Below are positions 1-64,000 of a stretch of DNA of 64,000 bases, piece by piece (positions within the stretch are counted from its first letter, which is position 1; each line of letters begins with the position of its first letter). The translations under genes and the position numbers were made by a program. The DNA is taken from assembly GCA_019856515.1 (NCBI GenBank), contig CP082230.1, positions 5,084,001-5,148,000 on the forward strand. The letters run 5' to 3'. This stretch comes from Prolixibacteraceae bacterium. Lineage in GTDB: Bacteria; Bacteroidota; Bacteroidia; Bacteroidales; Prolixibacteraceae. The notes beneath the pieces are model-generated. The model did not search any database. It had not been told where the DNA came from and saw only the letters and a list, made by a program, of their open reading frames with translations.

Positions 1-1
1 C

Positions 2-199
2 AATTATTTAACTGATGGCGTTAATGCATTTTTGGTTGAACCTGATAATAATATTCTTTTTGCAAAAAAAATGATGTGGATTTTTGAAAATTATGAACTT
101 GCTAAGAAGATAGGTTGTAATGGAAAAAAAATAGCAAAGACTACCTTTTCATATAAATCTAAATCAAAGGACTTTTTTGATTTCTTAACGAAGCTTTAG
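2..199 (+). CDS. C-terminal end of a glycosyltransferase (partial)
   Basis: An open frame enters from the left edge and stops at TAG 197-199, giving 65 visible residues. It begins with TDGVNAFLVEPDN, which resembles the 'DG.NG.LV...D' segment near the end of GT4 (GT-B) glycosyltransferases, and is followed by a helical tail (FENYELAKKIGCNGKKIAK) of the type found after the nucleotide-sugar-binding domain. The active-site EX7E motif would lie upstream, outside the window. The next gene starts 3 bases after the stop, so it is probably co-transcribed with the polysaccharide cluster. The family assignment is moderate; donor and acceptor cannot be judged. Confidence 0.6.
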   Translation, partial: NYLTDGVNAFLVEPDNNILFAKKMMWIFENYELAKKIGCNGKKIAKTTFSYKSKSKDFFDFLTKL

Positions 200-202
200 T
201 AT

Positions 203-1222
203 ATGTTTAAAGATAAAACCTTATTAATTACTGGTGGGACAGGTTCTTTTGGTAATGCTGTTCTAAATAGATTCCTCGATACAGATATTAAAGAGATTCG
301 CATTTTCTCTCGAGATGAAAAAAAGCAGCATGATATGCGAGTGGCATTAAATAATTCAAAGGTAAAATTTTATATTGGTAATGTTCGAGACTATAGAAGT
401 ATTGAATTGGCAATGCAAGGAGTGGATTACGTATTTCATGCAGCAGCTTTGAAACAAGTACCTTCCTGTGAATTTTTTCCATTAGAAGCTACTGAAACCA
501 ATGTTGTTGGTACGGATAATGTGATACGTTGTGCTGTAGCAAATAAAGTGAAACGAGTTATCTGTTTGAGCACAGATAAGGCTGCCTACCCAATTAATGC
601 TATGGGGATATCCAAGGCTCTGATGGAAAAAGTGGCTGTAGCAGCATCTCGTAATATTCCTGAAGGAGGAACAACTGTATGTCTGACACGCTATGGTAAT
701 GTGATGGCATCTAGAGGATCTGTGATCCCCCTTTTTGTGGATCAAATTCAAAATAATCAACCTTTGACTGTTACTGATCCAGAGATGACTCGTTACCTGA
801 TGAGCTTAGACGAAGCGGTAGATTTGGTTCTGTTTGCTTTTAAAAATGGAGAACAAGGGGATCTTTTTGTTCAAAAAGCTCCTGCTTCTACTGTTGGTGA
901 TTTAGCTCAAGCTGTGAAAGAACTTTTCAATTATAACCAAGATGTTAAGGTGATTGGGACACGTCATGGGGAGAAGTTGTATGAGACGCTATGTACTCGT
1001 GAAGAGATGGCAAAAGCTGAGGATTTAGGAGAGTTCTTTCGTATTCCAGCGGATAACAGAGATTTGAATTACAGGAAATATTTTGCGGATGGTGACCATA
1101 AAACATCTGCTTTGGAAGATTATAATTCCCATAATACGGATAGATTGAATATAGAAGGGGTAAAAGATAAATTATTGTCTCTGTCATTTGTTCAAGATGC
1201 CATTAACAATAAAGAGCAATAG
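203..1222 (+). CDS. capE: UDP-GlcNAc 4,6-dehydratase/5-epimerase, CapE/FnlA type
   Basis: This is a short, soluble extended SDR of 339 residues. The NAD(P)-binding GGTGSFG motif is at 11-17 and STDK at 123-126. The usual SDR Tyr-x-x-x-Lys is Met134-G-I-S-Lys138, the Met/Lys variant typical of CapE/PglF/WbpM enzymes. In the FnlA/WbjB/CapE pathway it converts UDP-GlcNAc to the 4-keto-6-deoxy-L-talo intermediate, the first step to UDP-L-FucNAc. The next two pathway enzymes follow (1226-2341 and 3154-4305), which makes this assignment firmer than for an isolated dehydratase. The ATG at 203 lies just after the stop of the preceding glycosyltransferase. The cytoplasmic location is inferred from the lack of membrane segments. 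Confidence 0.88.
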   Translation: MFKDKTLLITGGTGSFGNAVLNRFLDTDIKEIRIFSRDEKKQHDMRVALNNSKVKFYIGNVRDYRSIELAMQGVDYVFHAAALKQVPSCEFFPLEATETNVVGTDNVIRCAVANKVKRVICLSTDKAAYPINAMGISKALMEKVAVAASRNIPEGGTTVCLTRYGNVMASRGSVIPLFVDQIQNNQPLTVTDPEMTRYLMSLDEAVDLVLFAFKNGEQGDLFVQKAPASTVGDLAQAVKELFNYNQDVKVIGTRHGEKLYETLCTREEMAKAEDLGEFFRIPADNRDLNYRKYFADGDHKTSALEDYNSHNTDRLNIEGVKDKLLSLSFVQDAINNKEQ

Positions 1223-1225
1223 ATT

Positions 1226-2341
1226 ATGATAAAAATTGGTATTACAGGTCAAGCTGGTTTTGTTGGTACACATTTGTTTGAGACTTTAAAATTAAAAAAT
1301 GATGTGCAAACGATACCGTTCGAAGACAGCTTCTGGAACTCTAATGAGACCTTAGATGCTTTTGTTTCATCTTGTAATGTAATTGTACACCTGGCTGCAA
1401 TGAATCGTCATGAGAGTATGGAGGTATTATATAATACCAATGTACAACTTGTAAATGACCTTGTCGGTAGTTTGGAAAGATGTGACTCTAAAGCAAGAGT
1501 CCTTTTTTCATCTTCAATCCAAGAGACACGAGGAAATCTTTATGGGGACTCAAAAAAAGAAGGAAGACGACTGTTTAATGAGTGGGCTAATAGAACCGAA
1601 GGGTCTTTTGGTGGCTTATTAATCCCCAATGTATTTGGACCATTTGGACGACCAAATTATAATTCAGTCGTTGCAACTTTTTGTCATAAAATGACACATC
1701 ATGAAACGCCTACCATTATTCAAGATGGAGAGTTAAATCTTATATATGTAGGAGAATTGGTGGATGAGATATATCAACTTGCATGTGCTGAAACTGTTGT
1801 AGATTGCAAGGAGATTGCTGCGACTTCTACCATGAAAGTTTCTGAGATCTTATCTTTTCTTGAAGTGTGTCGAGCTGAGTATCTTGAGAAGGGAATAATT
1901 CCATCATTGATTTCTAATGTAGAAGTGCAGCTGTTTAATACTTTCCGTTGTGCAATGGATATCAAAGGTCACTATCCTGTGATGTTAACCAAACATACGG
2001 ATCCTCGAGGTTCTTTTGTAGAGACTATTCGTTTAGGTGTTGGTGGACAGGTGTCTTTTTCTACCACTGTTCCTGGAATAACAAGAGGAAATCACTTCCA
2101 TACGCGAAAGATTGAAAGATTCTGTGTGATTAAAGGTAAGGCACTGATTCAGTTACGTCGTATCGGAACGGATGAAGTCTTGGACTTTTATTTGGATGGA
2201 GAGAACCCTTCCTATGTAGATATGCCTATATGGTATACGCATAATATAAAAAATATTGGAGAAGAAGAGTTGTATACTATGTTTTGGATCAATGAGTTTT
2301 ATAATGAAAATGATCCTGATACATACTTCGAAGAAGTGTAA
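1226..2341 (+). CDS. capF: UDP-2-acetamido-2,6-dideoxy-hexulose reductase with cupin domain, CapF/WbjC/FnlB
   Basis: A two-domain protein of 371 residues. The N-terminal SDR domain (1 to about 240) has GITGQAGFVG at 5-14 and a Tyr106-x-x-x-Lys110 catalytic pair. The C-terminal cupin (about 250-371) has H290, H292, E297 and H339 placed as metal ligands. This SDR-cupin fusion is diagnostic of CapF, where the cupin epimerises and the SDR reduces the 4-keto sugar to UDP-6-deoxy-L-talNAc, the second step to UDP-L-FucNAc. The gene starts 3 bases after capE, so the two are translationally close. A repeat array begins 8 bases past its stop and separates it from the third pathway gene. Confidence 0.9.
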   Translation: MIKIGITGQAGFVGTHLFETLKLKNDVQTIPFEDSFWNSNETLDAFVSSCNVIVHLAAMNRHESMEVLYNTNVQLVNDLVGSLERCDSKARVLFSSSIQETRGNLYGDSKKEGRRLFNEWANRTEGSFGGLLIPNVFGPFGRPNYNSVVATFCHKMTHHETPTIIQDGELNLIYVGELVDEIYQLACAETVVDCKEIAATSTMKVSEILSFLEVCRAEYLEKGIIPSLISNVEVQLFNTFRCAMDIKGHYPVMLTKHTDPRGSFVETIRLGVGGQVSFSTTVPGITRGNHFHTRKIERFCVIKGKALIQLRRIGTDEVLDFYLDGENPSYVDMPIWYTHNIKNIGEEELYTMFWINEFYNENDPDTYFEEV

Positions 2342-2733
2342 GATGAATTAACCACTAAGGCACGAAGTCACGAAGATAGTTTGGCCACGGATTAGACGGA
2401 TTGGACAGATTTCCACGGATCTTTTTGTGGTTGAATCGTAGATAAAATTCCAAAGTACCACTAAGGCACAAAGACACAAAGGGAGGTTCCTACGGATTTT
2501 TATTTGTGCTACGTAGAAGCACGATACTCACGTCTTAAAAACAATATGGCCACGGATTAGACGGATTGGACAGATTTCCACGGATCTAATTTGTATTATT
2601 AACCTCAGATTCTACAGAATTGATATTTAACCACAGATCTAACAGACTAAACTGATTGTTACAGAACTAATTTGTATTATTAACCACAGATTTGACTTAA
2701 TTGTTGCTCAAACTTTGTAAATGATAGATTCTT
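2342..2733 (+). repeat. Intergenic degenerate repeat array A (forward orientation)
   Basis: It starts 8 bases after the capF stop with a copy of the CACGAAG module (AACCACTAAGGCACGAAG), then GCCACGGATTAGACGGATT copies near 2375 and 2550. A hairpin-type stretch, GTAGAAGCACGATACTCACG, lies near 2515. AACCACAGATCTAACAGACT-type copies (2625-2700) run up to the GxxExxY gene. All copies point rightward. The array interrupts an otherwise tightly packed operon. It has no coding potential of its own. Confidence 0.85.
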
Positions 2734-3096
2734 ATGTATTTTGATTTGACTCAGAAAATAATTAAATGCTATTATGAAGTTTATAATACTCTTGGATTTG
2801 GCTTCTTGGAGCAAGTTTATGAGAAGGCTTTGTTATATGAACTAAAGAGTTCTGGGTTATATGTGGAAGATCAAAAGAAAATTGAGGTATTTTATCAGAA
2901 ACAAAATGTCGGTGTGTATTATGCTGATTTAGTTGTTGAGAATAAAGTTATTATTGAGCTTAAAGCTGTTAAAAGATTGACACCTGAGTTTTCAGCTCAA
3001 TTATTGAATTATCTTAAGGCCACTAATTTTGACGTTGGCTTATTGATGAATTTTGGCGTTGAACCTGAATTTAAAAGATTAATTTGCGATTTTTGA
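2734..3096 (+). CDS. GxxExxY protein (PD-(D/E)XK nuclease-like)
   Basis: 120 residues carrying the name-giving motif G23-F-L-E26-Q-V-Y29. A PD-(D/E)XK-like core follows: D65 in YADLVVEN, then E75-L-K77 in IIELKAV, and Q89 in SAQLLNYL. The family (PDDEXK_3/TIGR04256) has no established biological role. The gene has nothing to do with FucNAc synthesis yet sits between capF and capG. It is flanked upstream by rightward repeats and downstream by a leftward copy (3097-3153), as though it and its repeats arrived together. Nuclease function is inferred from the motif only. Confidence 0.88.
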   Translation: MYFDLTQKIIKCYYEVYNTLGFGFLEQVYEKALLYELKSSGLYVEDQKKIEVFYQKQNVGVYYADLVVENKVIIELKAVKRLTPEFSAQLLNYLKATNFDVGLLMNFGVEPEFKRLICDF

Positions 3097-3153
3097 GTTA
3101 AATGTAATTTGTTTGATCTGTTCAAATCAGTCTAAATCTGTGGTGAGTTATTT
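3097..3153 (-). repeat. Inverted repeat copy closing the GxxExxY unit
   Basis: Read on the minus strand, 3113-3149 gives AACTCACCACAGATTTAGAC followed by TGATTTGAACAGATC. This is the same module as AACCACAGATTTGACTTAAT just upstream of the gene (2681-2700), in opposite orientation. The GxxExxY gene is therefore bracketed by inverted copies. The capG start codon follows immediately. Confidence 0.75.
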
Positions 3154-4305
3154 ATGAAATATATTATGAAGAAATTGAAAGTATTAACGGTGGTGGGGAC
3201 AAGGCCTGAGATAATTCGTTTATCTCAAGTGTTGTTGAAGTTAGATCAGACACCATCGATCGAACATATATTAGTGCATACAGGTCAGAATTATGACTAT
3301 GAATTGAATGAGGTTTTTTTTAAGGATTTGGGTTTGCGAAAACCGGATCACTTTTTGAATGCTGCAGGTGGTAATGCTACAACTACAGCAGGTCAAATAT
3401 TAATCAATATCGATCCCGTTCTAGAAGAGGTGAAACCAGATGCATTTTTAGTATTGGGGGATACCAATAGTTGTCTATGTGCTATTTCGGCAAAGAAAAG
3501 ACAAATTCCAATTTTCCATATGGAAGCTGGAAATCGCTGTTTTGATCAAAGAGTGCCAGAAGAGACTAATAGAAAGATTGTAGATCATGTCTCTGATATT
3601 AACCTTACGTATAGTAGTATCGCTCGTGAGTATCTTCTTCGAGAAGGAATACCTGCTGATAGAGTTATCAAAACCGGTTCTCCTATTTATGAAGTAGTTC
3701 ATGCATATAAAGAGCAGATTGAAAGTTCGAATATTCTTACTCGATTGGATCTCAATAAAGAAAAGTATTTCTTGGTGTCTGCACATAGGGAGGAAAATAT
3801 CAATTCCGATAATTTCTTGAAATTGGTTCTGGCATTAAATATTGTTGCAGAGACTTACGGATTGCCTATTATCATTTCCACTCACCCTAGAACAAGAAAT
3901 AAAATTCAAGAGTTGGGTGTGGAATTTAACCCAATGATTCAATTAATGAAGCCTATGGGGTTTCATGATTACAATCATCTTCAGATTAATGCTAAAGCAG
4001 TATTGTCGGATAGTGGTACTATTTCTGAAGAATCATCTATTATGAATTTTCCAGCACTGAATATTCGAGAGGCACATGAACGTCCTGAAGCCATGGAGGA
4101 AGCATCTGTTATGATGGTTGGGGTGAATCCCGAGCGAATCTTACAAGGGTTAGCTGTTCTAGATACTCAGAAACGAGACGATGAAAGAATTCTGCGTCCT
4201 GTGTATGACTACTCTATGCCTAATGTGTCAGATAAAGTAGTTCGAATTATTTTATCTTATACAGATTATGTTAATATTAATGTATGGAGAAGATATGAAA
4301 AGTAA
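3154..4305 (+). CDS. capG: UDP-N-acetyl-hexosamine 2-epimerase, CapG/WbjD/FnlC (WecB fold)
   Basis: 383 residues of the non-hydrolysing UDP-GlcNAc 2-epimerase (WecB/GT-B) fold. Visible landmarks are VVGTRPEIIRLSQV near the N-terminus, HTGQNYDYELNEVFF, VLGDTNS, HMEAGNRCFDQRVPEETNR, the substrate-contacting SAHREENI, and SDSGTISEESSIMNFPALN. After CapE and CapF, a WecB-like enzyme performs the final C2 epimerisation to UDP-L-FucNAc. A second in-frame ATG at 3166 (MKKLKVL) is an equally good start. Its 3' end overlaps the next gene by 11 bases. It is separated from capF by about 0.8 kb of repeats and the GxxExxY gene. Confidence 0.87.
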   Translation: MKYIMKKLKVLTVVGTRPEIIRLSQVLLKLDQTPSIEHILVHTGQNYDYELNEVFFKDLGLRKPDHFLNAAGGNATTTAGQILINIDPVLEEVKPDAFLVLGDTNSCLCAISAKKRQIPIFHMEAGNRCFDQRVPEETNRKIVDHVSDINLTYSSIAREYLLREGIPADRVIKTGSPIYEVVHAYKEQIESSNILTRLDLNKEKYFLVSAHREENINSDNFLKLVLALNIVAETYGLPIIISTHPRTRNKIQELGVEFNPMIQLMKPMGFHDYNHLQINAKAVLSDSGTISEESSIMNFPALNIREAHERPEAMEEASVMMVGVNPERILQGLAVLDTQKRDDERILRPVYDYSMPNVSDKVVRIILSYTDYVNINVWRRYEK

Positions 4306-5647
4306 TTTTCATGAAATATTGTTTAAGTGTGTTCCTGCATTTATTCAAAACGTGTTAATATCCATTAAGGGTTTAATTCAAAACAAGCAAAGGTATAAAG
4401 GTGTATATGAAAGATATCTTGATATATATTCTACGAGAGATAATACTGATTTAGAAATTAAGAATATACAAACTGATGAATTGATTGCTTTTGTTAACTA
4501 TGCATGTAAACATTCTTCATTTTATCGAAAACTATATAGTAACATTGATATTGCTGAGCTCGATATTGATAACATTGATATCTTACCTATAGTTACAAAA
4601 GAAGATCTCCGTAGAAATATTAAAGATGTTTATACTATTAAGTCAGGAATTCGGAGTTTTACTGGGGGAACTACAGGAAAGTCACTTGAAGTAATCTTTA
4701 CCAAAGAAGATTTTCAAAAAAGGATGGCCTATTTGGATGCCTTTAAGATTAAGTTAGGGTGTGACCCACATAATGCTCGTAAAGCAACATTTAGTGGAAG
4801 ACATTTTAGTTCGATTTATTTTTTTGATAGAAATGTATTCTGGCGAAATAATTTTGCTTATAATCAAAGACTCTATTCAACTTTTGAGTTAACCCCAGGT
4901 AATATTCCGCACTACATAAAGAATTTGAATGAGTATAAGCCTAATCAAATTAATGGATTTGTTTCTGCTATATACATACTATCAAAGTATATAAATGAAA
5001 AATCAATAGAATTGAAATTTGTTCCTGATGGTATTTTTACAACATCAGAGACATTGACAGAATTTCATAAAATAGAAATTGAAAGAGCATTTAATTGTAG
5101 AGTCTATAATCAATATGCTTCTGCAGAGGGTGCTCCATTCATTACTGAATGCTCGGAATATAGTTTGCATTATAACCTTGATACTGGAGTAATTGAAATG
5201 GACCCTGATTCAGGTGAAATTATTGTAACATCTTTTACAAGTCATGGTACTCCATTGATTCGTTATAAAATTGGCGATAAAATAAAAATGAGTGGGCGAA
5301 AATGTAATTGTGGCTCATGTCATCCTGTAGTTGATAGTATTGAAGGTCGTATGGTTGATTATTTACAGTCTCCTGAAGGGAAGGTTGTAAGTTCTAGTCA
5401 CATGTCAGATGTAATAAAAGGGATACCTAATTCAGTAATTAATGTCCAATTTGTTCAAGATAAGACCGATCATTTGAATATCAATCTTGTTGTGGATAAA
5501 AATGAATTTAAAGATTATCATAAAGAAAAAATAATAAATGCATTAATAGATCGGTTTGGAAAAGAAATGAAATATACATTTGGTTTCTTTTCATCTCTGC
5601 CACTTGAGAAAAGTGGTAAAATACCTTTTATAAAGTCACTATTATGA
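4295..5647 (+). CDS. CapK-like adenylate-forming enzyme (phenylacetate-CoA ligase family)
   Basis: I start at ATG 4295, preceded by GGAGAAG, rather than at the in-frame ATG 4268 inside capG; this gives 450 residues. The ATP-binding motif SFTGGTTGKS and an acyl-adenylate motif YASAEG are visible, followed by LIRYKIGDKIK, then a Cys cluster CNCGSCHPVVDSIEGR typical of PaaK/CapK proteins. ANL enzymes of this group activate a carboxylate as an acyl-AMP. CapK-like members occur in capsule clusters, but their substrates are largely unassigned. It overlaps capG by 11 bases and the CapA-like gene by 4, so the pair is clearly co-translated. A role in acylating or amidating a sugar is inference. Confidence 0.8.
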   Translation: MKSNFHEILFKCVPAFIQNVLISIKGLIQNKQRYKGVYERYLDIYSTRDNTDLEIKNIQTDELIAFVNYACKHSSFYRKLYSNIDIAELDIDNIDILPIVTKEDLRRNIKDVYTIKSGIRSFTGGTTGKSLEVIFTKEDFQKRMAYLDAFKIKLGCDPHNARKATFSGRHFSSIYFFDRNVFWRNNFAYNQRLYSTFELTPGNIPHYIKNLNEYKPNQINGFVSAIYILSKYINEKSIELKFVPDGIFTTSETLTEFHKIEIERAFNCRVYNQYASAEGAPFITECSEYSLHYNLDTGVIEMDPDSGEIIVTSFTSHGTPLIRYKIGDKIKMSGRKCNCGSCHPVVDSIEGRMVDYLQSPEGKVVSSSHMSDVIKGIPNSVINVQFVQDKTDHLNINLVVDKNEFKDYHKEKIINALIDRFGKEMKYTFGFFSSLPLEKSGKIPFIKSLL

Positions 5648-6717
5648 AAATAGCATTTTTAGGTGATTTAGCTCTGTTTGGTCGGTTTAACTATCTAGAC
5701 AATAAGAGTTTCTCCATTGAGTATTTTAAAGATGTATCTATTTATTTAAAGAAGTTTGACTATGTTGTTGCTAATTTAGAGACTCCATTAACTAATTATA
5801 CCAGAACTAGTGGCGTGAAATCAGCATATATTAAATCCATAGTTGAGAATGTCGAACTACTAAAGTATTTAGGTGTAAATATTGTAAATCTATCGAATAA
5901 TCATATACTAGATTATGGAGAAGATGGGCTAAAGGAATCCATTACAATTCTAGAACTAAATAATATAAAATATTTTGGAGTTTATGACAAAGAGTTAGAG
6001 GTCGAGAATATTTGTTTTAAAGCATATACGTGTTATTCAACAAATCCCTTAGGTGTTTCTGATGGTAATGATTCAATATTAGCTCCATTATCAAAGAAAC
6101 AGTTGTATTCAGATTTGTTTAAAATTCGAAATCGAGGTAAGATTCCTGTAATTTCTGCTCATTTTGGTTTAGAACATGTGAATAAACCTTCCTATGATCA
6201 TATCGATTTATTTACTGAATTAGCAGAAAAGACTGATTTTATTCTTTATGGTCATCATCCTCATGTATTACAGCCAATTGTTAAATATAAGAGTTCGATT
6301 CTGGCTTATAGTTTAGGTAATTTCTGTTTTGATGATGTTTATACAAACAAAAGTACTGAACCCTTAATTAAATTAAGTCAGAACAATAAGGAGTCTGTAA
6401 TTCTAGAGGTTGATTTTAATCAAAATAAAGGTTTTAATTTCATTTTAACTCCGATATATATAGGCAATGATTTTCTCGAATTACCTGCATCAAACAAAAT
6501 TCTTGATAAGGTGAAGGATTACAACCATGACCTTAAAATTGAAAGAAATGAATATACCTTACAAAGGACAAAGTTTCTCCGAATGTATTATAAGGAACGT
6601 AAAAAAAAGAGAGATTTAAATTGGTATTTAAAAAGGTTAAACTTTAAATCAATAAGAATGATACTAAATGCTCGTTTTAATCATAAAATGTATCTTAGAT
6701 CAATAATTGGAAAGTAA
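5644..6717 (+). CDS. capA: CapA-family metallophosphatase-like protein
   Basis: 357 residues with the CapA/PgsA (calcineurin-like) motif series: FLGDLALFGR at the N-terminus, VVANLETPLT, NLSNNHILDYGEDGL, ISAHFGLEH, and YGHHPHVLQPI followed by AYSLGNFCFDD. These supply the Asp, Asn and His metal ligands of the fold. In Bacillus, CapA acts in poly-gamma-glutamate capsule synthesis; in polysaccharide clusters its exact reaction is unknown. No signal peptide or membrane anchor is obvious, unlike PgsA. It overlaps its neighbours on both sides (4 bases with the CapK-like gene, 1 base with the epimerase), so it belongs to the operon. Confidence 0.85.
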   Translation: MKIAFLGDLALFGRFNYLDNKSFSIEYFKDVSIYLKKFDYVVANLETPLTNYTRTSGVKSAYIKSIVENVELLKYLGVNIVNLSNNHILDYGEDGLKESITILELNNIKYFGVYDKELEVENICFKAYTCYSTNPLGVSDGNDSILAPLSKKQLYSDLFKIRNRGKIPVISAHFGLEHVNKPSYDHIDLFTELAEKTDFILYGHHPHVLQPIVKYKSSILAYSLGNFCFDDVYTNKSTEPLIKLSQNNKESVILEVDFNQNKGFNFILTPIYIGNDFLELPASNKILDKVKDYNHDLKIERNEYTLQRTKFLRMYYKERKKKRDLNWYLKRLNFKSIRMILNARFNHKMYLRSIIGK

Positions 6718-7751
6718 TGTTTGGATATAAATTCTTAGTAACTGGCGGTGCTGGTTTTATTGGCTCAAATTTGATTGACTTCCTACTATCTCAAGGAGCT
6801 GCCGTTGTTTGTTTGGACAATTTTGCTACAGGAAAGAGAGAGAATCTTAATGATGCATCGAAAAACGATAGGTTTACATTGTATGAAGGAGATATTCGTA
6901 ATTATGAAGATTGTCAAAAAGCAGTAGTAGGATGTGATTATGTATTGCATCAGGCTGCTTTGGGAAGTGTTCCACGTTCTATTGAGGATCCAATGGCTTC
7001 GACAGATGTTAATATTGGTGGATTTGTAAAGATGCTTCATGCAGCAAAAGAGGCAGGAGTGAAACGATTTGTTTATGCCGCTTCATCTTCTACTTATGGT
7101 GATCATCCAGATATGCCAAAGGTTGAGCATAAGTTTGGGAATGCTCTTTCTCCTTATGCTATTACAAAGTATGTTGATGAGTTGTATGCACGCAATTTTG
7201 CAGATCTATATGGGATAGAGTGTATTGGATTGCGTTATTTCAATGTGTTTGGTCGTAGGCAGGATCCTAATGGGGCTTATGCTGCAGTGATTCCTAAATT
7301 TGTTAGTAGTTTGATAAATCATGAATCTCCCTATATTAATGGGGACGGAAGTTATTCTCGTGATTTTACCTATATCGATAATGTTGTCCAGGCTAATATA
7401 AAGGCAGCTACAACTCCTACGAAAGATATTGTTTGTCAAATGAGTTTATATGCAAACGAACAAACGATTGACTTCGATGCTTCTCGTCCTTTGAGTGAAG
7501 TGATTAATATTGCCTATGGTGAAAGAACGACGTTAAATGATCTTGTTGTGTATCTCAAGGAGGCTTTGAGTGCATATGATTCAAATATTCTTAACGTGCC
7601 GACTGTTTATCGAGAGACGCGTAATGGTGATATTCCACACTCTTTGGCATCTATAAAGAAAGCTTCGGCATTAATTGGTTATCACCCTGAATATAGTGTA
7701 AGAGAAGGTATCTTAGAAGCATGTGGATGGTACTATAAAAACCTAAAATAG
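6717..7751 (+). CDS. wbpP: UDP-GlcNAc C4-epimerase, WbpP/TviC type
   Basis: An extended SDR of 344 residues. GGAGFIGSN lies near residue 10, GDIRNYEDC follows, then SSSTYGDHP and the Tyr-x-x-x-Lys of SPYAITKYV. The family fingerprint LRYFNVFGRRQDPNGAYAA is also present. WbpP/TviC interconvert UDP-GlcNAc and UDP-GalNAc. The dehydrogenase gene next door (12 bases downstream) is of the WbpO/TviB type, the same pair that makes UDP-GalNAcA in Pseudomonas O6 and Vi antigen. The ATG overlaps the last base of the capA stop codon. Confidence in C4-epimerase is good; preference for the N-acetylated sugar rests on similarity to WbpP. Confidence 0.86.
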   Translation: MFGYKFLVTGGAGFIGSNLIDFLLSQGAAVVCLDNFATGKRENLNDASKNDRFTLYEGDIRNYEDCQKAVVGCDYVLHQAALGSVPRSIEDPMASTDVNIGGFVKMLHAAKEAGVKRFVYAASSSTYGDHPDMPKVEHKFGNALSPYAITKYVDELYARNFADLYGIECIGLRYFNVFGRRQDPNGAYAAVIPKFVSSLINHESPYINGDGSYSRDFTYIDNVVQANIKAATTPTKDIVCQMSLYANEQTIDFDASRPLSEVINIAYGERTTLNDLVVYLKEALSAYDSNILNVPTVYRETRNGDIPHSLASIKKASALIGYHPEYSVREGILEACGWYYKNLK

Positions 7752-7763
7752 AGTTCTTAATTT

Positions 7764-8981
7764 ATGAAAAAAATAGCAGTAATAGGATTAGGGTACGTTG
7801 GGTTACCTCTAGCAGTTGAATTTGGAAAGAAGTATCCTACTATAGGATTTGATATAAATATAGATCGTGTCACGGAATTACAAGAAGGAAAGGATCATAC
7901 TTTAGAGGTTACTGAGGATTACTTGCAAGAAGTTCTTTCTGGATCTAATGATAATGTTGGTATTTGTTTTTCTAGTAATATAGAGGATCTAAAAGAAGCA
8001 AACTTTTTTGTGGTGACAGTTCCTACTCCAACAGATAAACATCACCGTCCTGTGTTAACTCCTCTCGTAAAAGCATCAGAAACCGTTGGTGCTGTTTTGA
8101 AGAAAGGTGATATTGTGGTTTATGAATCAACAGTATATCCAGGTGTAACTGAGGATGAGTGTGTACCAGTATTAGAGAGAGTTTCTGGTTTAAAATATAA
8201 TGAGGATTTTTTTGTGGGATACTCGCCAGAAAGAATCAATCCTGGAGACAAGGAGCATACGGTAACTAAGATTAAAAAGGTAACCTCAGGATCTACACCT
8301 GAGATTGCAAAAGTAGTGGATGGAGTTTATAAAAGTGTGATTGTCGCTGGGACTCATCTTGCTGCTACTATTAAAGTAGCTGAAGCAGCAAAGGTGATTG
8401 AGAATTCACAAAGAGATATCAATATTGCCTTTGTGAATGAGTTACATAAGATATTTAACTTATTAGATATCAATACGTATGATGTTTTGGAGGCTGCTGG
8501 AACCAAATGGAACTTCTTGCCGTTTAAACCTGGAATGGTTGGGGGACACTGTATTGGAGTAGATCCATATTACTTAGCTCAAAAGGCGCAAGAAGTAGGA
8601 TATCATCCTGAGATTATCTTGGCTGGACGACGTATGAATGATGGTATGGGTCCATATTTTGCACATGACATTGTGAAGAAAATGATTCTAAACGATATCC
8701 CCGTTAAAGGAGCTAAAGTGCTTGTGTTAGGAATAACTTTCAAAGAGAATTGTCCTGATATTCGAAATACTAAAGTAGTAGATTTGATTCATACATTAGA
8801 GGAGTATGGTATTGATATATCTGTTTATGACCCTTGGGCTAATTGTGATGAAGTTCAGAGTGAATATGGGATTTTTTGTGAGAATGATATTGAGTCGATG
8901 AATTCAGATTATACAGTTTTAGCTGTAGCTCATAATGAGTTTAAGGATGTAGCTGTGGATTATTCGATCAAGCATATATGA
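7764..8981 (+). CDS. wbpO: UDP-N-acetyl-hexosamine 6-dehydrogenase, WbpO/TviB type
   Basis: 405 residues of the UDP-sugar dehydrogenase family. The NAD-binding [10 protein letters not shown] is at 8-17, VPTPTDKH near 86-93, [10 protein letters not shown] near 153-162, and the catalytic cysteine is C263 in [11 protein letters not shown]. The C-terminal UDP-binding domain carries [12 protein letters not shown]. It oxidises C6 of UDP-GalNAc (or UDP-GlcNAc) to the uronic acid with 2 NAD+. Paired with the upstream WbpP-like epimerase it most likely makes UDP-GalNAcA, putting a carboxylate on the glycan. Its stop overlaps the next glycosyltransferase start (ATGA). Confidence 0.88.
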
Positions 8982-10183
8982 TTAAACTTATTCGAATAAC
9001 GACAGTTCCTGTTTCTTTACATACTTTACTTAAGGGGCAATTGTCATACGTAAATCGATTTATACGTGTGATTGGGATTTCTTCTCCAGGAGAAATGTTA
9101 AATGAAACAAAAAGTCGAGAAGGTATTGATGTTTTTTCTGTAAAAATGAAACGTAAGCCAAGTCCTTTGATAGATATTATTTCTATTTTTCGTTTATACA
9201 AGAAGATGAAAGAGGAGAAACCAGACATTGTTCATACCCATACTCCTAAAGCAGGGATGTGCGGTATGATTGCAGCCAGGCTTTCAAAAGTGCCTATTAG
9301 GATACACACAGTAGCTGGGATGCCTTTGATGGAGAGTGTTGGAATTAAAAGAAAGTTGTTCTTATTTATAGAAAGATTGACATATAATTGTGCATCTTTA
9401 GTATTGCCAAACTCTAATGGTTTGTATGAATTTATCCTTTCTGAAAAGTTGGTCTCTTGTGATAAGTCAGAAGTTATAGGCTTTGGAAGCAGTAATGGTA
9501 TTGATACTTCTTTTTTCTCGATAGATAAAATAATGCCACATACTAAAGTGCTATTGAGAGAAAAATACACAATTAGGCAAGACGATGTTGTTTTACTTTT
9601 TGTCGGGCGTTTGGTTGGTGATAAAGGTATAAATGAGTTGGTCGCATCATTCAAAAATATTCAGCAAAAACATTCAAATCTTAAGTTGTTATTAGTTGGG
9701 CCAAGAGAAGATCATTTAGATCCTTTAGAATCAGAGACGATTAATGAAATACTAAATAATCCCTACATTGTTGAAGCAGGATGGCAAGGTGATGTGAGAC
9801 CTTTTATGGCTATCAGTGACATGTTGGTGTTCCCAAGTTATCGGGAAGGTTTCCCCAATGTCGTTATGCAGGCTGGTGCTATGGGGTTGCCTTCTATTGT
9901 TACAGATATTAATGGTTGTAATGAGATTATTGTAAATGATCAAAATGGAGTTATTATTCCTCCAAAGGATAGCCAAGCTTTGACTAAAGCTTGCTTGAAT
10001 TTGATTGAGGATGATAATAAAAGAATACGTTATGCTTCGTGTGCTAGAGAGATGATTCAAAATCGGTATGAACAACAGTATGTGTGGAGTAAAATGTTGA
10101 AGATGTACAAAGAACAGTTAGATAAAGCTGGAGTTAAGAATAGTATTGTAATACCATCATACGAATGTATCTCAAGAAAATAA
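8978..10183 (+). CDS. Glycosyltransferase family 4 (GT-B)
   Basis: 401 residues with a GT4-type layout. The N-terminal half has [19 protein letters not shown] (acceptor side). The C-terminal nucleotide-sugar domain has [15 protein letters not shown] and [20 protein letters not shown]. The usual EX7E signature reads EGFPNVVMQ here, so the second Glu is Gln, a variant I associate with this subfamily rather than with inactivation. It probably adds one sugar to the lipid-linked intermediate on the cytoplasmic face. It overlaps the dehydrogenase by 4 bases and the sugar transferase by 19. Donor and linkage are not predictable from sequence. Confidence 0.82.
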
Positions 10184-10773
10184 AACCAATTTTAGATTTT
10201 ATTATTTCATTCATTGGATTTGTTATAGTAAGCCCTTTACTATTTATTGTGACTATCCTTCTATTTCTTGCCAATCAAGGTAAACCTTTTTTCTTTCAAA
10301 AACGTCCTGGTTTACATGGAAAACCTTTTTATATCATCAAGTTTAAGACAATGAATGATAAACGTGATGATGAAGGAAACTTGATGTCAGATGCAGAACG
10401 TTTAACTAGAATTGGGTCATTCGTAAGAAAAACAAGTATAGATGAGTTACCTCAATTAATTAATGTTCTAAAAGGCGATATTAGTCTTGTTGGACCTCGT
10501 CCCTTGTTAATGGAGTACTTGCCTTTATATAATACAGAGCAAGCTAGACGTCATGAAGTGAAACCAGGGATTACAGGATGGGCACAGGTTAATGGACGAA
10601 ATTCCATCAGCTGGGAAGAGAAGTTTCGATTAGACGTAGAGTATGTAGATAACTGTAGCTTATTATTAGATTGTAAAATTCTGTGGATGACGGTAAAGAA
10701 AGTATTGGTGCGTGATGGTATTAGTGCTGAAGGTGTTGTCACGATGGATAAGTTTACTGGTAGTACTAAGTAA
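10165..10773 (+). CDS. pglC: Initiating phosphoglycosyl transferase, PglC-like (bacterial sugar transferase)
   Basis: 202 residues, the size of the minimal monotopic phosphoglycosyl transferases. One membrane-associated helix (about 8-33, ILDFIISFIGFVIVSPLLF) is followed by KFKTM and the catalytic Asp-Glu in SIDELPQLINVL, then SLVGPRPLLMEYLP and PGITGWAQVNGRN. Such enzymes transfer a phospho-sugar from a UDP-sugar to undecaprenyl phosphate and start glycan assembly. The nearby pglD and pglE genes suggest the sugar is di-N-acetylbacillosamine, which is inference from context. It overlaps the upstream glycosyltransferase by 19 bases; a repeat array follows. Confidence 0.87.
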   Translation: MYLKKIKPILDFIISFIGFVIVSPLLFIVTILLFLANQGKPFFFQKRPGLHGKPFYIIKFKTMNDKRDDEGNLMSDAERLTRIGSFVRKTSIDELPQLINVLKGDISLVGPRPLLMEYLPLYNTEQARRHEVKPGITGWAQVNGRNSISWEEKFRLDVEYVDNCSLLLDCKILWMTVKKVLVRDGISAEGVVTMDKFTGSTK

Positions 10774-10795
10774 TTCTAAAGAGAAATATAACATG

Positions 10796-10990
10796 AAGCG
10801 TATTTGGGATTGAAGCGCAAGAGATGGCACACTGATGAAACTTATGGCACGGATGAACACTGATTTTTATTGTAGTTGAAGCGCACGAGATAGCACACTG
10901 ATGAAACAGATCTTTTTTGTTCTTGAAGCGTTAGTTGGATGAACCGCTAAAACGCAAAGGAGCAAGGATGAAACACAGGATTAAAAGGTT
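10796..10990 (+). repeat. Degenerate repeat array B
   Basis: Rightward copies of the 'ACTGATGAAAC...GAACACTGATTTTTATTG' module separated by TTGAAGCGCACGAGATAGCA-type linkers, ending in a weak AACCGCTAAAACGCAAAGG copy. It fills the gap between pglC and pglD, the only sizeable gap in that sub-operon. No gene is seen in it. Confidence 0.75.
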
Positions 10991-11007
10991 TATTAAAATT
11001 ATTGATA

Positions 11008-11607
11008 ATGATATATATATATGGAGCAAGTGGTCATGGAAAGGTCGTGTTAGATGCTTTGACTTCTTCCAATATTAAAGTCGATGCTTTTATTGATGAT
11101 GACGAATCAAAGAAGATTTTCATGGAACTACCTGTGTTTCGTTCTCGTCTAATAAAAAGTCATGATAAAGTATATTGGGGTATTGGTAGTTCGTCAATTC
11201 GAAAAATAATAGCTCAAAAAATTAATTGTAATTGGTGTAATCTCATTAGTAACAGTTCTATTTGTTCTAATACTGCTAGAATTGGGATTGGTTCTGTGGC
11301 ATTGCAAGGTGCAGTAATTCAATCTTCTGTTGAAGTTGGAGATCATGTTATTGTAAATACGAATGCTTCTATAGATCATGATTGCATGATTGGTGATTTT
11401 GTTCACATAGCTCCTGGTGTTACTGTTTGTGGAGATGTTACCATTGGAAATAATTCTTGGATAGGAGCAGGTGCAGTTGTCATTCAAGGAATAAATATTG
11501 GCAGTAACGTGATAGTAGGAGCTGGAGCAGTTGTGCTAAAGGATATTCCAGATAATGTTATTGTAGTTGGTAATCCTGTTAGAATCGTAAAAGAGAATAA
11601 TAAATGA
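11008..11607 (+). CDS. pglD: UDP-4-amino-sugar N-acetyltransferase, PglD/NeuD family
   Basis: I start at ATG 11008 (MIYIYGASGHGK); a TTG two codons upstream also reads in frame. 199 residues: an N-terminal small Rossmann-like domain with YGASGHGKVVLDAL, then hexapeptide repeats forming a left-handed beta-helix (IGIGSVALQGAVIQSSVEVG onward), ending at VVLKDIPDNVIVVGNPVRIV. The His of NASIDHDCMIGDFVHIAPG fits the catalytic His of PglD. Such enzymes acetylate the 4-amino group of UDP-sugars. It overlaps the aminotransferase gene by 4 bases, supporting UDP-diNAcBac synthesis rather than a NeuD role in sialic acid. Confidence 0.83.
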   Translation: MIYIYGASGHGKVVLDALTSSNIKVDAFIDDDESKKIFMELPVFRSRLIKSHDKVYWGIGSSSIRKIIAQKINCNWCNLISNSSICSNTARIGIGSVALQGAVIQSSVEVGDHVIVNTNASIDHDCMIGDFVHIAPGVTVCGDVTIGNNSWIGAGAVVIQGINIGSNVIVGAGAVVLKDIPDNVIVVGNPVRIVKENNK

Positions 11608-12734
11608 AAACTAAGATATGGCTTTCGTCTCCCCATATGGGAGGAGAAGAGCAAGCTTTTGTTAAAGAGGCTTTCGATAAGAATTGGATCGCTCCTTTGG
11701 GACCTAATGTAAATGGTTTTGAAGAAGATCTACAAAAATATAATGAAATCACTGCAGCAGCAGCTTTGAGTGCTGGAACAGCAGCATTGCATTTGGCTAT
11801 GATTCTTTTGGGAGTGAAGACTGGTGATGATGTGATCGCTTCGTCTTTTACTTTTTCGGCTACCATTAATCCTATTACTTATCTTGGTGCTACCCCTGTA
11901 TTGGTGGATAGTGAGAGTGAGACATGGAATATGTCTCCAGTTCTATTAGAGGAGGCTATTAAAGATAGAATATTTAAAGGAAAGAAACCTAAGGCTATCA
12001 TGGTGGTGCATCTTTATGGTATGCCAGCTCAAATGGATGAAATCCTTAAGGTGGCTGATAGGTACAGTATACCAGTGATCGAAGATGCAGCAGAGGCGTT
12101 AGGAAGTAAACTTAACGGACAGGCTTTAGGTACATTCGGAAAGCTTGGTGTGTACTCTTTTAATGGAAATAAGATTATTACTACTTCTGGTGGAGGTGCA
12201 TTGGTTTCTGATGATAAAGAGATGATAGCCAAAGCTCGTTTTTTGGCTACACAGGCTAGAGATGCAGCACCGCATTACCAACATTCGCACATTGGATTCA
12301 ATTACCGTATGAGTAATATCGTGGCGGGTATCGGTCGTGGACAGATGTTGGTGTTGGATGATCATATTGCACTGAGAAGAGCAAACCATCAATTCTACCA
12401 AGATCTTTTTAAAGATGTGGTTGGGGTAGAGGTGTTTACTGAACCTGATGAGAAATATTTCTCTAACCATTGGTTGAGCTGTGTGACAATGGATCCAGAA
12501 GTGTGTGGTGTGTCTAGAGAAGATTTGAGGTTGGCTATGGAGAACGAGAATATCGAATGTCGTCCATTATGGAAACCAATGCATATGCAGCCAGTGTTTG
12601 CCGATTGTCCTTTTTATGGGGATGGTACTTCGGAAAGATTATTTGAGATCGGGCTGTGTTTGCCTTCAGGGTCAAATATGAGTGAAGCAGATCGCGAAAG
12701 GATAGCAGCGGTGGTGAAGACTGTGTTTAAGTAG
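11604..12734 (+). CDS. pglE: PLP-dependent UDP-4-keto-sugar aminotransferase, PglE type (DegT/DnrJ/EryC1/StrS)
   Basis: 376 residues. It shows the DegT-family pattern: SAGTAALHLAM (56-66), SFTFSATINP (81-90), the PLP-contacting Asp in IEDAAEALGS (159-168), and the Schiff-base lysine K190 in YSFNGNK. The C-terminal part has GFNYRMSNIVAGIGRGQ. In the PglF-PglE-PglD route it aminates the 4-keto-6-deoxy sugar made by the dehydratases. The start overlaps the pglD stop (ATGA). The stop codon is 3 bases from a repeat array, where co-transcription with wbuC may be reduced. Confidence 0.86.
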   Translation: MKTKIWLSSPHMGGEEQAFVKEAFDKNWIAPLGPNVNGFEEDLQKYNEITAAAALSAGTAALHLAMILLGVKTGDDVIASSFTFSATINPITYLGATPVLVDSESETWNMSPVLLEEAIKDRIFKGKKPKAIMVVHLYGMPAQMDEILKVADRYSIPVIEDAAEALGSKLNGQALGTFGKLGVYSFNGNKIITTSGGGALVSDDKEMIAKARFLATQARDAAPHYQHSHIGFNYRMSNIVAGIGRGQMLVLDDHIALRRANHQFYQDLFKDVVGVEVFTEPDEKYFSNHWLSCVTMDPEVCGVSREDLRLAMENENIECRPLWKPMHMQPVFADCPFYGDGTSERLFEIGLCLPSGSNMSEADRERIAAVVKTVFK

Positions 12735-13200
12735 AAAAGAACCACAAAGGCACAAAGACGGGTTGTTGTGCAGAGGATAGCACACAGATAAAAATCACCA
12801 CTAAGACACGAAGGCACAAAGACGGGTTGTTGTGCAGGGGATAGTACACAGATAAAAATCACCACTAAGACACGAAGGCACGAAGACGGGTTGTTGTGCA
12901 GGGGATAGTACACAGATGAGAATCACCACTAAGACACGAAGGCACAAAGAAAATAATATAGCCACGGATTAGACGGATGAAACGGATTCCCGCGGATTAT
13001 GGTTGTGGTATGTGAGGAAAAGAACCACTAAGACACAAAGGCACGAAGCTGGTTGAAGTGAAGTGTTTAGGCGCAGGGGATGGTACACAGATCTTTAAAG
13101 ATTACCACGAAGACGCTAAGACACGACGGAGTTGAAGCGCAAGAGACCCTGATCATGGATTAGGTGAATTTATGAGGATTTGAAATATATAGAGACACAA
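12735..13200 (+). repeat. Repeat array C with three 64-bp tandem units
   Basis: Starts right after the pglE stop. Three units start at 12797, 12861 and 12925, exactly 64 bases apart. Two are near-identical: ACCACTAAGACACGAAGGCA, then an ACGGGTTGTTGTGCAGGGG linker and TACACAGAT. The third switches into the GCCACGGATTAGACGGAT module at 12961. Further degenerate rightward copies run to about 13130. From 13200 to 13327 there is an AT-rich leader of the next gene with a weak inverted repeat CACCTTGGAA/TTTCAGGGTG at 13278-13303. Confidence 0.85.
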
Positions 13201-13327
13201 TGATGGTGTCTAAGAAATGACATAGCCATGGATTTGGATTTGAAGAATATGATGTTGAAATAATATTGATATATAAGCACCTTGGAATGTAAATTTCAGG
13301 GTGTTTGTGTTTTAAAATGAATATAAA

Positions 13328-13789
13328 ATGTTAATTGACGATAGTTTATTGGATGATGTTTGTGTTAAAGCAGAAGCATCTGAGAGAAAAAGGATGAATT
13401 ATAATTTTCATGATTCGGCTGAGGCTCCTTTGCAAAGGATGTTGAATGCACTGCAAATTGGAACGTATTTGCGTCCGCATAGACATCTAACTCCAGAAAA
13501 AGATGAGGTGTTTATCTTGCTAAGAGGTAGGTTGGCTGTTTTCTTTTTTAATGATAAAGGTGAGGTCGTTGAGTCGGTTATCTTGGATCGAGATAAGGGG
13601 AAATATGGTGTGGATATTCCTGCCGGACAATGGCATGGATTACTGGTGTTGGAGGATGACTCCGTAATCTTTGAAGTGAAGCATGGTCCCTATGAGCCAT
13701 TGTGTAAGGAAGACTTTGCTCCATGGTCACCTGCTGAAGGTGAAGACGGGGTGCAAGCATATATGAAAGAGCTGAAACGTTATTTGTAG
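13328..13789 (+). CDS. wbuC: WbuC-family cupin-fold metalloprotein
   Basis: 153 residues. The cupin ligand cluster is visible: LRPHRHLTPEKDEVFILLRG supplies two His and a Glu, and VDIPAGQWHGLLVLE supplies the later His. WbuC proteins of unknown activity occur beside fnlABC in some enterobacterial O-antigen clusters, which fits the UDP-L-FucNAc genes in this cluster. A metal-binding modification of FucNAc or a related sugar is inference. The stop codon TAG is part of a TAGCCACGGATT repeat copy, so the repeat directly abuts or supplies the end of the gene. Confidence 0.85.
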   Translation: MLIDDSLLDDVCVKAEASERKRMNYNFHDSAEAPLQRMLNALQIGTYLRPHRHLTPEKDEVFILLRGRLAVFFFNDKGEVVESVILDRDKGKYGVDIPAGQWHGLLVLEDDSVIFEVKHGPYEPLCKEDFAPWSPAEGEDGVQAYMKELKRYL

Positions 13790-14005
13790 CCACGGATTAA
13801 AAAGAACCACAAAGTATATTTTGGTTGATGTGTGATAGAAGGGAACCACGAAGGCACAAAGACACGAAGGTTGATTAAGATACACAAAAGAGACCTGGGT
13901 GAAGAAATGTGACCACGAAGGCACTAAGACACGAAGGTTGATGCGTAAGTGGTAATGAACCGCTAAAACGCTAAGGGTTGTGGTGCAAGGGGATCATGGA
14001 AAATT
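13790..14005 (+). repeat. Repeat array D (forward), upstream of the second GxxExxY gene
   Basis: The first copy (CCACGGATTAAAAAG) begins within the wbuC stop codon. Rightward AACCACGAAGGCACAAAGAC and ACCACGAAGGCACTAAGACA copies follow at about 13850 and 13910, then AACCGCTAAAACGCTAAGG near 13958. The last 50 bases before the GxxExxY ATG are unique and AT-rich. Confidence 0.8.
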
Positions 14006-14351
14006 GAACATCTAACCTTGAATAAGTGTTGTTTCTTATGTGTTGATTTAAATATATAATGAAAATGAGGGAGTTCGAATTTATTGCAAATCAAATAATT
14101 GATAGCTCTTATGATGTACATGTCGAAATGGGACCTGGTTTACTTGAATCTGTTTATCAGAAATGTTTGATATACGAATTAAGGTTGAGAGGGTTTTCTG
14201 TTCAAAGAGAAGTGTCTATTCCTCTTCAATATAAAGGCGTTTCGTTAGATAGTGAATATCGTATAGATATATTGGTGGAGAATCAAATAATTATTGAACT
14301 TAAATTGGTTCAAGAAATTTTACCGATACATAAGGCACAATTATTATCTTA

Positions 14352-16067
14352 CCTAGATTTGGCGACTTAACAAAAAAGAATGAAGAGATCTTTATTTATA
14401 TTATTGATTATCATTATCTTAAACTATTGAAAACAAAATTATTTGATTCACTTTTAAGAAATACTCTTGATCATGTCAACGATAACAAAAATAGGTATTT
14501 CACGCTCCAAATTATCAGATCGAGCTGGACTATCACTGATTATGAATTTTATTAAAAACATTGGATTCTATTCCCTAGTATCAAACAAGTTTCTATCAAA
14601 GATCCCCTACAGTGGGTATGGTTTAACATTGGAATCATTTTTTTGTCAAATGGTCGCACATTTTATTGATGGAACTCACAGTTCAATCTGTTCCTTTGAT
14701 AGAAAAAAACTCAGTGCATCATATGCACCCGTTATTGGTGTTGAAAAGAATGAATTAGCCTCTAGTTTTCAAATAAAACGATTCATAGTAAAACTGTCAC
14801 AACTATCAAACAGTGAACTGTCTGAGATTCTAAATGAGCTCTTTATTTGGCGATTACTACATGAAAAGCCTAAGGTTATTGTTCTTGGGGTAGACACAAT
14901 GGTAATGGACAACAATTATTCAGAAAAGAAAGAAGACAATAAACCGACGTATAAAAAAGTAAAAGGTTTTCAACCTCTTCATATATCATGGGAGAACTCC
15001 CTTATAGATGTCCTATTTCGTCCTGGTAATCATCACTCTAATCATGGCAATGATTATACCGAGAGAGTAAAACATATTGTAGATTTGATTAGATCTCGTT
15101 ATAGCGAATCTGTCCCTATAATCGTTTGTTCAGATAGTGGCTTTCTAGATGAAAAAGCATTCAACTTTTTTGATCAGTTGAATATCTCTTTCATTACAAC
15201 AGGAAAAATGTATAAAGACATAACCTCTGAACTAGAACACATTAAATGAGGTGATTGTGAGAAATATACTAATGGAACGTTACAATGGGATCTCTATGAT
15301 TTTGGCAATAAATTAAAGAGCTGGAGTAAGTTTTGGCGCTGCATCGCAACTTCATTGTCTCGAGAAGAAGATGGTCAGAGGGTATTAGATCTGTCAGGTC
15401 CTGACAATCTGATTTACACCAATATTGGAAAAAATAAAATCTCAGACGAACGATTAAAAAAAGTAGATATGAGTGATGTTTTAACTGCGAAAGGTATAGT
15501 TCAGTTATCTCACCATAGAGGTGCAGACGAATTAATTCATCGTAGCCTAAAAGAGTTGGCTACTACTGAATCATTGCCATTTAAGAAATTTAATCAGAAT
15601 AAGGTCTATTACTATATTCTGGCAATGAGCCATTCACTTTTTGAGGCCTATAAGAATGACATTTCCTACGATAAAATATCGGCCAAAGCATATCCAAATA
15701 CATTTAGAAGAAAATTAATCGATTTTGCTGGTGAAATTGTTGAAGGAGGAAGAAATACAACTTTAAGAATCGCAAAAGAGGTACAAGAAGAATTTGATAT
15801 TAAAGAATTATGGGAAAGATGTTTAAAACCTCCAATTGTATTATTTACAGCAGCTTAGTGTTTTAATCTTGTATTGAAAGAAAAATTAAACCGAACGGTA
15901 ATGGGAAAGGTATACCCTAAAATAAAAAGGTAGAGTTAGTATCGTAATAGAAATCTAAAATATGACTAGAATAAGACCAAAAACTTACGAGAAAACACTC
16001 TTGCTTCAAAAAAAAATGAGATGGCGACTTTGATTTATGCTGATAATCTATAGTCGCCAAATTTAGG
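14352..16067 (+). mobile_element. IS1380-family insertion sequence, copy 1
   Basis: 1716 bases. Terminal inverted repeats read CCTAGATTTGGCGACTTA at the left and AGTCGCCAAATTTAGG at the right, resembling the CCTAGATT start of ISEcp1-type IS1380 elements. Five-base target duplications TCTTA flank it (14347-14351 and 16068-16072). The single transposase gene carries a nonsense mutation. A second copy of identical length lies inverted at 24822-26537. Confidence 0.93.
14473..15858 (+). pseudogene. IS1380-family transposase with internal stop codon
   Basis: The frame matches the intact 461-residue transposase of copy 2 at nearly every position. Codon 259 is TGA (15247-15249) where copy 2 has CGA (Arg), a C-to-T transition, so translation ends after 258 residues. 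The remaining frame continues intact to 15858. Putative catalytic D141 (GVDTMVMD) and D221 (CSDSGF) lie before the stop. Few other differences exist (P/A at about 45, V/I at 90), so the lesion is recent. It could move only if supplied with transposase by the other copy. Confidence 0.9.
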
Positions 16068-16186
16068 TCTTACCTAAAGATGACAGATTGCCATTTGGGG
16101 TTTCTTATAAACTTTAATGTCCCATTGATCAAAAATGGAATTTGTCGGATGGTTAATTAATATTGTAGAAAATAGTTTTGTGATAC

Positions 16187-16512
16187 GATATTTTTCTTTG
16201 TGCCTTCTTTCCCAGCATTTCATACTGGGCTATGTTCTATTTCCCTTTCAGGGAATACTTCAACCCTTCGTGTCTTTGTGTCTTCGTGGTTCATTTAAAT
16301 GATCCGTGAAAATCCATTAAATCCGTGGCTATATTATTTTCTTCGTGTCTTAGTGCCTTCGTGGTTCATTTAAAAGATCCGTGGAAATCCATTAAATCTG
16401 TGGCTATAATTTTTCTTTGTGCCTTCGTGTCTTAGTGGTTCTTCTATGATCCGTTCAATCGTGGCTATAATTTTTCTTTGTGACTTCGTGTCTTTGTGGT
16501 GCTTTTTCTTCT
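16187..16512 (-). repeat. Inverted repeat array D' downstream of the second GxxExxY gene
   Basis: Every module here is the reverse complement of those elsewhere: CTTCGTGTCTTTGTGTCTTC, CTTCGTGGTTCATTTAAATG, ATCCATTAAATCCGTGGCTA and so on, about four CACGAAG/CACGGATT pairs. A leftward hairpin module (CCCAGCATTTCATACTGGG, and CCCTTTCAGGGAA) lies at 16213-16252. It is the only long leftward array among plus-strand genes and mirrors array D across the GxxExxY gene. The region 16513-16693 is unique, with no gene I can support. Confidence 0.88.
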
Positions 16513-16693
16513 TCTTGCGTATCTATATGCTACATGATGCGGAGGTGAGTTCAGCGTTTTACCTGTGTGCTATAATCTTTTTTAAAATGCCATATTTGTC
16601 TTTGACAGGTATGGTATTTTTTGTTATTTTTGTTTCTATTCTGGGAAGGGTGCTTGGGCATCGGTGGGACGGGTAAATACTAAATCCCTTAGG

Positions 16694-18088
16694 ATGAAAC
16701 GCTTTTTTATTTTTATTTTATTGCCTTGGTTCTTTTATGGAGAGCTGAAGGCCCAAATGCAGGCATCTGTATCTTCAGCTATTGTTTTTGGCGGAGAGGA
16801 GCAGACGCCTTTCTTTATTTATAGTGGACAGGAAGGCCAAGTGCTTCAAACAGATCAATTCTTCACTCCCTATCTTTTTATGGATGTCGGATATAATACT
16901 ATTTCAAAGCGTAAGAGGTGGACTTTTACTTCTAAAGTGAGTGGTTATGTTACTAGTCAACCAGATCAAAATATGCTGGTGTTAAACCAATATTATGCCG
17001 CTGCTACTTATTTGGGTTTTCGACTCTCTTTGGGTGCAGAATCTACGAGCCCTCGATATGGTGGTTTGTCCTTAACCAATGGAGATATGTTGATGAGCAA
17101 TAATGCCCGTCCTTATCCTAAGGTAGTGTTCTCTACGGATGGTTATATTGCTCTGCCTTTTGGTGTTTTGTCCAAGTGGATAGAGTGGTATGCTGAGTAT
17201 GGAGAAGGTGTACTCAATGATGACCGCTATGTGGATCGACCTCATCTGCATCAAAAGAAATTTCATTTGAAACTAATGTTACCTCATGGATTTAGTGTGA
17301 CGGCTGGATTAGATGACTATGTGATGTGGGGTGGTTCTTCTCCTAAATATGGTGAGCTCGATGAATCGTGGCAGGGCTATTGGGATGCTATTATGGGAAA
17401 TGCAGCTTCTAGTGATGGTTTGATTGGAGATCAAATGAATGTCGCAGGAAATCATGTGGGACAGCATGTTTTTCGTGTCGGTTATGAAGTGAAAGATTTT
17501 GAGTTGGAGGGTTATTATCTGCACCTCTTTGAGGATGGCTCTGGGAAAGATTTTATGAACTTCCCAGATGGTACATGGGGTGTCTGTTGGCATAAGAAAA
17601 AAAGATCTTGGTTGGAGACGGCGGTGGTGGAGTGGACTATCACCAAAGACCAATCGGGTACAGAGCATATTGCTGGGCAACCTTCAGGAAAAGATAACTA
17701 TTTTAATCATGGGGTGTATGCTTCTGGCTGGACTTATTATGGACGTACTATAGGGACTCCATTGATGGTGCCACGCAAAAATGATCAAGGTTTTGCCTCT
17801 ACTAGAATGGAAGGTTTATATGTTGGTTTGGGTGGAACTGTTCAAGACAGATGGCGGTGGGAGCTGCGCAGTGCCTACTGGAAACACTATCGATGGTATT
17901 ATAAGGATGATCCTAAGAGTTATGGATCTAATAAAGGATATCCTAAAGAACAGTGGAGCCTTGGAGCGAGGGTGTTATATCGATTGAGTGATAGGTGGGG
18001 TTGTCGAGTAGATATGGCAATGGATAGAGGTGATGTGGTAGGGGATAACATCGGGGTGATGTTCGGAGTGAAGTACCAAATAAAATAA
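16694..18088 (+). CDS. wzi: Wzi-family capsule assembly outer-membrane protein
   Basis: I start at ATG 16694, which gives a good signal peptide (MKRFFIFILLPWFFYGELKA, then Q); a GTG 30 bases upstream is also in frame. 464 residues, mostly amphipathic beta strands. Landmarks of the Bacteroidota Wzi-like family (PF14052) are DDYVMWGGSSPKYGELDESW, VGQHVFRVGYEV and NHGVYASGWTYYGRTIGTPL. Wzi is an outer-membrane barrel that helps anchor or organise surface polysaccharide, so it fits the cluster. Stop TAA is followed directly by a TAGCCACGGATT repeat copy. Confidence 0.85.
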   Translation: MKRFFIFILLPWFFYGELKAQMQASVSSAIVFGGEEQTPFFIYSGQEGQVLQTDQFFTPYLFMDVGYNTISKRKRWTFTSKVSGYVTSQPDQNMLVLNQYYAAATYLGFRLSLGAESTSPRYGGLSLTNGDMLMSNNARPYPKVVFSTDGYIALPFGVLSKWIEWYAEYGEGVLNDDRYVDRPHLHQKKFHLKLMLPHGFSVTAGLDDYVMWGGSSPKYGELDESWQGYWDAIMGNAASSDGLIGDQMNVAGNHVGQHVFRVGYEVKDFELEGYYLHLFEDGSGKDFMNFPDGTWGVCWHKKKRSWLETAVVEWTITKDQSGTEHIAGQPSGKDNYFNHGVYASGWTYYGRTIGTPLMVPRKNDQGFASTRMEGLYVGLGGTVQDRWRWELRSAYWKHYRWYYKDDPKSYGSNKGYPKEQWSLGARVLYRLSDRWGCRVDMAMDRGDVVGDNIGVMFGVKYQIK

Positions 18089-19390
18089 TAGCCACGGATT
18101 GGACGGATCTTTTAAATGAACCACGAAGACACAAAGGCACAAAGAAGATAATATAGCCACAGATTAGACGGGTTAGACGGATCTTTTAAATTAACCACGA
18201 AGACACAAAGACACGAAGGGTTGAAGTGCACGGGATGGGACACTGATGAAACAGATTTTATTTGTTGTTGAAGTGTTCCCTGAAGGGGAAATAGAACATA
18301 GCCCAGTATGAAATGCTGGGAAAGAAGACACAAAGAAAATATTTAGCCACGGATTGGACGGATTTAATGGATTTCCACGGATCATTTAAATTAACCACGA
18401 AGGCACAAAGACACGAAGAAAATAATATAGTCACGGATTGGACGGGTTAGACGGATCTTTTAAATGAACCACGAAGACACGAAGGCACAAAGAAGATAAT
18501 ATAGCCACAGATTAGACGGATCTTTTAAATTAACCACGAAGACACAAAGATACGAAGGGTTGAAGTGCACGGGATGGGACACTGATGAAACAGATTGGAC
18601 TGATGAACACAGATCTTATTTGTGGTTGGAGCCTAGGGAAACAAGGAAACTTAGCCTCGGATTAGACTGATGAACACAGATCTTTATTATGGTTGATACG
18701 CAGGATTGCACACAGATGAAACAGATTAGACTGATGAACACAGATTTTTATTGTGGTTGAGGTGCATTGAGGAAAGAACCACGAAGACACAAAGACACGA
18801 AGGGTTGAAGTATTCCCTGAAGGGGAAACCGAATCTAGCCCAATGGTGGAGACCATTTCTTGACCGCAAGGTCAAGATATCGGTTGGAGCCTTGGGTAAA
18901 GAAGTCCCCCACAACCAAGGGCTGAAGGCCTGTCCGAAAAACAGTATTGCCACGGATTGGACGGATTAGACGGATTTCCACAGATCTTTATTGGGGCCAT
19001 GATGCCGAGCGGAGCACCCCGTTCCCAGCGGTTGAAACGCATGGATGTATTGCCACGGATTGGACAGATTTTCACGGATCTTTGTTGATGTACAGGGGAT
19101 TGGACACAGATGAAACAGATTAGACTGATGAACACAGATCTTTATTGTGGTTGAGGTGCATTGAGGAAAGAACCACGAAGACACAAAGATACGAAGGGTT
19201 GAAGTGCACGGGATGGGACACTGATGAAACAGATTTTTATTGTGGTTGAGGTGCATTGAGGAAAGAACCACGAAGACACAAAGACACGAAGGGTTGAAGT
19301 ATTTCCTTAAGGGGAAGGCGAACCTAGCCCAATGGTGTAATGACTATGTTGCGCGGTAGCATTTGATAGGAATGGAGTCTTGGGACAGAG
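18089..19390 (+). repeat. Repeat array E, 1.3 kb, with hairpin modules
   Basis: Begins right after wzi and consists of rightward copies: AACCACGAAGACACAAAG, GCCACGGATTGGACGGATC, ACTGATGAAACAGATT and GAACACAGATCTTTATTG. Embedded are TTCCCTGAAGGGGAA hairpin modules at 18276, 18810 and 19300; the last two are followed by CTAGCCCAATGGTG, a variable core and GGAGCCTTGGG or GGAGTCTTGGG. One GATGCCGAGCGGAGCACCCC module lies near 19000. No leftward copy is seen. The remaining 293 bases to the next gene (19391-19683) are unique and AT-rich, presumably leader and promoter. Confidence 0.87.
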
Positions 19391-19683
19391 TGGTTATGGT
19401 TTGAGGATGGAATACAGTTTGACACGGATCTTATATGATTTGTGTTTCTGTTTTAGCTATCTTGTTATAATATGTCTACTATATTTTATTGTTGAGTTAA
19501 TATTTGCGAGGTGTGTTGTTTTGCTGTTGATTAATAGTTTGTTGTGTGGTTGTCTCGACTCTTTTTTATGATTGGCAAATGTAACGTTTTGTTAAGAAAT
19601 AGGGGGTTGTTAAGATTTGTAGTGTTTAATATAAATGTTTATGTTATATTAGCATAATCTTAACAGATTATTTAGTTGTGTAT

Positions 19684-21606
19684 ATGAAAAAGAGACTTAC
19701 AGAGTACTGGATGCATCGCTTTCTACCTAAAAGTGTGGTGCTCGGTATGGATATGATAGTGGTGGCAATCACTTTTGTTTTTACATATTTTTTACGTTTT
19801 AATCTCGAGTGGTTAAACGTGGATGTGTCTACAATGTATATGCAAACCGGTTTGGTTTCCCTTGTTTATCTGATTTTTTTCTTGGGTTTTAAACCATTCT
19901 CTGGTGTAATACGTCATACTACTTTTCATGATGGACTATTGATTGTTAAAGCCAATCTCTCTGCGACAATTTTTATGCTACTAGTTTCTATGGGAGGAAG
20001 ATCTTTCGATGGAATGAGATCATTTACTATCCCATATTCGGTTATTATTGTACAACTTTTTTTGGTGACTTTCTTATTGATCGCTTTGCGTGTTGCTATT
20101 AAAGTGGTATATCACCGAATGATGGCACCAGCCCAAGGGGTACCTGTGGCTATTTTTGGTGCCGGAAGTTTAGGGATGACCACCATGGAGGTGCTTCGAA
20201 GGAATAAAAGACCTAATTATCGAGTGGTCGCTTTTATGGATGATTTATCGTCTCTAAAAGGAAAAGCCATTGATGGCGTAAAAGTCGTTGGAGGTGTGGA
20301 TGCAATTGGTCGACTGGTTGCTTTGGGTTGTCAAGAGTTGATTATCTCAGTACATCCCAAGAACTTGGCTCCTGGACTTAAGAATAAGCTTGCCAATAGG
20401 GCATTAGAATTAGGTATTAAGGTGAAGGAGGCTCCCGATTCGGAAGAGTGGATTGAAGGCTCTTTTGGTGCCCATCAAATTCGAGAAGTAAAGGTGGAGG
20501 ATTTATTAGAACGCTCTCTGATAGATATACATATGGATCGAATTGCCGAAGGGTTGGCAGGATCAGTGGTTATGGTTACCGGTGCTGCAGGTTCTATAGG
20601 CTCTGAAATTGTAAGGCAAATTATCTCTTTCGAACCGAAACTTTTGTTATTGGTTGATCAAGCAGAGTCGGCGCTGTATGATTTGCAAAATGAGATCAAA
20701 GAGCGTGACTATAAAGGGAGCTATCATGCGATTGTTACGGATGTTTCCAATCGCCATCGTATGACCCATTTCTTTGATAAATATAGACCAACGCATGTTT
20801 TTCATGCCGCTGCTTACAAGCATGTGCCATTGATGGAGGAGCAACCATATGAGGCAGTACGTGTAAATATAGGAAGTTGCAAAACAGTGGCTGATCTATC
20901 TATTAAATATGGTGTGTCCAAGTTTGTGATGGTATCTACCGATAAAGCAGTGAACCCAACCAATGTGATGGGGGCATCGAAGCGAATTTGTGAGATGTAT
21001 GTGCAAGGTTTGGCTTCGCAAGAGGGGATAAGAACACAGTTTGTGACCACACGTTTTGGTAATGTGTTGGGATCGAATGGTTCTGTGGTACCTCTATTTC
21101 AACGACAGATACGTTTGGGCGGACCTGTATGTGTGACACATAAGGAGATTACTCGTTATTTTATGACAATACCAGAGGCTTGTCGTCTGGTGTTGGAAGC
21201 TGGTTTTATGGGCCAAGGGGGGGAGATATATCTCTTTGATATGGGATCTCCTGTGAAAATTTATGAGTTAGCAAAGAAGATGATCCGACTTCATGGTTTG
21301 GTGCCATATGAAGATATAGATATAAAAGTAGTGGGGCTGCGTCCCGGTGAAAAACTTTATGAAGAGTTATTGGCTAATAAAGAGAACACCCAACCGACGC
21401 ATCATGAGAAAATTATGATTGCGAAAGTAAGGTCGGTTGTCTTTAAAGAAGTGCAGAAAGCGGTTGAGTCGTTACTGTATAGTATTGATGAAGAGGGGGA
21501 GGATATATTGGTGGCTCAAATGAAAGCCCTGGTCCCTGAGTTTGTCTCTAATAACTCTGTATATGCAAAATTGGATCCACCGAAGCAGCAGGTAAAAGTT
21601 GAATAA
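19684..21606 (+). CDS. pglF: Membrane UDP-GlcNAc 4,6-dehydratase, PglF/WbpM type (paralogue 1)
   Basis: 640 residues from ATG 19684 (a GTG two codons upstream is less likely). Four hydrophobic segments lie in about the first 130 residues. Next come a first Rossmann domain (AIFGAGSLGMTTMEVL) and the catalytic SDR domain (VMVTGAAGSIGSEIV). STDKAVNPTNVMGASK carries the Met-x-x-x-Lys pair in place of Tyr-x-x-x-Lys. TTRFGNVLGSNGSVVPLF and LRPGEKLYEELL complete the family signature. It dehydrates UDP-GlcNAc to the 4-keto-6-deoxy sugar, the substrate for PglE. A close paralogue lies at 27864-29831. Confidence 0.88.
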   Translation: MKKRLTEYWMHRFLPKSVVLGMDMIVVAITFVFTYFLRFNLEWLNVDVSTMYMQTGLVSLVYLIFFLGFKPFSGVIRHTTFHDGLLIVKANLSATIFMLLVSMGGRSFDGMRSFTIPYSVIIVQLFLVTFLLIALRVAIKVVYHRMMAPAQGVPVAIFGAGSLGMTTMEVLRRNKRPNYRVVAFMDDLSSLKGKAIDGVKVVGGVDAIGRLVALGCQELIISVHPKNLAPGLKNKLANRALELGIKVKEAPDSEEWIEGSFGAHQIREVKVEDLLERSLIDIHMDRIAEGLAGSVVMVTGAAGSIGSEIVRQIISFEPKLLLLVDQAESALYDLQNEIKERDYKGSYHAIVTDVSNRHRMTHFFDKYRPTHVFHAAAYKHVPLMEEQPYEAVRVNIGSCKTVADLSIKYGVSKFVMVSTDKAVNPTNVMGASKRICEMYVQGLASQEGIRTQFVTTRFGNVLGSNGSVVPLFQRQIRLGGPVCVTHKEITRYFMTIPEACRLVLEAGFMGQGGEIYLFDMGSPVKIYELAKKMIRLHGLVPYEDIDIKVVGLRPGEKLYEELLANKENTQPTHHEKIMIAKVRSVVFKEVQKAVESLLYSIDEEGEDILVAQMKALVPEFVSNNSVYAKLDPPKQQVKVE

Positions 21607-21635
21607 GAATGATAAAAGGCTATTCGTAACCATTT

Positions 21636-22517
21636 ATGAAAACAATATTTAAAAATTATAGAAGTAGTGTTCGAAGGTCGATCCTACTTTTTCTTATCTC
21701 GTTGACAGGAACGACTCTTGTTGCAAAAGAGACGTTTTGGGATCGATTGGAAATTGGAGCGGGGTTGGGGCCGACAAAGTTTACTGGTACAGTAAATATG
21801 TCTAGTGGTGATTTTCTCGGGTTCTATCGAACGGATGGTAACAGTATCGGTTTGGCATTTACTCCCGAATTTAGATTACATCTCAATGATTATTTTGCAT
21901 TAGACATGCATATGTCTATTGCGACTTTATCGGGTAATGTAACCTATAATGGAGATCCAACAGGAACTTCTGTAACGGTAACTCCAGGTACACAGAGAGC
22001 ATATAAGACGACCATGTATAATTTCATTCCCATGGTGAATTTTAATGTTATTGAAATGGTAAACCCTGGTGCTGGTCAAGATTTTGCATTGATGGTTCGT
22101 GGGGGTATTGGGATGAGTTATTGTGGAATACAGACTTTGCCATTTACACCAGAAGATAAATTGTATGATTTTGGTGAGAGTTCACATTGGGTGTTGACGG
22201 GTGCTGGAGGAGTAGTTTTGAAGAAGTCTTTAGATAGCCATTGGAGTCTCTTTGGTGCTTTTACTTTTTTGCTTTCTGCTACTTCAAAAGTGGATGCATA
22301 TTACTTGGATAGTAAACCTGTTAATGAAGGCATTCCTATGTCTGAGGGTAGTATGTTGCCCTTTGCGGGGGATAGCCATGCATATATGTCATTTGGTGTC
22401 TCATATCGTTTGGGTGGTGTCAGTAGTGTTGGAGGTCGTCGTTATAAATCTAAGAAGATGAATGCTCGATCACTAAACCGTAGACGTAAGAAGTATCGTA
22501 GTCCTTGGGTGAAATAG
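21636..22517 (+). CDS. Outer-membrane beta-barrel protein of unknown function
   Basis: 293 residues. The N-terminal segment RSILLFLISLTGTTLVAKE looks like a signal peptide after a basic start. The body alternates hydrophobic and polar residues with many Gly and aromatic positions (RLEIGAGLGPTKFTG, FTPEFRLHLNDYFALDMHMS, MSFGVSYRLGG), as in small porin-like barrels. The C-terminus is strongly basic (RRRKKYRSPWVK), unusual for a barrel, which normally ends in an aromatic residue. It starts 29 bases after pglF and ends 8 bases before the next gene. A link to polysaccharide export is inferred only from position. Confidence 0.65.
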   Translation: MKTIFKNYRSSVRRSILLFLISLTGTTLVAKETFWDRLEIGAGLGPTKFTGTVNMSSGDFLGFYRTDGNSIGLAFTPEFRLHLNDYFALDMHMSIATLSGNVTYNGDPTGTSVTVTPGTQRAYKTTMYNFIPMVNFNVIEMVNPGAGQDFALMVRGGIGMSYCGIQTLPFTPEDKLYDFGESSHWVLTGAGGVVLKKSLDSHWSLFGAFTFLLSATSKVDAYYLDSKPVNEGIPMSEGSMLPFAGDSHAYMSFGVSYRLGGVSSVGGRRYKSKKMNARSLNRRRKKYRSPWVK

Positions 22518-22525
22518 ACTTTGTG

Positions 22526-23260
22526 ATGCAACGATTAAAATATATTTTAGTTATTATATTGGGGTTGTTGTCTATATCATTTGTATATGGACAACAATCT
22601 TCTGATATGGAGGAGATACCTCGAATACCATGGGATGCCTATACGATCTTAAATATTAGAGATTTTGGTATTGCTCCAGTGAAAAAAGAGGTGCCTTTTC
22701 ATTCTCAAGGACAGTGTGGTATTGAAGATCAAACACATTTCTTGTATTTCCTTTTTAAAAGAAATCTCAATAAGCAGGTTGTAGCCTATTTTGATCCTAA
22801 CCATTCGTGGATTAAACGTGATGGAAAAACGATTCCAATGTCTTTACAGTATGAGCAGACTATCTTTGATATGTATGAGGTGGCAGCTCGACGTCTAAGA
22901 AAGAAATACCGTGAACATAATCGTTGGAAATTGGTGTTTGGTGCTGCCAGAGAGATTCAAAAGGAGGTGTATAATGATTTAAATCGTCGTATCTACTCCT
23001 ACCGAATTACTTCGAACTATGGTACTGGAGAGTTCCAACAGATGAAGTGGAGGTATGAGGTGAAGAGAGATGTCTCTTCTTTGGAAATCTTTGCTTATGA
23101 TGCTAAGATAGAGAAAGAGGTGGATAGAGAGAAGCGAAAAGAGCTTCGTCGTCATAAGAAGATCTTGGCTAAAGAGAAGCGAGATGCCAAACGTCTACAG
23201 AAAGAGCAAGAGAAAGCAATGATGAGGGCTGAAAAGGAACAGCAGGAGATGGATGAGTAG
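22526..23260 (+). CDS. Secreted protein with charged C-terminal coiled coil, unknown function
   Basis: I start at ATG 22526 (MQRLKYILVIILGLLSISFV), giving a clear signal peptide cut near YGQQ; an in-frame TTG at 22505 lies inside the previous gene. 244 residues. The middle part (IPWDAYTILNIRDFGIAPVK onward) shows no family I recognise. The last 50 residues are almost all Lys, Arg and Glu (EVDREKRKELRRHKKILAKE...), a probable coiled coil. It follows the barrel gene by 8 bases, so the two are likely a pair. Repeats begin shortly after its stop. Confidence 0.6.
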   Translation: MQRLKYILVIILGLLSISFVYGQQSSDMEEIPRIPWDAYTILNIRDFGIAPVKKEVPFHSQGQCGIEDQTHFLYFLFKRNLNKQVVAYFDPNHSWIKRDGKTIPMSLQYEQTIFDMYEVAARRLRKKYREHNRWKLVFGAAREIQKEVYNDLNRRIYSYRITSNYGTGEFQQMKWRYEVKRDVSSLEIFAYDAKIEKEVDREKRKELRRHKKILAKEKRDAKRLQKEQEKAMMRAEKEQQEMDE

Positions 23261-24110
23261 CTTGTTGAAGTGCAAGGGAAAAGAAACACGAAGGGTTGAA
23301 GCGCAAGGGATGGGACACAGATGAAACAGATTGGACGGATTTTCACGGATCATTTAAATGAACCACGAAGACACGAAGGCACGAAGGCACGAAGGCACAA
23401 AGAAGATAATATAGCCACGGATTAGACGAATTGGACGGATTTTCACGGATCATTTAAATTAACCACGAAGACACGAAGACACAAAGAAAATAATATAGCT
23501 GCAGATTAGACGGATTTTTACGGATCATTTAAATTAACCACGAAGACACAAAGAAAATAATATAGCCACAGATTTAATGGATTAGACGGATTTTCACGGA
23601 TCTTTTAAATTAACCACGAAGACACAAAGACACAAAGAAAATAATATAGCTACAGATTAGACGGATTTTGACGGATCATTTAAATTAACCACGAAGACAC
23701 AAAGGCACAAAGAAGATAATTTAGCCACAGATTTAATGGATTTTCACGGATCATTTAAATTAACCACGAAGACACAAAGACACGAAGGGTTGAAGTGCAC
23801 GGGATGGGACACAGATAAAAATCACCACTAAGACACAAAGACACAAAGAAAATAATTTAGCTACAGATTAGACGAATTGGACTGATTTTCACGGATCATT
23901 TAAATTAACCACGAAGACACGAAGGCACGAAGAAAATAGTATTGCCACGGGTTAGACGGGTTAGACGGATTTCCACGGATCTTTTAAATTAACCACGAAG
24001 ACACGAAGGCACAAAGAAGATAATATAGCCATGGATTAGACGGATTAGACGGATTTTCACGGATCTTTTAAATTAACCACGAAGACACAAAGGCACAAAG
24101 AAGATAATAT
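23261..24110 (+). repeat. Repeat array F, about nine tandem 75-84 bp units
   Basis: The clearest array in the window. Units start with AACCACGAAG at about 23360, 23460, 23536, 23612, 23687, 23762, 23907, 23990 and 24075. Each reads CACGAAG module, AAGATAATAT spacer, GCCACGGATTAGACGGATT module, CACGGATC, then TTTTAAATT or ATTTAAATT. Inside units, 9-base subrepeats (ACACAAAGG, GGATTAGAC) vary in number and explain most of the length differences. An IS66 element has inserted into the AAGATAATAT spacer of the last unit; the array resumes for some 20 bases at 27491. Confidence 0.9.
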
Positions 24111-24821
24111 GTAACTACTCAGGTTCTTCAGATAGGTTTTAATCGACAAAAACTTCAAACACGTTGATTTAATGTACAATGTTGATAGATAACAATGTAT
24201 TTGTTGATTACTTTTAGTTGTTATCTTTTCTATTTTGACCATATGAATAGATCTTTGCAGGCATGAACAAAGTTGATCGTTTAGAAAAAGAAAATAAGGC
24301 ATTAAAAGAGCAAGTACAATCTTTACTGGCAAAATTAGACATTGTTATGTCGGAGGTAAGAGCTTTGTCAGAAGAAAATGCGATGCTTCATGCTAAGGTT
24401 AAGACTTTTGAAGATCAACTATCACGTAGTAAGAAAAATAGTGGTAATAGCAGTTTTCCTCCATCTAGAGATTTATCGACAGTAAAGAAGAATCAATCTC
24501 TTCGCAAGAAATCTAATAAAAAATCAGGAGGTCAACTTGGTCATAAAGGCATGACTTTATTTCAAGATGCCACACCGACCGATATCGAATCTCATCATCC
24601 TTTAGGTAAGTGTAGTTGTGGAAACACATTGAATCCTGAGGATGCTAAGTTGCTATGCAAGCGTCAAGTTTTTGATATCCCCCCTGTTATTGACCCTATA
24701 TGTATTGAGCATCGTCTTTATGAGAATAGATGCAGTTGTGGACAAATCCATAAAGGAGCTATGCCATCCAATGTTAATGCACCAGTTCAATATGGTCCCA
24801 ACATACGTTCGCTAATTCTTA

Positions 24822-26537
24822 CCTAAATTTGGCGATTATAGATTATCAGCATAAATCAAAGTCGCCATCTCATTTTTTTTTGAAGCAAGAGTGTTTTCTG
24901 GTAAGTTTTTGGTCTTATTCTAGTCATATTTTAGATTTCTATTACGATACTAACTCTACCTTTTTATTTTAGGGTATACCTTTCCCATTACCGTTCGGTT
25001 TAATTTTTCTTTCAATACAAGATTCAAATACTAAGCTGCTGTAAATAATACAATTGGAGGTTTTAAACATCTTTCCCATAATTCTTTAATTTCAAATTCT
25101 TCTTGTACCTCTTTTGCGATTCTTAAAGTTGTATTTCTTCCTCCTTCAACAATTTCACCAGCAAAATCGATTAATTTTCTTCTAAATGTATTTGGATATG
25201 CTTTGGCCGATATTTTATCGTAGGAAATGTCATTCTTATAAGCCTCAAAAAGTGAATGACTCATTGCCAGAATATAGTAATAGACCTTATTCTGATTAAA
25301 TTTCTTAAATGGCAATGATTCAGTAGTAGCCAACTCTTTTAGGCTACGATGAATCAATTCGTCTGCACCTCTATGGTGAGATAACTGAACTATACCTTTC
25401 GCAGTTAAAATATCACTCATATCTGCTTTTTTTAATCGTTCGTCTGAGATTTTATTTTTTCCAATATTGGTGTAAATCAGATTGTCAGGACCTGACAGAT
25501 CTAATACCCTCTGACCATCTTCTTCTCGAGACAATGAAGTTGCGATGCAGCGCCAAAACTTACTCCAGCTCTTTAATTTATTGCCAAAATCATAGAGATC
25601 CCATTGTAACGTTCCATTAGTATATTTCTCACAATCACCTCGTTTAATGTGTTCTAGTTCAGAGGTTATGTCTTTATACATTTTTCCTGTTGTAATGAAA
25701 GAGATATTCAACTGATCAAAAAAGTTGAATGCTTTTTCATCTAGAAAACCACTATCTGAACAAACGATTATAGGGACAGATTCGCTATAACGAGATCTAA
25801 TCAAATCTACAATATGTTTTACTCTCTCGGTATAGTCATTGCCATGATTAGAGTGGTGATTACCAGGACGAAATAGGACATCTATAAGGGAGTTCTCCCA
25901 TGATATATGAAGAGGTTGAAAACCTTTTACTTTTTTATACGTCGGTTTATTGTCTTCTTTCTTCTCTGAATAATTGTTGTCCATTACCATTGTGTCTACC
26001 CCAAGAACAATAACCTTAGGCTTTTCATGTAGTAATCGCCAAATAAAGAGTTCATTTAGAATCTCAGACAGTTCACTGTTTGATAGTTGTGACAGTTTTA
26101 CTATGAATCGTTTTATTTGAAAACTAGAGGCTAATTCATTCTTCTCAATACCAATAACGGGTGCGTATGATGCACTGAGTTTTTTTCTATCAAAGGAACA
26201 GATTGAACTGTGAGTTCCATCAATAAAATGTGCGACCATTTGACAAAAAAATGATTCCAATGTTAAACCATACCCACTGTAGGCGATCTTTGATAGAAAC
26301 TTGTTTGATACTAGGGAATAGAATCCAATGTTTTTAATAAAATTCATAATCAGTGATAGTCCAGCTCGATCTGATAATTTGGAGCGTGAAATACCTATTT
26401 TTGTTATCGTTGACATGATCAAGAGTATTTCTTAAAAGTGAATCAAATAATTTTGTTTTCAATAGTTTAAGATAATGACAATCAACAACATAAATAAATA
26501 TTTCTTCGTTTTTTTTTGTTAAGTCGCCAAATCTAGG
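24822..26537 (-). mobile_element. IS1380-family insertion sequence, copy 2 (inverted, intact)
   Basis: 1716 bases, the same length as copy 1, with ends CCTAAATTTGGCGATTAT (left) and AAGTCGCCAAATCTAGG (right). Target duplication TCTTA lies at 24817-24821 and 26538-26542, the same pentamer as copy 1. It sits inside the IS66 transposase gene. Orientation is opposite to copy 1, so the pair brackets 16068-24821 as a potentially invertible segment. Confidence 0.93.
25031..26416 (-). CDS. IS1380-family transposase (intact)
   Basis: 461 residues from ATG 26416 (MSTITKIGISRSKLSD); an in-frame TTG two codons earlier is possible. DDE-type transposase with D141 in VLGVDTMVMDNN and D221 in VCSDSGFLDEKAF as likely catalytic acids. 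RPGNHHSNHGNDY is a conserved stretch of the family. Arg259 is present where copy 1 has a stop. As the only complete copy here it could mobilise both elements. Placement in IS1380 rests on ends, duplication length and protein motifs together. Confidence 0.9.
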   Translation of the reverse strand: MSTITKIGISRSKLSDRAGLSLIMNFIKNIGFYSLVSNKFLSKIAYSGYGLTLESFFCQMVAHFIDGTHSSICSFDRKKLSASYAPVIGIEKNELASSFQIKRFIVKLSQLSNSELSEILNELFIWRLLHEKPKVIVLGVDTMVMDNNYSEKKEDNKPTYKKVKGFQPLHISWENSLIDVLFRPGNHHSNHGNDYTERVKHIVDLIRSRYSESVPIIVCSDSGFLDEKAFNFFDQLNISFITTGKMYKDITSELEHIKRGDCEKYTNGTLQWDLYDFGNKLKSWSKFWRCIATSLSREEDGQRVLDLSGPDNLIYTNIGKNKISDERLKKADMSDILTAKGIVQLSHHRGADELIHRSLKELATTESLPFKKFNQNKVYYYILAMSHSLFEAYKNDISYDKISAKAYPNTFRRKLIDFAGEIVEGGRNTTLRIAKEVQEEFEIKELWERCLKPPIVLFTAA

Positions 26538-27498
26538 TCTTAGTCTGCATATAGAGCACTATATCCCTTTAAATCGTATTAGTACGCTAGTAGAAGAGCT
26601 GACTTCATATAAAATAGGAGATAGAACTAGTGACAATATTTTAAAACATGCAGAAAAGGTATTCACTCCTCTATATGAATCACTACGTCAATCTATTGAA
26701 GATGCCAATATAGTTGGATCTGATGAAACAGGTTGTAAAATAGATGGCAGTAAAGGATGGATGTGGGTTTGGCAAAATTATGAACTAACTTTTATTACAG
26801 CTCACAGATCTAGAGGTTATAAAGTTGTGGTAGAAAATTTCAAAGATGGATTTACTAACGCTACTTTAGTAAGTGACTGTTATGCTTCACAACTGAAAAC
26901 TCCAGCCAAACATTATCAGCTATGCTTAGCACATTTACAGCGTGAATTGATCTATATCAAAGAACAGACCACCAACAACTGGGCACAAGATATTTTAGAC
27001 CTTTTTACTGCATCGATGAAATTAAAACGGGAATCTGAAGAGAGCGATTTCCCTCTAGACAAAAATGCTTCATTTAAAACCAGATTAATAGAACTCCTGA
27101 AGATCGAGACCTACGATAATCAACTCGATGAAATCAGAACATTACGGAAACGATTAATGAAAAAAATAGATAGTGTATTTACTTTCTTAAATCATTATGA
27201 AGTCCCGTTTGATAATAATGCTTCGGAAAGAGCAATGCGTAATATCAAGGTAAAACAGAATGTGTCTAAGGGATATCGAACAGAAGAAGGGGCGCAGAGG
27301 TATGCCATGTTGCGATCTATAACCGACACATTAAAGAAACAAGGAAAGAGTGTTCTAAACATGATCGCATATTGGCTATCATGCAATAATGTTGCTGTAA
27401 GCTGGGAATAGACAACTTTGGAGTATATCTTTTTGAACCATTATTTAAAATTTAATAAAAACTAAACTATAATACTACCTGAGTAGTTACGATAATAT

Positions 27499-27863
27499 AG
27501 CCACGGATTAGACGAATTATATATTTAAAAAAGAGATAGCTTTTCCTTAAGTTATAAATGTTTTAGGCTAGGTTTATCCGACTTTATAGGAAGGTAATAG
27601 TCGTTTATGAATCAATATTTTAGATGTTAATTTGTGTTTGTATTTGATTCTGGCATGTAGTATTGTTTTGTGTTTTACATTGTTTTACAATATGTTAGGT
27701 GTGTTTTTTTTGATGTTTTAAGGTTATGTTTTTTGATACTTTTTTATTAATTTTGTAAAACATATCCCTTTCATCTCTGATTGTTTTGACCTCAATGTAA
27801 TCAAAAAGAACTATTAAATTTTTAGATAGGGAGTGAACAGTAACTATTTAACCTCTATCTATT
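27499..27863. other. Intergenic leader before the second pglF
   Basis: After the last remnant of repeat array F (AGCCACGGATTAGACGAATT, to about 27518) the sequence is unique and very T-rich. I see no gene and no convincing hairpin. TAATTTTG near 27752 matches the Bacteroidota -7 pattern, but no TTG stands at proper distance, so I do not call a promoter. Confidence 0.5.
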
Positions 27864-29831
27864 ATGAAGAAGAAACTACATTTGTGGTTGGCTGAACATT
27901 TTGTCTCAAGAACTTTGATTTTTGGGATAGATATATTTTTGGTTTTACTCTCTTACGTTTTTGTTCAAGTTTTATGGCTTTGGCATACCCATGTCATCAT
28001 TTCTTTTTCAGATTCTCTCTTTTTGATTTTTTCTATTATTTTTTCTTATGGTACCATGTTCTGTTTGTTTAAATCTTATGCTGGGATTATCAGACAGAGT
28101 ACATTTCGTGATATAAGTTTGATATTTGGTGCCACTGCTTCTGCTTTTGTGATTCTCTTAGCCATTAGTATTTTATCCTCTTTGTTTGGCAATAATTCGG
28201 CATGGACCAATACCCAACTGTTTGTACATTCTGCCTGTAGTTTTATGGGACTCTTCATGTGGAGAATGGCCATTAAGATTGTTTACTATTACGGTTTTGG
28301 TAATCGACCCAAGGAGTTTACAAAGGTGGCAATATATGGTGCAGGAGCCTTTGGGCGTACTACATTGCAAGTGTTAAAAGGATCGAGTAAGCCTGTTTAT
28401 GAGGTTGTGGGATATTTGGATGACAATCCTTCATTAAAAAATAAGTATGTATCTAATATTCCAGTATTGGGAGGACTCGATTCGATTTTAATTATTAAAG
28501 AGTTAGGTGTAACCGAGGTGGTCTTATCTATAAATAAAAACGTTCTTTCTAGAGAGATGAGACAATCCATTACAGATGGTTTAATTAATGCTGGTATTCA
28601 AGTAAAAGTAGCTCCTGAAACTGAGAAGTGGATGGATGGAACTTTTGATGTACAACAGATTCAAAAGGTTCGGATAGAGGATCTTCTTGCTCGAAATCCA
28701 ATAGAAGTGGATATGAATAGAATTGCTACTGGTTTGCATCATAAAATTGTGATGGTTACAGGAGCCGCGGGATCTATTGGCTCAGAGATAGTTCGCCAAC
28801 TGATACGTTTTGATATTAAAAAGTTGATTTTGATAGATCAAGCTGAAAGTGCTTTGTATGACCTTCAACAAGAGTTGAGACAGAAGAATATTGTGATTGA
28901 TGTTGTGAGTCTCGTTGCAGATGCTTCCAATGAGTTTCGTATGAACACTATCTTTAAGCAGTATGTTCCTCAGGTTGTTTTTAATGCTGCGGCATATAAA
29001 CATGTTCCATTAATGGAGGAGAATCCGTATGAAGCTATCCGCGTAAATATAGGTGCTTGTCGTGTTCTTTCAGAATTGGCAGTAAAATATAATGTGGAGA
29101 AATTTGTCATGGTATCTACAGATAAGGCTGTTAATCCTACCAACGTAATGGGTGCATCTAAACGTATCTGTGAAATGTATGTTCAGGCATTAGCCTTGAG
29201 AAAGGATCATAGAACTTCATTTATAACTACTCGTTTTGGAAATGTGTTGGGCTCTAACGGGTCTGTGATACCATTGTTTGAGAAGCAGATTGCTGCAGGT
29301 GGACCTGTAACGGTTACACATAAAGATATTACACGATATTTTATGACCATACCAGAGGCATGTCAGTTGGTGCTTGAGGCAGGTTTTATGGGTAGAGGTG
29401 GTGAGATATTCTTGTTTGATATGGGAAAGCCTGTGAAGATATATCAGATGGCACGTAAAATGATTAAGTTAAGTGGTTTAGAACCGAATAGAGATATTAA
29501 AATAGAAGTAACTGGCTTGCGTGATGGAGAGAAGTTGTATGAAGAACTTTTGGCAAATGAGGAGAATACTCTGCCTACACATCACAAAAAGATAACTATT
29601 GCGAAAGTACGTACCGTCGATTATAGTGAAGTCTCAGCTAGAGTAAAGTGTCTGATGGATAGCTTAAATGTTGTTTCGGACATCACTCTTGTTAAACAGA
29701 TGAAAGAGTTGGTGCCTGAGTTTGTATCTAACCATTCTCAATATTGTACATTGGATAAGCCGAATAAAGTGGATATAAGAATTGGAAGAAGAGAAGCTTT
29801 CGAAAAAGAGGCGGTTAATGATGAGGTGTAG
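27864..29831 (+). CDS. pglF: Membrane UDP-GlcNAc 4,6-dehydratase, PglF/WbpM type (paralogue 2)
   Basis: 655 residues with the same plan as paralogue 1. Four membrane segments lie in about the first 140 residues (LIFGIDIFLVLLSYVFVQVL is the first). A Rossmann domain follows (AIYGAGAFGRTTLQVL), then the SDR domain (VMVTGAAGSIGSEIV) with STDKAVNPTNVMGASK. LRDGEKLYEELL replaces LRPGEKLYEELL. The catalytic half is very similar to the first copy, while the membrane half has diverged. Both could feed PglE, or one may serve another glycan. An extended acidic C-terminus (EAFEKEAVNDEV) is specific to this copy. Confidence 0.87.
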   Translation: MKKKLHLWLAEHFVSRTLIFGIDIFLVLLSYVFVQVLWLWHTHVIISFSDSLFLIFSIIFSYGTMFCLFKSYAGIIRQSTFRDISLIFGATASAFVILLAISILSSLFGNNSAWTNTQLFVHSACSFMGLFMWRMAIKIVYYYGFGNRPKEFTKVAIYGAGAFGRTTLQVLKGSSKPVYEVVGYLDDNPSLKNKYVSNIPVLGGLDSILIIKELGVTEVVLSINKNVLSREMRQSITDGLINAGIQVKVAPETEKWMDGTFDVQQIQKVRIEDLLARNPIEVDMNRIATGLHHKIVMVTGAAGSIGSEIVRQLIRFDIKKLILIDQAESALYDLQQELRQKNIVIDVVSLVADASNEFRMNTIFKQYVPQVVFNAAAYKHVPLMEENPYEAIRVNIGACRVLSELAVKYNVEKFVMVSTDKAVNPTNVMGASKRICEMYVQALALRKDHRTSFITTRFGNVLGSNGSVIPLFEKQIAAGGPVTVTHKDITRYFMTIPEACQLVLEAGFMGRGGEIFLFDMGKPVKIYQMARKMIKLSGLEPNRDIKIEVTGLRDGEKLYEELLANEENTLPTHHKKITIAKVRTVDYSEVSARVKCLMDSLNVVSDITLVKQMKELVPEFVSNHSQYCTLDKPNKVDIRIGRREAFEKEAVNDEV

Positions 29832-29869
29832 AATAACTCCTGTTGTGAATAAAATTGATCATGAATAGA

Positions 29870-30845
29870 TTGAGGCGCAAGGATGGAAAGAACCACGAAT
29901 TACACAAAGAAAATAATATAGCCACAGATTTAACGGATTGGACAGATTTTCACGGATTTTATTGAGCCAGGTAGAGGCGCGATGCTCGCGTCTAATAAAA
30001 TGTTTAGCCACGGATTAGACTGATTTTTACGAATCATTAAATTAACCACGAAGACACAAAGGCACAAAGAAAATGTTTAGCCACGGATTTAACGGATCTG
30101 GGTTGAATCGCAGGGGATGGGACACAGATGAAACAGATTAGACTGATGAACACAGATCTTTATTGTGGTTTAGATGCAAGGGGAGGGGAACTACGAAGAC
30201 ACAAAGAAAATAGTATTGCCACGGATTGGACGGGTTTTCACGGATCATTTCTCCAGACTACAACATTCCCTGAAAGGGAAACCGAACCTAGCCCAATGGT
30301 GGAATGCTGACGAAGTGCTTTAGCTCTGAGTTGGCATGGAGCCTTGGGGATATGTACATTCCCCAACAAGGGCTGAAGGCCTGTCCGAAAAATAGTATTT
30401 CCACGGGTTAGACGGATTTTCACGGATCATTTAAATTAACCACGAAGACACGAAGGCACAAAGAAAATAGTATTGCCACGGATTTAATGGATTAGACGGA
30501 TTTTCACGGATCTTTTAAATTAACCACGAAGACACAAAGACACAAAGACACAAAGAAAATAATATAGCCATAGATTGGACTGATTATACGGATCTTTGTT
30601 GGGGTCATGATACCGAGCGGCAGCACCCCGTTCCCAGCGGTTGAATCGCAGGTAATGGCACACAGATGAAACAGATTAGACTGATGAACACAGATCTTTA
30701 TTGTGGTTTAGGTGCAAGGGGAGTGGAACTACGAAGACACAAAGAAAATAATATAGCCACGGATTGGACGGATTTTCACGGATCTTTGTTGATGTACAGG
30801 GGATGGGACACAGATGAAACAGATTAGACTGATGAACACATATTA
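29870..30845 (+). repeat. Repeat array G, about 1 kb
   Basis: Rightward copies of all module types: CACGAAG, CACGGATT, ACAGATGAAACAGATTAGAC, a GTAGAGGCGCGATGCTCGCG module (29973), a TTCCCTGAAAGGGAA module with its AGCCCAATGGTG...GGAGCCTTGGG partner (30268-30345), and a GATACCGAGCGGCAGCACCC module (30610). The composition closely parallels array E. No gene. The following 150 bases (30846-30992) are AT-rich leader of the next glycosyltransferase. Confidence 0.85.
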
Positions 30846-30992
30846 ATTCTTGTTCATACATAAATGTAAAAATGCCATAAGTTCTTTTGTTTTGATAATA
30901 AACTATTAATTATTCCCGTTTGATAAGTCGTAGATAAGATTTGTCGATGCTTTTGTTTTTTTATGAAAGGTGTCTTGGTTTAATTTGTTTTT

Positions 30993-32204
30993 ATGTCACA
31001 GAAATCAGAACAGCGTGTTATCGTTTGTAATACTTATTCAAAGCCATTTATTGGGGGGATTGAGAGTTCTCTTTTTTATATCTCAAATTCATTAATAGAA
31101 GATGGAGAGGATGTGATTATTCTAGCCTCCGATAGAACACCTTCTGGTGTACGTGCAGAAAGTGGTATGGAAGAGGGGGTTTGGGTAGAGCGTTTTGTTC
31201 ATCCTAATCGTATTTGGTTATTATTCGAACCTTTGATTCTTGTTTTTACATTTTGGCGTTATCTTAAAAAAAAGAAGTGGCACAAAGAGACCCGAGTGAT
31301 ATGCCGTAGTCATCTTATGGTAATGTCTTTTCTACTATACGGAATGAAGAATATTGTTTATGTTGTTCCTAGTATTGTGGAAAGATCAGATACCCATGTT
31401 AGTCATGTTTTGACAGGATTAGATCGATTTAAAGATCTTATAATACGTCATATTGTGGTTCGTCAGCATATTTTCATACAAAATAGAGTGTTAAAAAAAT
31501 CTCCTTTTTTGATGGTATTAAGTCGACTAATGCAAAATGAGGTTGCATCCATTGTTTCAAGAGATGATATTAGTATGTGTCCTCCTGGAGTTGATCACAG
31601 TCGTTTTTTTCCTTCCAAGACAGTTCGTCAAGATATTCGAAAGCGGCTTGGAATAGAAAAACGTTTTGTGTATTTATGTGTTGGGAGAGTTGTTTCGATA
31701 AAATGTTTTCCAGATATCTTGCATGCCTTAAATTTAATGTCCCCTTGTATTCGAGAAAAAATATCTGTTTTAATTGTAGGAGATGGTTTGGAGTATAATG
31801 ACCTTAAAAGAATGGTGAGGCAATTTAAATTAGATGGTTGTGTCCATCTACTAGGTGCAAGTCAAAGACCAGAAGATTACTATAAAGCTGCCGATTGTTT
31901 CTTAATGACATCTATTTGTGAACCCTTTGGTCAGACTATTACGGAGTCTTTGGCTTCTGGAATACCAGTTATTGCTTATAAAGGGGAGGGAGTTGTTACT
32001 GCTTCTGAAGATATATTAGAAGATGGGTATAATGGGTTCTTTTGTACCCGAGATACTATGTCATTGAAAGAGACCATGCTTTCGGTTCAAGATATGTCTA
32101 AAGCCGCTTTTCAAGAGGTTAAACAGCATTGTGTGGCTTCAAGTTACTCTTATTCGTGGGCACATTTCGCTAAAGCTTGTTTAGACCTTGTTTCGAAAGG
32201 TTGA
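30993..32204 (+). CDS. Glycosyltransferase family 4 (GT-B)
   Basis: 403 residues. The N-terminal domain opens with VIVCNTYSKPFIGGIESSLF, the glycine-rich acceptor-domain start of GT4 enzymes. The C-terminal domain has YLCVGRVVSIKCFPDILHAL, LIVGDGLEYNDLKRM and TSICEPFGQTITESLASGIP, with an intact EX7E (E-PFGQTIT-E). No signal peptide; cytoplasmic or membrane-peripheral. It stands alone after a repeat array, so it probably has its own promoter. It is the last polysaccharide-related gene of the block; donor and acceptor unknown. Confidence 0.82.
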   Translation: MSQKSEQRVIVCNTYSKPFIGGIESSLFYISNSLIEDGEDVIILASDRTPSGVRAESGMEEGVWVERFVHPNRIWLLFEPLILVFTFWRYLKKKKWHKETRVICRSHLMVMSFLLYGMKNIVYVVPSIVERSDTHVSHVLTGLDRFKDLIIRHIVVRQHIFIQNRVLKKSPFLMVLSRLMQNEVASIVSRDDISMCPPGVDHSRFFPSKTVRQDIRKRLGIEKRFVYLCVGRVVSIKCFPDILHALNLMSPCIREKISVLIVGDGLEYNDLKRMVRQFKLDGCVHLLGASQRPEDYYKAADCFLMTSICEPFGQTITESLASGIPVIAYKGEGVVTASEDILEDGYNGFFCTRDTMSLKETMLSVQDMSKAAFQEVKQHCVASSYSYSWAHFAKACLDLVSKG

Positions 32205-32501
32205 TGATATGAATAATACGGCTTAGGTAAATCAGTTATACTTTACAAAGATCTTTTTATTCAATGTAGCCCCACCTTCTCAGTAGACGAACATTTTTAA
32301 CTTCTTGACTTTCCAAGCCTCTTTTTATCTTGGTTGGCAGACTACTTACAGGAATATCATTTACTTCCTTGTTTCGATTCGTGAGCGTGGTGATGAAGAG
32401 ACAACTTCAGCGCTTTGAATATAGCATTATTAAGGTTCAGTTTTATTTAAGCTTTAGTTCATCCTATTGACAATATCTATTTTAGTGTTATTTTTATAGA
32501 T

Positions 32502-35330
32502 ATGAAGGAATTCTATATTGTTACACTATTACTCCTTATATGGAGTGTAAAAGGATTGCCACAGCCATTATTTCGTCATTATACGATTGAGAATGGTTTG
32601 TCACACAATGAGGTGCGTGTGATCAAGAGAGGAAAAGATGGAATGATGTGGTTTGGTTCCCAAAATGGGTTGTCAAGTTTTGATGGGTATCGATTCCGTA
32701 TATATAAACAGGGGGGTGAAAATACAATATGTGGAGATAAAATATTTTCTTTAACCCCTTCATCTAATGGTAATATTTGGGTTGGGACTACTACTGGCCT
32801 TTGTGAGTTGAATCCTGTGACAGGTAAAGCGACAGCTTTTCAAGATACTTTTGCTATTAAGACACATTTAGACAACTCTATTATCACTTCTCTACTTGAA
32901 GATCAAAATGGTTATCTGTGGATTGGTACGATAAAAGGAAACTATAGATATTTCAAATCGAATCATACGATTGAAAAAGTTCTGGAGGGTAAGACCATCT
33001 ATTCATTTAATGAGACCAAGGAGGGATTTTTATGGATATGCCATAATGGAGGGGTGGACTTATTGAACTCCAATGATTATCGACATATAAAACATTTTTC
33101 TGCAAATATTCAAAGGGTTTATCAAGATCGTTATGGTCTTCTCTGGGGGATTGGGGGTCATGGGCTCTATCGATTTCATTCTGATAGAGGTGTTTTTGAA
33201 CATATTAATGAGGTGAGACACCCCTTGAGAAAAGGCTTTAATTCTATTGCAGAGGATAGGAATGGGAATCTCTTTATGGGTAATTATGGTGGTGGTTTGA
33301 CCATTTATGCCCCTAAAGAGGGGCGTTCTGAATACTTATTCTCTAGACCTTCTCTACAGACTTCAATTAGTAGTAATGACCTCTATGATATTTTTACTGA
33401 TGAGATGGGAGTTGTGTGGATAGGTACTCAAGAGGGATTGGATTATTATGATTGGTCACGCCAACGGTTTATTAAATGGGAGTACAATCCAGATAATCCT
33501 TATGGGTTAGACAACAGTTTTATCCGATCTATATTTCGTGATAAGAAAGGTTGTTTATGGTTGGGGACAAGAGATCGTGGGTTGGAACAAATGGATCTGA
33601 ATAGCTCTATAACTGCTCCTACTTTTACTCATTTGGGGATTGAAGCAAAAAAGAGGGGATTTTCAGGCCATCATATTGCTGAGATCATGGAAGATTCAAA
33701 AGGACGCTTATGGGTAGCAACTCTTGATGGTGGACTAAACCTTCTCAAACCAAACCAATCTAAGTGGAAATCATTCATTCATCAAAGTGGTTCAAAGCAA
33801 TCTATTCCAAGTAGTGCAACCACTTCGATAATCGAAGATCGAACTGGGCGTATCCTCTTGGGAACTTACCGTGGACTTTCCATCCTTACCCAAGATGATC
33901 AAGGAGAGTTTCAATTTACAAATTATGCTTCTGAAGAAGGAAAAAAACATTCGTTATCCGGTAATTCCATCTTTAAAGTCTTTCAAGATCATAATGGTCG
34001 CATATGGATTGCAACTAATGGTTCAGGTCTTAATTTGATGCACGAAGAGATGGATGGTCGGATATGGTTCGAACATTTTCGTCATCATCCCGACGATAGA
34101 ACATCCTTAAGCAATAACGAGGTCTTTGTTATTTTTGAAGATAGTGAAGTTAATTTATGGATTGGTACTTCTGGAGCAGGTTTTAATAAAGTGGTGGAAT
34201 CTCAAGATGACAACCATATAACACATTATACTTTTAGAAGCTATACTGAAAAAGATGGTTTGCCTGATAATGAGGTGAATGGTATTCTTGAAGATGACGA
34301 CGGAAACCTGTGGATCTCTACCAATAGTGGTGTCTCTCGCTTTGATCCGAAAACTGAAACATTCTCGAACTATTCTGATTATGACGGGGTGTTAAGTGGT
34401 AAGTTTAGAAAAAACAGTGCTTGGAAAGATCCTGATGGCAAGATGTTTTTTGGAGGAACTGCAGGTGTAAATATTTTTGATCCCAAGGATTTTCCAATGC
34501 AGCGAACCTTGAATACTCCAAAAATCACCTCTTTAACTATTGATGATTTACACTATCGCCAAGGAGATACTTTAAATCATTGTGTGGTATGGGGGAAAAA
34601 TAAAAATCAGCAATGGTTTGTAACCCTCCCTAAAACCCATAATCGTTTCAAAATACAGATTTCATCGATGTCTTTTGCCAGTTGTAATCGAAATAAATAT
34701 GCTTGGAGGATGCCAGAGGTCGATACAACATGGAATTACTATCAGGGAAATGATCCGACCATCAGCTATGCAAATTTATCCGCAGGTAAATACACCTTAG
34801 AAATCCGTTGTGTCGATCAAGATCGTTATAGTGATACATTAAAATTGACAGTAACTATTACGAGTCATATCTTTGGTGCATATGTTTGGTTCTGGATGTT
34901 AGGCTTACTTTTATTGTTGGCATTTATCTTGAACCTGAAGAAGCAAAAACGAAATACCCCCAAAGATATAGTCATATCTCCAGAGGAGGAAGAGTTAATT
35001 GTCCATTTGAAAAAATGTATGACTGATAAAGAGCTTTATTTGGATGTCAAACTAACCCTTTCAGATTTGGCAAAAGAGATTAATGTTACCCCCAATCAGT
35101 TATCCCATCTTCTAAACGAAGTGGTCGGACGAGCTTTTTATGATTTTGTGAATGACTATAGGATTGAAGAAGTGAAAAAGCGTCTTGTTGATCCTATCTA
35201 CCATCATCATACTATTATCTCTATTGCTTGGGATTGTGGATTTAATTCTAAATCGGCTTTTAATCGCATCTTTAAAACCAATACTGGTATGACACCGTCG
35301 GCATTTCGTAGAAAATACTCTGTATTGTAA
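32502..35330 (+). CDS. Membrane-bound beta-propeller/AraC one-component regulator
   Basis: 942 residues: signal segment 1-19, then a periplasmic two-component-regulator propeller with many WIGT/WFG-type blades (MMWFGSQNGLSSFDGY, YLWIGTIKGN, VVWIGTQEGLDYYDW, NLWIGTSGAGFN). A Y_Y_Y-like domain lies near 690-785, one membrane helix at about 793-812 (VWFWMLGLLLLLAFIL), and an AraC-type HTH at about 837-942 (LSDLAKEINVTPNQLS; IAWDCGFNSKSAFNRIFK). It resembles hybrid two-component systems of Bacteroidota but lacks kinase and receiver, so a periplasmic ligand would act directly on a membrane-tethered DNA-binding domain. The next gene, a glycan-enzyme-like protein, is its likely target. Confidence 0.88.
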   Translation: MKEFYIVTLLLLIWSVKGLPQPLFRHYTIENGLSHNEVRVIKRGKDGMMWFGSQNGLSSFDGYRFRIYKQGGENTICGDKIFSLTPSSNGNIWVGTTTGLCELNPVTGKATAFQDTFAIKTHLDNSIITSLLEDQNGYLWIGTIKGNYRYFKSNHTIEKVLEGKTIYSFNETKEGFLWICHNGGVDLLNSNDYRHIKHFSANIQRVYQDRYGLLWGIGGHGLYRFHSDRGVFEHINEVRHPLRKGFNSIAEDRNGNLFMGNYGGGLTIYAPKEGRSEYLFSRPSLQTSISSNDLYDIFTDEMGVVWIGTQEGLDYYDWSRQRFIKWEYNPDNPYGLDNSFIRSIFRDKKGCLWLGTRDRGLEQMDLNSSITAPTFTHLGIEAKKRGFSGHHIAEIMEDSKGRLWVATLDGGLNLLKPNQSKWKSFIHQSGSKQSIPSSATTSIIEDRTGRILLGTYRGLSILTQDDQGEFQFTNYASEEGKKHSLSGNSIFKVFQDHNGRIWIATNGSGLNLMHEEMDGRIWFEHFRHHPDDRTSLSNNEVFVIFEDSEVNLWIGTSGAGFNKVVESQDDNHITHYTFRSYTEKDGLPDNEVNGILEDDDGNLWISTNSGVSRFDPKTETFSNYSDYDGVLSGKFRKNSAWKDPDGKMFFGGTAGVNIFDPKDFPMQRTLNTPKITSLTIDDLHYRQGDTLNHCVVWGKNKNQQWFVTLPKTHNRFKIQISSMSFASCNRNKYAWRMPEVDTTWNYYQGNDPTISYANLSAGKYTLEIRCVDQDRYSDTLKLTVTITSHIFGAYVWFWMLGLLLLLAFILNLKKQKRNTPKDIVISPEEEELIVHLKKCMTDKELYLDVKLTLSDLAKEINVTPNQLSHLLNEVVGRAFYDFVNDYRIEEVKKRLVDPIYHHHTIISIAWDCGFNSKSAFNRIFKTNTGMTPSAFRRKYSVL

Positions 35331-35426
35331 CTGTCTGTATTATAGTGTTTATATGGTTCCTTTGCGCAAAAAGACCTCCTTTTGAATACAAAAAAACAGA
35401 TATGCTTCTATCCCTTTTAGGAATCT

Positions 35427-35434
35427 TATGTTTG
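35427..35434 (+). promoter_or_regulatory. Possible -7 box for the NPCBM gene
   Basis: TATGTTTG fits the Bacteroidota TAnnTTTG pattern 74 bases before the ATG. No clear TTG is found about 19 bases upstream, which would suit activator-dependent expression by the adjacent AraC-type regulator, but the match could be chance. Confidence 0.3.
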
Positions 35435-35507
35435 TGTTATACCCAATTCATTATTTAATGGGTGTTTTCTATAGATAGACCAATTAAAACACAAAACTAG
35501 ATTAAGT

Positions 35508-38312
35508 ATGAGATTCATCGTTTATGCCTTAGGGGTTGTTTTTGCATTTTATGCCAATCCGATAAAAGCACAGAAAGTAGTTGAGGTGCAAAATCTCGAT
35601 ATGTCGAAGATTGAACAACGAATAAGTATCCCGATAAAAAATAAGTCGGTGATAGGAGAACCGATTTCGATTGATGGTAAACCATATGCTAAAGGTATTG
35701 GGGTGCTTTCAAATTCAGTGATCACCATCAAACTCAATAGTGCCCAACGTTTCTCCGCCGAAATAGGAGTTGCAGATAATTTGATCCACTATGGTGGAGA
35801 TAACGAGAAAGGAACGAACCCAATTAAATCTATCCCACTAACTAATGGAAAACGAATTTTCTACAAAGTAGCACACGGACATAAACAGTTTTTAGGAGTA
35901 GAAGGGAAAGCAGGAACTGTAGATAGAGGTTCTGTTGTCTTTAGGGTACTACATAATGGAAAGGAGATATACAATAGTGGCTTGATGACACAGGGGGATC
36001 CGCTAAAACAGATCGATGTGAAAGCAAAAGGAGGATTATTACAACTTATTGTTGATGATGCAAAAGACGGAAGCAGTGGAGATCATGCAGTATGGGTTAA
36101 TCCCAAAGTGACCTATCGCTCAAAATCACCAATTATTATTGCATCCGATGTGTTAGCAGATACGTATGAACAGCCCAAAGAGATTGAGCAAAAACTCACA
36201 AAGAAAATAGAACAACTCCCTTCTATTTCTGCACCACTGGCAACCCCATCCTATGATTGGTTGTTAGATAATAGTCAGGTCAAAGCACAGGTGTATCGTT
36301 CAGAAAATGGTAAAGATATTATTATATCCAACCAATTAATTGCAAGACGGTTTCGATTAATGCCTAATCTTGCAACCATCGATTACACGAACCAAATGAC
36401 TGGTGAGAGCCTGTTGAGAGCTGTCTCGAATGAAGGTGTTTTAACCATCGATGGCAAAAGCTATAGTCTTGGAGGTTTAAGTGGGCAAGTCGAATATGGC
36501 TATACATTAATGAAATGGGTAGATCAAATGACCGCTTTATCTACGGCTTTTCAAGTGACGGACTTTGAAGTGAAACCTCTTTCTGCACGTATGAAATGGA
36601 AACAAGTACGGTGGGCAAGCAATAAAAGTATGCCTAGAGGAAAAGAGATCATCTTTACTCTTGTAAAAGATCAAATAGTGGTGAAGATCCATTTTGCACT
36701 ATACGATGGAATTCCAACCCTGTCGAAGTGGATTGAAGTAATCAATAGAGGCAAATTGCCGATCAGGTTAAATCATTTCAAAGTGGAGCAGTTGGCTATG
36801 GTGCCAGGAGAAGATCTTGTGGATATTCCTGAACATTGGATCAAACCGAATATTCATGTTGAGACTGACTATGCCTTTGGTGGAATGAATCAGAAAACAT
36901 CCAATCATACGGTTTTCTGGGAGAAAGATTTACGCTATACTTCCCAAACAAACTATCCAATGGCTGTGCCTTGTATTCTCGAAGTGAAATCACCGTTAGG
37001 GCCTGATACTGATATTCCATCACAAGACACCCTAACCACTTTTAGAGTTTGGGAGATGCCATTAGATACTCGTGAAAGAGAGCGCCAAGGTTTATTTATT
37101 CGAAAGATGTATCGTACAATCTCTCCATGGACAACTGAAAACCCAATTTTTCTTCATCTGATATCTACCAACGAAGAAAAGGTAAAAAGGGCCGTGGATC
37201 AATGTGCTGCAGTGGGGTATGAGATGATTATTTTGAGCTTCGGTAGTGGACTAAATATGGAAAATGAGTCGGCGAAGAACTACAAAAAGTTTAAGGCTTT
37301 AAGAGAATATGCCAATTCCAAAGGGGTGGAGCTCGGAGGATACTCTCTACTATCCAGCCGTTGGATTAGTGATGAAGTCGATGTGATCAATCCCAAGACA
37401 GGGAAAAGAGGGGGAATGATATTTGGATCTTCTCCATGCCTAAGTAGTGAATGGGGATATGACTACTTCCGTAAAATGAAGAAGTTTTATCAAGAAACAG
37501 GAATGCAGGTATTTGAGAATGATGGTTCATATCCAGGCAATGTCTGTGCATCAACAACACATAAACACCATCATGGTCTGAATGATTCACAATGGAAACA
37601 GTATGCTCAAATACAAAATCTATATCGTTGGATGCGTGCAGAGGGAATTTATATGAATATCCCAGATTTCTATTTCAATGCGGGATCCAACAAAACGGGA
37701 ATCGGTTACCGTGAGGTCAATTGGTCATTACCACGTGAGCGTCAACTGGTTATTGGACGAATGAATATTTATGATGGCTTATGGGAACGTATTCCTAGTA
37801 TGTGTTGGACTTTTGTTCCTCTGACACAATATCATGGAGGAGGAGCTGCTGCTACCCTAGAACCTTTAAATGATCACCTTGATGACTATGAAAATCATAT
37901 GATGCAGAATTACGGTTCTGGTGTGCAAGCTTGCTACAGAGGTCCTAGGTTATATGATACCTCAAAAACAAAAGCACTGGTAAAAGAGGTAATTACATGG
38001 TATAAGAAATACCGAGATATCCTTAACAGTGATTTGATACATCTTAAAAGAGCATCAGGTAAAGACTGGGATGGATTCCTTCATGTTAATCCTGATCTTA
38101 AAGAAAAAGGGTTGGCTATGTTTTTTAATCCTACGGATAAAGATATCAAGCGCAATATCAAATTACCTCTATATTATACTGGACTCGATCAAAAAGCATC
38201 CGTGAGAATAAAAGACGGTAAGAAGAGAGTGTATGAAATTACTAAAGATGGTTCCATCACAATCAAAGTAAATATTGCAGCACACTCTTACCAGTGGATC
38301 GTAATAGAGTAA
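35508..38312 (+). CDS. NPCBM-domain secreted glycoside-hydrolase-like protein
   Basis: 934 residues. Signal peptide 1-22 (ending NPIKAQ). An NPCBM/NEW2 carbohydrate-binding domain spans about 25-205 (PYAKGIGVLSNSVITIKL; FSAEIGVADN; IDVKAKGGLLQLIVDDA). A linker and beta-rich region precede a presumed TIM barrel (about 540-800) containing MIILSFGSGLNMEN, GMQVFENDGSYPG and REVNWSLPRERQLVIGRMN. The C-terminal beta domain ends SYQWIVIE. It recalls alpha-galactosidase-like (clan GH-D) enzymes, with FENDGSYPG a candidate for the nucleophile strand, but I cannot assign family or substrate. It follows the regulator by 177 bases and is followed by a terminator hairpin. Confidence 0.72.
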   Translation: MRFIVYALGVVFAFYANPIKAQKVVEVQNLDMSKIEQRISIPIKNKSVIGEPISIDGKPYAKGIGVLSNSVITIKLNSAQRFSAEIGVADNLIHYGGDNEKGTNPIKSIPLTNGKRIFYKVAHGHKQFLGVEGKAGTVDRGSVVFRVLHNGKEIYNSGLMTQGDPLKQIDVKAKGGLLQLIVDDAKDGSSGDHAVWVNPKVTYRSKSPIIIASDVLADTYEQPKEIEQKLTKKIEQLPSISAPLATPSYDWLLDNSQVKAQVYRSENGKDIIISNQLIARRFRLMPNLATIDYTNQMTGESLLRAVSNEGVLTIDGKSYSLGGLSGQVEYGYTLMKWVDQMTALSTAFQVTDFEVKPLSARMKWKQVRWASNKSMPRGKEIIFTLVKDQIVVKIHFALYDGIPTLSKWIEVINRGKLPIRLNHFKVEQLAMVPGEDLVDIPEHWIKPNIHVETDYAFGGMNQKTSNHTVFWEKDLRYTSQTNYPMAVPCILEVKSPLGPDTDIPSQDTLTTFRVWEMPLDTRERERQGLFIRKMYRTISPWTTENPIFLHLISTNEEKVKRAVDQCAAVGYEMIILSFGSGLNMENESAKNYKKFKALREYANSKGVELGGYSLLSSRWISDEVDVINPKTGKRGGMIFGSSPCLSSEWGYDYFRKMKKFYQETGMQVFENDGSYPGNVCASTTHKHHHGLNDSQWKQYAQIQNLYRWMRAEGIYMNIPDFYFNAGSNKTGIGYREVNWSLPRERQLVIGRMNIYDGLWERIPSMCWTFVPLTQYHGGGAAATLEPLNDHLDDYENHMMQNYGSGVQACYRGPRLYDTSKTKALVKEVITWYKKYRDILNSDLIHLKRASGKDWDGFLHVNPDLKEKGLAMFFNPTDKDIKRNIKLPLYYTGLDQKASVRIKDGKKRVYEITKDGSITIKVNIAAHSYQWIVIE

Positions 38313-38360
38313 CATACTTTAATGGGGGATATCAAGGATCTCAAATTAGATTCTTTTATA

Positions 38361-38433
38361 CATGTAAATAATGTACAGCATAGCGTGGTTTGTAACGGCA
38401 TATCGTCACAAATCATGCTTTTTTATTTACATG
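38361..38433 (+). terminator. Long imperfect terminator hairpin after the NPCBM gene
   Basis: Nested arms pair over 73 bases: CATGTAAATAA with TTATTTACATG, AGCAT with ATGCT, and TTTGTaACG with CGTcACAAA around a GCATAT loop. TTTTTT follows the ATGCT arm. It lies 49 bases past the stop codon and fits a rho-independent terminator with an extended outer stem. Confidence 0.65.
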
Positions 38434-38853
38434 TCTCGAAATTGGATAGAAACTTCGATATGTATCTTACTATAGGCTTAACCTTCAAGAAGTGCTAAAT
38501 TGTGGTTGACATCATGGGCTAGGGCTTTAGCCTTACTATTGTGTGTCTTCTCTCTCTTTTGGACCTTGTTAACCTATAATTAGATTATCTATAGGTTAAT
38601 TTATGTTTAAATATATGTATTTGTAAATAAGAGTTTAATTAGTGTCATGTTAAGATCTCATAGCAACTATTGTGTCTCGAGGAGATGTTGTGTGGTGTTG
38701 TGGCAAGAATTGAAATCACCTATGATAAAATTGTGATATGCCTAGCTTTAATAAGACCATAAATATCAGCTGTATTCTTTGTTTCTAACTCTAGTAAATC
38801 ACACTTCGGTTTTAAGTAAAAAGTATTTTTTATAATATAGAAATAACTATTGT
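38434..38853. other. Intergenic region before the TonB-like receptor
   Basis: No gene seen. It contains an inverted repeat TTAACCTATA/TATAGGTTAA (38569-38599) with an 11-base loop and a short GGGCTAGGGCTTTAGCC palindrome near 38517. The last 200 bases are AT-rich and presumably carry the promoter. Confidence 0.45.
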
Positions 38854-41220
38854 ATGTTTAGAGTTAAGTTCTTGTGTGTTATGCTTATAAGTGTCCTTTC
38901 TTTGGGTGTGCAAGCACAAAAAAAGTTAGAAGGTGTGGTGAGAGATAGGCATGGCAAAGCCATCCCTTATGCCAATGTTTTACTCTGTCAATCTCCCGAC
39001 TCGACATTGTTAGCCAACACCATCACTGATCTTCAGGGCAACTTTGTGTTTGACGAGACACCACAACAAAATACATTCCTAAAAATTAGCTATATAGGCT
39101 ATAGCCCTAAGTTTGTACAACTCACCGAAGACCTCAAACATATCACCCTCTCGGATAAAATACATAACTTGAATGAAATCACGATAAAGGGTGCCAAAAA
39201 AGCCATCATAGAAGATGCAACTGGTTTTACGGTGAAAGTGAAAGATTATACATCCACACAAGGTAAATCAGCTTTAGAAGTACTAGAGGTTATACCTGGA
39301 GTATTGAAGAATGGTACACAGATTAGTGTCATGGGCAAAACGGCTACCATCTATGTCAATGGCCGATCCTTAAATCTGTCGGGTAAGGCGGCCGAGAACT
39401 ATATCGCCTCTCTCCAAGCAGACAATGTCAAGTCCATAAGAGTGATTACCGACCCTGATGCAAAATATGATGCTAACATTACAGGTGGTATCGTAGATAT
39501 CGAATTGAAATATGATAAAGGAGAAGGGATCAATAGTGGCATTATATTAGGTGCAGGAATCAAAAAGACAGGAATGGTCTATTCTCCATCCATCTCTTTT
39601 AACTATCGTAAGAATAAGATGAACTGGTATGGGAGTTATGGTTTCTATACGGGTAAATTCGAAAAGGATATTGATCAGGTTCAACATTACCAAGAGAACG
39701 ATAAGAAATATATCAATGAAAACCATGAGTTCAAAAAGACAGATGGGGTATCCAATAATATAACTTTAGGATTGGACTATTTTGCATCTAAAAAGCACAC
39801 CATAGGGCTGTTAATACAAGCAGGAACTTATAACGGGGAGGATGATAGTGGTATCGAAACCTATATCTACCCTGAAAAGGAGGATAAGCCTAAAGATGTA
39901 TCGATTCAGTCCGACCTATTTAAAGATAATAGCAATAAGAACATTACTTCAAACCTAAATCATCATTGGAAGATAGACTCTACGGGAGCTTCGCTCAATA
40001 CAGATATCACACTTTCGTATATTGGTAATGACAATAGCCATCTGATGAAATCTACTCATTTAAATGATGTCTATAGCGGTAATAGTCAGAATATCGATAA
40101 TCAGAACACAATCCTTACGGCACGTATGGATTATGTGAAATCGTTTCGAAACCAGCTCCGATTGGAAACAGGATGGAAAGCAAATGTGCTAAAAAGATCC
40201 ATAAAGCAAGGCTATGTTGAGTTTGAGAAAGTAGAGACAACTCCTCAGAATATCGATACGAAATATGATGAAAACATTGTGGCAGGTTATGCCAAATTAG
40301 ATAAGAAATGGAAAACGAACTCCATAGCAGTGGGTGTGAGAGCTGAACATACTTACTATAAGGGAAATACAGAAGAAGAGTTTTCAGATAACTATTGGGA
40401 TCTGTTTCCATCCTTTTCTTTTCGACAATCCTTGACCAAAAAGAGCAGTCTCTCTGTCTCTTATTTACATAAAATAGTAAGACCTTCTCTCTCTAAACTC
40501 AATCCATATCGTTTTTATAATGGTTATAATATTTATCAGCAAGGGAATCCCAATTTGAAACCTTATTATATCCATTACATCAATTTGAGGTATAGCATTC
40601 CATCGGTCGTAACCCTTTCGCTTAGCCACTCAAGATACAATGATCAAATATTCTTAGATCCTCAGCGTAATCCAAAAACCAATGAGATCGTAAATACTTA
40701 TCAAAACCTTGGAAACTCAAATAAAACTTCGCTCTATCTATATATTCCATTAAGGATAGGTTCTTGGTGGAGATCCAATTTTTCTGCCGTAGCAAACTAC
40801 GACATCTACGATAATCAATACCAAGGTCGAGATTGGAATAGTGATAATCTATGGGCAAGTGTACAATTATACAACCAATTTAAAATTTCAAAGACTTTTA
40901 CCTCAGAATGGACCTTTTTCTATTCCACAAAGCGCAACTGGTTTGAAACGGTAATAGACCCAAGAGCAAATCTGAATATTAGATTTATAAAATCTCTATG
41001 GAACAAAAAAGGATCTATCTCTGCAACTCTAGTGGATCCTTTCCGATGGAATAGTTATGCTTCTACGCTAAATAGTGGCGATATTCATCTGGACATTTCT
41101 GAATCCACCGATAGAACCATGTTACGCCTGACCTTTTCCTATAACCTAGGATCGAATCAAGTCAAAAGCAAAAGGCGAAGATCAACAGGTGCTGAATCTA
41201 TCGAAGGCAGAGTCAAGTAG
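38854..41220 (+). CDS. TonB-dependent-receptor-like outer-membrane barrel (OMP_b-brl_3 family)
   Basis: 788 residues. Signal peptide MFRVKFLCVMLISVLSLGVQ, cut near AQ. A carboxypeptidase-regulatory-like fold follows (KLEGVVRDRHGKAIPYANVL; LQGNFVFDETP), then a plug-like domain (LEVLEVIPGVLKNGTQISVM; TDPDAKYDANITGGIVDIEL) and a long barrel to the C-terminus. This architecture is the 'outer membrane beta-barrel family' related to TonB receptors, distinct from SusC. No SusD partner is adjacent, so import of a glycan product cannot be concluded. The cargo is unknown. Confidence 0.83.
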   Translation: MFRVKFLCVMLISVLSLGVQAQKKLEGVVRDRHGKAIPYANVLLCQSPDSTLLANTITDLQGNFVFDETPQQNTFLKISYIGYSPKFVQLTEDLKHITLSDKIHNLNEITIKGAKKAIIEDATGFTVKVKDYTSTQGKSALEVLEVIPGVLKNGTQISVMGKTATIYVNGRSLNLSGKAAENYIASLQADNVKSIRVITDPDAKYDANITGGIVDIELKYDKGEGINSGIILGAGIKKTGMVYSPSISFNYRKNKMNWYGSYGFYTGKFEKDIDQVQHYQENDKKYINENHEFKKTDGVSNNITLGLDYFASKKHTIGLLIQAGTYNGEDDSGIETYIYPEKEDKPKDVSIQSDLFKDNSNKNITSNLNHHWKIDSTGASLNTDITLSYIGNDNSHLMKSTHLNDVYSGNSQNIDNQNTILTARMDYVKSFRNQLRLETGWKANVLKRSIKQGYVEFEKVETTPQNIDTKYDENIVAGYAKLDKKWKTNSIAVGVRAEHTYYKGNTEEEFSDNYWDLFPSFSFRQSLTKKSSLSVSYLHKIVRPSLSKLNPYRFYNGYNIYQQGNPNLKPYYIHYINLRYSIPSVVTLSLSHSRYNDQIFLDPQRNPKTNEIVNTYQNLGNSNKTSLYLYIPLRIGSWWRSNFSAVANYDIYDNQYQGRDWNSDNLWASVQLYNQFKISKTFTSEWTFFYSTKRNWFETVIDPRANLNIRFIKSLWNKKGSISATLVDPFRWNSYASTLNSGDIHLDISESTDRTMLRLTFSYNLGSNQVKSKRRRSTGAESIEGRVK

Positions 41221-41651
41221 TTTAAATATAAAGAAGAGGTATATATCATACACTATATGATCATATATCTCTTCACTATACACTTTTGTCATAAATAGAC
41301 ATCCAATATGACCAAGTTTGTGCCAATGCCTTGGTACGAAAGGGATACGACACCTTTTGGTAACGCCGAACTCCTGCTCGGCATCTTGCCACAACCAAAA
41401 TCCTTTGTGGTTCCCTTTTTCATGCACCTTCATACACTAACATCGACAAAATGATCGAATCGTACTTTCAGCCTTTATATGATTTTTTATCTCGTTCCCC
41501 CTATGGTTTTCACCATTGGGCTATGCTGCGATATTCCCTGAAAGGGAATATCGCAGCATAAACAAAAATCAGTGTTCATCTGTGTGCCATTCCGTATGTA
41601 TCATCCTCGGTTCTTTAAAATCTGTGGCAATATTTTCTTGCCATTAGCCCT
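41221..41651 (-). repeat. Leftward repeat array H in the convergent gap
   Basis: Read on the minus strand, downstream of the Sel1 gene, it gives ATTGCCACAGATTTTAAAG, TGGCACACAGATGAACACTG, the TTCCCTTTCAGGGAA hairpin module with AGCCCAATGGTG, and near 41375 a GATGCCGAGCAGGAGTTCGG module. The orientation again follows the upstream gene (Sel1, minus strand). The 41221-41330 end is unique. No gene. Confidence 0.75.
41522..41560. terminator. Perfect 17-bp inverted repeat between convergent genes
   Basis: TATGCTGCGATATTCCC (41522-41538) pairs exactly with GGGAATATCGCAGCATA (41544-41560) across a TGAAA loop. It is an extended form of the TTCCCTGAAGGGGAA module seen elsewhere. It could stop transcription from both sides, though no T-run follows, so the terminator role is uncertain. 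Confidence 0.45.
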
Positions 41652-44393
41652 CTATAACACTTGGCTTTCTGAAGGTTGATATCGCTTGGCAAAGCGTTTA
41701 TTTTTCTTTGTACCTATACCTTGATCATAGGCTCTGTATAGGTATGGTTTAGCCAATGCACTATTTTCTCTTCCCAAAGCGCGCCAATAGAACAAAGCCT
41801 TGGTACTTCTTCCTTGTGGTATCAAAGAATACTGATAGCCATAACCTAGATTGATTTTAGCGATCACACTCTGTTGATTTACTGCTTGTTGATAATATAT
41901 CATTGACTTATTCGGGTCGTGAATAGGGTAAGGACCATAAAAATAGATACGTGCCAATAGCTCAATGGAACGTAAACGATGGTTTGAATTGATGGCTTGC
42001 GTGATTTCACTTGGGTGTTTGGTAATCCACTGTGTCCATGTAAGAGCTGTACCATTTAGATCTACTTTCCCTAGTGCTTTTAAGTCCGTAATCACTTGAG
42101 CGAGATATGTTGCCGATAAATTTTGAGATAGTTTCAATTGAATTGCAGCCAATTTCATTGCTGCATTCTTTGATTCATATGCTTTGGCTATCCATGTCGC
42201 ATAAGCTTTTTTATTCGGTAAGATGGTTTTATAGCCAGCATAATACACTGATGCCAATAGGAATGCAGCATCTTTGTCTCCTCCTCTTACAGCACTTTGC
42301 AACCACATCATTCCATTACTTAGATTTTCCTTCTGGTCGATACCTGTCAGATACCAATATCCAAGTACTGATTGTGCTTTAAAATTCATGGCATACGCTT
42401 GATTCGTAATGAAATCAAGATCTTTCCATTGCTTCTCACTCCACTGGTCCAAGGCTATCACCTTCGATTGGCTCTCTGCTACCTTCTTCCAAAAAGCACT
42501 TTTTTCTTGGTCGTAGTTCACCCCCATATCATCATGGTCATAACATGTAGATAGGAAGGCTGCAATACGCTTATTTCCTTGATATGCAATGGTTGTTAAA
42601 GCCTCAATATCTTTCTTTACAATCGTAGGATTAGCACGTTTATAGTTATAGGTTTTTAGATGTTTATTGGCCTTCTTATTTCTCAACGAAGCAGCAACAA
42701 TATAATGGTGTAGCGCACTATCTCTGTTTACTTTCGTTCCCATTCCTTTAATATAATAATCGCCTAATATCTGGTGTGATGTGACATAGCCTAGTTTTGC
42801 CCCTTCCTTATTCCAATAGAAAGCTTTCTTAAAATCACCTTTTTTATCGAATTCACGACCAATACGATGGTGGGTCTCTCCAGAAAAATCAACATCTAAC
42901 TTCGCCCCAAAATTATACAAGCGCACTTTATCCCCTAATGCTCTTTTCTCTTCTGACGTCAGCTTGTAATGTTTACTGGCTTTACCCAAAATAAAATCTC
43001 TATAGATCGGATCTCGTTTCACTCCCCATCCCTTGTCATAGCACGTCGATAATTTCTCCGCTGGTGCTTTAGCCCCTTTCATCATGGCTTTTTTATACCA
43101 TCCACATGCGGTACTATAATTTCGTTTTACTCCTTTGCCATAGTAATAGATGTCGCCCAATCGCGTCAATGCCTCCACATCCCCCAGATCAGCTGCTTTG
43201 ATATATAGTGTTTTTGCATTCTTGTAATCTTTCACCACTCCAGTACCTTCATAATACAGATCTGCTAATAATTTATTGGCCTCCAAATCGCCTTGATTTG
43301 CCGCTTTGTGGTACCATAATATCGATTTACTTCGTTTCCCTCGGTAATAGATTTTTCCCAGTTCTTTTTGTGCCGTCACCTGACCACTCTGTGCAAGAGG
43401 AAGAAGGAATGGGATGGCTTTCTTTGGATCTATTTTTTTCTTGAACTTTCCATATAGATAAGCATCGGCTATCATTCGCAAAGCGATCGTATCTTTCTGT
43501 TTTGCAGCAGTGGTGAGCATTTGAAAAGCTTTCCCCTCATTCTTCACTACTCCTATACCATAATATGTCAAATGAGCCAACAGCCTTGTGGCAGCAATCT
43601 GTTTACTATTGGATGCTTTTTGTAACCAAACGACAGCCTTTTCAATATGGATAATATAATCTGTTCCGAGATAACTTTTTCCTAACAAATATTGGTATTC
43701 TACATTACCTTCCACTGCACCCTCATAAATTTGATCAAGGCTAGGAGAGAGGCTACTGAATTTGGTCGCATTAGGATACAAAGTTAGAAATAATTGAGAC
43801 TTGATATTGCCTTTGCGTGCCTCCGATTGAAGAATTCCATAACCTTCTTTTATCTCCATCTCTTCATAAAGGAGTGTCATCGCTCGATCAAACTTATGCT
43901 CCGTGGTATAAGTTTCCTTTGGAGTTGACTTGGTTTCTTTTACTTCATCTACTTTGTTTGAAGATAAATCGTCAATCGTTTTACTGGTTGCTGTCGATAT
44001 ATCATCAAAAATACGATTGGCTTCCTTAGCCACTTTGTTGGCCGTAGTATCCACAACAGGGCCTATATCTTTGATGACCTTATCTGCTTTTGTTGTGATC
44101 ACTTTCACTGCGTTTTCTACATTGGAGGTCACCTTTCCTACCGCTTGTTGTGCCTTTGAAGGGAAATCATATTTCGTTTCTTCTATTGGCTTTCCTTTCT
44201 TTTTTGAAGTGCTGTCTGCCAACGCATAACTGTTTGTGATTAGAGGTAGGTTTGAAGAAAAATCATAAGTCGAGATGGTGTGTTTCGAAGTGGTGAAAGT
44301 GTCTGATTTCGTGTTTCCCTGTGATGTCAAAATACAAGATAACACTATTCCTGTCACACATAAAAGAGTCCTAAAAGTAGAAGTCCATATCAT
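41652..44393 (-). CDS. Secreted Sel1-repeat (TPR-like) protein
   Basis: I start at ATG 44393 (MIWTSTFRTLLCVTGIVLSC), a clear signal peptide; an in-frame TTG lies 9 bases upstream. 913 residues. A low-complexity N-terminal part (about 60-150, helical, Lys/Thr/Val-rich) precedes at least a dozen Sel1 units such as ATRLLAHLTYYGIGVVKNEG, LADLYYEGTGVVKDY and LTRLGDIYYYGKGVKRN. Sel1 repeats form alpha-solenoid scaffolds for protein-protein interaction. The export signal suggests the periplasm. Transcribed divergently from the AraC operon; partners unknown. Confidence 0.82.
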   Translation of the reverse strand: MIWTSTFRTLLCVTGIVLSCILTSQGNTKSDTFTTSKHTISTYDFSSNLPLITNSYALADSTSKKKGKPIEETKYDFPSKAQQAVGKVTSNVENAVKVITTKADKVIKDIGPVVDTTANKVAKEANRIFDDISTATSKTIDDLSSNKVDEVKETKSTPKETYTTEHKFDRAMTLLYEEMEIKEGYGILQSEARKGNIKSQLFLTLYPNATKFSSLSPSLDQIYEGAVEGNVEYQYLLGKSYLGTDYIIHIEKAVVWLQKASNSKQIAATRLLAHLTYYGIGVVKNEGKAFQMLTTAAKQKDTIALRMIADAYLYGKFKKKIDPKKAIPFLLPLAQSGQVTAQKELGKIYYRGKRSKSILWYHKAANQGDLEANKLLADLYYEGTGVVKDYKNAKTLYIKAADLGDVEALTRLGDIYYYGKGVKRNYSTACGWYKKAMMKGAKAPAEKLSTCYDKGWGVKRDPIYRDFILGKASKHYKLTSEEKRALGDKVRLYNFGAKLDVDFSGETHHRIGREFDKKGDFKKAFYWNKEGAKLGYVTSHQILGDYYIKGMGTKVNRDSALHHYIVAASLRNKKANKHLKTYNYKRANPTIVKKDIEALTTIAYQGNKRIAAFLSTCYDHDDMGVNYDQEKSAFWKKVAESQSKVIALDQWSEKQWKDLDFITNQAYAMNFKAQSVLGYWYLTGIDQKENLSNGMMWLQSAVRGGDKDAAFLLASVYYAGYKTILPNKKAYATWIAKAYESKNAAMKLAAIQLKLSQNLSATYLAQVITDLKALGKVDLNGTALTWTQWITKHPSEITQAINSNHRLRSIELLARIYFYGPYPIHDPNKSMIYYQQAVNQQSVIAKINLGYGYQYSLIPQGRSTKALFYWRALGRENSALAKPYLYRAYDQGIGTKKNKRFAKRYQPSESQVL

Positions 44394-44402
44394 AGGTTTC
44401 AA

Positions 44403-44978
44403 ATGCTTTTTATGTTAATAGTATAGTTGTTCAAAACAGCCCAGTAAAATAATAATTGGCCATTTTTAGTTTGTCTTTATGATAAGAACGAAATTATAAA
44501 AATCAACCATGAGTTAAAAGAAGAAACGAAAAAATATGCTAATATATATTGACTGGGGGATCTCACATTTCAAAATAGTACTTAATTATTATGATCCCTA
44601 TACTTTAGTTTTGTCAATTCAATGGGAAATTATTGTGCTTTTTCTCCTTTTAATAAGGACTATTTCATGTCATTAATCTCAAATTACATTATTTCATGAT
44701 TCGATTGGTATTAAATAAGAGATTTTTAAGGGCACCACTTTTGAGCCTATTTGTCTTTTGGCTAAGTAAGTCGGTATGTGTTATTATAAAGTGTTTCAAA
44801 TGAAGACTGTGTTTATGATCTTTTGTGTGTTTTGTAGATTGTTTACTAAAGCATATTATAAGGAATGAATTTTCATTGACAATATTTTGTCTTGTAATTA
44901 TATTGTAAATTGTTCTTGTTTTGATCGATGGGATGATGAGAATCATTGTTCTCTTGTGAAATAGCAAGAATGGATAAG
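44403..44978. other. Divergent intergenic region, no gene seen
   Basis: Spacer between the minus-strand Sel1 gene and the plus-strand AraC operon. It is AT-rich, with none of the repeat modules and no convincing ORF. The minus-strand promoter of the Sel1 gene must lie here, but I find no good TAnnTTTG match. Confidence 0.5.
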
Positions 44979-45007
44979 TTGGTGCAATTTGACATGTATT
45001 ATCTTTG
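44979..45007 (+). promoter_or_regulatory. Promoter of the AraC/zinc-ribbon/YoaP operon
   Basis: TTG (44979-44981), an 18-base spacer and TATCTTTG (45000-45007) fit the Bacteroidota housekeeping promoter TTG-N17-23-TAnnTTTG. The predicted start lies about 50 bases before the ATG at 45067, which is preceded by AGGCAGGA as a possible ribosome binding site. Confidence 0.6.
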
Positions 45008-45066
45008 ACAAAAGAGTAATATAAATGCTAAATTAGATCAAATATAATTGAGACAAAAGGCAGGAA

Positions 45067-45921
45067 ATGAAAAAAGTAACAAACGATAGATATCATGAGT
45101 CACTCAATCAGGTAGTAGACTATATTCAACTTCATATAAGTGAAAATATAGACTTAAAGACATTGGCGGAAGTGGCACATATCTCGGAGTATCACTTTCA
45201 TCGAATTTTTAAGGCATATATTGGAGAGTCGTTGGGAGCCTATCTCCATCGTATACGTTTAGAGAGTGCTGCGAGTAAATTGCGGATTACCGATCAGAGT
45301 CTGACTGAGATTGCGGAAAAAGTTGGATATAACAATCAGCAGGCTTTGTCTAAGGCTTTTAAGAAACATTTTGGGATCACACCATCTGCTTTTCGTAATT
45401 TAGAATCTTATTTTGACTCTAAAAGGAAGCCCCGAAAGGATAGGCTGGGGTTGCACCCTGAAATCCGTTATGAAGAGGATAAGTTGTTGGCATACATTCG
45501 TATCATTTCGAAGTATGGTTCGCATAAGGCTTATGATGAAGCCTGGGAACGTTTGGGTAAATTTGTTTCTGAGCATCGTCTTTTTAATGGACAGACCGAA
45601 GCCATTGGTTTGAGTTTTGATGACCCTAATATTACGCAAAATGAGAAGTGTCGATTTTATGCTTGTTACTCTATTGAAGCACCAGTAGAAGGGGATGGCG
45701 AGATTGGAACCTTGACTTTAAAAGGTGGTCAATTTGCGGTCTTTACATTGCGTGGGTCCTACTCGCAGTTGGGACAGATGTATGATGATATTTATTATGG
45801 ATGGTTGCAAGAGAGCGAGGTGCGGTTACGTAATCGTATGTCTTATGAAAAGTATCTAAACGATCCTAGTGAAGTAAACAAAGAAGATATTCTTACTGAG
45901 ATTTATATACCTATCAAATAA
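45067..45921 (+). CDS. AraC-family regulator with GyrI-like effector domain
   Basis: 284 residues. The N-terminal double HTH (about 8-107) has LKTLAEVAHISEYHFHRIFK and LTEIAEKVGYNNQQALSKAF, then FGITPSAFRN. The C-terminal half (about 125-284) resembles the GyrI-like small-molecule-binding domain of Rob/BmrR-type regulators (YGSHKAYDEAWERLGKFV; EIGTLTLKGGQFAVFTLRGS). It probably binds a hydrophobic or cationic ligand and controls its own operon with the two genes that follow 4 and 3 bases later. Confidence 0.88.
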   Translation: MKKVTNDRYHESLNQVVDYIQLHISENIDLKTLAEVAHISEYHFHRIFKAYIGESLGAYLHRIRLESAASKLRITDQSLTEIAEKVGYNNQQALSKAFKKHFGITPSAFRNLESYFDSKRKPRKDRLGLHPEIRYEEDKLLAYIRIISKYGSHKAYDEAWERLGKFVSEHRLFNGQTEAIGLSFDDPNITQNEKCRFYACYSIEAPVEGDGEIGTLTLKGGQFAVFTLRGSYSQLGQMYDDIYYGWLQESEVRLRNRMSYEKYLNDPSEVNKEDILTEIYIPIK

Positions 45922-45925
45922 TCAT

Positions 45926-46189
45926 ATGAAAAATAAGTTTTGTCAAAGTTGCCATATGCCGATGGCAAAAGATCCTCAAGGTGGAGGAACAGAAGTGGGG
46001 AATGAGAGAAGTGAAAAATATTGTAGCTATTGTTATCAAGAGGGACAATTTACTTTTGAAGACAGACTAGATGGGTTTGTCGATCATACGGTAGATGCAA
46101 TGGTCGCAGCTGGTAAATGGCGTTGGTGGTCGAAATTGCTGATGAATAAGAGGAGTTTAATGAAGTTGGAACGATGGAAAGATGCATAG
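45926..46189 (+). CDS. Small zinc-ribbon protein
   Basis: 87 residues with two Cys pairs, C6-x2-C9 (FCQSCHMPM) and C33-x2-C36 (YCSYCYQEG), matching the 'putative zinc ribbon' family (PF12674). The rest is helical and basic (WRWWSKLLMNKRSLMKLERW). The function of the family is unknown. It lies 4 bases after the AraC gene and 3 bases before the acetyltransferase, so the three are one operon. Confidence 0.8.
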   Translation: MKNKFCQSCHMPMAKDPQGGGTEVGNERSEKYCSYCYQEGQFTFEDRLDGFVDHTVDAMVAAGKWRWWSKLLMNKRSLMKLERWKDA

Positions 46190-46192
46190 GTT

Positions 46193-46978
46193 ATGGCCGA
46201 TTTTATACTACTGAGTAAAGAAAATATCGACAAGGAGCATATTTGTTGTGCGATCTCTGATAAGAAATGCAAAGAGAGCTATGAGTTGAAAAAATCATGG
46301 TTAAAGAAAGAGTTGGATAATGGATATGTCTTCAGACGTATCGATGCTAGAGCAAAAGTTTTTATAGAGTATGGACCAGCAGAGAAGGCATGGTTGCCAA
46401 TTGATGCACCTAATTATATCAATATCAACTGTTTTTGGGTTTCAGGAAGGTATAAAGGACATGGGAATGCAAGAAAATTATTGCAATATGCTATTGATGA
46501 TGCAAAAGCCCAGGGAAAATTAGGGTTGGTGACGGTGGTGGGAACCAAGAAATTTCATTTTATGAGTGATACAAAATGGTTATTACGACAAGGTTTTGAG
46601 GTATTCGAGAAACTTTCTTATGGGTTTAGTCTGTTGGTGTTAAAGTTTGATAAAAGTGGGACAAACCCTACTTTTAAGCAGAGTGTGCAAAGTGGAATGT
46701 GTCCTTTAGATGATGGAATTACAGTTTATTATACCAATCGTTGTCCTTTCTCAGAATATCATGTCTCCACATCACTAGTGGAAACTACAAAGAGAAGAAA
46801 GATACCGCTTCATATAAGAAAACTAGAGACTTTATCAGAGGCACAAGAAGCACCTACACCTGCAACTATCTTTAGCTTGTTTTATAATGGTCAGTTTGTG
46901 ACCACTGACATAAGCATCTGTATGGATCGTCGGTTTGATATGTTAATGGACAAATTCATTGCTGCAAAGAAAAAATGA
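46193..46978 (+). CDS. GNAT-like N-acetyltransferase with YoaP domain
   Basis: 261 residues. The first two thirds show a GNAT acetyl-CoA pattern (NCFWVSGRYKGHGNARKLLQ is the pyrophosphate-loop-like R/Q-x-x-G-x-G/A stretch; LVTVVGTKKFHFMSD). The C-terminal third (DDGITVYYTNRCPFSEYHV onward) fits the YoaP-like domain and contains a CPF sequence that recalls a thioredoxin-like half-site. The substrate is unknown. Last gene of the AraC operon; the 240 bases after it hold nothing recognisable until the tRNA terminator. Confidence 0.78.
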   Translation: MADFILLSKENIDKEHICCAISDKKCKESYELKKSWLKKELDNGYVFRRIDARAKVFIEYGPAEKAWLPIDAPNYININCFWVSGRYKGHGNARKLLQYAIDDAKAQGKLGLVTVVGTKKFHFMSDTKWLLRQGFEVFEKLSYGFSLLVLKFDKSGTNPTFKQSVQSGMCPLDDGITVYYTNRCPFSEYHVSTSLVETTKRRKIPLHIRKLETLSEAQEAPTPATIFSLFYNGQFVTTDISICMDRRFDMLMDKFIAAKKK

Positions 46979-47224
46979 TATCTCATTCAATTAATTTTCC
47001 AGTGAAGCTCTCTTGAATATAAGGTTGCATAGACAAATGATATAAGTAGACTCAAATTTATTGTTTCCATCTGTTTGCTATATCTCTAAATATATCATTA
47101 TTAAAGACGTATTGAATTAAGAATATCAATTTATGTAGAATTATAGTACAAGTACTATATTTTAGGTTACAGGTAGTTTGATTTTAACCTGTTAGATAAG
47201 TCTATTTAGGTGTTACAGATATGA

Positions 47225-47255
47225 AAAAAGACTGCCTTTAAAAGACAGTCTTTTT
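47225..47255 (-). terminator. Terminator of the SRP RNA/tRNA-Thr transcript
   Basis: AAAAAGACTG and CAGTCTTTTT pair, with an inner CTTT/AAAG stem. On the minus strand it follows the tRNA by 4 bases and ends in a T-run, a good rho-independent terminator. The plus-strand reading also ends in TTTTT, so it may act in both directions. Confidence 0.8.
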
Positions 47256-47259
47256 GTTG

Positions 47260-47333
47260 AGCCGAATATCAGATTCGAACTGATGACCCCGAGATTACAA
47301 ATCACGTGCTCTGGCCAACTGAGCTAATTCGGC
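47260..47333 (-). tRNA. tRNA-Thr (anticodon TGT)
   Basis: 74 bases. The acceptor stem GCCGAAT/ATTCGGC, D-arm GCTC/GAGC, anticodon loop TTTGTAA with TGT at the wobble-to-third positions, and T-arm ATCAG-TTCGAAT-CTGAT are all visible. The anticodon stem CGTGA/TCTCG has one T-T mismatch. CCA is not encoded. It lies 4 bases from the SRP RNA gene and shares its strand. Confidence 0.95.
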
Positions 47334-47337
47334 ATGT

Positions 47338-47436
47338 GGGCGAGCTAACTACATCGCACTGCTACAACCACCTATCCTTGCTGCCTTCCGACCCTGGGGA
47401 GTTTCAGTAGGAGCATGTCGTGTAGCACTCACCCGG
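47338..47436 (-). ncRNA. ffs: Signal recognition particle RNA (4.5S type)
   Basis: On the minus strand the sequence contains the invariant apical part CAGGGTCGGAAGGCAGCAAG, which includes the GGAA tetraloop and the asymmetric loop bound by Ffh. The flanking arms CCGGGTGAGTGC and the complementary GCTCGCCC close a long hairpin of about 100 bases without an Alu domain, the small bacterial form. It pairs with Ffh to target membrane proteins. A matching promoter lies immediately upstream and tRNA-Thr immediately downstream. Confidence 0.93.
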
Positions 47437-47440
47437 GGAA

Positions 47441-47470
47441 CAAAAGTAATACCTCTGATGATATTTACAA
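47441..47470 (-). promoter_or_regulatory. Promoter of ffs and tRNA-Thr
   Basis: On the minus strand TTG (47468-47470), 19 bases and TACTTTTG (47441-47448) match the Bacteroidota consensus. The predicted start falls at about 47435, where the SRP RNA 5' arm begins. A perfect 11-base inverted repeat TCCATGAAAAA/TTTTTCATGGA (47476-47505) lies just upstream. Confidence 0.68.
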
Positions 47471-47817
47471 ATAATTCCATGAAAAAAATAAATGTTTTTC
47501 ATGGAGATTTATAGAGAGATGATCTTTATTGTTGATAATCAGATTGTTTTTGATTCTGGGCTTAATAGTCATAAATAAACACTTTGTGTTTTATGTTGAG
47601 TTTTAAAATATAGTATTCAATATCTTCATTGTTTCCGGTATGGCTATTGAACTGTTGGGAGTTTATGTGTGTACTTATATCTTACTGTTTCTAGAGTGTT
47701 AATTTTTATTGTTTGTATAATAATGATATGATTTACAGTCTAGTTTGTTTGTAGATTTAGAGCCTTCGTTGTTTTTGATATTATCGTTATGTTATTTTAA
47801 TAAAAGACTTGTTTAGA

Positions 47818-47848
47818 TTGTTTTGTGTGTTAATTTTTATTATATTTG
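47818..47848 (+). promoter_or_regulatory. Promoter of pckA
   Basis: TTG (47818-47820), a 20-base spacer and TATATTTG (47841-47848) match the Bacteroidota promoter pattern. The start would lie at about 47854, the first base of the long inverted repeat described next. The 47444-47817 stretch upstream holds no gene I can support. Confidence 0.55.
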
Positions 47849-47854
47849 TTTTAT

Positions 47855-47934
47855 CCCTCAAATGAGAAACATCTTGATTGCTTTTTCTTTACTTTCCTAT
47901 ATAAATTTTTTGTTTCTTGTTTGAGGGTTTTTTA
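47855..47934 (+). promoter_or_regulatory. Attenuator-like stem-loop in the pckA leader
   Basis: CCCTCAAATGAGAAACA (47855-47871) and TGTTTCTTGTTTGAGGG (47911-47927) pair at 14 of 17 positions around a loop of about 39 bases and are followed at once by seven T residues. It has the form of a rho-independent terminator placed at the very 5' end of the predicted pckA transcript, 65 bases before the ATG. It could be an attenuator, or the end of a small RNA. Confidence 0.55.
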
Positions 47935-47998
47935 ATAAAACTTTTCTTCTCTCTTTGTTGTTCTTAAGGTAATATTTCTTCATTAAATACCTTGTATT

Positions 47999-49606
47999 AT
48001 GACGCACTCATATCTTTCTGAATTTGGAATTGGTAGCACAACGACGATTGTTCATCAACCTACATATGACGAATTGTTTATATTAGAGTGTGATCCTGCA
48101 TTAGATGAACAAGAACGAGGTGTGGTAACTTCATTGGGTGCGGTTAGTGTGGATACAGGTGTTTTTACTGGTCGAACGCCTAAAGACAAGTATATATTAA
48201 TGGATCATCATACTGATCATCGTGTTTGGTGGACGAGTCAGTCATACCCAAATGATAATAAGCCAATAAGTCCTGAGATTTGGTCCTGTCTGTTAGATTT
48301 AGTAACGACATATTTAGATGGAAAGTATCTTTATGTTGTAGACGTGTTTTGTGGAATGGATCCGCAAAATAGACGAAAAGTTCGTGTTGTCACCGAGATT
48401 GCATGGCAGGCACATTTTGCTTTAAATATGTTTGTCCGTCCAAATAAAGAGGAGTTGAGGCAATTTGATGAACCCGATTTTTTGGTGTTGTGTGCAAGTC
48501 GGGTAGTGAATAGGGAGTGGAAAAAACAGGGACTTAATTCAGAGAATTTTGTTGCTTTTAATTTTGAGCAGGGGGTGCAGGTAATTGGAGGAACCTGGTA
48601 TGGTGGAGAGATTAAAAAAGGAGTTTTCTCGATGATGAACTATTTTCTTCCATTAGAGGGGATTCCGACAATGCACTGTGCTGCTAATCAGGGTGAAAAA
48701 GATGATGTTGCACTGTTTTTTGGACTGTCTGGCACTGGAAAAACGACATTGTCAACGGATGATCACAGGGAGCTTATTGGTGATGATGAACATGCTTGGT
48801 GTGATCGAGGTGTATTTAACTTAGAGGGTGGGTGCTATGCAAAGACTGCTAGATTAAGTTTGGAAAAAGAACCAGAGATCTTTCATGCTATTAGAAGAGA
48901 TGCTTTATTGGAGAATGTAACGGTATTAGAAGATGGTCAAGTTGATTTTTATGATGTTCATAAGACTGAAAATGGACGTGTATCTTATCCTATATATCAT
49001 ATTGATCATCTTGCGTCTTTACAACAGTCCTTAGGGCATCCAAATAAGATTGTGTTGTTAACGGCAGATGCTTTTGGTGTTTTTCCTCCTATCTCGAAGC
49101 TTACTGAAACACAATTTTTATATCATTTTCTGTCTGGTTATACTTCTAAAGTATCTGGAACTGAGCAAGGGGTGCTGAGTCCTATTCCAACCTTTTCTGC
49201 TTGCTATGGAGCTGCATTTTTATCATTACCCCCAATGACTTATGCATCGTTACTGTTGGAGAAGATAAGAGTACATAAAACAGAAGTATTTCTGGTTAAC
49301 AGTGGCTGGGATGGAAATGGAGAGCGTTATTTGTTGTCGGATACACGGCGTATTGTTCAATGGGCTTTGTCTGAAGAGGTGAACAATAGTGAATTTGAAT
49401 TGTTGCCAATTTTTAACCTTAGAATTCCTCGATATATAGATGGTCTAAATACAGCCATCTTAGATCCTCGAAATTGTTATGAACAGAAACATGATTGGGA
49501 GAGTCGAGCATTTCAATTGGGTGAAGATTTTATTGAAAATTTCAACAAATATCAAGATATTACACCATACTCATGGATTATTAATGGAGGGCCAATTATT
49601 GACTGA
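47999..49606 (+). CDS. pckA: Phosphoenolpyruvate carboxykinase (ATP)
   Basis: 535 residues. The P-loop GLSGTGKTT is at 242-250 and the Mg-binding kinase-2 segment GDDEHAW at 261-267. The family markers VFTGRTPKDKY (55-65), NRKVRV-type substrate region (124-130), GTWYGGEIKKGVFSMMNY and RIPRYIDGLNTAILDP are present. It decarboxylates and phosphorylates oxaloacetate to PEP with ATP; in many Bacteroidota it runs toward oxaloacetate during fermentation. An IS4-family element inserted at the 3' end: without it the frame would read ...PIIEIS-stop, whereas it now ends ...PIID-stop. Confidence 0.95.
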   Translation: MTHSYLSEFGIGSTTTIVHQPTYDELFILECDPALDEQERGVVTSLGAVSVDTGVFTGRTPKDKYILMDHHTDHRVWWTSQSYPNDNKPISPEIWSCLLDLVTTYLDGKYLYVVDVFCGMDPQNRRKVRVVTEIAWQAHFALNMFVRPNKEELRQFDEPDFLVLCASRVVNREWKKQGLNSENFVAFNFEQGVQVIGGTWYGGEIKKGVFSMMNYFLPLEGIPTMHCAANQGEKDDVALFFGLSGTGKTTLSTDDHRELIGDDEHAWCDRGVFNLEGGCYAKTARLSLEKEPEIFHAIRRDALLENVTVLEDGQVDFYDVHKTENGRVSYPIYHIDHLASLQQSLGHPNKIVLLTADAFGVFPPISKLTETQFLYHFLSGYTSKVSGTEQGVLSPIPTFSACYGAAFLSLPPMTYASLLLEKIRVHKTEVFLVNSGWDGNGERYLLSDTRRIVQWALSEEVNNSEFELLPIFNLRIPRYIDGLNTAILDPRNCYEQKHDWESRAFQLGEDFIENFNKYQDITPYSWIINGGPIID

Positions 49607-50355
49607 TGTTTCCCATGTCTTTATTCAGGTTCATAAACCATTGATTCAATGAGCCTAAAGAATTTATTATTTTCGGGTTTATTTTTAAGTACACTGATTA
49701 TCAATTCATTAAAATCACTATCGATGATTTCTGCGAGAGTTCTCATCAATTCGAGGATAAAACCCCAAATTCGTTGTACTATTACAAGTTCCATTCCTTG
49801 ATCTTTTACATGAGCAAAGATTCCACCTAGCGTCTCATATGCCTCGAACCTTTTTGCTAAACTAAAAACGTTAAACTCAATAATAGCTACAGATAGATCT
49901 GCTATTTGAGCATCAAAATCACTCGATTGAGATTTTCCTAAACCAAAATAGTTCTTTGATTCCTTAAAAAAGACCTCAATACTCCATCTAATACTATATA
50001 TCTGATAAGCTTTCTCTATGCTCAGCTTTGTATTTGAAGATACCAATAAATGCCATTTCCCTCGCTTACTGTTCTTGCAAAAGAATAGTTTTACATCTGT
50101 ACCTTTATATTTCACTGTGACTTCTGCACAATATAGACTAAGTGACTTTACCCATTTTACTCTCTTTCGCTGTTTAAGTAAGAGAGCAAGTTCTTTGGTG
50201 CTATATTCTTTGTCTTTGAAAGAATATTTAGCACTAGACATCTTAGCCATTGCAACAAGATGCATACCATTAGAGATCACAGTTTTTAATATTGAATCAC
50301 AGAAGAACCAACTGTCCATAAGTATGTAGTCTACTGTAATTCCTTGTTTAATATT

Positions 50356-51458
50356 AACCCGACGGTAATTTAACGTTATTTTAAGCTGCGTATTTAATGC
50401 TATCAGCTTTAAAGTATTTTTTCACTCTATAAGGTGATTCTTTAAGCATAGTCATATGATCTTTGACATTTTGGGTTAACTTCTCTTGTGTTCTAGGTGA
50501 GGGCTTCATAGATAAACCTTGTTTCAAATCGCAATTCAGAAATTCATCTGGATTTCTATCAGGAGAGTATGATGGTAAGAAAAAGAGTTCTATTTTATTC
50601 TTATTGTCAGATACCCATTCTTTTACGATCTTACTATGGTGTACTTTAAGATTGTCTAATATCAAAAATATTTTCTTTTTAGAAGTCTTTATAAGTTGTG
50701 TCATAAATTCAATTAATCGGTCTGAATTCATCGAACCAGAGTAGATCATAAATTGAACTTTACCTTGATTTGTTACTGTAGAAATCAGGTTAATAGAGAA
50801 TTTTTTAGACATACTCTTTTTTACAGGAGTTCTCCCTTTTAGGGAATAACTACGTCCATGGTTGCAGTTGTTTTTGACCCCCGTTTCATCTCCCCAATGT
50901 ATTTCGGCATTTTCAGCTTTTGCTTTTCTTGCGATAGAGGGATAGTCTTCATCTAGCCACTTTTGAACAGCTACAGAGTTTTGCTCATAAGCTCTCTTTT
51001 TTGGCTTTTGTGGGGTAAATCCCCAACGACGTAGATAGTCGCCAGTAGTAGTTATTGCTATAACTATACCAAATTGATCTAGAATAAGTTCCTGTACAGC
51101 CTTTCTTGTCCATAAAGCAAAGTTTAGCTTTAACTGGTCGGGCATCTTATCAAGAATTAGACTCTGTATTAGTTTTTCTTGTTCTAGGGTAAGCAACTTT
51201 AAATCTTCTGATTTTACACCTTTCTTCTTTGATTGTAATCCTGAAAGACCATTAGCTTTGTTTTTCTTTACCCAAGAAGATATTGTAGTGGCTCGAACTC
51301 CAAGAAGTTTTGCTACATCTTGCTTCTTTTTACCCATTTTTATTAAACGAATCGCATTCTTTCTTTGAATGAGGCGTTCCGATTCAGGTAGCGTTCGATA
51401 GTCTATTTTTTCCATGGAATAAAGATAGTAAATATTATCGATATAATACCGTCGGGTT
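50356..51458 (-). mobile_element. IS630-family element nested in the IS4-family element
   Basis: Inverted ends AACCCGACGGTA (50356-50367) and TACCGTCGGGTT (51447-51458). IS630 elements duplicate TA; here the flanks read TA on one side and TG on the other if the ends are taken as ACCC...GGGT, so one copy may have mutated. Length about 1.1 kb with a single transposase gene. Confidence 0.85.
50381..51415 (-). CDS. IS630-family transposase
   Basis: I start at ATG 51415 (MEKIDYRTLPESERL); the longer frame upstream runs through the terminal repeat. 344 residues. The N-terminal HTH domain (KNAIRLIKMGKKKQDVAKLL; ATTISSWVKKNKANG) resembles the paired-like domain of IS630/Tc1. The catalytic triad is Asp in IHWGDETGVK, Asp in FLILDNLKVHHS and Glu in SPDRNPDEFLN. 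The gene appears intact, so this element may be active. Confidence 0.9.
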   Translation of the reverse strand: MEKIDYRTLPESERLIQRKNAIRLIKMGKKKQDVAKLLGVRATTISSWVKKNKANGLSGLQSKKKGVKSEDLKLLTLEQEKLIQSLILDKMPDQLKLNFALWTRKAVQELILDQFGIVIAITTTGDYLRRWGFTPQKPKKRAYEQNSVAVQKWLDEDYPSIARKAKAENAEIHWGDETGVKNNCNHGRSYSLKGRTPVKKSMSKKFSINLISTVTNQGKVQFMIYSGSMNSDRLIEFMTQLIKTSKKKIFLILDNLKVHHSKIVKEWVSDNKNKIELFFLPSYSPDRNPDEFLNCDLKQGLSMKPSPRTQEKLTQNVKDHMTMLKESPYRVKKYFKADSIKYAA

Positions 51459-52363
51459 GATAGCATTTACCATCATCTCTTTTGCCATCGTTATTTTATC
51501 AATAACGAGTTCTTTCTCTCGGTTAAACCCATTACTCTTTGTTGATCGTTTCTTTGAGAACTGTTTTTTACGTTGTTTGGCAGTGAGTCCAAATGGAGTC
51601 TTTTTATTCTTCCCTCTTTCTTTATGTAGAGAGAAGTCCAATGTAAAATAGCTTTTGCCATCCCATAAACCTAGAAATAATCCTTTAAAACCAAATATAT
51701 AACGATGGGTTACATGCGACCATATTTTACTAACATGTTCAGTTTTGTAGGTAGACTTCTCAAAATCAGTATCGTCAATAATTAAGCATCTTTCTGCTTG
51801 ATTACAGTCATCAGAGTGAGAGTTTTTGGCTATTTGACCAAAGAGTTTATTATTACATGATGAAACTATAGTACGCCAATCTATCTGGCTGTTATTTTTA
51901 AATCGATAGAATGTATTCTTTTGTGCTTCTAACATCTCTGATAGATAATGCTTACTGTAGCTATAAATATTAGGGATAGAGAAAATTGGGAAAAGTAGTA
52001 AGCCTAATAGTATGTCACCTTTGAAGTAAGTAGACTGAGGCAACTCTTTATTTCCTAATTTCAGTTGTCTTAAGTTGAGTAACTTGTAAAGGCTAATAAT
52101 TCGATTAATTCCTTTTTCACTTGAACTGAAAAAACTCTGTGTCTCTGAAAAAACTTTTGTACTTTTATTCTGAAGCATGATTTATTTGGTTATTGGAACA
52201 ACATTAATTTACTGATAATTAATGAATTATCAAAATAAACATGCTTCTTTTTATGCTGTAAATCAAGATGTTAGCCTACATGGGAAACATCAGTTATTGA
52301 GATATCGTGAAGTGTTGTTTTTAACTATTTGGAGAAGTAGTAGGATCTCTATATTTTTGACAA

Positions 52364-52813
52364 ATGAGAGATAAAGAGGAGGAGAAGTTATTTGCGTTAG
52401 ATATTTATATTCCTGATATTTCGACTCCAAATGAGTTGCCATTTATAGGGGATATTGTTGCCGGGTTTCCCTCTCCAGCAACAGATTATATGGAACTGAA
52501 GATCGACCTTAATAAAGAGTTGGTGTCACATCCAGAGGCAACATTTTATGCAAGGGTGAAGGGTGATTCTATGATGGATGCAGATCTATTGGATGGTGAT
52601 GTTTTGGTTATTGATCGGAGTATCGAGTTGAAAAATAATCAAATAGCAGTGTGTTTTATTGATGGCGAATTTACGGTAAAAAGGGTTTTGATTGAAGCCG
52701 ATTGCTGTTGGTTGGTTCCTGAGAATAAATCTTTTGAAAAACTACTTGTAACAAAGGAAAATAACTTTATTGTTTGGGGTGTTGTTTCATATGTTATTAA
52801 GAAGGTCATATAG
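52364..52813 (+). CDS. umuD: UmuD-like autoproteolytic subunit of DNA polymerase V
   Basis: 149 residues of the LexA/UmuD S24 peptidase fold. The predicted self-cleavage site is A33-G34 in DIVAGFPSPA. The catalytic Ser69 (VKGDSMMDADL) and Lys106 (GEFTVKRVL) are at the usual spacing. There is no DNA-binding domain, so it is UmuD rather than LexA. After RecA-stimulated cleavage UmuD' would pair with UmuC for translesion synthesis. It lies 9 bases upstream of umuC. The IS4 insertion ends 70 bases upstream of its start, possibly changing its promoter context; I could not identify an SOS box. Confidence 0.92.
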   Translation: MRDKEEEKLFALDIYIPDISTPNELPFIGDIVAGFPSPATDYMELKIDLNKELVSHPEATFYARVKGDSMMDADLLDGDVLVIDRSIELKNNQIAVCFIDGEFTVKRVLIEADCCWLVPENKSFEKLLVTKENNFIVWGVVSYVIKKVI

Positions 52814-52822
52814 TTTCATGTT

Positions 52823-54088
52823 ATGTCATATGTTGGTTTAATTGATTGCAATAATTTTTATGTGAGTTGCGAGCGATTGTTTGACCCCTCGTTGGACGGA
52901 AAGCCAGTCGCTGTTTTATCCAATAATGATGGGTGTATTGTTGCTAGATCTAATGAAGTAAAGAAATTGGGGGTTCCAATGGGAGCTCCAGTCTTTAAAT
53001 ATCGTGATTTAGTTGAAAAGAATAAAGTTCACCTGTTCTCATCAAATTATGTTTTATATGGAGATATTAGTGATCGGGTTATGAAAATAATTTCATCAGA
53101 ACTACCTTTGGTCGAACTGTATTCTATTGATGAGGCTTTTGTTGGATTCGAAGGTATCTCTGAAGAGAGGATTGCCCAGCTGTGTGAACATATTCGAACA
53201 AAAATATTAAAATGGGTTGGCATTCCAGTGAGTATTGGTGTTGGTAGAACAAAGACACTTGCTAAGGTGGCTTCTAATATTGCCAAAAAATTTGATCAAC
53301 TCAATGGTGTACATATTCTCAAAAATGATTTGTTAGAGGAGAAAGCATTAAAGTGGACTTCACTCGACGATATTTGGGGTATTGGTCGACAGTTATCTAA
53401 GAGGTTTAATTATTTAGGGGTATCCACTGCTTATGATTTTATTCAGTTGAGTGATTATGTGGTTCGTAAGACTGGATCTATTCAATCCTTGAGGTCTAAA
53501 CATGAGTTACTTGGCTCATCTTGTTTTATGTTAGAAAATCAACCTCCAAAGAGGAAGAGTATCTCTAGTACCCGTACGTTTTATCATATGGTGACGGATA
53601 AAGAGGAGCTGACTTCACGTATTGCAAATTTTAGTGTGCGCTGTGCTGAAAAGCTACGAAATGAGGGAATATGTGCTTATGAGGTGAAGGTGTTTATTGC
53701 AACCAATAGGAATCGAACAGATCTTCCTCAGTATTATCGAAGTGGTTTTTATCGTTTTATTTCTGCAACGCATGATACAATGTTATTATCAAGTACCGTT
53801 TCACAATTGATTGATGAAATCTTTGTCGAAGGTTATCATTATAAGAAAGCAGGAGTGATTGTATCTGATTTTATTGATAAAAATATATTACAGATGGATT
53901 TGTTTACAGGAAATAGAATGGTAAAGTATGATGATCTTTTCACTGCCTGGGATCATTTGAGTAAAACGTTAGGAAAGGAAACTATTCGTTTAGGAAGGCA
54001 ATATAAAGGGGACTCCAGTAATGAAAAACGAAGTCCCAGATATACTACGCGTTGGAATGACCTGTTAATTATAGGAGACCCTTCGTGA
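52823..54088 (+). CDS. umuC: UmuC-like Y-family DNA polymerase V catalytic subunit
   Basis: 421 residues. Metal-binding Asp8 in GLIDCNNFYVSCERLF and the Asp-Glu pair in LYSIDEAFVGF form the Y-family active site. VSIGVGRTKTLAKVASNIAK is the conserved fingers region, and the helix-hairpin-helix and little-finger domains follow (DDIWGIGRQLSKRFNYLGV). The C-terminal UmuC-specific tail (LFTAWDHLSKTLGKETIRLG) is present. It copies damaged DNA as part of the SOS response together with UmuD'. It converges with the nitroreductase gene, leaving a 27-base gap. Confidence 0.94.
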   Translation: MSYVGLIDCNNFYVSCERLFDPSLDGKPVAVLSNNDGCIVARSNEVKKLGVPMGAPVFKYRDLVEKNKVHLFSSNYVLYGDISDRVMKIISSELPLVELYSIDEAFVGFEGISEERIAQLCEHIRTKILKWVGIPVSIGVGRTKTLAKVASNIAKKFDQLNGVHILKNDLLEEKALKWTSLDDIWGIGRQLSKRFNYLGVSTAYDFIQLSDYVVRKTGSIQSLRSKHELLGSSCFMLENQPPKRKSISSTRTFYHMVTDKEELTSRIANFSVRCAEKLRNEGICAYEVKVFIATNRNRTDLPQYYRSGFYRFISATHDTMLLSSTVSQLIDEIFVEGYHYKKAGVIVSDFIDKNILQMDLFTGNRMVKYDDLFTAWDHLSKTLGKETIRLGRQYKGDSSNEKRSPRYTTRWNDLLIIGDPS

Positions 54089-54115
54089 TTTAAATTGTTC
54101 TTTTGGTTGTGTTGA

Positions 54116-54637
54116 TTACCATCGATTATAATGAATCTTTGAAGGATCAAACTTATCCTTGTGATTATAATTCTGTTCTGGTATACCTATTGGTATAACA
54201 TTCAACGGAATGATATGATGGGGAAGATCTAAGATGCGCTTTACAATATGTATTCTCGTCATATCTGGATAGATTGCGGTCCATACTGCTCCATATGATA
54301 GTGATTCTACTGTTAATAGAATATTTTGGGTTGCGGCACTACAATCTTGTACCCAAAACGACTCTTCCCACCCATCTAGCATGTTCTTTTGGTTACCACA
54401 AACAACAATTGCTGCGGGAGCAAATTTAGTCATCTTGGCATAAGGCAAAAAAGAGCCTAGTTCAAAGAGTAATGCAGAGGAATCAACAATGATAAATTCC
54501 CACGGTTGTTTGTTTACTGCAGATGGAGCTGCCATTCCTGCTTTGATCATTAGTTCAAGGTCTTCTCTTGGAACCTTGTCTTCTTTAAAAGAGCGTACAC
54601 TAACTCTCTCAAGAATAGTTGTAAGAACGTTGTTCAT
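54116..54637 (-). CDS. Nitroreductase-family FMN protein
   Basis: 173 residues, the size of short nitroreductase-fold flavoproteins. The N-terminal FMN-phosphate motif RVSVRSFKEDKVPREDLE is followed by AGMAAPSAVNKQPWEFIIVD. The middle VQDCSAATQNILLTVESLSYG and the tail PIGIPEQNYNHKDKFDPSKI complete the family pattern. Members reduce nitro groups, quinones or flavins with NAD(P)H; the natural substrate here is unknown. Transcribed alone on the minus strand. Confidence 0.87.
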   Translation of the reverse strand: MNNVLTTILERVSVRSFKEDKVPREDLELMIKAGMAAPSAVNKQPWEFIIVDSSALLFELGSFLPYAKMTKFAPAAIVVCGNQKNMLDGWEESFWVQDCSAATQNILLTVESLSYGAVWTAIYPDMTRIHIVKRILDLPHHIIPLNVIPIGIPEQNYNHKDKFDPSKIHYNRW

Positions 54638-54940
54638 AAGTACTCAATTTTTACAGATAACAGTTAACTAAGGTGGTTTGTTTCAAAGAAAAGCTTATAC
54701 AACTCTATAATTAAATAAGGGGATACCTACACGCTTTTGTTTATACAAAATTTAACTGTAGTTATTGATCTTATATTTAAAAATAGAGTTGTTTAGATTG
54801 TAGTTTTATTCATTACAAACTGTTTGGGTTGCATTTATCTCTACCTCATCGCAAGAAAATTTATTTGTAATTATTCATCACTTGTTTTAAAGTCGAATTG
54901 GTTGGTATAGATGGTGCAGAAACAGCCTGATTTGTCTCCA
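54638..54940. other. Intergenic region, nothing recognised
   Basis: About 300 AT-rich bases between the 5' end of the nitroreductase gene and the 3' end of folD. No repeat module, hairpin with T-run or promoter match that I trust. Confidence 0.5.
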
Positions 54941-55819
54941 TTATAAATTATAAATCTCTTTTTTTGCTGATTTTAGTGTGTTGAATAACAGTGATGCAAT
55001 AGTCATTGGTCCAACACCACCAGGAACAGGAGTAATAAAACTACATTTAGGGGCTACAGTGTCAAAGTCTACATCACCTAGCAGTTTCCACCCTGATTTA
55101 GTATGCTCCGAAGGAACTCGAGTTATACCTACATCAATTACCGTTGCTCCCTCTTTTACCATGTCTGCTTTTAAGAATTGGGCTTTACCTAAGGCAGCAA
55201 TAATGATATCTGCTTCAAGGCAGACTTCTTTAAGGTTTTGTGTACGACTATGACATAATGTAACTGTTGTGTCAATACCTTTTTGTGACATTAGGATACT
55301 CATTGGTCTACCTACAATATTGCTTCGGCCAATCACTACACACTTCTTTCCACTTGTTTCAATATTATAACGAGCGATAAGTTCCATAATACCGTGTGGA
55401 GTCGCAGAAACAAAACAGGGAGACCCTAGGGCAAGACGTCCCATATTTTGAGGGTGAAATCCATCAACATCTTTACTTGGATTGATTCTCTCCGTAATCT
55501 TCTCTTCTGAAATGTGTTTTGGAAGTGGAAGCTGTACAATTAATCCATCAATGTCGCTATCCTCATTGATTTTCTGTATTTTAGATAATAATTCGGCTTC
55601 TGTAACGGATGTGTCATAGCGGTGAAGAGTGGATTTAAATCCAACCTCTTGACATGCTTTTACTTTACTTGCTACATACGTTTCGCTTGCTCCATCATTT
55701 CCCACTAAAATTGCTGCGAGGTGTGGACGTTTTCCTCCATCTGTTATTAATTTTTCCACTTGTTCTGCGATTTCCTTTTTTAAGGTTGCAGATGTTTGTT
55801 TTCCATCTAATCGTATCAT
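54941..55819 (-). CDS. folD: Bifunctional methylenetetrahydrofolate dehydrogenase/cyclohydrolase
   Basis: I start at ATG 55819 ([17 protein letters not shown]), giving 292 residues, the normal FolD length; the open frame extends 47 codons upstream without similarity to FolD. Landmarks are [18 protein letters not shown] with the catalytic Lys, [43 protein letters not shown] and the C-terminal [13 protein letters not shown]. It interconverts 5,10-methylene-, 5,10-methenyl- and 10-formyl-tetrahydrofolate in one-carbon metabolism. Monocistronic on the minus strand. Confidence 0.95.
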
Positions 55820-56181
55820 GGTAAAAAGAAATGGTATTTGTGCTACATATACGAATACTAGATCGAAATGTTCCTTGCTCTTAGTTTCTTTTTTGTCAAT
55901 ACAGCTTTGAAGATATAACCATGCTAAGACTGCGATGTCTTCACTTTTAAATCTTATCAAAACAAAATATGTTTGTAGTCACTAAAGGTCCATTTAAAAA
56001 TAGGATTGGTATTTTTATTTATGAAGATACAAAAATAGCATCGTGTAATTTTATTCGTAAGTATTTTAAAGAAAATAAGAGTGTATTTTTTACATTTAGG
56101 TCAGATAGAAGGTCCTTATTTCATCTTTCTGGTTTGTGTATGTAACATTATTTGAGAAATCAGAGAATTGTTATAGCAAAA

Positions 56182-56210
56182 AAAGACACTAGCTAAATAC
56201 TAGTGTCTTT
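56182..56210. terminator. Hairpin terminator between the lipase-like gene and folD
   Basis: AAAGACACTAG (56182-56192) and CTAGTGTCTTT (56200-56210) pair perfectly with a 7-base loop. An A-run on the left gives a T-run on the minus strand. It follows the lipoprotein gene stop (56236) by 26 bases on the minus strand. The other bases from 55820 to 56181 are the AT-rich folD leader with nothing I can name. Confidence 0.78.
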
Positions 56211-56235
56211 CACAAACTATCACATTATTGATCTC

Positions 56236-57438
56236 TTATTTTTGATAGTTTGGTAATACTTTTAATAGTGTTGCCATATATGCTCCAAAAGCTTGGAAGT
56301 GATCAAATCCATCTACTTTTATTGCTTGTACAGGAGCATGATTTGATTGCATATGTTGGATTGCAGTTGATGCATTGATTGGATTCACGATATTATCAGT
56401 GCTACTATAGAAAATCATCATTGGTTGTTTGGGGGTCCACTCCCATCGATCGTTGTCCTTCACTGCATCGGCAATCGCTTTATTATTTCCTGTAATTAGT
56501 GCTTCAGAGAATGTCGGAGTTAATAGTTTTGATGGTTCCATTGGAACATTTAACGTCTCAATGTCGAGGTTTGATCGAAGATCAGCCATTAATTTATCAG
56601 ATGGAGTATTAAGAAGTTCACTCCATGAGATATTCAAATTGTAAATTTGGTTATACCCGTTTACAATCCATAAAAAATATTTGGTCATTAAAGATTGTTT
56701 TTGTTCCTGAGCAAAAGCAATGTTTGATGCCGTTTTATTGTATGCTCCAGAAGCTGGAATACTTAGTGTAATTGGGTCATTAGTATTTTCTTCCATATAT
56801 TTATGTAAGGCCATCGTTGCCGATCCTCCTTCAGAATATCCTGTAAGAATCAATTTGTTATTTAGTAGGACCTTCTTATCCTTTAAGAAATCCCTACTTG
56901 CCTCAATCATATCATAAGAAGTTTGAGCTAACGTCTGAGCATGTTCATAAGGATGCATGTGATCTAATGAGGCACCATAACCAATATAATCTGGTACGGC
57001 AACAGCAAACCCCATACTTGCTAAAGGAGTAGCTAACATCTTGATTTCTTTCCCAGTGTCATACTCAGAAGGGGTGTCACTCTCTTTCCATATTGTTCCA
57101 TGTTGGTATGAAATCAATGTTAAGGGTAGGTTTGTTTTAGGAACAAGAAGTGCACCAGAAACTTTTACATCTTTTCCATCGTAATTCTTTGTGGTATATA
57201 TTATTTTATATATATCGATGTCATTTAAAGGTAAATTATTTGCATTTTTACCTACCACTGGATTTACTGCAAGAAGGCCTCTAGAAACCTCTTTGTTAAC
57301 AGACTGAATTAAATCAGATTTATCGTAATTGGTGTTTAATTTGGCTTTATCATCTTTTGAGCAAGAGCTAAAAGATAATATGCTAATAAAGGCTATGGCA
57401 AGAAAATAGATCTTGTATGTCATCTTATAATATTTCAT
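56236..57438 (-). CDS. Secreted alpha/beta-hydrolase lipoprotein (lipase-like)
   Basis: 400 residues. The N-terminus has a lipoprotein signal ending LSFSSC-SKDD, with acidic/Ser residues after the Cys that suit outer-membrane sorting in Bacteroidota. The hydrolase domain shows ALLVPKTNLPLTLISYQHGT (oxyanion region), the nucleophile elbow GYSEGG, and a late Asp/His pair (FYSSTDNIVNPINAST; VDGFDHFQAFG). It resembles the secretory-lipase/prolyl-oligopeptidase group. The substrate is not predictable. A second ATG five codons in (MTYKIYFL) is an alternative start. Confidence 0.82.
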   Translation of the reverse strand: MKYYKMTYKIYFLAIAFISILSFSSCSKDDKAKLNTNYDKSDLIQSVNKEVSRGLLAVNPVVGKNANNLPLNDIDIYKIIYTTKNYDGKDVKVSGALLVPKTNLPLTLISYQHGTIWKESDTPSEYDTGKEIKMLATPLASMGFAVAVPDYIGYGASLDHMHPYEHAQTLAQTSYDMIEASRDFLKDKKVLLNNKLILTGYSEGGSATMALHKYMEENTNDPITLSIPASGAYNKTASNIAFAQEQKQSLMTKYFLWIVNGYNQIYNLNISWSELLNTPSDKLMADLRSNLDIETLNVPMEPSKLLTPTFSEALITGNNKAIADAVKDNDRWEWTPKQPMMIFYSSTDNIVNPINASTAIQHMQSNHAPVQAIKVDGFDHFQAFGAYMATLLKVLPNYQK

Positions 57439-57472
57439 AGAATTGAACTTGTTTTTTGTTAAATAAAGAATT

Positions 57473-57504
57473 CAAAACTAAACAAAGAGTTCACTGTAAT
57501 GCAA
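57473..57504 (-). promoter_or_regulatory. Possible promoter of the lipase-like gene
   Basis: On the minus strand TTG (57502-57504), 21 bases and TAGTTTTG (57473-57480) fit the Bacteroidota pattern 35 bases before the ATG. The spacer is at the long end of the range. Confidence 0.4.
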
Positions 57505-57665
57505 AACCCATTTGTTAGAATGGTCTGCTTCTTTGCGATATTTTAGTCTGTAAGAGGTAATATCTAGATAAATGACAAAATTGATGCTTTGGTAATTTGC
57601 TTATTATGAGTTGATTGGTGTGATTTTGTGTTCGGTGGATATAAATTACATAATTAGAATAGTGC

Positions 57666-58820
57666 TTATTTAAGAATTGATTGGTTCCAATGATGTTGAA
57701 GCGAATGAATAATTACATCTTTTGATAGGTGTTTGATTAATACCTCTCTGTTTGATCTTACATCTTCAATAGGCAATCTTTCCCATTGGATTGTCTCTTT
57801 TTTTAACTGATGGATAAGAAAAACTTTTACTCCAATTCTTTTAAGATATTTATAAATATTATTCCTATTATCAAGGAAAACTTTAGCCCCCATCCATAGT
57901 GATGCCAAGATATTTCCCAAGGCTTGTTGTCTGTAGTGGTTCATCACTACGAATCCACAGCTTTGCAAAGTCTTGTTGTATTGGTCAAGCGCCATAAAAT
58001 CATTTAATGGTTCAAAATGCCCCGAGAGTTTTTGTATGCCAATGGTTTCAATTGTCTTTGCATATTGTGTATCACCATAACTAAGTGGAGTAATAATTTT
58101 TTGATTCTTTTGTAGAGATAGTGATTTAATCATTTCTATCGCCTCAATATGGTTATTGCTATGAAAAGCTGAATTACCTAAAAGAATATTGTTCCCACAG
58201 ACCAGCATATCGATCTGTTTATCAAAGATAAATTCCATTGGGTAATAGCTGAAGTTTATCCATTGGCATGATTTCGATAGGATCCCTTTCTCAATAAGCA
58301 TTTCGTACTCCTCTCTTATTGGAGTTGCAAAATAGGAGATATGTTTCGAGGCTTCAAGAACTCCTTGATCAGGAGAATTAATACCATAGTGGAGTCTGTA
58401 ATATTGTTTTCGAATAAACTCCCTAATTTTCATTTTGTAAGAGGAGGTGATTAGTTCCTCTGTCTTTTTGCCATAGGATTCATGAATAGACATGACTGTA
58501 TTACGATATACCTCATAACCGAAATAGCTCCAGATAAATGTGGCTTTTGTAAAGTTTAGAACGATCTGGCTAAACTCGAATGATAAGCTGTGAAGTACTA
58601 CCCAATGATAGTTCTCTATGATTGAAGTAAGGTGTTGATTTAGTTTATTAAATAGCACAAAATTCATCACATATTCTGGGTAGATATGGTTTATCACTTC
58701 TTTTTCCTCTTTAATACAAATGATCAAATCATTTTGTGAGGGAAACGCTTTATCAAAAACCCATTGGGATGCATTAATGAATTTATCATCCATTGCAATA
58801 TGTAATATCTTTTTATCCAT
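57666..58820 (-). CDS. wecF: Fuc4NAc transferase-like glycosyltransferase (WecF family)
   Basis: I start at ATG 58820, overlapping the wecE-like stop by 8 bases; 384 residues. Family landmarks of WecF (PF07429) are visible: FIWSYFGYEVYRN, ILLGNSAFHSNNH (LGNSxxxxNNH), IITPLSYGDTQYA, and VVMNHYRQQALGNILASLWMG. WecF adds TDP-Fuc4NAc to the lipid-linked intermediate in enterobacterial common antigen synthesis. The neighbouring WecE-type transaminase supplies the amino sugar. Other ECA genes are not present here, so this probably serves a different glycan that contains Fuc4N or Fuc4NAc. Confidence 0.85.
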   Translation of the reverse strand: MDKKILHIAMDDKFINASQWVFDKAFPSQNDLIICIKEEKEVINHIYPEYVMNFVLFNKLNQHLTSIIENYHWVVLHSLSFEFSQIVLNFTKATFIWSYFGYEVYRNTVMSIHESYGKKTEELITSSYKMKIREFIRKQYYRLHYGINSPDQGVLEASKHISYFATPIREEYEMLIEKGILSKSCQWINFSYYPMEFIFDKQIDMLVCGNNILLGNSAFHSNNHIEAIEMIKSLSLQKNQKIITPLSYGDTQYAKTIETIGIQKLSGHFEPLNDFMALDQYNKTLQSCGFVVMNHYRQQALGNILASLWMGAKVFLDNRNNIYKYLKRIGVKVFLIHQLKKETIQWERLPIEDVRSNREVLIKHLSKDVIIHSLQHHWNQSILK

Positions 58821-59943
58821 AGAAATCAATTATTTTACTTGATATATATTGAATCTCTTGCGGGGTAAGTTCATAGTATAGTGGTAATCGAAGTAGTGTG
58901 TCAGCATATGTTTGACATTGAGCCAGACTTTGTTTCGTGGGGTTATCTATTGTAAGCATATAGGGACTATTATGTAATCCTAAATAATGAAATACAGATT
59001 GAATATTTTCGTGTTTAAGATATTCAATAAGACGAGTGCGTTCGTCTAGATCTTTGCATATAAGATAGAAGATATGTCCATTATTTGTAGCATAGGGTGG
59101 AAATGAAATAACCTTTATTTTTTTTTGTTTGACTAAAACATTGAGGTTTTTATTATATAATGTTGATAGATGAATTCGTCGTGATTGAATATCATCCAGT
59201 AATTCTAACTGTGCTTTTAAATAGGCTGCATTCATGTCAGATGGCAAATAGGATGATCCTGTGTCAACCCATGTGTATTTGTCAATCTCACCTCTGAAAA
59301 AACGTGCTCTATTTGTCCCTTTTTCCCAGATAATCTCAGCTCTTTCCGCGAATTTAGGATCATTGATTACCAACATGCCACCTTCTCCGCATTGTATGTT
59401 TTTGGTTTCATGAAAGGAGAAGGTTGATAGGTGTCCAATAGCTCCAAGTGTCTGTCCTTTATAGTATGAGCCAATTGCTTGAGCAGCATCTTCAACTACC
59501 CATAATTGATATTTGTCTGCTAAAGACATAATGAAATCCATATCACATGCTACCCCTGCATAATGTACAACCACAATTGCTTTAGTTCTACCTGTGATAT
59601 ACTTCTCTAGCTTTGTCGCATCTAAGTTCGGCGTGTTCTCTTCTGAATCGATATATACAATTTTTGCTCCCATTCGGGTAAAAGCCAATGCCGTTGAGAC
59701 AAACGTAAAAGAGGGGATGATAATTTCATCGCCTGGTTGAATGTTTAAAAGAATTGCACACATTTCTAGGGCGGCTGTACAGCTATGAGTTAACAATGCT
59801 TTGGGTGCATTTAGCATTTCACAAAAGAAGGTATTACACCATTGAGTAAATAACCCATTGCCACTAATATGCCCTTTGGTAATGGCTTGGTTAATATATG
59901 TAAGCTCTTTTCCTGTTGCATATGGTTTGTTGAACGTAATCAT
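58813..59943 (-). CDS. wecE: dTDP-4-amino-4,6-dideoxygalactose transaminase, WecE/RffA type
   Basis: 376 residues. The DegT-family signature includes LTHSCTAALEMCAILL (51-66), PSFTFVSTALAF (77-88), the PLP-contacting Asp in EDAAQAIGSYYKG (151-163) and Schiff-base K181 in TFSFHETKNIQCGEGG. The HETKN sequence and ALNEI-like spacing are specific to WecE/RffA rather than to the PglE-type enzyme at 11604. It transfers the amino group of Glu to dTDP-4-keto-6-deoxyglucose. The dTDP-sugar genes (RmlA, RmlB) are outside this window. Next to the WecF-like gene, which strengthens both. Confidence 0.9.
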   Translation of the reverse strand: MITFNKPYATGKELTYINQAITKGHISGNGLFTQWCNTFFCEMLNAPKALLTHSCTAALEMCAILLNIQPGDEIIIPSFTFVSTALAFTRMGAKIVYIDSEENTPNLDATKLEKYITGRTKAIVVVHYAGVACDMDFIMSLADKYQLWVVEDAAQAIGSYYKGQTLGAIGHLSTFSFHETKNIQCGEGGMLVINDPKFAERAEIIWEKGTNRARFFRGEIDKYTWVDTGSSYLPSDMNAAYLKAQLELLDDIQSRRIHLSTLYNKNLNVLVKQKKIKVISFPPYATNNGHIFYLICKDLDERTRLIEYLKHENIQSVFHYLGLHNSPYMLTIDNPTKQSLAQCQTYADTLLRLPLYYELTPQEIQYISSKIIDFYG

Positions 59944-59962
59944 TTTAAGTCTATTTGCAGGA

Positions 59963-60676
59963 TTATTTTTGAGGTTGCTGAGAAGTTAATGACTTCAAAT
60001 ATTTAGGTGTGTCTTCTATACCTACATGAAACATTAAATCTAAAATAGTGACTTGATGTGTAAATGGAGAATAGAGTTGATCATATTCTGGATAATTACT
60101 ATAATCCATCCACTCCAATTCAACTCCATGTGAGAGAAAAAGCTCTGTATCAATATAAACCTTTGCTGCTGGACCACATAGATATTGATTTGCTTCTGCT
60201 AGTTGACATATTTGGATTAGTTTATGATTTTTATCTCCATTAGAGGGGTAGATATCACTTTTAACAATCGGAGTTGTAATATTTAGTTGTTTGCAGATTG
60301 CTTCAATAAAATGAATATTAATCGCTGATATTCTTTGATCATTATTGCTAAAGTAGACATCTTCAAGCCATGGCATGACCTGTTTGAAGAATGGCGATTT
60401 CTTGTAGTGTTGTTTTAACAAGCTAACATGTTTCTTTCTCCAATCGTTATTGGAAACAATGGTTTGATCTATTTGTTGAGTTGATTTATGCTTAATCGAA
60501 CATGGAATGGTAAGCCATTTTGTTCCATGAGGCGTTTTTATAATATTGCGATTCCTCCAGTCTTGTTTGGTATATTGTACCTCATCATAAATAATAAATT
60601 CATCGACCATGTTAATTAGATCAAAATATCCTTTCCAAGGAATATAGTTTGATTGTAGTATTGCAATTTTTTTCAT
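59963..60676 (-). CDS. WbqC-family protein
   Basis: I start at ATG 60676 (MKKIAILQSNYIPWKGYFDL), the conserved beginning of WbqC proteins; an upstream ATG at 60721 would add 15 residues. 237 residues. Conserved parts are FIIYDEVQYTKQDWRNRNII, WLTIPCSIKHKSTQQID and the C-terminal HGVELEWMDYSNYPEYDQL. WbqC proteins occur in O-antigen clusters but their reaction is not established. Placed first in the WbqC-WecE-WecF operon, where an acetyltransferase (WecD) would be expected. Confidence 0.85.
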   Translation of the reverse strand: MKKIAILQSNYIPWKGYFDLINMVDEFIIYDEVQYTKQDWRNRNIIKTPHGTKWLTIPCSIKHKSTQQIDQTIVSNNDWRKKHVSLLKQHYKKSPFFKQVMPWLEDVYFSNNDQRISAINIHFIEAICKQLNITTPIVKSDIYPSNGDKNHKLIQICQLAEANQYLCGPAAKVYIDTELFLSHGVELEWMDYSNYPEYDQLYSPFTHQVTILDLMFHVGIEDTPKYLKSLTSQQPQK

Positions 60677-61050
60677 CAATTGTGAACCTTTGTTTGTTTT
60701 TAGGAATCGAAGTAATTTCAATGCAAATTGAATAGATAGAATTAATTGTTGATACTCGTTTCATCCCAGTGAAATTGTTCAATGTAAAAACGAGAATCTG
60801 TGCATTAAAGTATAATGAAAGGTTATTTTATCTGCTGTAATAGTTGTCTTTTTTTTGAGACATCATTGTGAGATAGTTTTGTTTGGATTAGACTATTTAT
60901 AGATCTCGATGTCTGTGTCCTTGAATAACGTGTTTGCTGCCGATTTTAAAAAGAGGTGATTAAAAACATAACAATCATCGAATTGTTGTTACCTTTGAAT
61001 TACTTCCATAATGGGTGAGAAGGACAGTAAAATAAAATGAATTTTAATAT
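60677..61050. other. Divergent promoter region, no gene seen
   Basis: It separates the minus-strand WbqC operon from the plus-strand MATE gene. TACCTTTG near 60992 matches the -7 pattern for the MATE gene, but no clear TTG stands upstream at the right distance. No repeat modules. Confidence 0.45.
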
Positions 61051-62379
61051 ATGCAGGATTTAACAAAAGGAAATGAGTCAAAACTATTGTTGACCTTTGT
61101 TTGGCCATTGATTTTAGCGAATATATTTCAGAATCTATATAATGTAGTCGATAGTGCGATTGTAGGTAATTTTATCGGAAAACAAGCATTGGCTGCTGTT
61201 GGAGCATCTTTCCCGATAATATACACTTTGATCTCATTAATCATCGGAGTAGGATCAGGTGCTTCTATTGTTATTAGTCAATATTTTGGAGCTAAAGATG
61301 AGTTAAAAGTAAAGCAGGCTATTGATACGATTTTCATCTTCTTCTTAGGAGCATCGGTTGTTATCTCGTTAATTGGAATTCCGATGGCTCCAATTATTTT
61401 TCGTTGGATGCGCCTACCTTTAGAATTGCATGACTCAGCAGTGTCTTATATTCAAATCTATTTGGCTGGGATGTTTGTGTTTTTCTGTTTTAATGGGATC
61501 TCTTCCATTTTGAGAGGTCTTGGCGATTCAAAAACTCCGATGAAATATATGATTATTGCCACAATACTAAATGTTGTTTTAGATGTGATATTTATTGTTG
61601 TATTTGGATGGGGTGTAAAGGGAGTGGCTTTTGCTACGATACTATCACAAGGAGTTGCGTTGGTTGGTGCAATTGTTCATTTGAATCGAACTCATGAGAT
61701 CATAAACTTAGGTTTTCGAAAGTATGTGTTTAATACAACTGTTTTTAAAGAATCCGTTCGAATTGGGCTCCCAACGGGACTGCAGCAGGCTTTTGTCGCT
61801 ATAGGTATTTTGGTAATGATGCGTTTGGTAAATGGTTTTGGGACCAATACCGTAGCAGCTTATTCTGCAGCAGTACGTGTGGATGCTTTTGTGAAAATGC
61901 CAGCCTTGACTTTCGCTTCGGGTTTATCTTCGTTTGTTGGACAAAACCTTGGGGCTAATTTAGAATTTAGAGCACGAAAGGGGCTGAGGAGTACGATTCT
62001 CTTCTCAGGAGTTTATTGCTTGATTATTGCAATGATGATTTTTTTGTTTGGTGAATTTGTGATGTCATGGTTTACTCAAGATCAAGAAGTGATACGTATT
62101 GGATATAATTATCTTTGGATATGTAGTTTGATGTATTGGGCATTTTCATTAATGTTTGCCTATATCGGATTTCTCAGAGGAGCAGGGGCAACTTTAATTC
62201 CAATGTATATTACTTTAATTAATTTGTGGATTATTAGGATACCTTTGGCAATATTTCTTTCAAAACATTATGGTCCCAATGGATTGTGGGCTAGTTTTCC
62301 TATATCGTGGGTGTTAGGTGCAATTGGTGCTGGAACCTATTATGCATCTAATAAATGGCGAGGTAAGATTGCAAAATAG
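61051..62379 (+). CDS. MATE-family efflux transporter
   Basis: 442 residues with about 12 hydrophobic segments in two halves. The N-terminal half starts LLLTFVWPLILANIFQNLYN, then VVDSAIVGNFIGKQALAAVG, the typical MATE TM1-TM2 pattern; the second half repeats it (VRIGLPTGLQQAFVAIGILV). MATE proteins export drugs or metabolites using Na+ or H+ gradients at the inner membrane. Sequence alone does not tell the substrate; a DinF-like role is possible. A bidirectional terminator hairpin separates it from the convergent Smr-domain gene. Confidence 0.92.
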   Translation: MQDLTKGNESKLLLTFVWPLILANIFQNLYNVVDSAIVGNFIGKQALAAVGASFPIIYTLISLIIGVGSGASIVISQYFGAKDELKVKQAIDTIFIFFLGASVVISLIGIPMAPIIFRWMRLPLELHDSAVSYIQIYLAGMFVFFCFNGISSILRGLGDSKTPMKYMIIATILNVVLDVIFIVVFGWGVKGVAFATILSQGVALVGAIVHLNRTHEIINLGFRKYVFNTTVFKESVRIGLPTGLQQAFVAIGILVMMRLVNGFGTNTVAAYSAAVRVDAFVKMPALTFASGLSSFVGQNLGANLEFRARKGLRSTILFSGVYCLIIAMMIFLFGEFVMSWFTQDQEVIRIGYNYLWICSLMYWAFSLMFAYIGFLRGAGATLIPMYITLINLWIIRIPLAIFLSKHYGPNGLWASFPISWVLGAIGAGTYYASNKWRGKIAK

Positions 62380-62394
62380 ATAAGAAGAAGTGAG

Positions 62395-62428
62395 TAAGCT
62401 ATACAAAATATGAATTTTGTATAGCTTA
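62395..62428. terminator. Bidirectional terminator hairpin
   Basis: TAAGCTATACAAAAT (62395-62409) pairs with ATTTTGTATAGCTTA (62414-62428). It sits between the MATE stop (62379) and the stop of the convergent gene (62434). Confidence 0.8.
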
Positions 62429-62433
62429 CAAGG

Positions 62434-63519
62434 TTATTTTCTTAATACAATTAGCGTTGCACCATATCCGTATTTTTGGAATGAAGCATCTTGTATCGTA
62501 TATTTTGCATATCTTTTTCGATGTTCTTTGTATATCTGTGTTTTTAGTGTTCCATTACCTTTGCCATGGATGAAAACAATTTTCTTAACTTTATCTTTAA
62601 TGGCTTTTTCAACTTCTTGGTGAAAAGTGTCTAGTTGATGTTTCAACATCTCACTTTTAGACAGACCATTGGTGTTGTCTAATAGTTCATTGATATGTAG
62701 GTCAATTTCACGCATATCTAGATTCTGTAGTACGATAGCACCCATAATCTTTTTTGAACTTTTATTCTCGCCTTGTGATTTGAGAGCTTTCTTTATCTCT
62801 TTTTGAGAGATGTTTTCTAAAGCTTGTTCAATATTATTGATTTGCGGATCATTTAATTGTAATAGATAGGCCTTCTTGGAAAAGAAGTCGTTTTTAATAA
62901 ATGCTCCTTCTTTATGAAGCTTTACTGGATCAATGGTTACTTCTTTATGAAGAAATGGTGGTAGCTCTTGATTTCGTTTACGAAATGGAATGATTTGAAA
63001 TGAGAATGAAGGTCTCTTTTCAAAATCACGTTCTTTAAGCTCCATTAAGTTAAATCTCATGTTTGGCTCGAGTGTACCACTTTCAATCGTCTCATAGTAA
63101 AGACCATTTCGTTTAGAGAAATGGAATAGAAGAGTGAAGTTTGAGTCATTGACAAGATATGCTTGTACACCTTTGGTGATTGGAGCATCAATATCATTTG
63201 GAATTAGTGCCATATGATATTCTGGTTCAACACTATTTTCTTGAATGTTTATCTCAACAAATCCTTTTAGGTCGGGGATCTCTTCTTGAAACCTCCAATC
63301 ACTATCGTCTTCAATTGCAGTATTTTGTGTGTCTTTCTCTTCATCAAGTAGGTCCGCTTCATTCATTGCATTGGATATGACTAATTCATTCACCATTACA
63401 GGAATTTCGAAACCATCCTCATTTTCAACATGAACCATCTTTTCGTTTACAATAGAAACAACGGTACCACCACCTATATCGTTTAGAAACTTTACTTTAT
63501 CTCCGATTCTTATTTGCAT
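62434..63519 (-). CDS. DUF2027 and Smr domain protein
   Basis: I start at ATG 63519 (MQIRIGDKVKFLNDIGGGTV), the conserved start of DUF2027 proteins; the longer frame begins 42 codons upstream without similarity. 361 residues. An SH3-like first segment (GTVVSIVNEKMVHVENEDGF) and the DUF2027 domain precede a C-terminal Smr domain (about 280-361) with REIDLHINELL (DLH) and the KIVFIHGKGNGTL motif (HGxG). Smr domains act as nucleases on branched DNA or mRNA; MutS2 is absent from this protein. The family is typical of Bacteroidota. Confidence 0.85.
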   Translation of the reverse strand: MQIRIGDKVKFLNDIGGGTVVSIVNEKMVHVENEDGFEIPVMVNELVISNAMNEADLLDEEKDTQNTAIEDDSDWRFQEEIPDLKGFVEINIQENSVEPEYHMALIPNDIDAPITKGVQAYLVNDSNFTLLFHFSKRNGLYYETIESGTLEPNMRFNLMELKERDFEKRPSFSFQIIPFRKRNQELPPFLHKEVTIDPVKLHKEGAFIKNDFFSKKAYLLQLNDPQINNIEQALENISQKEIKKALKSQGENKSSKKIMGAIVLQNLDMREIDLHINELLDNTNGLSKSEMLKHQLDTFHQEVEKAIKDKVKKIVFIHGKGNGTLKTQIYKEHRKRYAKYTIQDASFQKYGYGATLIVLRK

Positions 63520-63743
63520 AATATATTGTTTTTCTGTTTCATGAGAAAGAAAGATACAAATTCTAAGCCATTGGTAAAACTTAACACCTGTTACATCTTC
63601 CTTCAATAAATGAATTCTTCTTACAAAGATGAAAAAAACTAACATGAATTTAATGGTTTAATTTAATCCATTTAGTTTTTACAAATAATTAATTTGTAAC
63701 TTGTAGAGAGATATCTATCCAATGAATCATTAAAGCGTAAACC

Positions 63744-64000
63744 ATGGCACTAAACTACATATGGATTCTTTTTTTTATAATTGCTTTTTTATGGGGATGC
63801 ATACAACTTCTCGTTTATGGAGATTATCAAATTTTTAATGAAATGATAGACGCTTTGTTTCTCATGGCAAAGACTGGTTTCGAGGTTTCATTGGGACTTA
63901 CTGGAATTTTGTCATTATGGATGGGGATTATGAAAATTGGTGAATCAAGTGGTATAATTCGATCGTTATCTAGAATCTTTTCTCCTGTATTTAGTCGACT
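63744..64000 (+). CDS. SpmA-like nucleoside-recognition membrane protein (partial)
   Basis: Frame open from ATG 63744 to the right edge, 85 residues seen. It begins MALNYIWILFFIIAFLWGCI, a membrane helix, then ALFLMAKTGFEVSLGLTGIL, SLWMGIMKIGESSGIIRSLS and RIFSPVFSR. This matches the N-terminal half of spore-maturation-protein-A/nucleoside-recognition (Gate) domain proteins, which are widespread in non-sporulating Bacteroidota. Transport function is uncertain. Divergent from the Smr gene with a 224-base gap that holds both promoters. Confidence 0.8.
   Translation, partial: MALNYIWILFFIIAFLWGCIQLLVYGDYQIFNEMIDALFLMAKTGFEVSLGLTGILSLWMGIMKIGESSGIIRSLSRIFSPVFSR

Follow-up and report, generated by a model that had tools for sequence, protein, structure and literature searches.

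Small nuclease genes that lie amid cognate repeats are described for the REP/RAYT (TnpA-REP) systems, the REPtrons and REPINs, with a repeat type that is specific to the protein lineage and with inverted pairs that are dispersed without the gene. Insertion sequences with MITE derivatives have terminal inverted ends, one ORF, and gene-less units with the same ends. TnsA of Tn7 and the R2 endonuclease are PD-(D/E)XK parts of transposition machines, beside a transposase or a reverse transcriptase, and to our knowledge PD-(D/E)XK domains are known solely as partners in such machines; the QxxxY motif marks RecB/Cas4 enzymes. The intervening sequences (IVS) of 23S rRNA with an S23 ORF have a small ORF between inverted ends, and one of 428 nt is described for one species (PMC4990558).

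The GxxExxY units analyzed here share these features with the respective systems, including the nuclease superfamily that TnsA and R2 use in DNA mobility. Unlike in REP/RAYT systems, the GxxExxY protein is of the PD-(D/E)XK and not the HuH Y1 type (window proteins tested), the repeats are 7–8 bp direct iterons in inverted blocks and not GT[AG]G-tagged stem-loops (as judged from the end consensus, below), and insertion at new sites is seen for the whole unit, gene included. Unlike insertion sequences, the units are without known transposase chemistry (window proteins), without clear target duplication, and compact (about 420–750 bp end to end, median 520 bp). Unlike the IVS, they encode an unrelated protein, lie between protein genes, and conserve the iteron and not the stem. 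Compared with Cas4, lambda exonuclease and archaeal Hjc, with which it shares the fold, the catalytic D and ExK and the QxxxY pattern, the protein is minimal (120 aa, no extra domain) and is encoded between inverted iterons; unlike TnsA or R2, it is the only protein of its unit. No described function of GxxExxY/PDDEXK_3 (TIGR04256, PF13366), or of such an element, was found in the open-licence papers searched; a GxxExxY domain is reported by a pipeline where CRISPRone indicates cas4 (PMC8934634), and a GxxExxY gene is listed for an algal virus (PMC12085832).

The two GxxExxY loci of the window

The window, i.e. the whole stretch of DNA that was analyzed, comprises 64,000 nt of a Prolixibacteraceae bacterium (GCA_019856515.1, CP082230.1, positions 5,084,001–5,148,000, forward strand). 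It contains both of the GxxExxY genes of the source genome, so that most arrays of this genome have none nearby; a third GxxExxY remnant was not found by tblastn in the stretches of the source genome examined. The features of both loci are summarized in Table 1; the gene names capE-capF-capG, mutA-mutB, thyA and folA are our own reading.

Table 1. Features of the two GxxExxY loci (positions within the window).
Feature	Position	Strand	Evidence and properties
Mixed array upstream of element 1	2348..2640	+	CACNAAG and CACGGATT iterons, between capF-like and capG-like genes
Element 1 left end, CACAGATT-type	2683..2703	+	inverted flank match
GxxExxY gene 1	2734..3096	+	intact, 120 aa, D65, E75, K77; structure model pLDDT 96.5
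Element 1 right end, CACAGATT-type	3123..3144	-	inverted flank match
Array D	13791..13976	+	mainly CACNAAG-type iterons pointing to gene 2; best inverted arm 13843-13874
GxxExxY gene 2, 5' piece	14059..14370	+	profile searches; tblastn match 14071-14364; tree placement
IS1380-like insertion interrupting gene 2	14356..16068	+	transposase in two pieces, 14467-15249 and 15355-15858
GxxExxY gene 2, 3' piece	16069..16160	+	separate tblastn match 16053-16157; TAA end (own reading)
Array D'	16192..16504	-	CACNAAG-type and CACGGATT-type iterons pointing to gene 2; best inverted arm 16260-16292

Both pieces of gene 2 were assigned to GxxExxY/PDDEXK_3: a profile match identified the 5' piece, and the 3' piece had a tblastn match of its own (35 residues, 66% identity to the homologue L074). 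The 5' piece carries D70 and E80-x-K82, which counting on the gene 2 translation placed where the initial annotation had put them, and its reading frame then runs into the insertion. The two transposase pieces scored 117 and 63 bits against NCBIfam IS1380 (both below the cut-off of 180), and 64.3 (over) and 31.1 bits (under) against Pfam DDE_Tnp_1_4 (cut-off 34.7); CTTACCTA is present at both edges of the insertion in gene 2 (14348 and 16069).

The window contains 67 copies of CACNAAGNCACNAAG, 59 of them on the plus strand and eight on the minus strand, and all eight minus copies lie within array D' (16266–16484), directly downstream of gene 2. The best inverted match between the gene 2 flanks has a score of 26.5, which was reached by none of 2000 size-matched random placements (window 31.5–63 kb; maximum 20); the IS-split gene between inward-facing arrays, as initially annotated, is confirmed. 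The accompanying statement that no other array points left holds within the window and fails for the genome, where further minus-strand triple-iteron clusters are located at 5.022, 5.069, 0.912 and 1.460 Mb. The same arrangement had also been claimed for positions 2342–3153, and this stands in part: inward-facing ends are present (score 13, reached by one of 2000 random placements), and they are weaker and of the CACAGATT type, while the CACNAAG copies upstream of gene 1 have no downstream partner.

The two window proteins matched TIGR04256 (141.5 and 120.3 bits; cut-off 35) and PF13366 (144.9 and 115.3 bits; cut-off 22), and no known transposase or recombinase domain was found in either, the matches being just to GxxExxY/PDDEXK_3. 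The gene 1 model matched nucleases in Foldseek (4ic1, 3syy; the Cas4 protein SSO0001, LHK-Exo, lambda exonuclease and Hjc) with E values from 7.5e-05 (SSO0001) to 1.8e-03 (Hjc), and the R2 endonuclease weakly (rank 44, E 0.12). The catalytic D, E and K are invariant in 55 aligned sequences. Other searches yielded one match in the PDB by sequence profile (E 0.61), weak Cas4 and PDC-S02 matches in PADLOC, and no match to the GxxExxY proteins in PHROGs. By its modelled fold and the D...ExK residues, the protein qualifies as a member of the PD-(D/E)XK nuclease superfamily, and it is predicted to be a Cas4/lambda-exonuclease/Hjc-like nuclease and the sole protein of a compact mobile element.

Inverted ends, iterons and the protein tree

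Flanks of other GxxExxY genes were compared without reference to a motif, and inverted ends were counted at a score of at least 14. In a cross-phylum set (the best 80 of at least 582 loci, 75 of them with 200-bp flanks; phylum labels from record titles; two of the 80 the same genes as family loci), inverted ends were found at 56 of 75 loci and not at the remaining 19 at this threshold, compared with 4 of 176 control ORFs and with 103 of 1108 mismatched flank pairs. In the window's own family, the figures were 47/96 loci with usable gene bounds and 12/435 control ORFs. The family comprised 110 loci, 107 of which had long enough flanks; copies inherited by common descent are part of both the 107- and the 96-locus count, and without nine such duplicates the former stands at 48/98. 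The family figure is raised by the choice of 79 places whose genomes had about three or more CACNAAG matches: with the bounds of the 107-locus comparison, inverted ends were counted at 44 of 77 loci from repeat-rich genomes and at 9 of 30 loci that were not picked by repeats (those returned by the homologue search itself, and gene 1), the other 21 having none at threshold. The inverted-end arrangement at GxxExxY genes is confirmed as real and extends beyond the window, as the check on relatives proposed in the initial annotation had asked. Direct flank similarity at the same threshold was raised as well (38/96 family loci; 21/435 control ORFs), as expected if the flanks hold palindromic units or arrays, and not if they hold merely two clean ends.

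The flanking repeats had been described as CACGAAG/CACGGATT, which does not apply in general: literal CACNAAG pairs within 500 bp were found at just 9 of 80 loci examined, and other copies have other iterons. By that literal search the mobile-unit idea would have failed; this apparent refutation was set aside after the motif-free comparison.

Each end typically has 2–4 short iterons of the CRCNRAG or CACNRAT type, mostly 8–12 bp apart and usually facing the gene, with TTAAC or TTGTC before them; the end consensus is TTaAC-CACAGAG (137 arms) or TTGTC-CACAGAT (23 arms). The anticipated switch of repeat orientation at the gene was observed, with gene-facing iterons in 85 of the 97 elements that have at least three pattern matches. 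For the element analyses and the tree, 20 extra places from other genomes were added where they passed; orthologous duplicates were excluded from the target-duplication, orientation, neighbour, arm and consensus counts.

The elements sit in short intergenic gaps, flanked by protein genes wherever an adjacent ORF was present; for 72 of 118 elements both neighbours are co-directional with the nuclease gene, and for 7 both run opposite to it. This distribution, and a layout like that of the IVS elements, which are removed by RNase III (PMC4990558), would fit an element that acts at the RNA level, its ends pairing in the mRNA for excision of the unit by RNase III. The two arms of an element, however, differ at 123 of 239 spacer positions and at only 16 of 787 iteron-core positions (69 elements; iterons located by pattern in one arm), hence the motif is conserved rather than the pairing, and excision alone leaves movement to new sites unexplained; this mismatch pattern lowers the RNA-stem explanation, which we regard as very unlikely. 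The co-directional intergenic position, and the conservation of several sites within a genus, would also suit a non-mobile operon gene that is flanked by regulatory repeats or by terminators, with a coincidental arrangement in the window; control ORFs seldom have such ends, though, and given the empty sites, the homology confined to the unit and the scattered ends without a gene described below, this explanation has hardly any probability left.

Iteron class follows the protein tree (121 elements; 94 labelled by pattern, 22, including gene 1, by a simple rule, and 5 without label). The pattern-made labels required 3 changes compared with 15.9 when shuffled (0/500; 94 proteins), and 6 compared with 27.6 when the rule-made labels were added (0/500; 116 proteins); at below 60% identity there were 3 changes compared with 8.7 (0/500; 26 proteins). 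Each of the two window genes is placed on the side of the tree that agrees with its own repeats.

These data also bear on whether the units are mobile but moved by a host or unlinked transposase, with GxxExxY as a passenger or accessory, e.g. for end repair or protection. The window proteins indeed have no known transposase or recombinase domain, and S23 four-helix-bundle genes, whose protein is unrelated, resemble them in their inverted iterons (11 of 29 S23 loci have inverted flanks) and could share such a mover; at the mutA-mutB site, 7 of 30 loci have an S23 match instead. Against an external mover, iteron class tracks the GxxExxY tree, to which host relatedness may contribute, both classes occur in one genome, that of the window, and the active-site residues are invariant in the 55 aligned sequences; we hold it to be a rather improbable alternative.

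Probable movement of the units and its candidate agent

Orthologous sites with and without the whole unit were found, including iteron-free empty sites, as the initial annotation would predict. At the site of L026, the element is present in genomes G095 and G086 and absent, without iterons, in G062 and G092; the site of L045 is occupied in G047 and empty in G079 and G091. Two paralogues at unrelated sites of one genome (L039 and L047) are homologous only within the end-to-end block, and just one intragenomic pair above 78% identity was found among the loci examined. Different junctions of one operon are occupied in different genomes; several element sites are common by descent, and several are conserved within a genus. 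In genome G068, 15 of 20 end copies examined are gene-less inward pairs (8 of the places had been chosen for an evident pair), i.e. short units with the ends of the gene-bearing element, as in MITEs. Sites in G030, G098, G053 and G082 are gene-less and retain the right end alone, which decay fits as well as excision.

For target-site duplications there was no clear signal among 121 elements (offsets -6 to 6, lengths 2–9), AT-rich flanks limiting this test; the largest excess was in 4-mers (7 compared with 1.25), at offsets within the ends, and the gene-less pairs gave at most 3 compared with 1 (n=15). Plasmid records with GxxExxY numbered eight, at below 60% identity and with no strain series.

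By comparison of genomes, then, the unit is present or absent as a whole at orthologous sites, its paralogy runs from end to end, gene-less end pairs are dispersed, and iteron class follows the tree. This supports the idea, raised for the window, that GxxExxY gene and inverted repeats move together with the repeats as ends, and it suggests movement as a unit between inverted ends as for insertion sequences. A gene that is a stable host or domesticated gene, with the repeats alone spreading under its action as in REPtrons, is an unlikely alternative. It would accommodate the excess of gene-less end pairs (15 examined) over the six GxxExxY genes of G068, the 20 inward pairs that lie within 150 bp, too close for a gene, among 150 listed places (hand count), and the gene sites common to several genomes (mutA-mutB), but not the fact that units are present or absent as a whole, with empty sites that have no iterons, nor the unit-limited paralogy or the different occupied junctions of one operon.

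With a probability of roughly two in three, GxxExxY genes of this kind supply all of the coding sequence of a small mobile element, and the GxxExxY protein would drive its movement. The protein would recognise the element's own iterons and cut or process the element ends, and the DNA would be joined elsewhere with no duplication of the target, probably by a step that is single-stranded or coupled to repair. The arrays of the window would represent accumulated remnants and tandem expansions from two element families, one per gene, with arrays D and D' marking the ends of the second element. Against this proposal, iteron specificity must be explained by a protein of just 120 residues that has no separate DNA-binding domain, and ends at threshold are present in just 9 of the 30 family loci not picked by repeats. 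The lack of a clear target-site duplication, the single intragenomic pair, the sites common by descent, the gene-less sites with a right end alone and the raised direct flank similarity also count against it.

Tentatively, and at somewhat less than even odds, the units may constitute an autonomous class of DNA transposons in many bacterial phyla and archaea, with a minimal Cas4/Hjc-like PD-(D/E)XK nuclease as sole enzyme, which recognises its own inverted iterons, integrates the element with no target duplication, and generates MITE-like hairpins and CACAGAG/CACGAAG/CACGGATT arrays; together with the S23 four-helix-bundle proteins, it would make at least two unrelated kinds of small protein with a common design of inverted-iteron ends and with the same operon junctions. 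The widespread GxxExxY family gains a testable role, and the short-repeat arrays in the genomes examined a candidate origin; if the nuclease is the mover, this would be a mobile element run by a Cas4/lambda-exonuclease-type nuclease alone. Repeat specificity that tracks the protein tree also offers a natural set for exploring how DNA specificity is gained by nucleases of very small size.

Array polarity in the source genome was compared with the inferred replichores: 14 triple-iteron clusters were concordant and three discordant (hand grouping), array D' being one of the three, and local exceptions are represented by L247 and L259. Array polarity that follows replication in this genome is a lead.

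Inverted flanks of GxxExxY genes

The genome of the Prolixibacteraceae bacterium (G000; one contig, 5.19 Mb) contains two GxxExxY genes, both inside the window (5084001-5148000). Over its GxxExxY gene, locus L003 of a genome from the same family (G009) is identical to a record of Tangfeifania diversioriginum, which makes Prolixibacteraceae (Bacteroidota) the probable family. Gene 2 had been annotated as centred between inverted arrays, and this was borne out: array D is oriented rightward and array D' leftward, and the top inverted pair of its flanks (13843-13874 / 16260-16292) scores 26.5 (motif-free inverted match between flanks), which is reached by 0 of 2000 size-matched random placements (maximum, 20). 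CACNAAG pairs on the minus strand (8 of 67 in the window) all lie within D', in line with the annotation of no further left-pointing array. For gene 1, the claim of the same arrangement held in that an inward pair is present (score 13, equalled by 1 of 2000 size-matched random placements), but not in type or strength, the pair being of another type than that of gene 2 and weaker. CTTACCTA is present at either edge of the IS1380-like insertion in gene 2 (14348, 16069); the transposase of this insertion is itself split in two pieces. A third interspersed repeat among the iteron arrays (TTCCCTGAAGGGGAAA...TAGCCCA and GCTGAAAGC-type palindromes; also locus L259) looks REP-like.

Features of the two GxxExxY genes and their surroundings (window positions)
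Feature	Position	Remark
Gene 1	2734-3096	inward pair 2683-2703 / 3123-3144
Array D	13791-13976	plus strand
Gene 2, 5' piece	14059-14370	runs into IS1380-like insertion
IS1380-like insertion in gene 2	14356-16068	based on transposase pieces
Gene 2, 3' piece	16053-16157	separately recognised match
Array D'	16192-16504	minus strand
Third interspersed repeat	18267-18305, 18804-18842, 19293-19331	

GxxExxY genes in general had been expected to carry CACGAAG-type flanking repeats, which was not found: CACNAAG pairs occurred within 500 bp in only 9 of 80 fetched loci. Inverted flanks as such were common in relatives when the two flanks of each gene were compared motif-free, upstream against reverse-complemented downstream (pass at score ≥14). 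Among the best 80 of at least 582 in a scan of named genomes (75 loci usable), 56 of 75 passed; the corresponding figures were 103 of 1108 for mismatched pairs and 4 of 176 for other ORFs. Within these best 80 of at least 582, the loci span about 15 phyla (labels hand-assigned), and scores ≥13 were obtained in Acidobacteria (3/3), Chloroflexi (4/4), Alphaproteobacteria (6/6), Planctomycetota (5/6), Bacteroidota (24/35), Ignavibacteria (3/5) and Archaea (1/2). In the family, 53 of 107 loci passed (51 of 1274 mismatched flank pairs; 48 of 98 loci without nine orthologous duplicates), as did 47 of 96 loci with gene bounds compared with 12 of 435 other ORFs at the same loci (Fisher P ~3e-29), rates inflated by the selection of repeat-rich genomes (44 of 77 repeat-selected loci passed, and 9 of 30 not so selected). 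Direct flank similarity (≥14) was likewise elevated (family, 38/96, control ORFs, 21/435; cross-phylum, 18/75), as expected with palindromic units or arrays in the flanks. At least five CACNAAG pairs were found in 47 of 85 family genomes with a GxxExxY gene and in 1 of 15 without (hand count, 100 genomes; P 0.0005, ignoring kinship and genome incompleteness).

Anatomy of the element and iteron classes

Elements with paired ends (n=121) are 423-754 bp long (median 520), within bounds imposed by the 200-bp flanks searched. The end consensus is TTaAC-CACAGAG for the main class (137 arms with at least two chained iterons) and TTGTC-CACAGAT for the second class (23 arms), with 2-4 iterons per arm spaced mostly by 8-12 bp (112 of 127 steps). 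Iterons point toward the gene in 85 of the 97 elements with at least three pattern matches; for the other 24, ties default to inward. The left and right arms of 69 main-class elements differ in their spacers (123/239) and scarcely in their iteron cores (16/787), so that the conserved feature is the iteron motif, not the pairing of the arms. Both neighbours are co-directional with the nuclease gene in 72 of 118 units and both opposite in 7; for 66 of 106, an end is at most 15 bp away from a stop codon.

Iteron class changed 3 times on the protein tree with pattern labels only (94 proteins; shuffled mean 15.9) and 6 times with 22 rule-made labels added (116 proteins; 27.6), each with 0 of 500 shuffles, in trees where near-copies aid clustering; below 60% identity (26 proteins) there were 3 changes compared with 8.7 (0 of 500 shuffles). 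The number of columns is small, and many forks are left open. Gene 1 falls into an eight-row set of CACAGAT class throughout (support 98; four of the eight, gene 1 included, rule-labelled), and the 5' piece of gene 2 groups with two proteins of the main class (support 92, not starred). Each of the two nuclease genes in the window thus matches one of the window's two repeat types, gene 2 less firmly.

Presence, absence and copies of the unit

Sequence comparison of sites indicates that the GxxExxY gene and its inverted ends move as a unit, as the initial annotation suggested. Homology between loci L039 and L047 of one genome is confined to a block of about 600 bp bounded by the inverted ends; between L144 and L145 (two organisms) only a block of 655 bp is common, with no recognisable right end. 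The neighbours of L047 read like thyA and folA.

Empty orthologous sites were found. At the L026 site, surveyed in 13 genomes, the unit is present in G095 and G086, and in G062 and G092 the flanking genes overlap (ATGA) with zero iterons; in G042, G010, G089 and G069 the gap measures 18-74 bp and no end pair is recognisable, the right end alone remains in G030, G098, G053 and G082, and a decayed 3' gene end in G076. For the right-end-only group and the G076 remnant, decay after insertion fits as well as excision. At the L045 site, G047 has the full element, G097 both ends with the gene deleted, and G057, G085, G094 and G065 ends without the gene; G079 and G091 are empty, and G018, G088 and G072 contain other DNA. 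At the gene-less junctions of G057 and G085 (L349, L350) the left end is CACAGAT-type and the right end CACTAAG-type, as though one site had received elements of two classes; the window arrays combine the same two classes. Downstream of another element lies a repeat of about 90 bp (L007:1970-2060) that recurs in many places in G042, G053, G095 and G098.

The mutA-mutB junction (30 loci) holds a GxxExxY match in 8, an S23 match in 7 (L125, L129, L131, L132, L139, L140, L142) and neither in 15, and an end pair without a gene in L116. Gene 1 lies at capE-capF-capG; a capF-like gene occurs in 13 of 100 genomes. Apart from the window, the gap upstream of it contains a GxxExxY match in five genomes (L316, L318, L319, L321, L323/L324) and, in L314, an S23 match; in the window this gap measures 7 bp. 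The capF-capG gaps of 500-782 bp in four genomes (L312, L313, L315, L322) gave neither GxxExxY nor S23 match.

The element ends of L043 gave 95 BLAST rows in their own genome, G068 (one copy may yield two rows). The 20 places fetched, 8 of them chosen because the listing displayed a pair, comprised 15 inward pairs with 6-190 bp inside, 5 single ends and no outward pairs.

Protein, putative mechanism and related systems

The top Foldseek matches of the AlphaFold2 model of gene 1 (pLDDT 96.5) are the Cas4 protein SSO0001 (4ic1, E 7.5e-05), LHK-Exo, lambda exonuclease and archaeal Hjc; weak Cas4 profile matches agree with this result. All 55 aligned sequences have D65, E75, K77 and Y93, and nearly all have Q89. 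The nuclease would recognise its own iterons and process the element ends. No clear target duplication was seen at the 121 elements with paired ends or at gene-less pairs, which argues against ordinary staggered-cut insertion; joining would most likely proceed via a single-strand or repair-coupled route.

As in RAYT/REP systems, a nuclease is accompanied by dispersed repeats of its own, but GxxExxY elements fall outside that group by both protein family and repeat form, and the unit itself appears to move, unlike REPtrons as described in PMC6006769. The elements resemble insertion sequences that have MITE derivatives, except that they lack a known transposase and target duplication; the reading would be categorically new should the nuclease turn out to drive the movement. 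The layout is common to S23 genes, of which 11 of 29 loci (from among L281-L310) have inverted flanks scoring ≥14 (74 of 812 mismatched pairs). S23 genes (23S rRNA IVS protein, four-helix-bundle) have cognate inverted iteron flanks of AGACATCAGAC, TAGCTATTAGCT and CAGTGGTCAGTG types; RNase III is the enzyme that cuts out IVS elements (PMC4990558). A GxxExxY gene is listed for an algal virus genome (PMC12085832) and PF13366 appears in a paper on Arctic microalgae (PMC9756366); the family may thus reach eukaryotes and their viruses.

CACNAAG triple-iteron clusters of G000 (L243-L262) lie mostly on the strand of positive GC skew (14 concordant, 3 discordant, by hand grouping), which hints at a replication-linked orientation. 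Local exceptions are L247 and L259, and skew-concordant arrays occur even where both neighbour genes run the opposite way (L253, L256).
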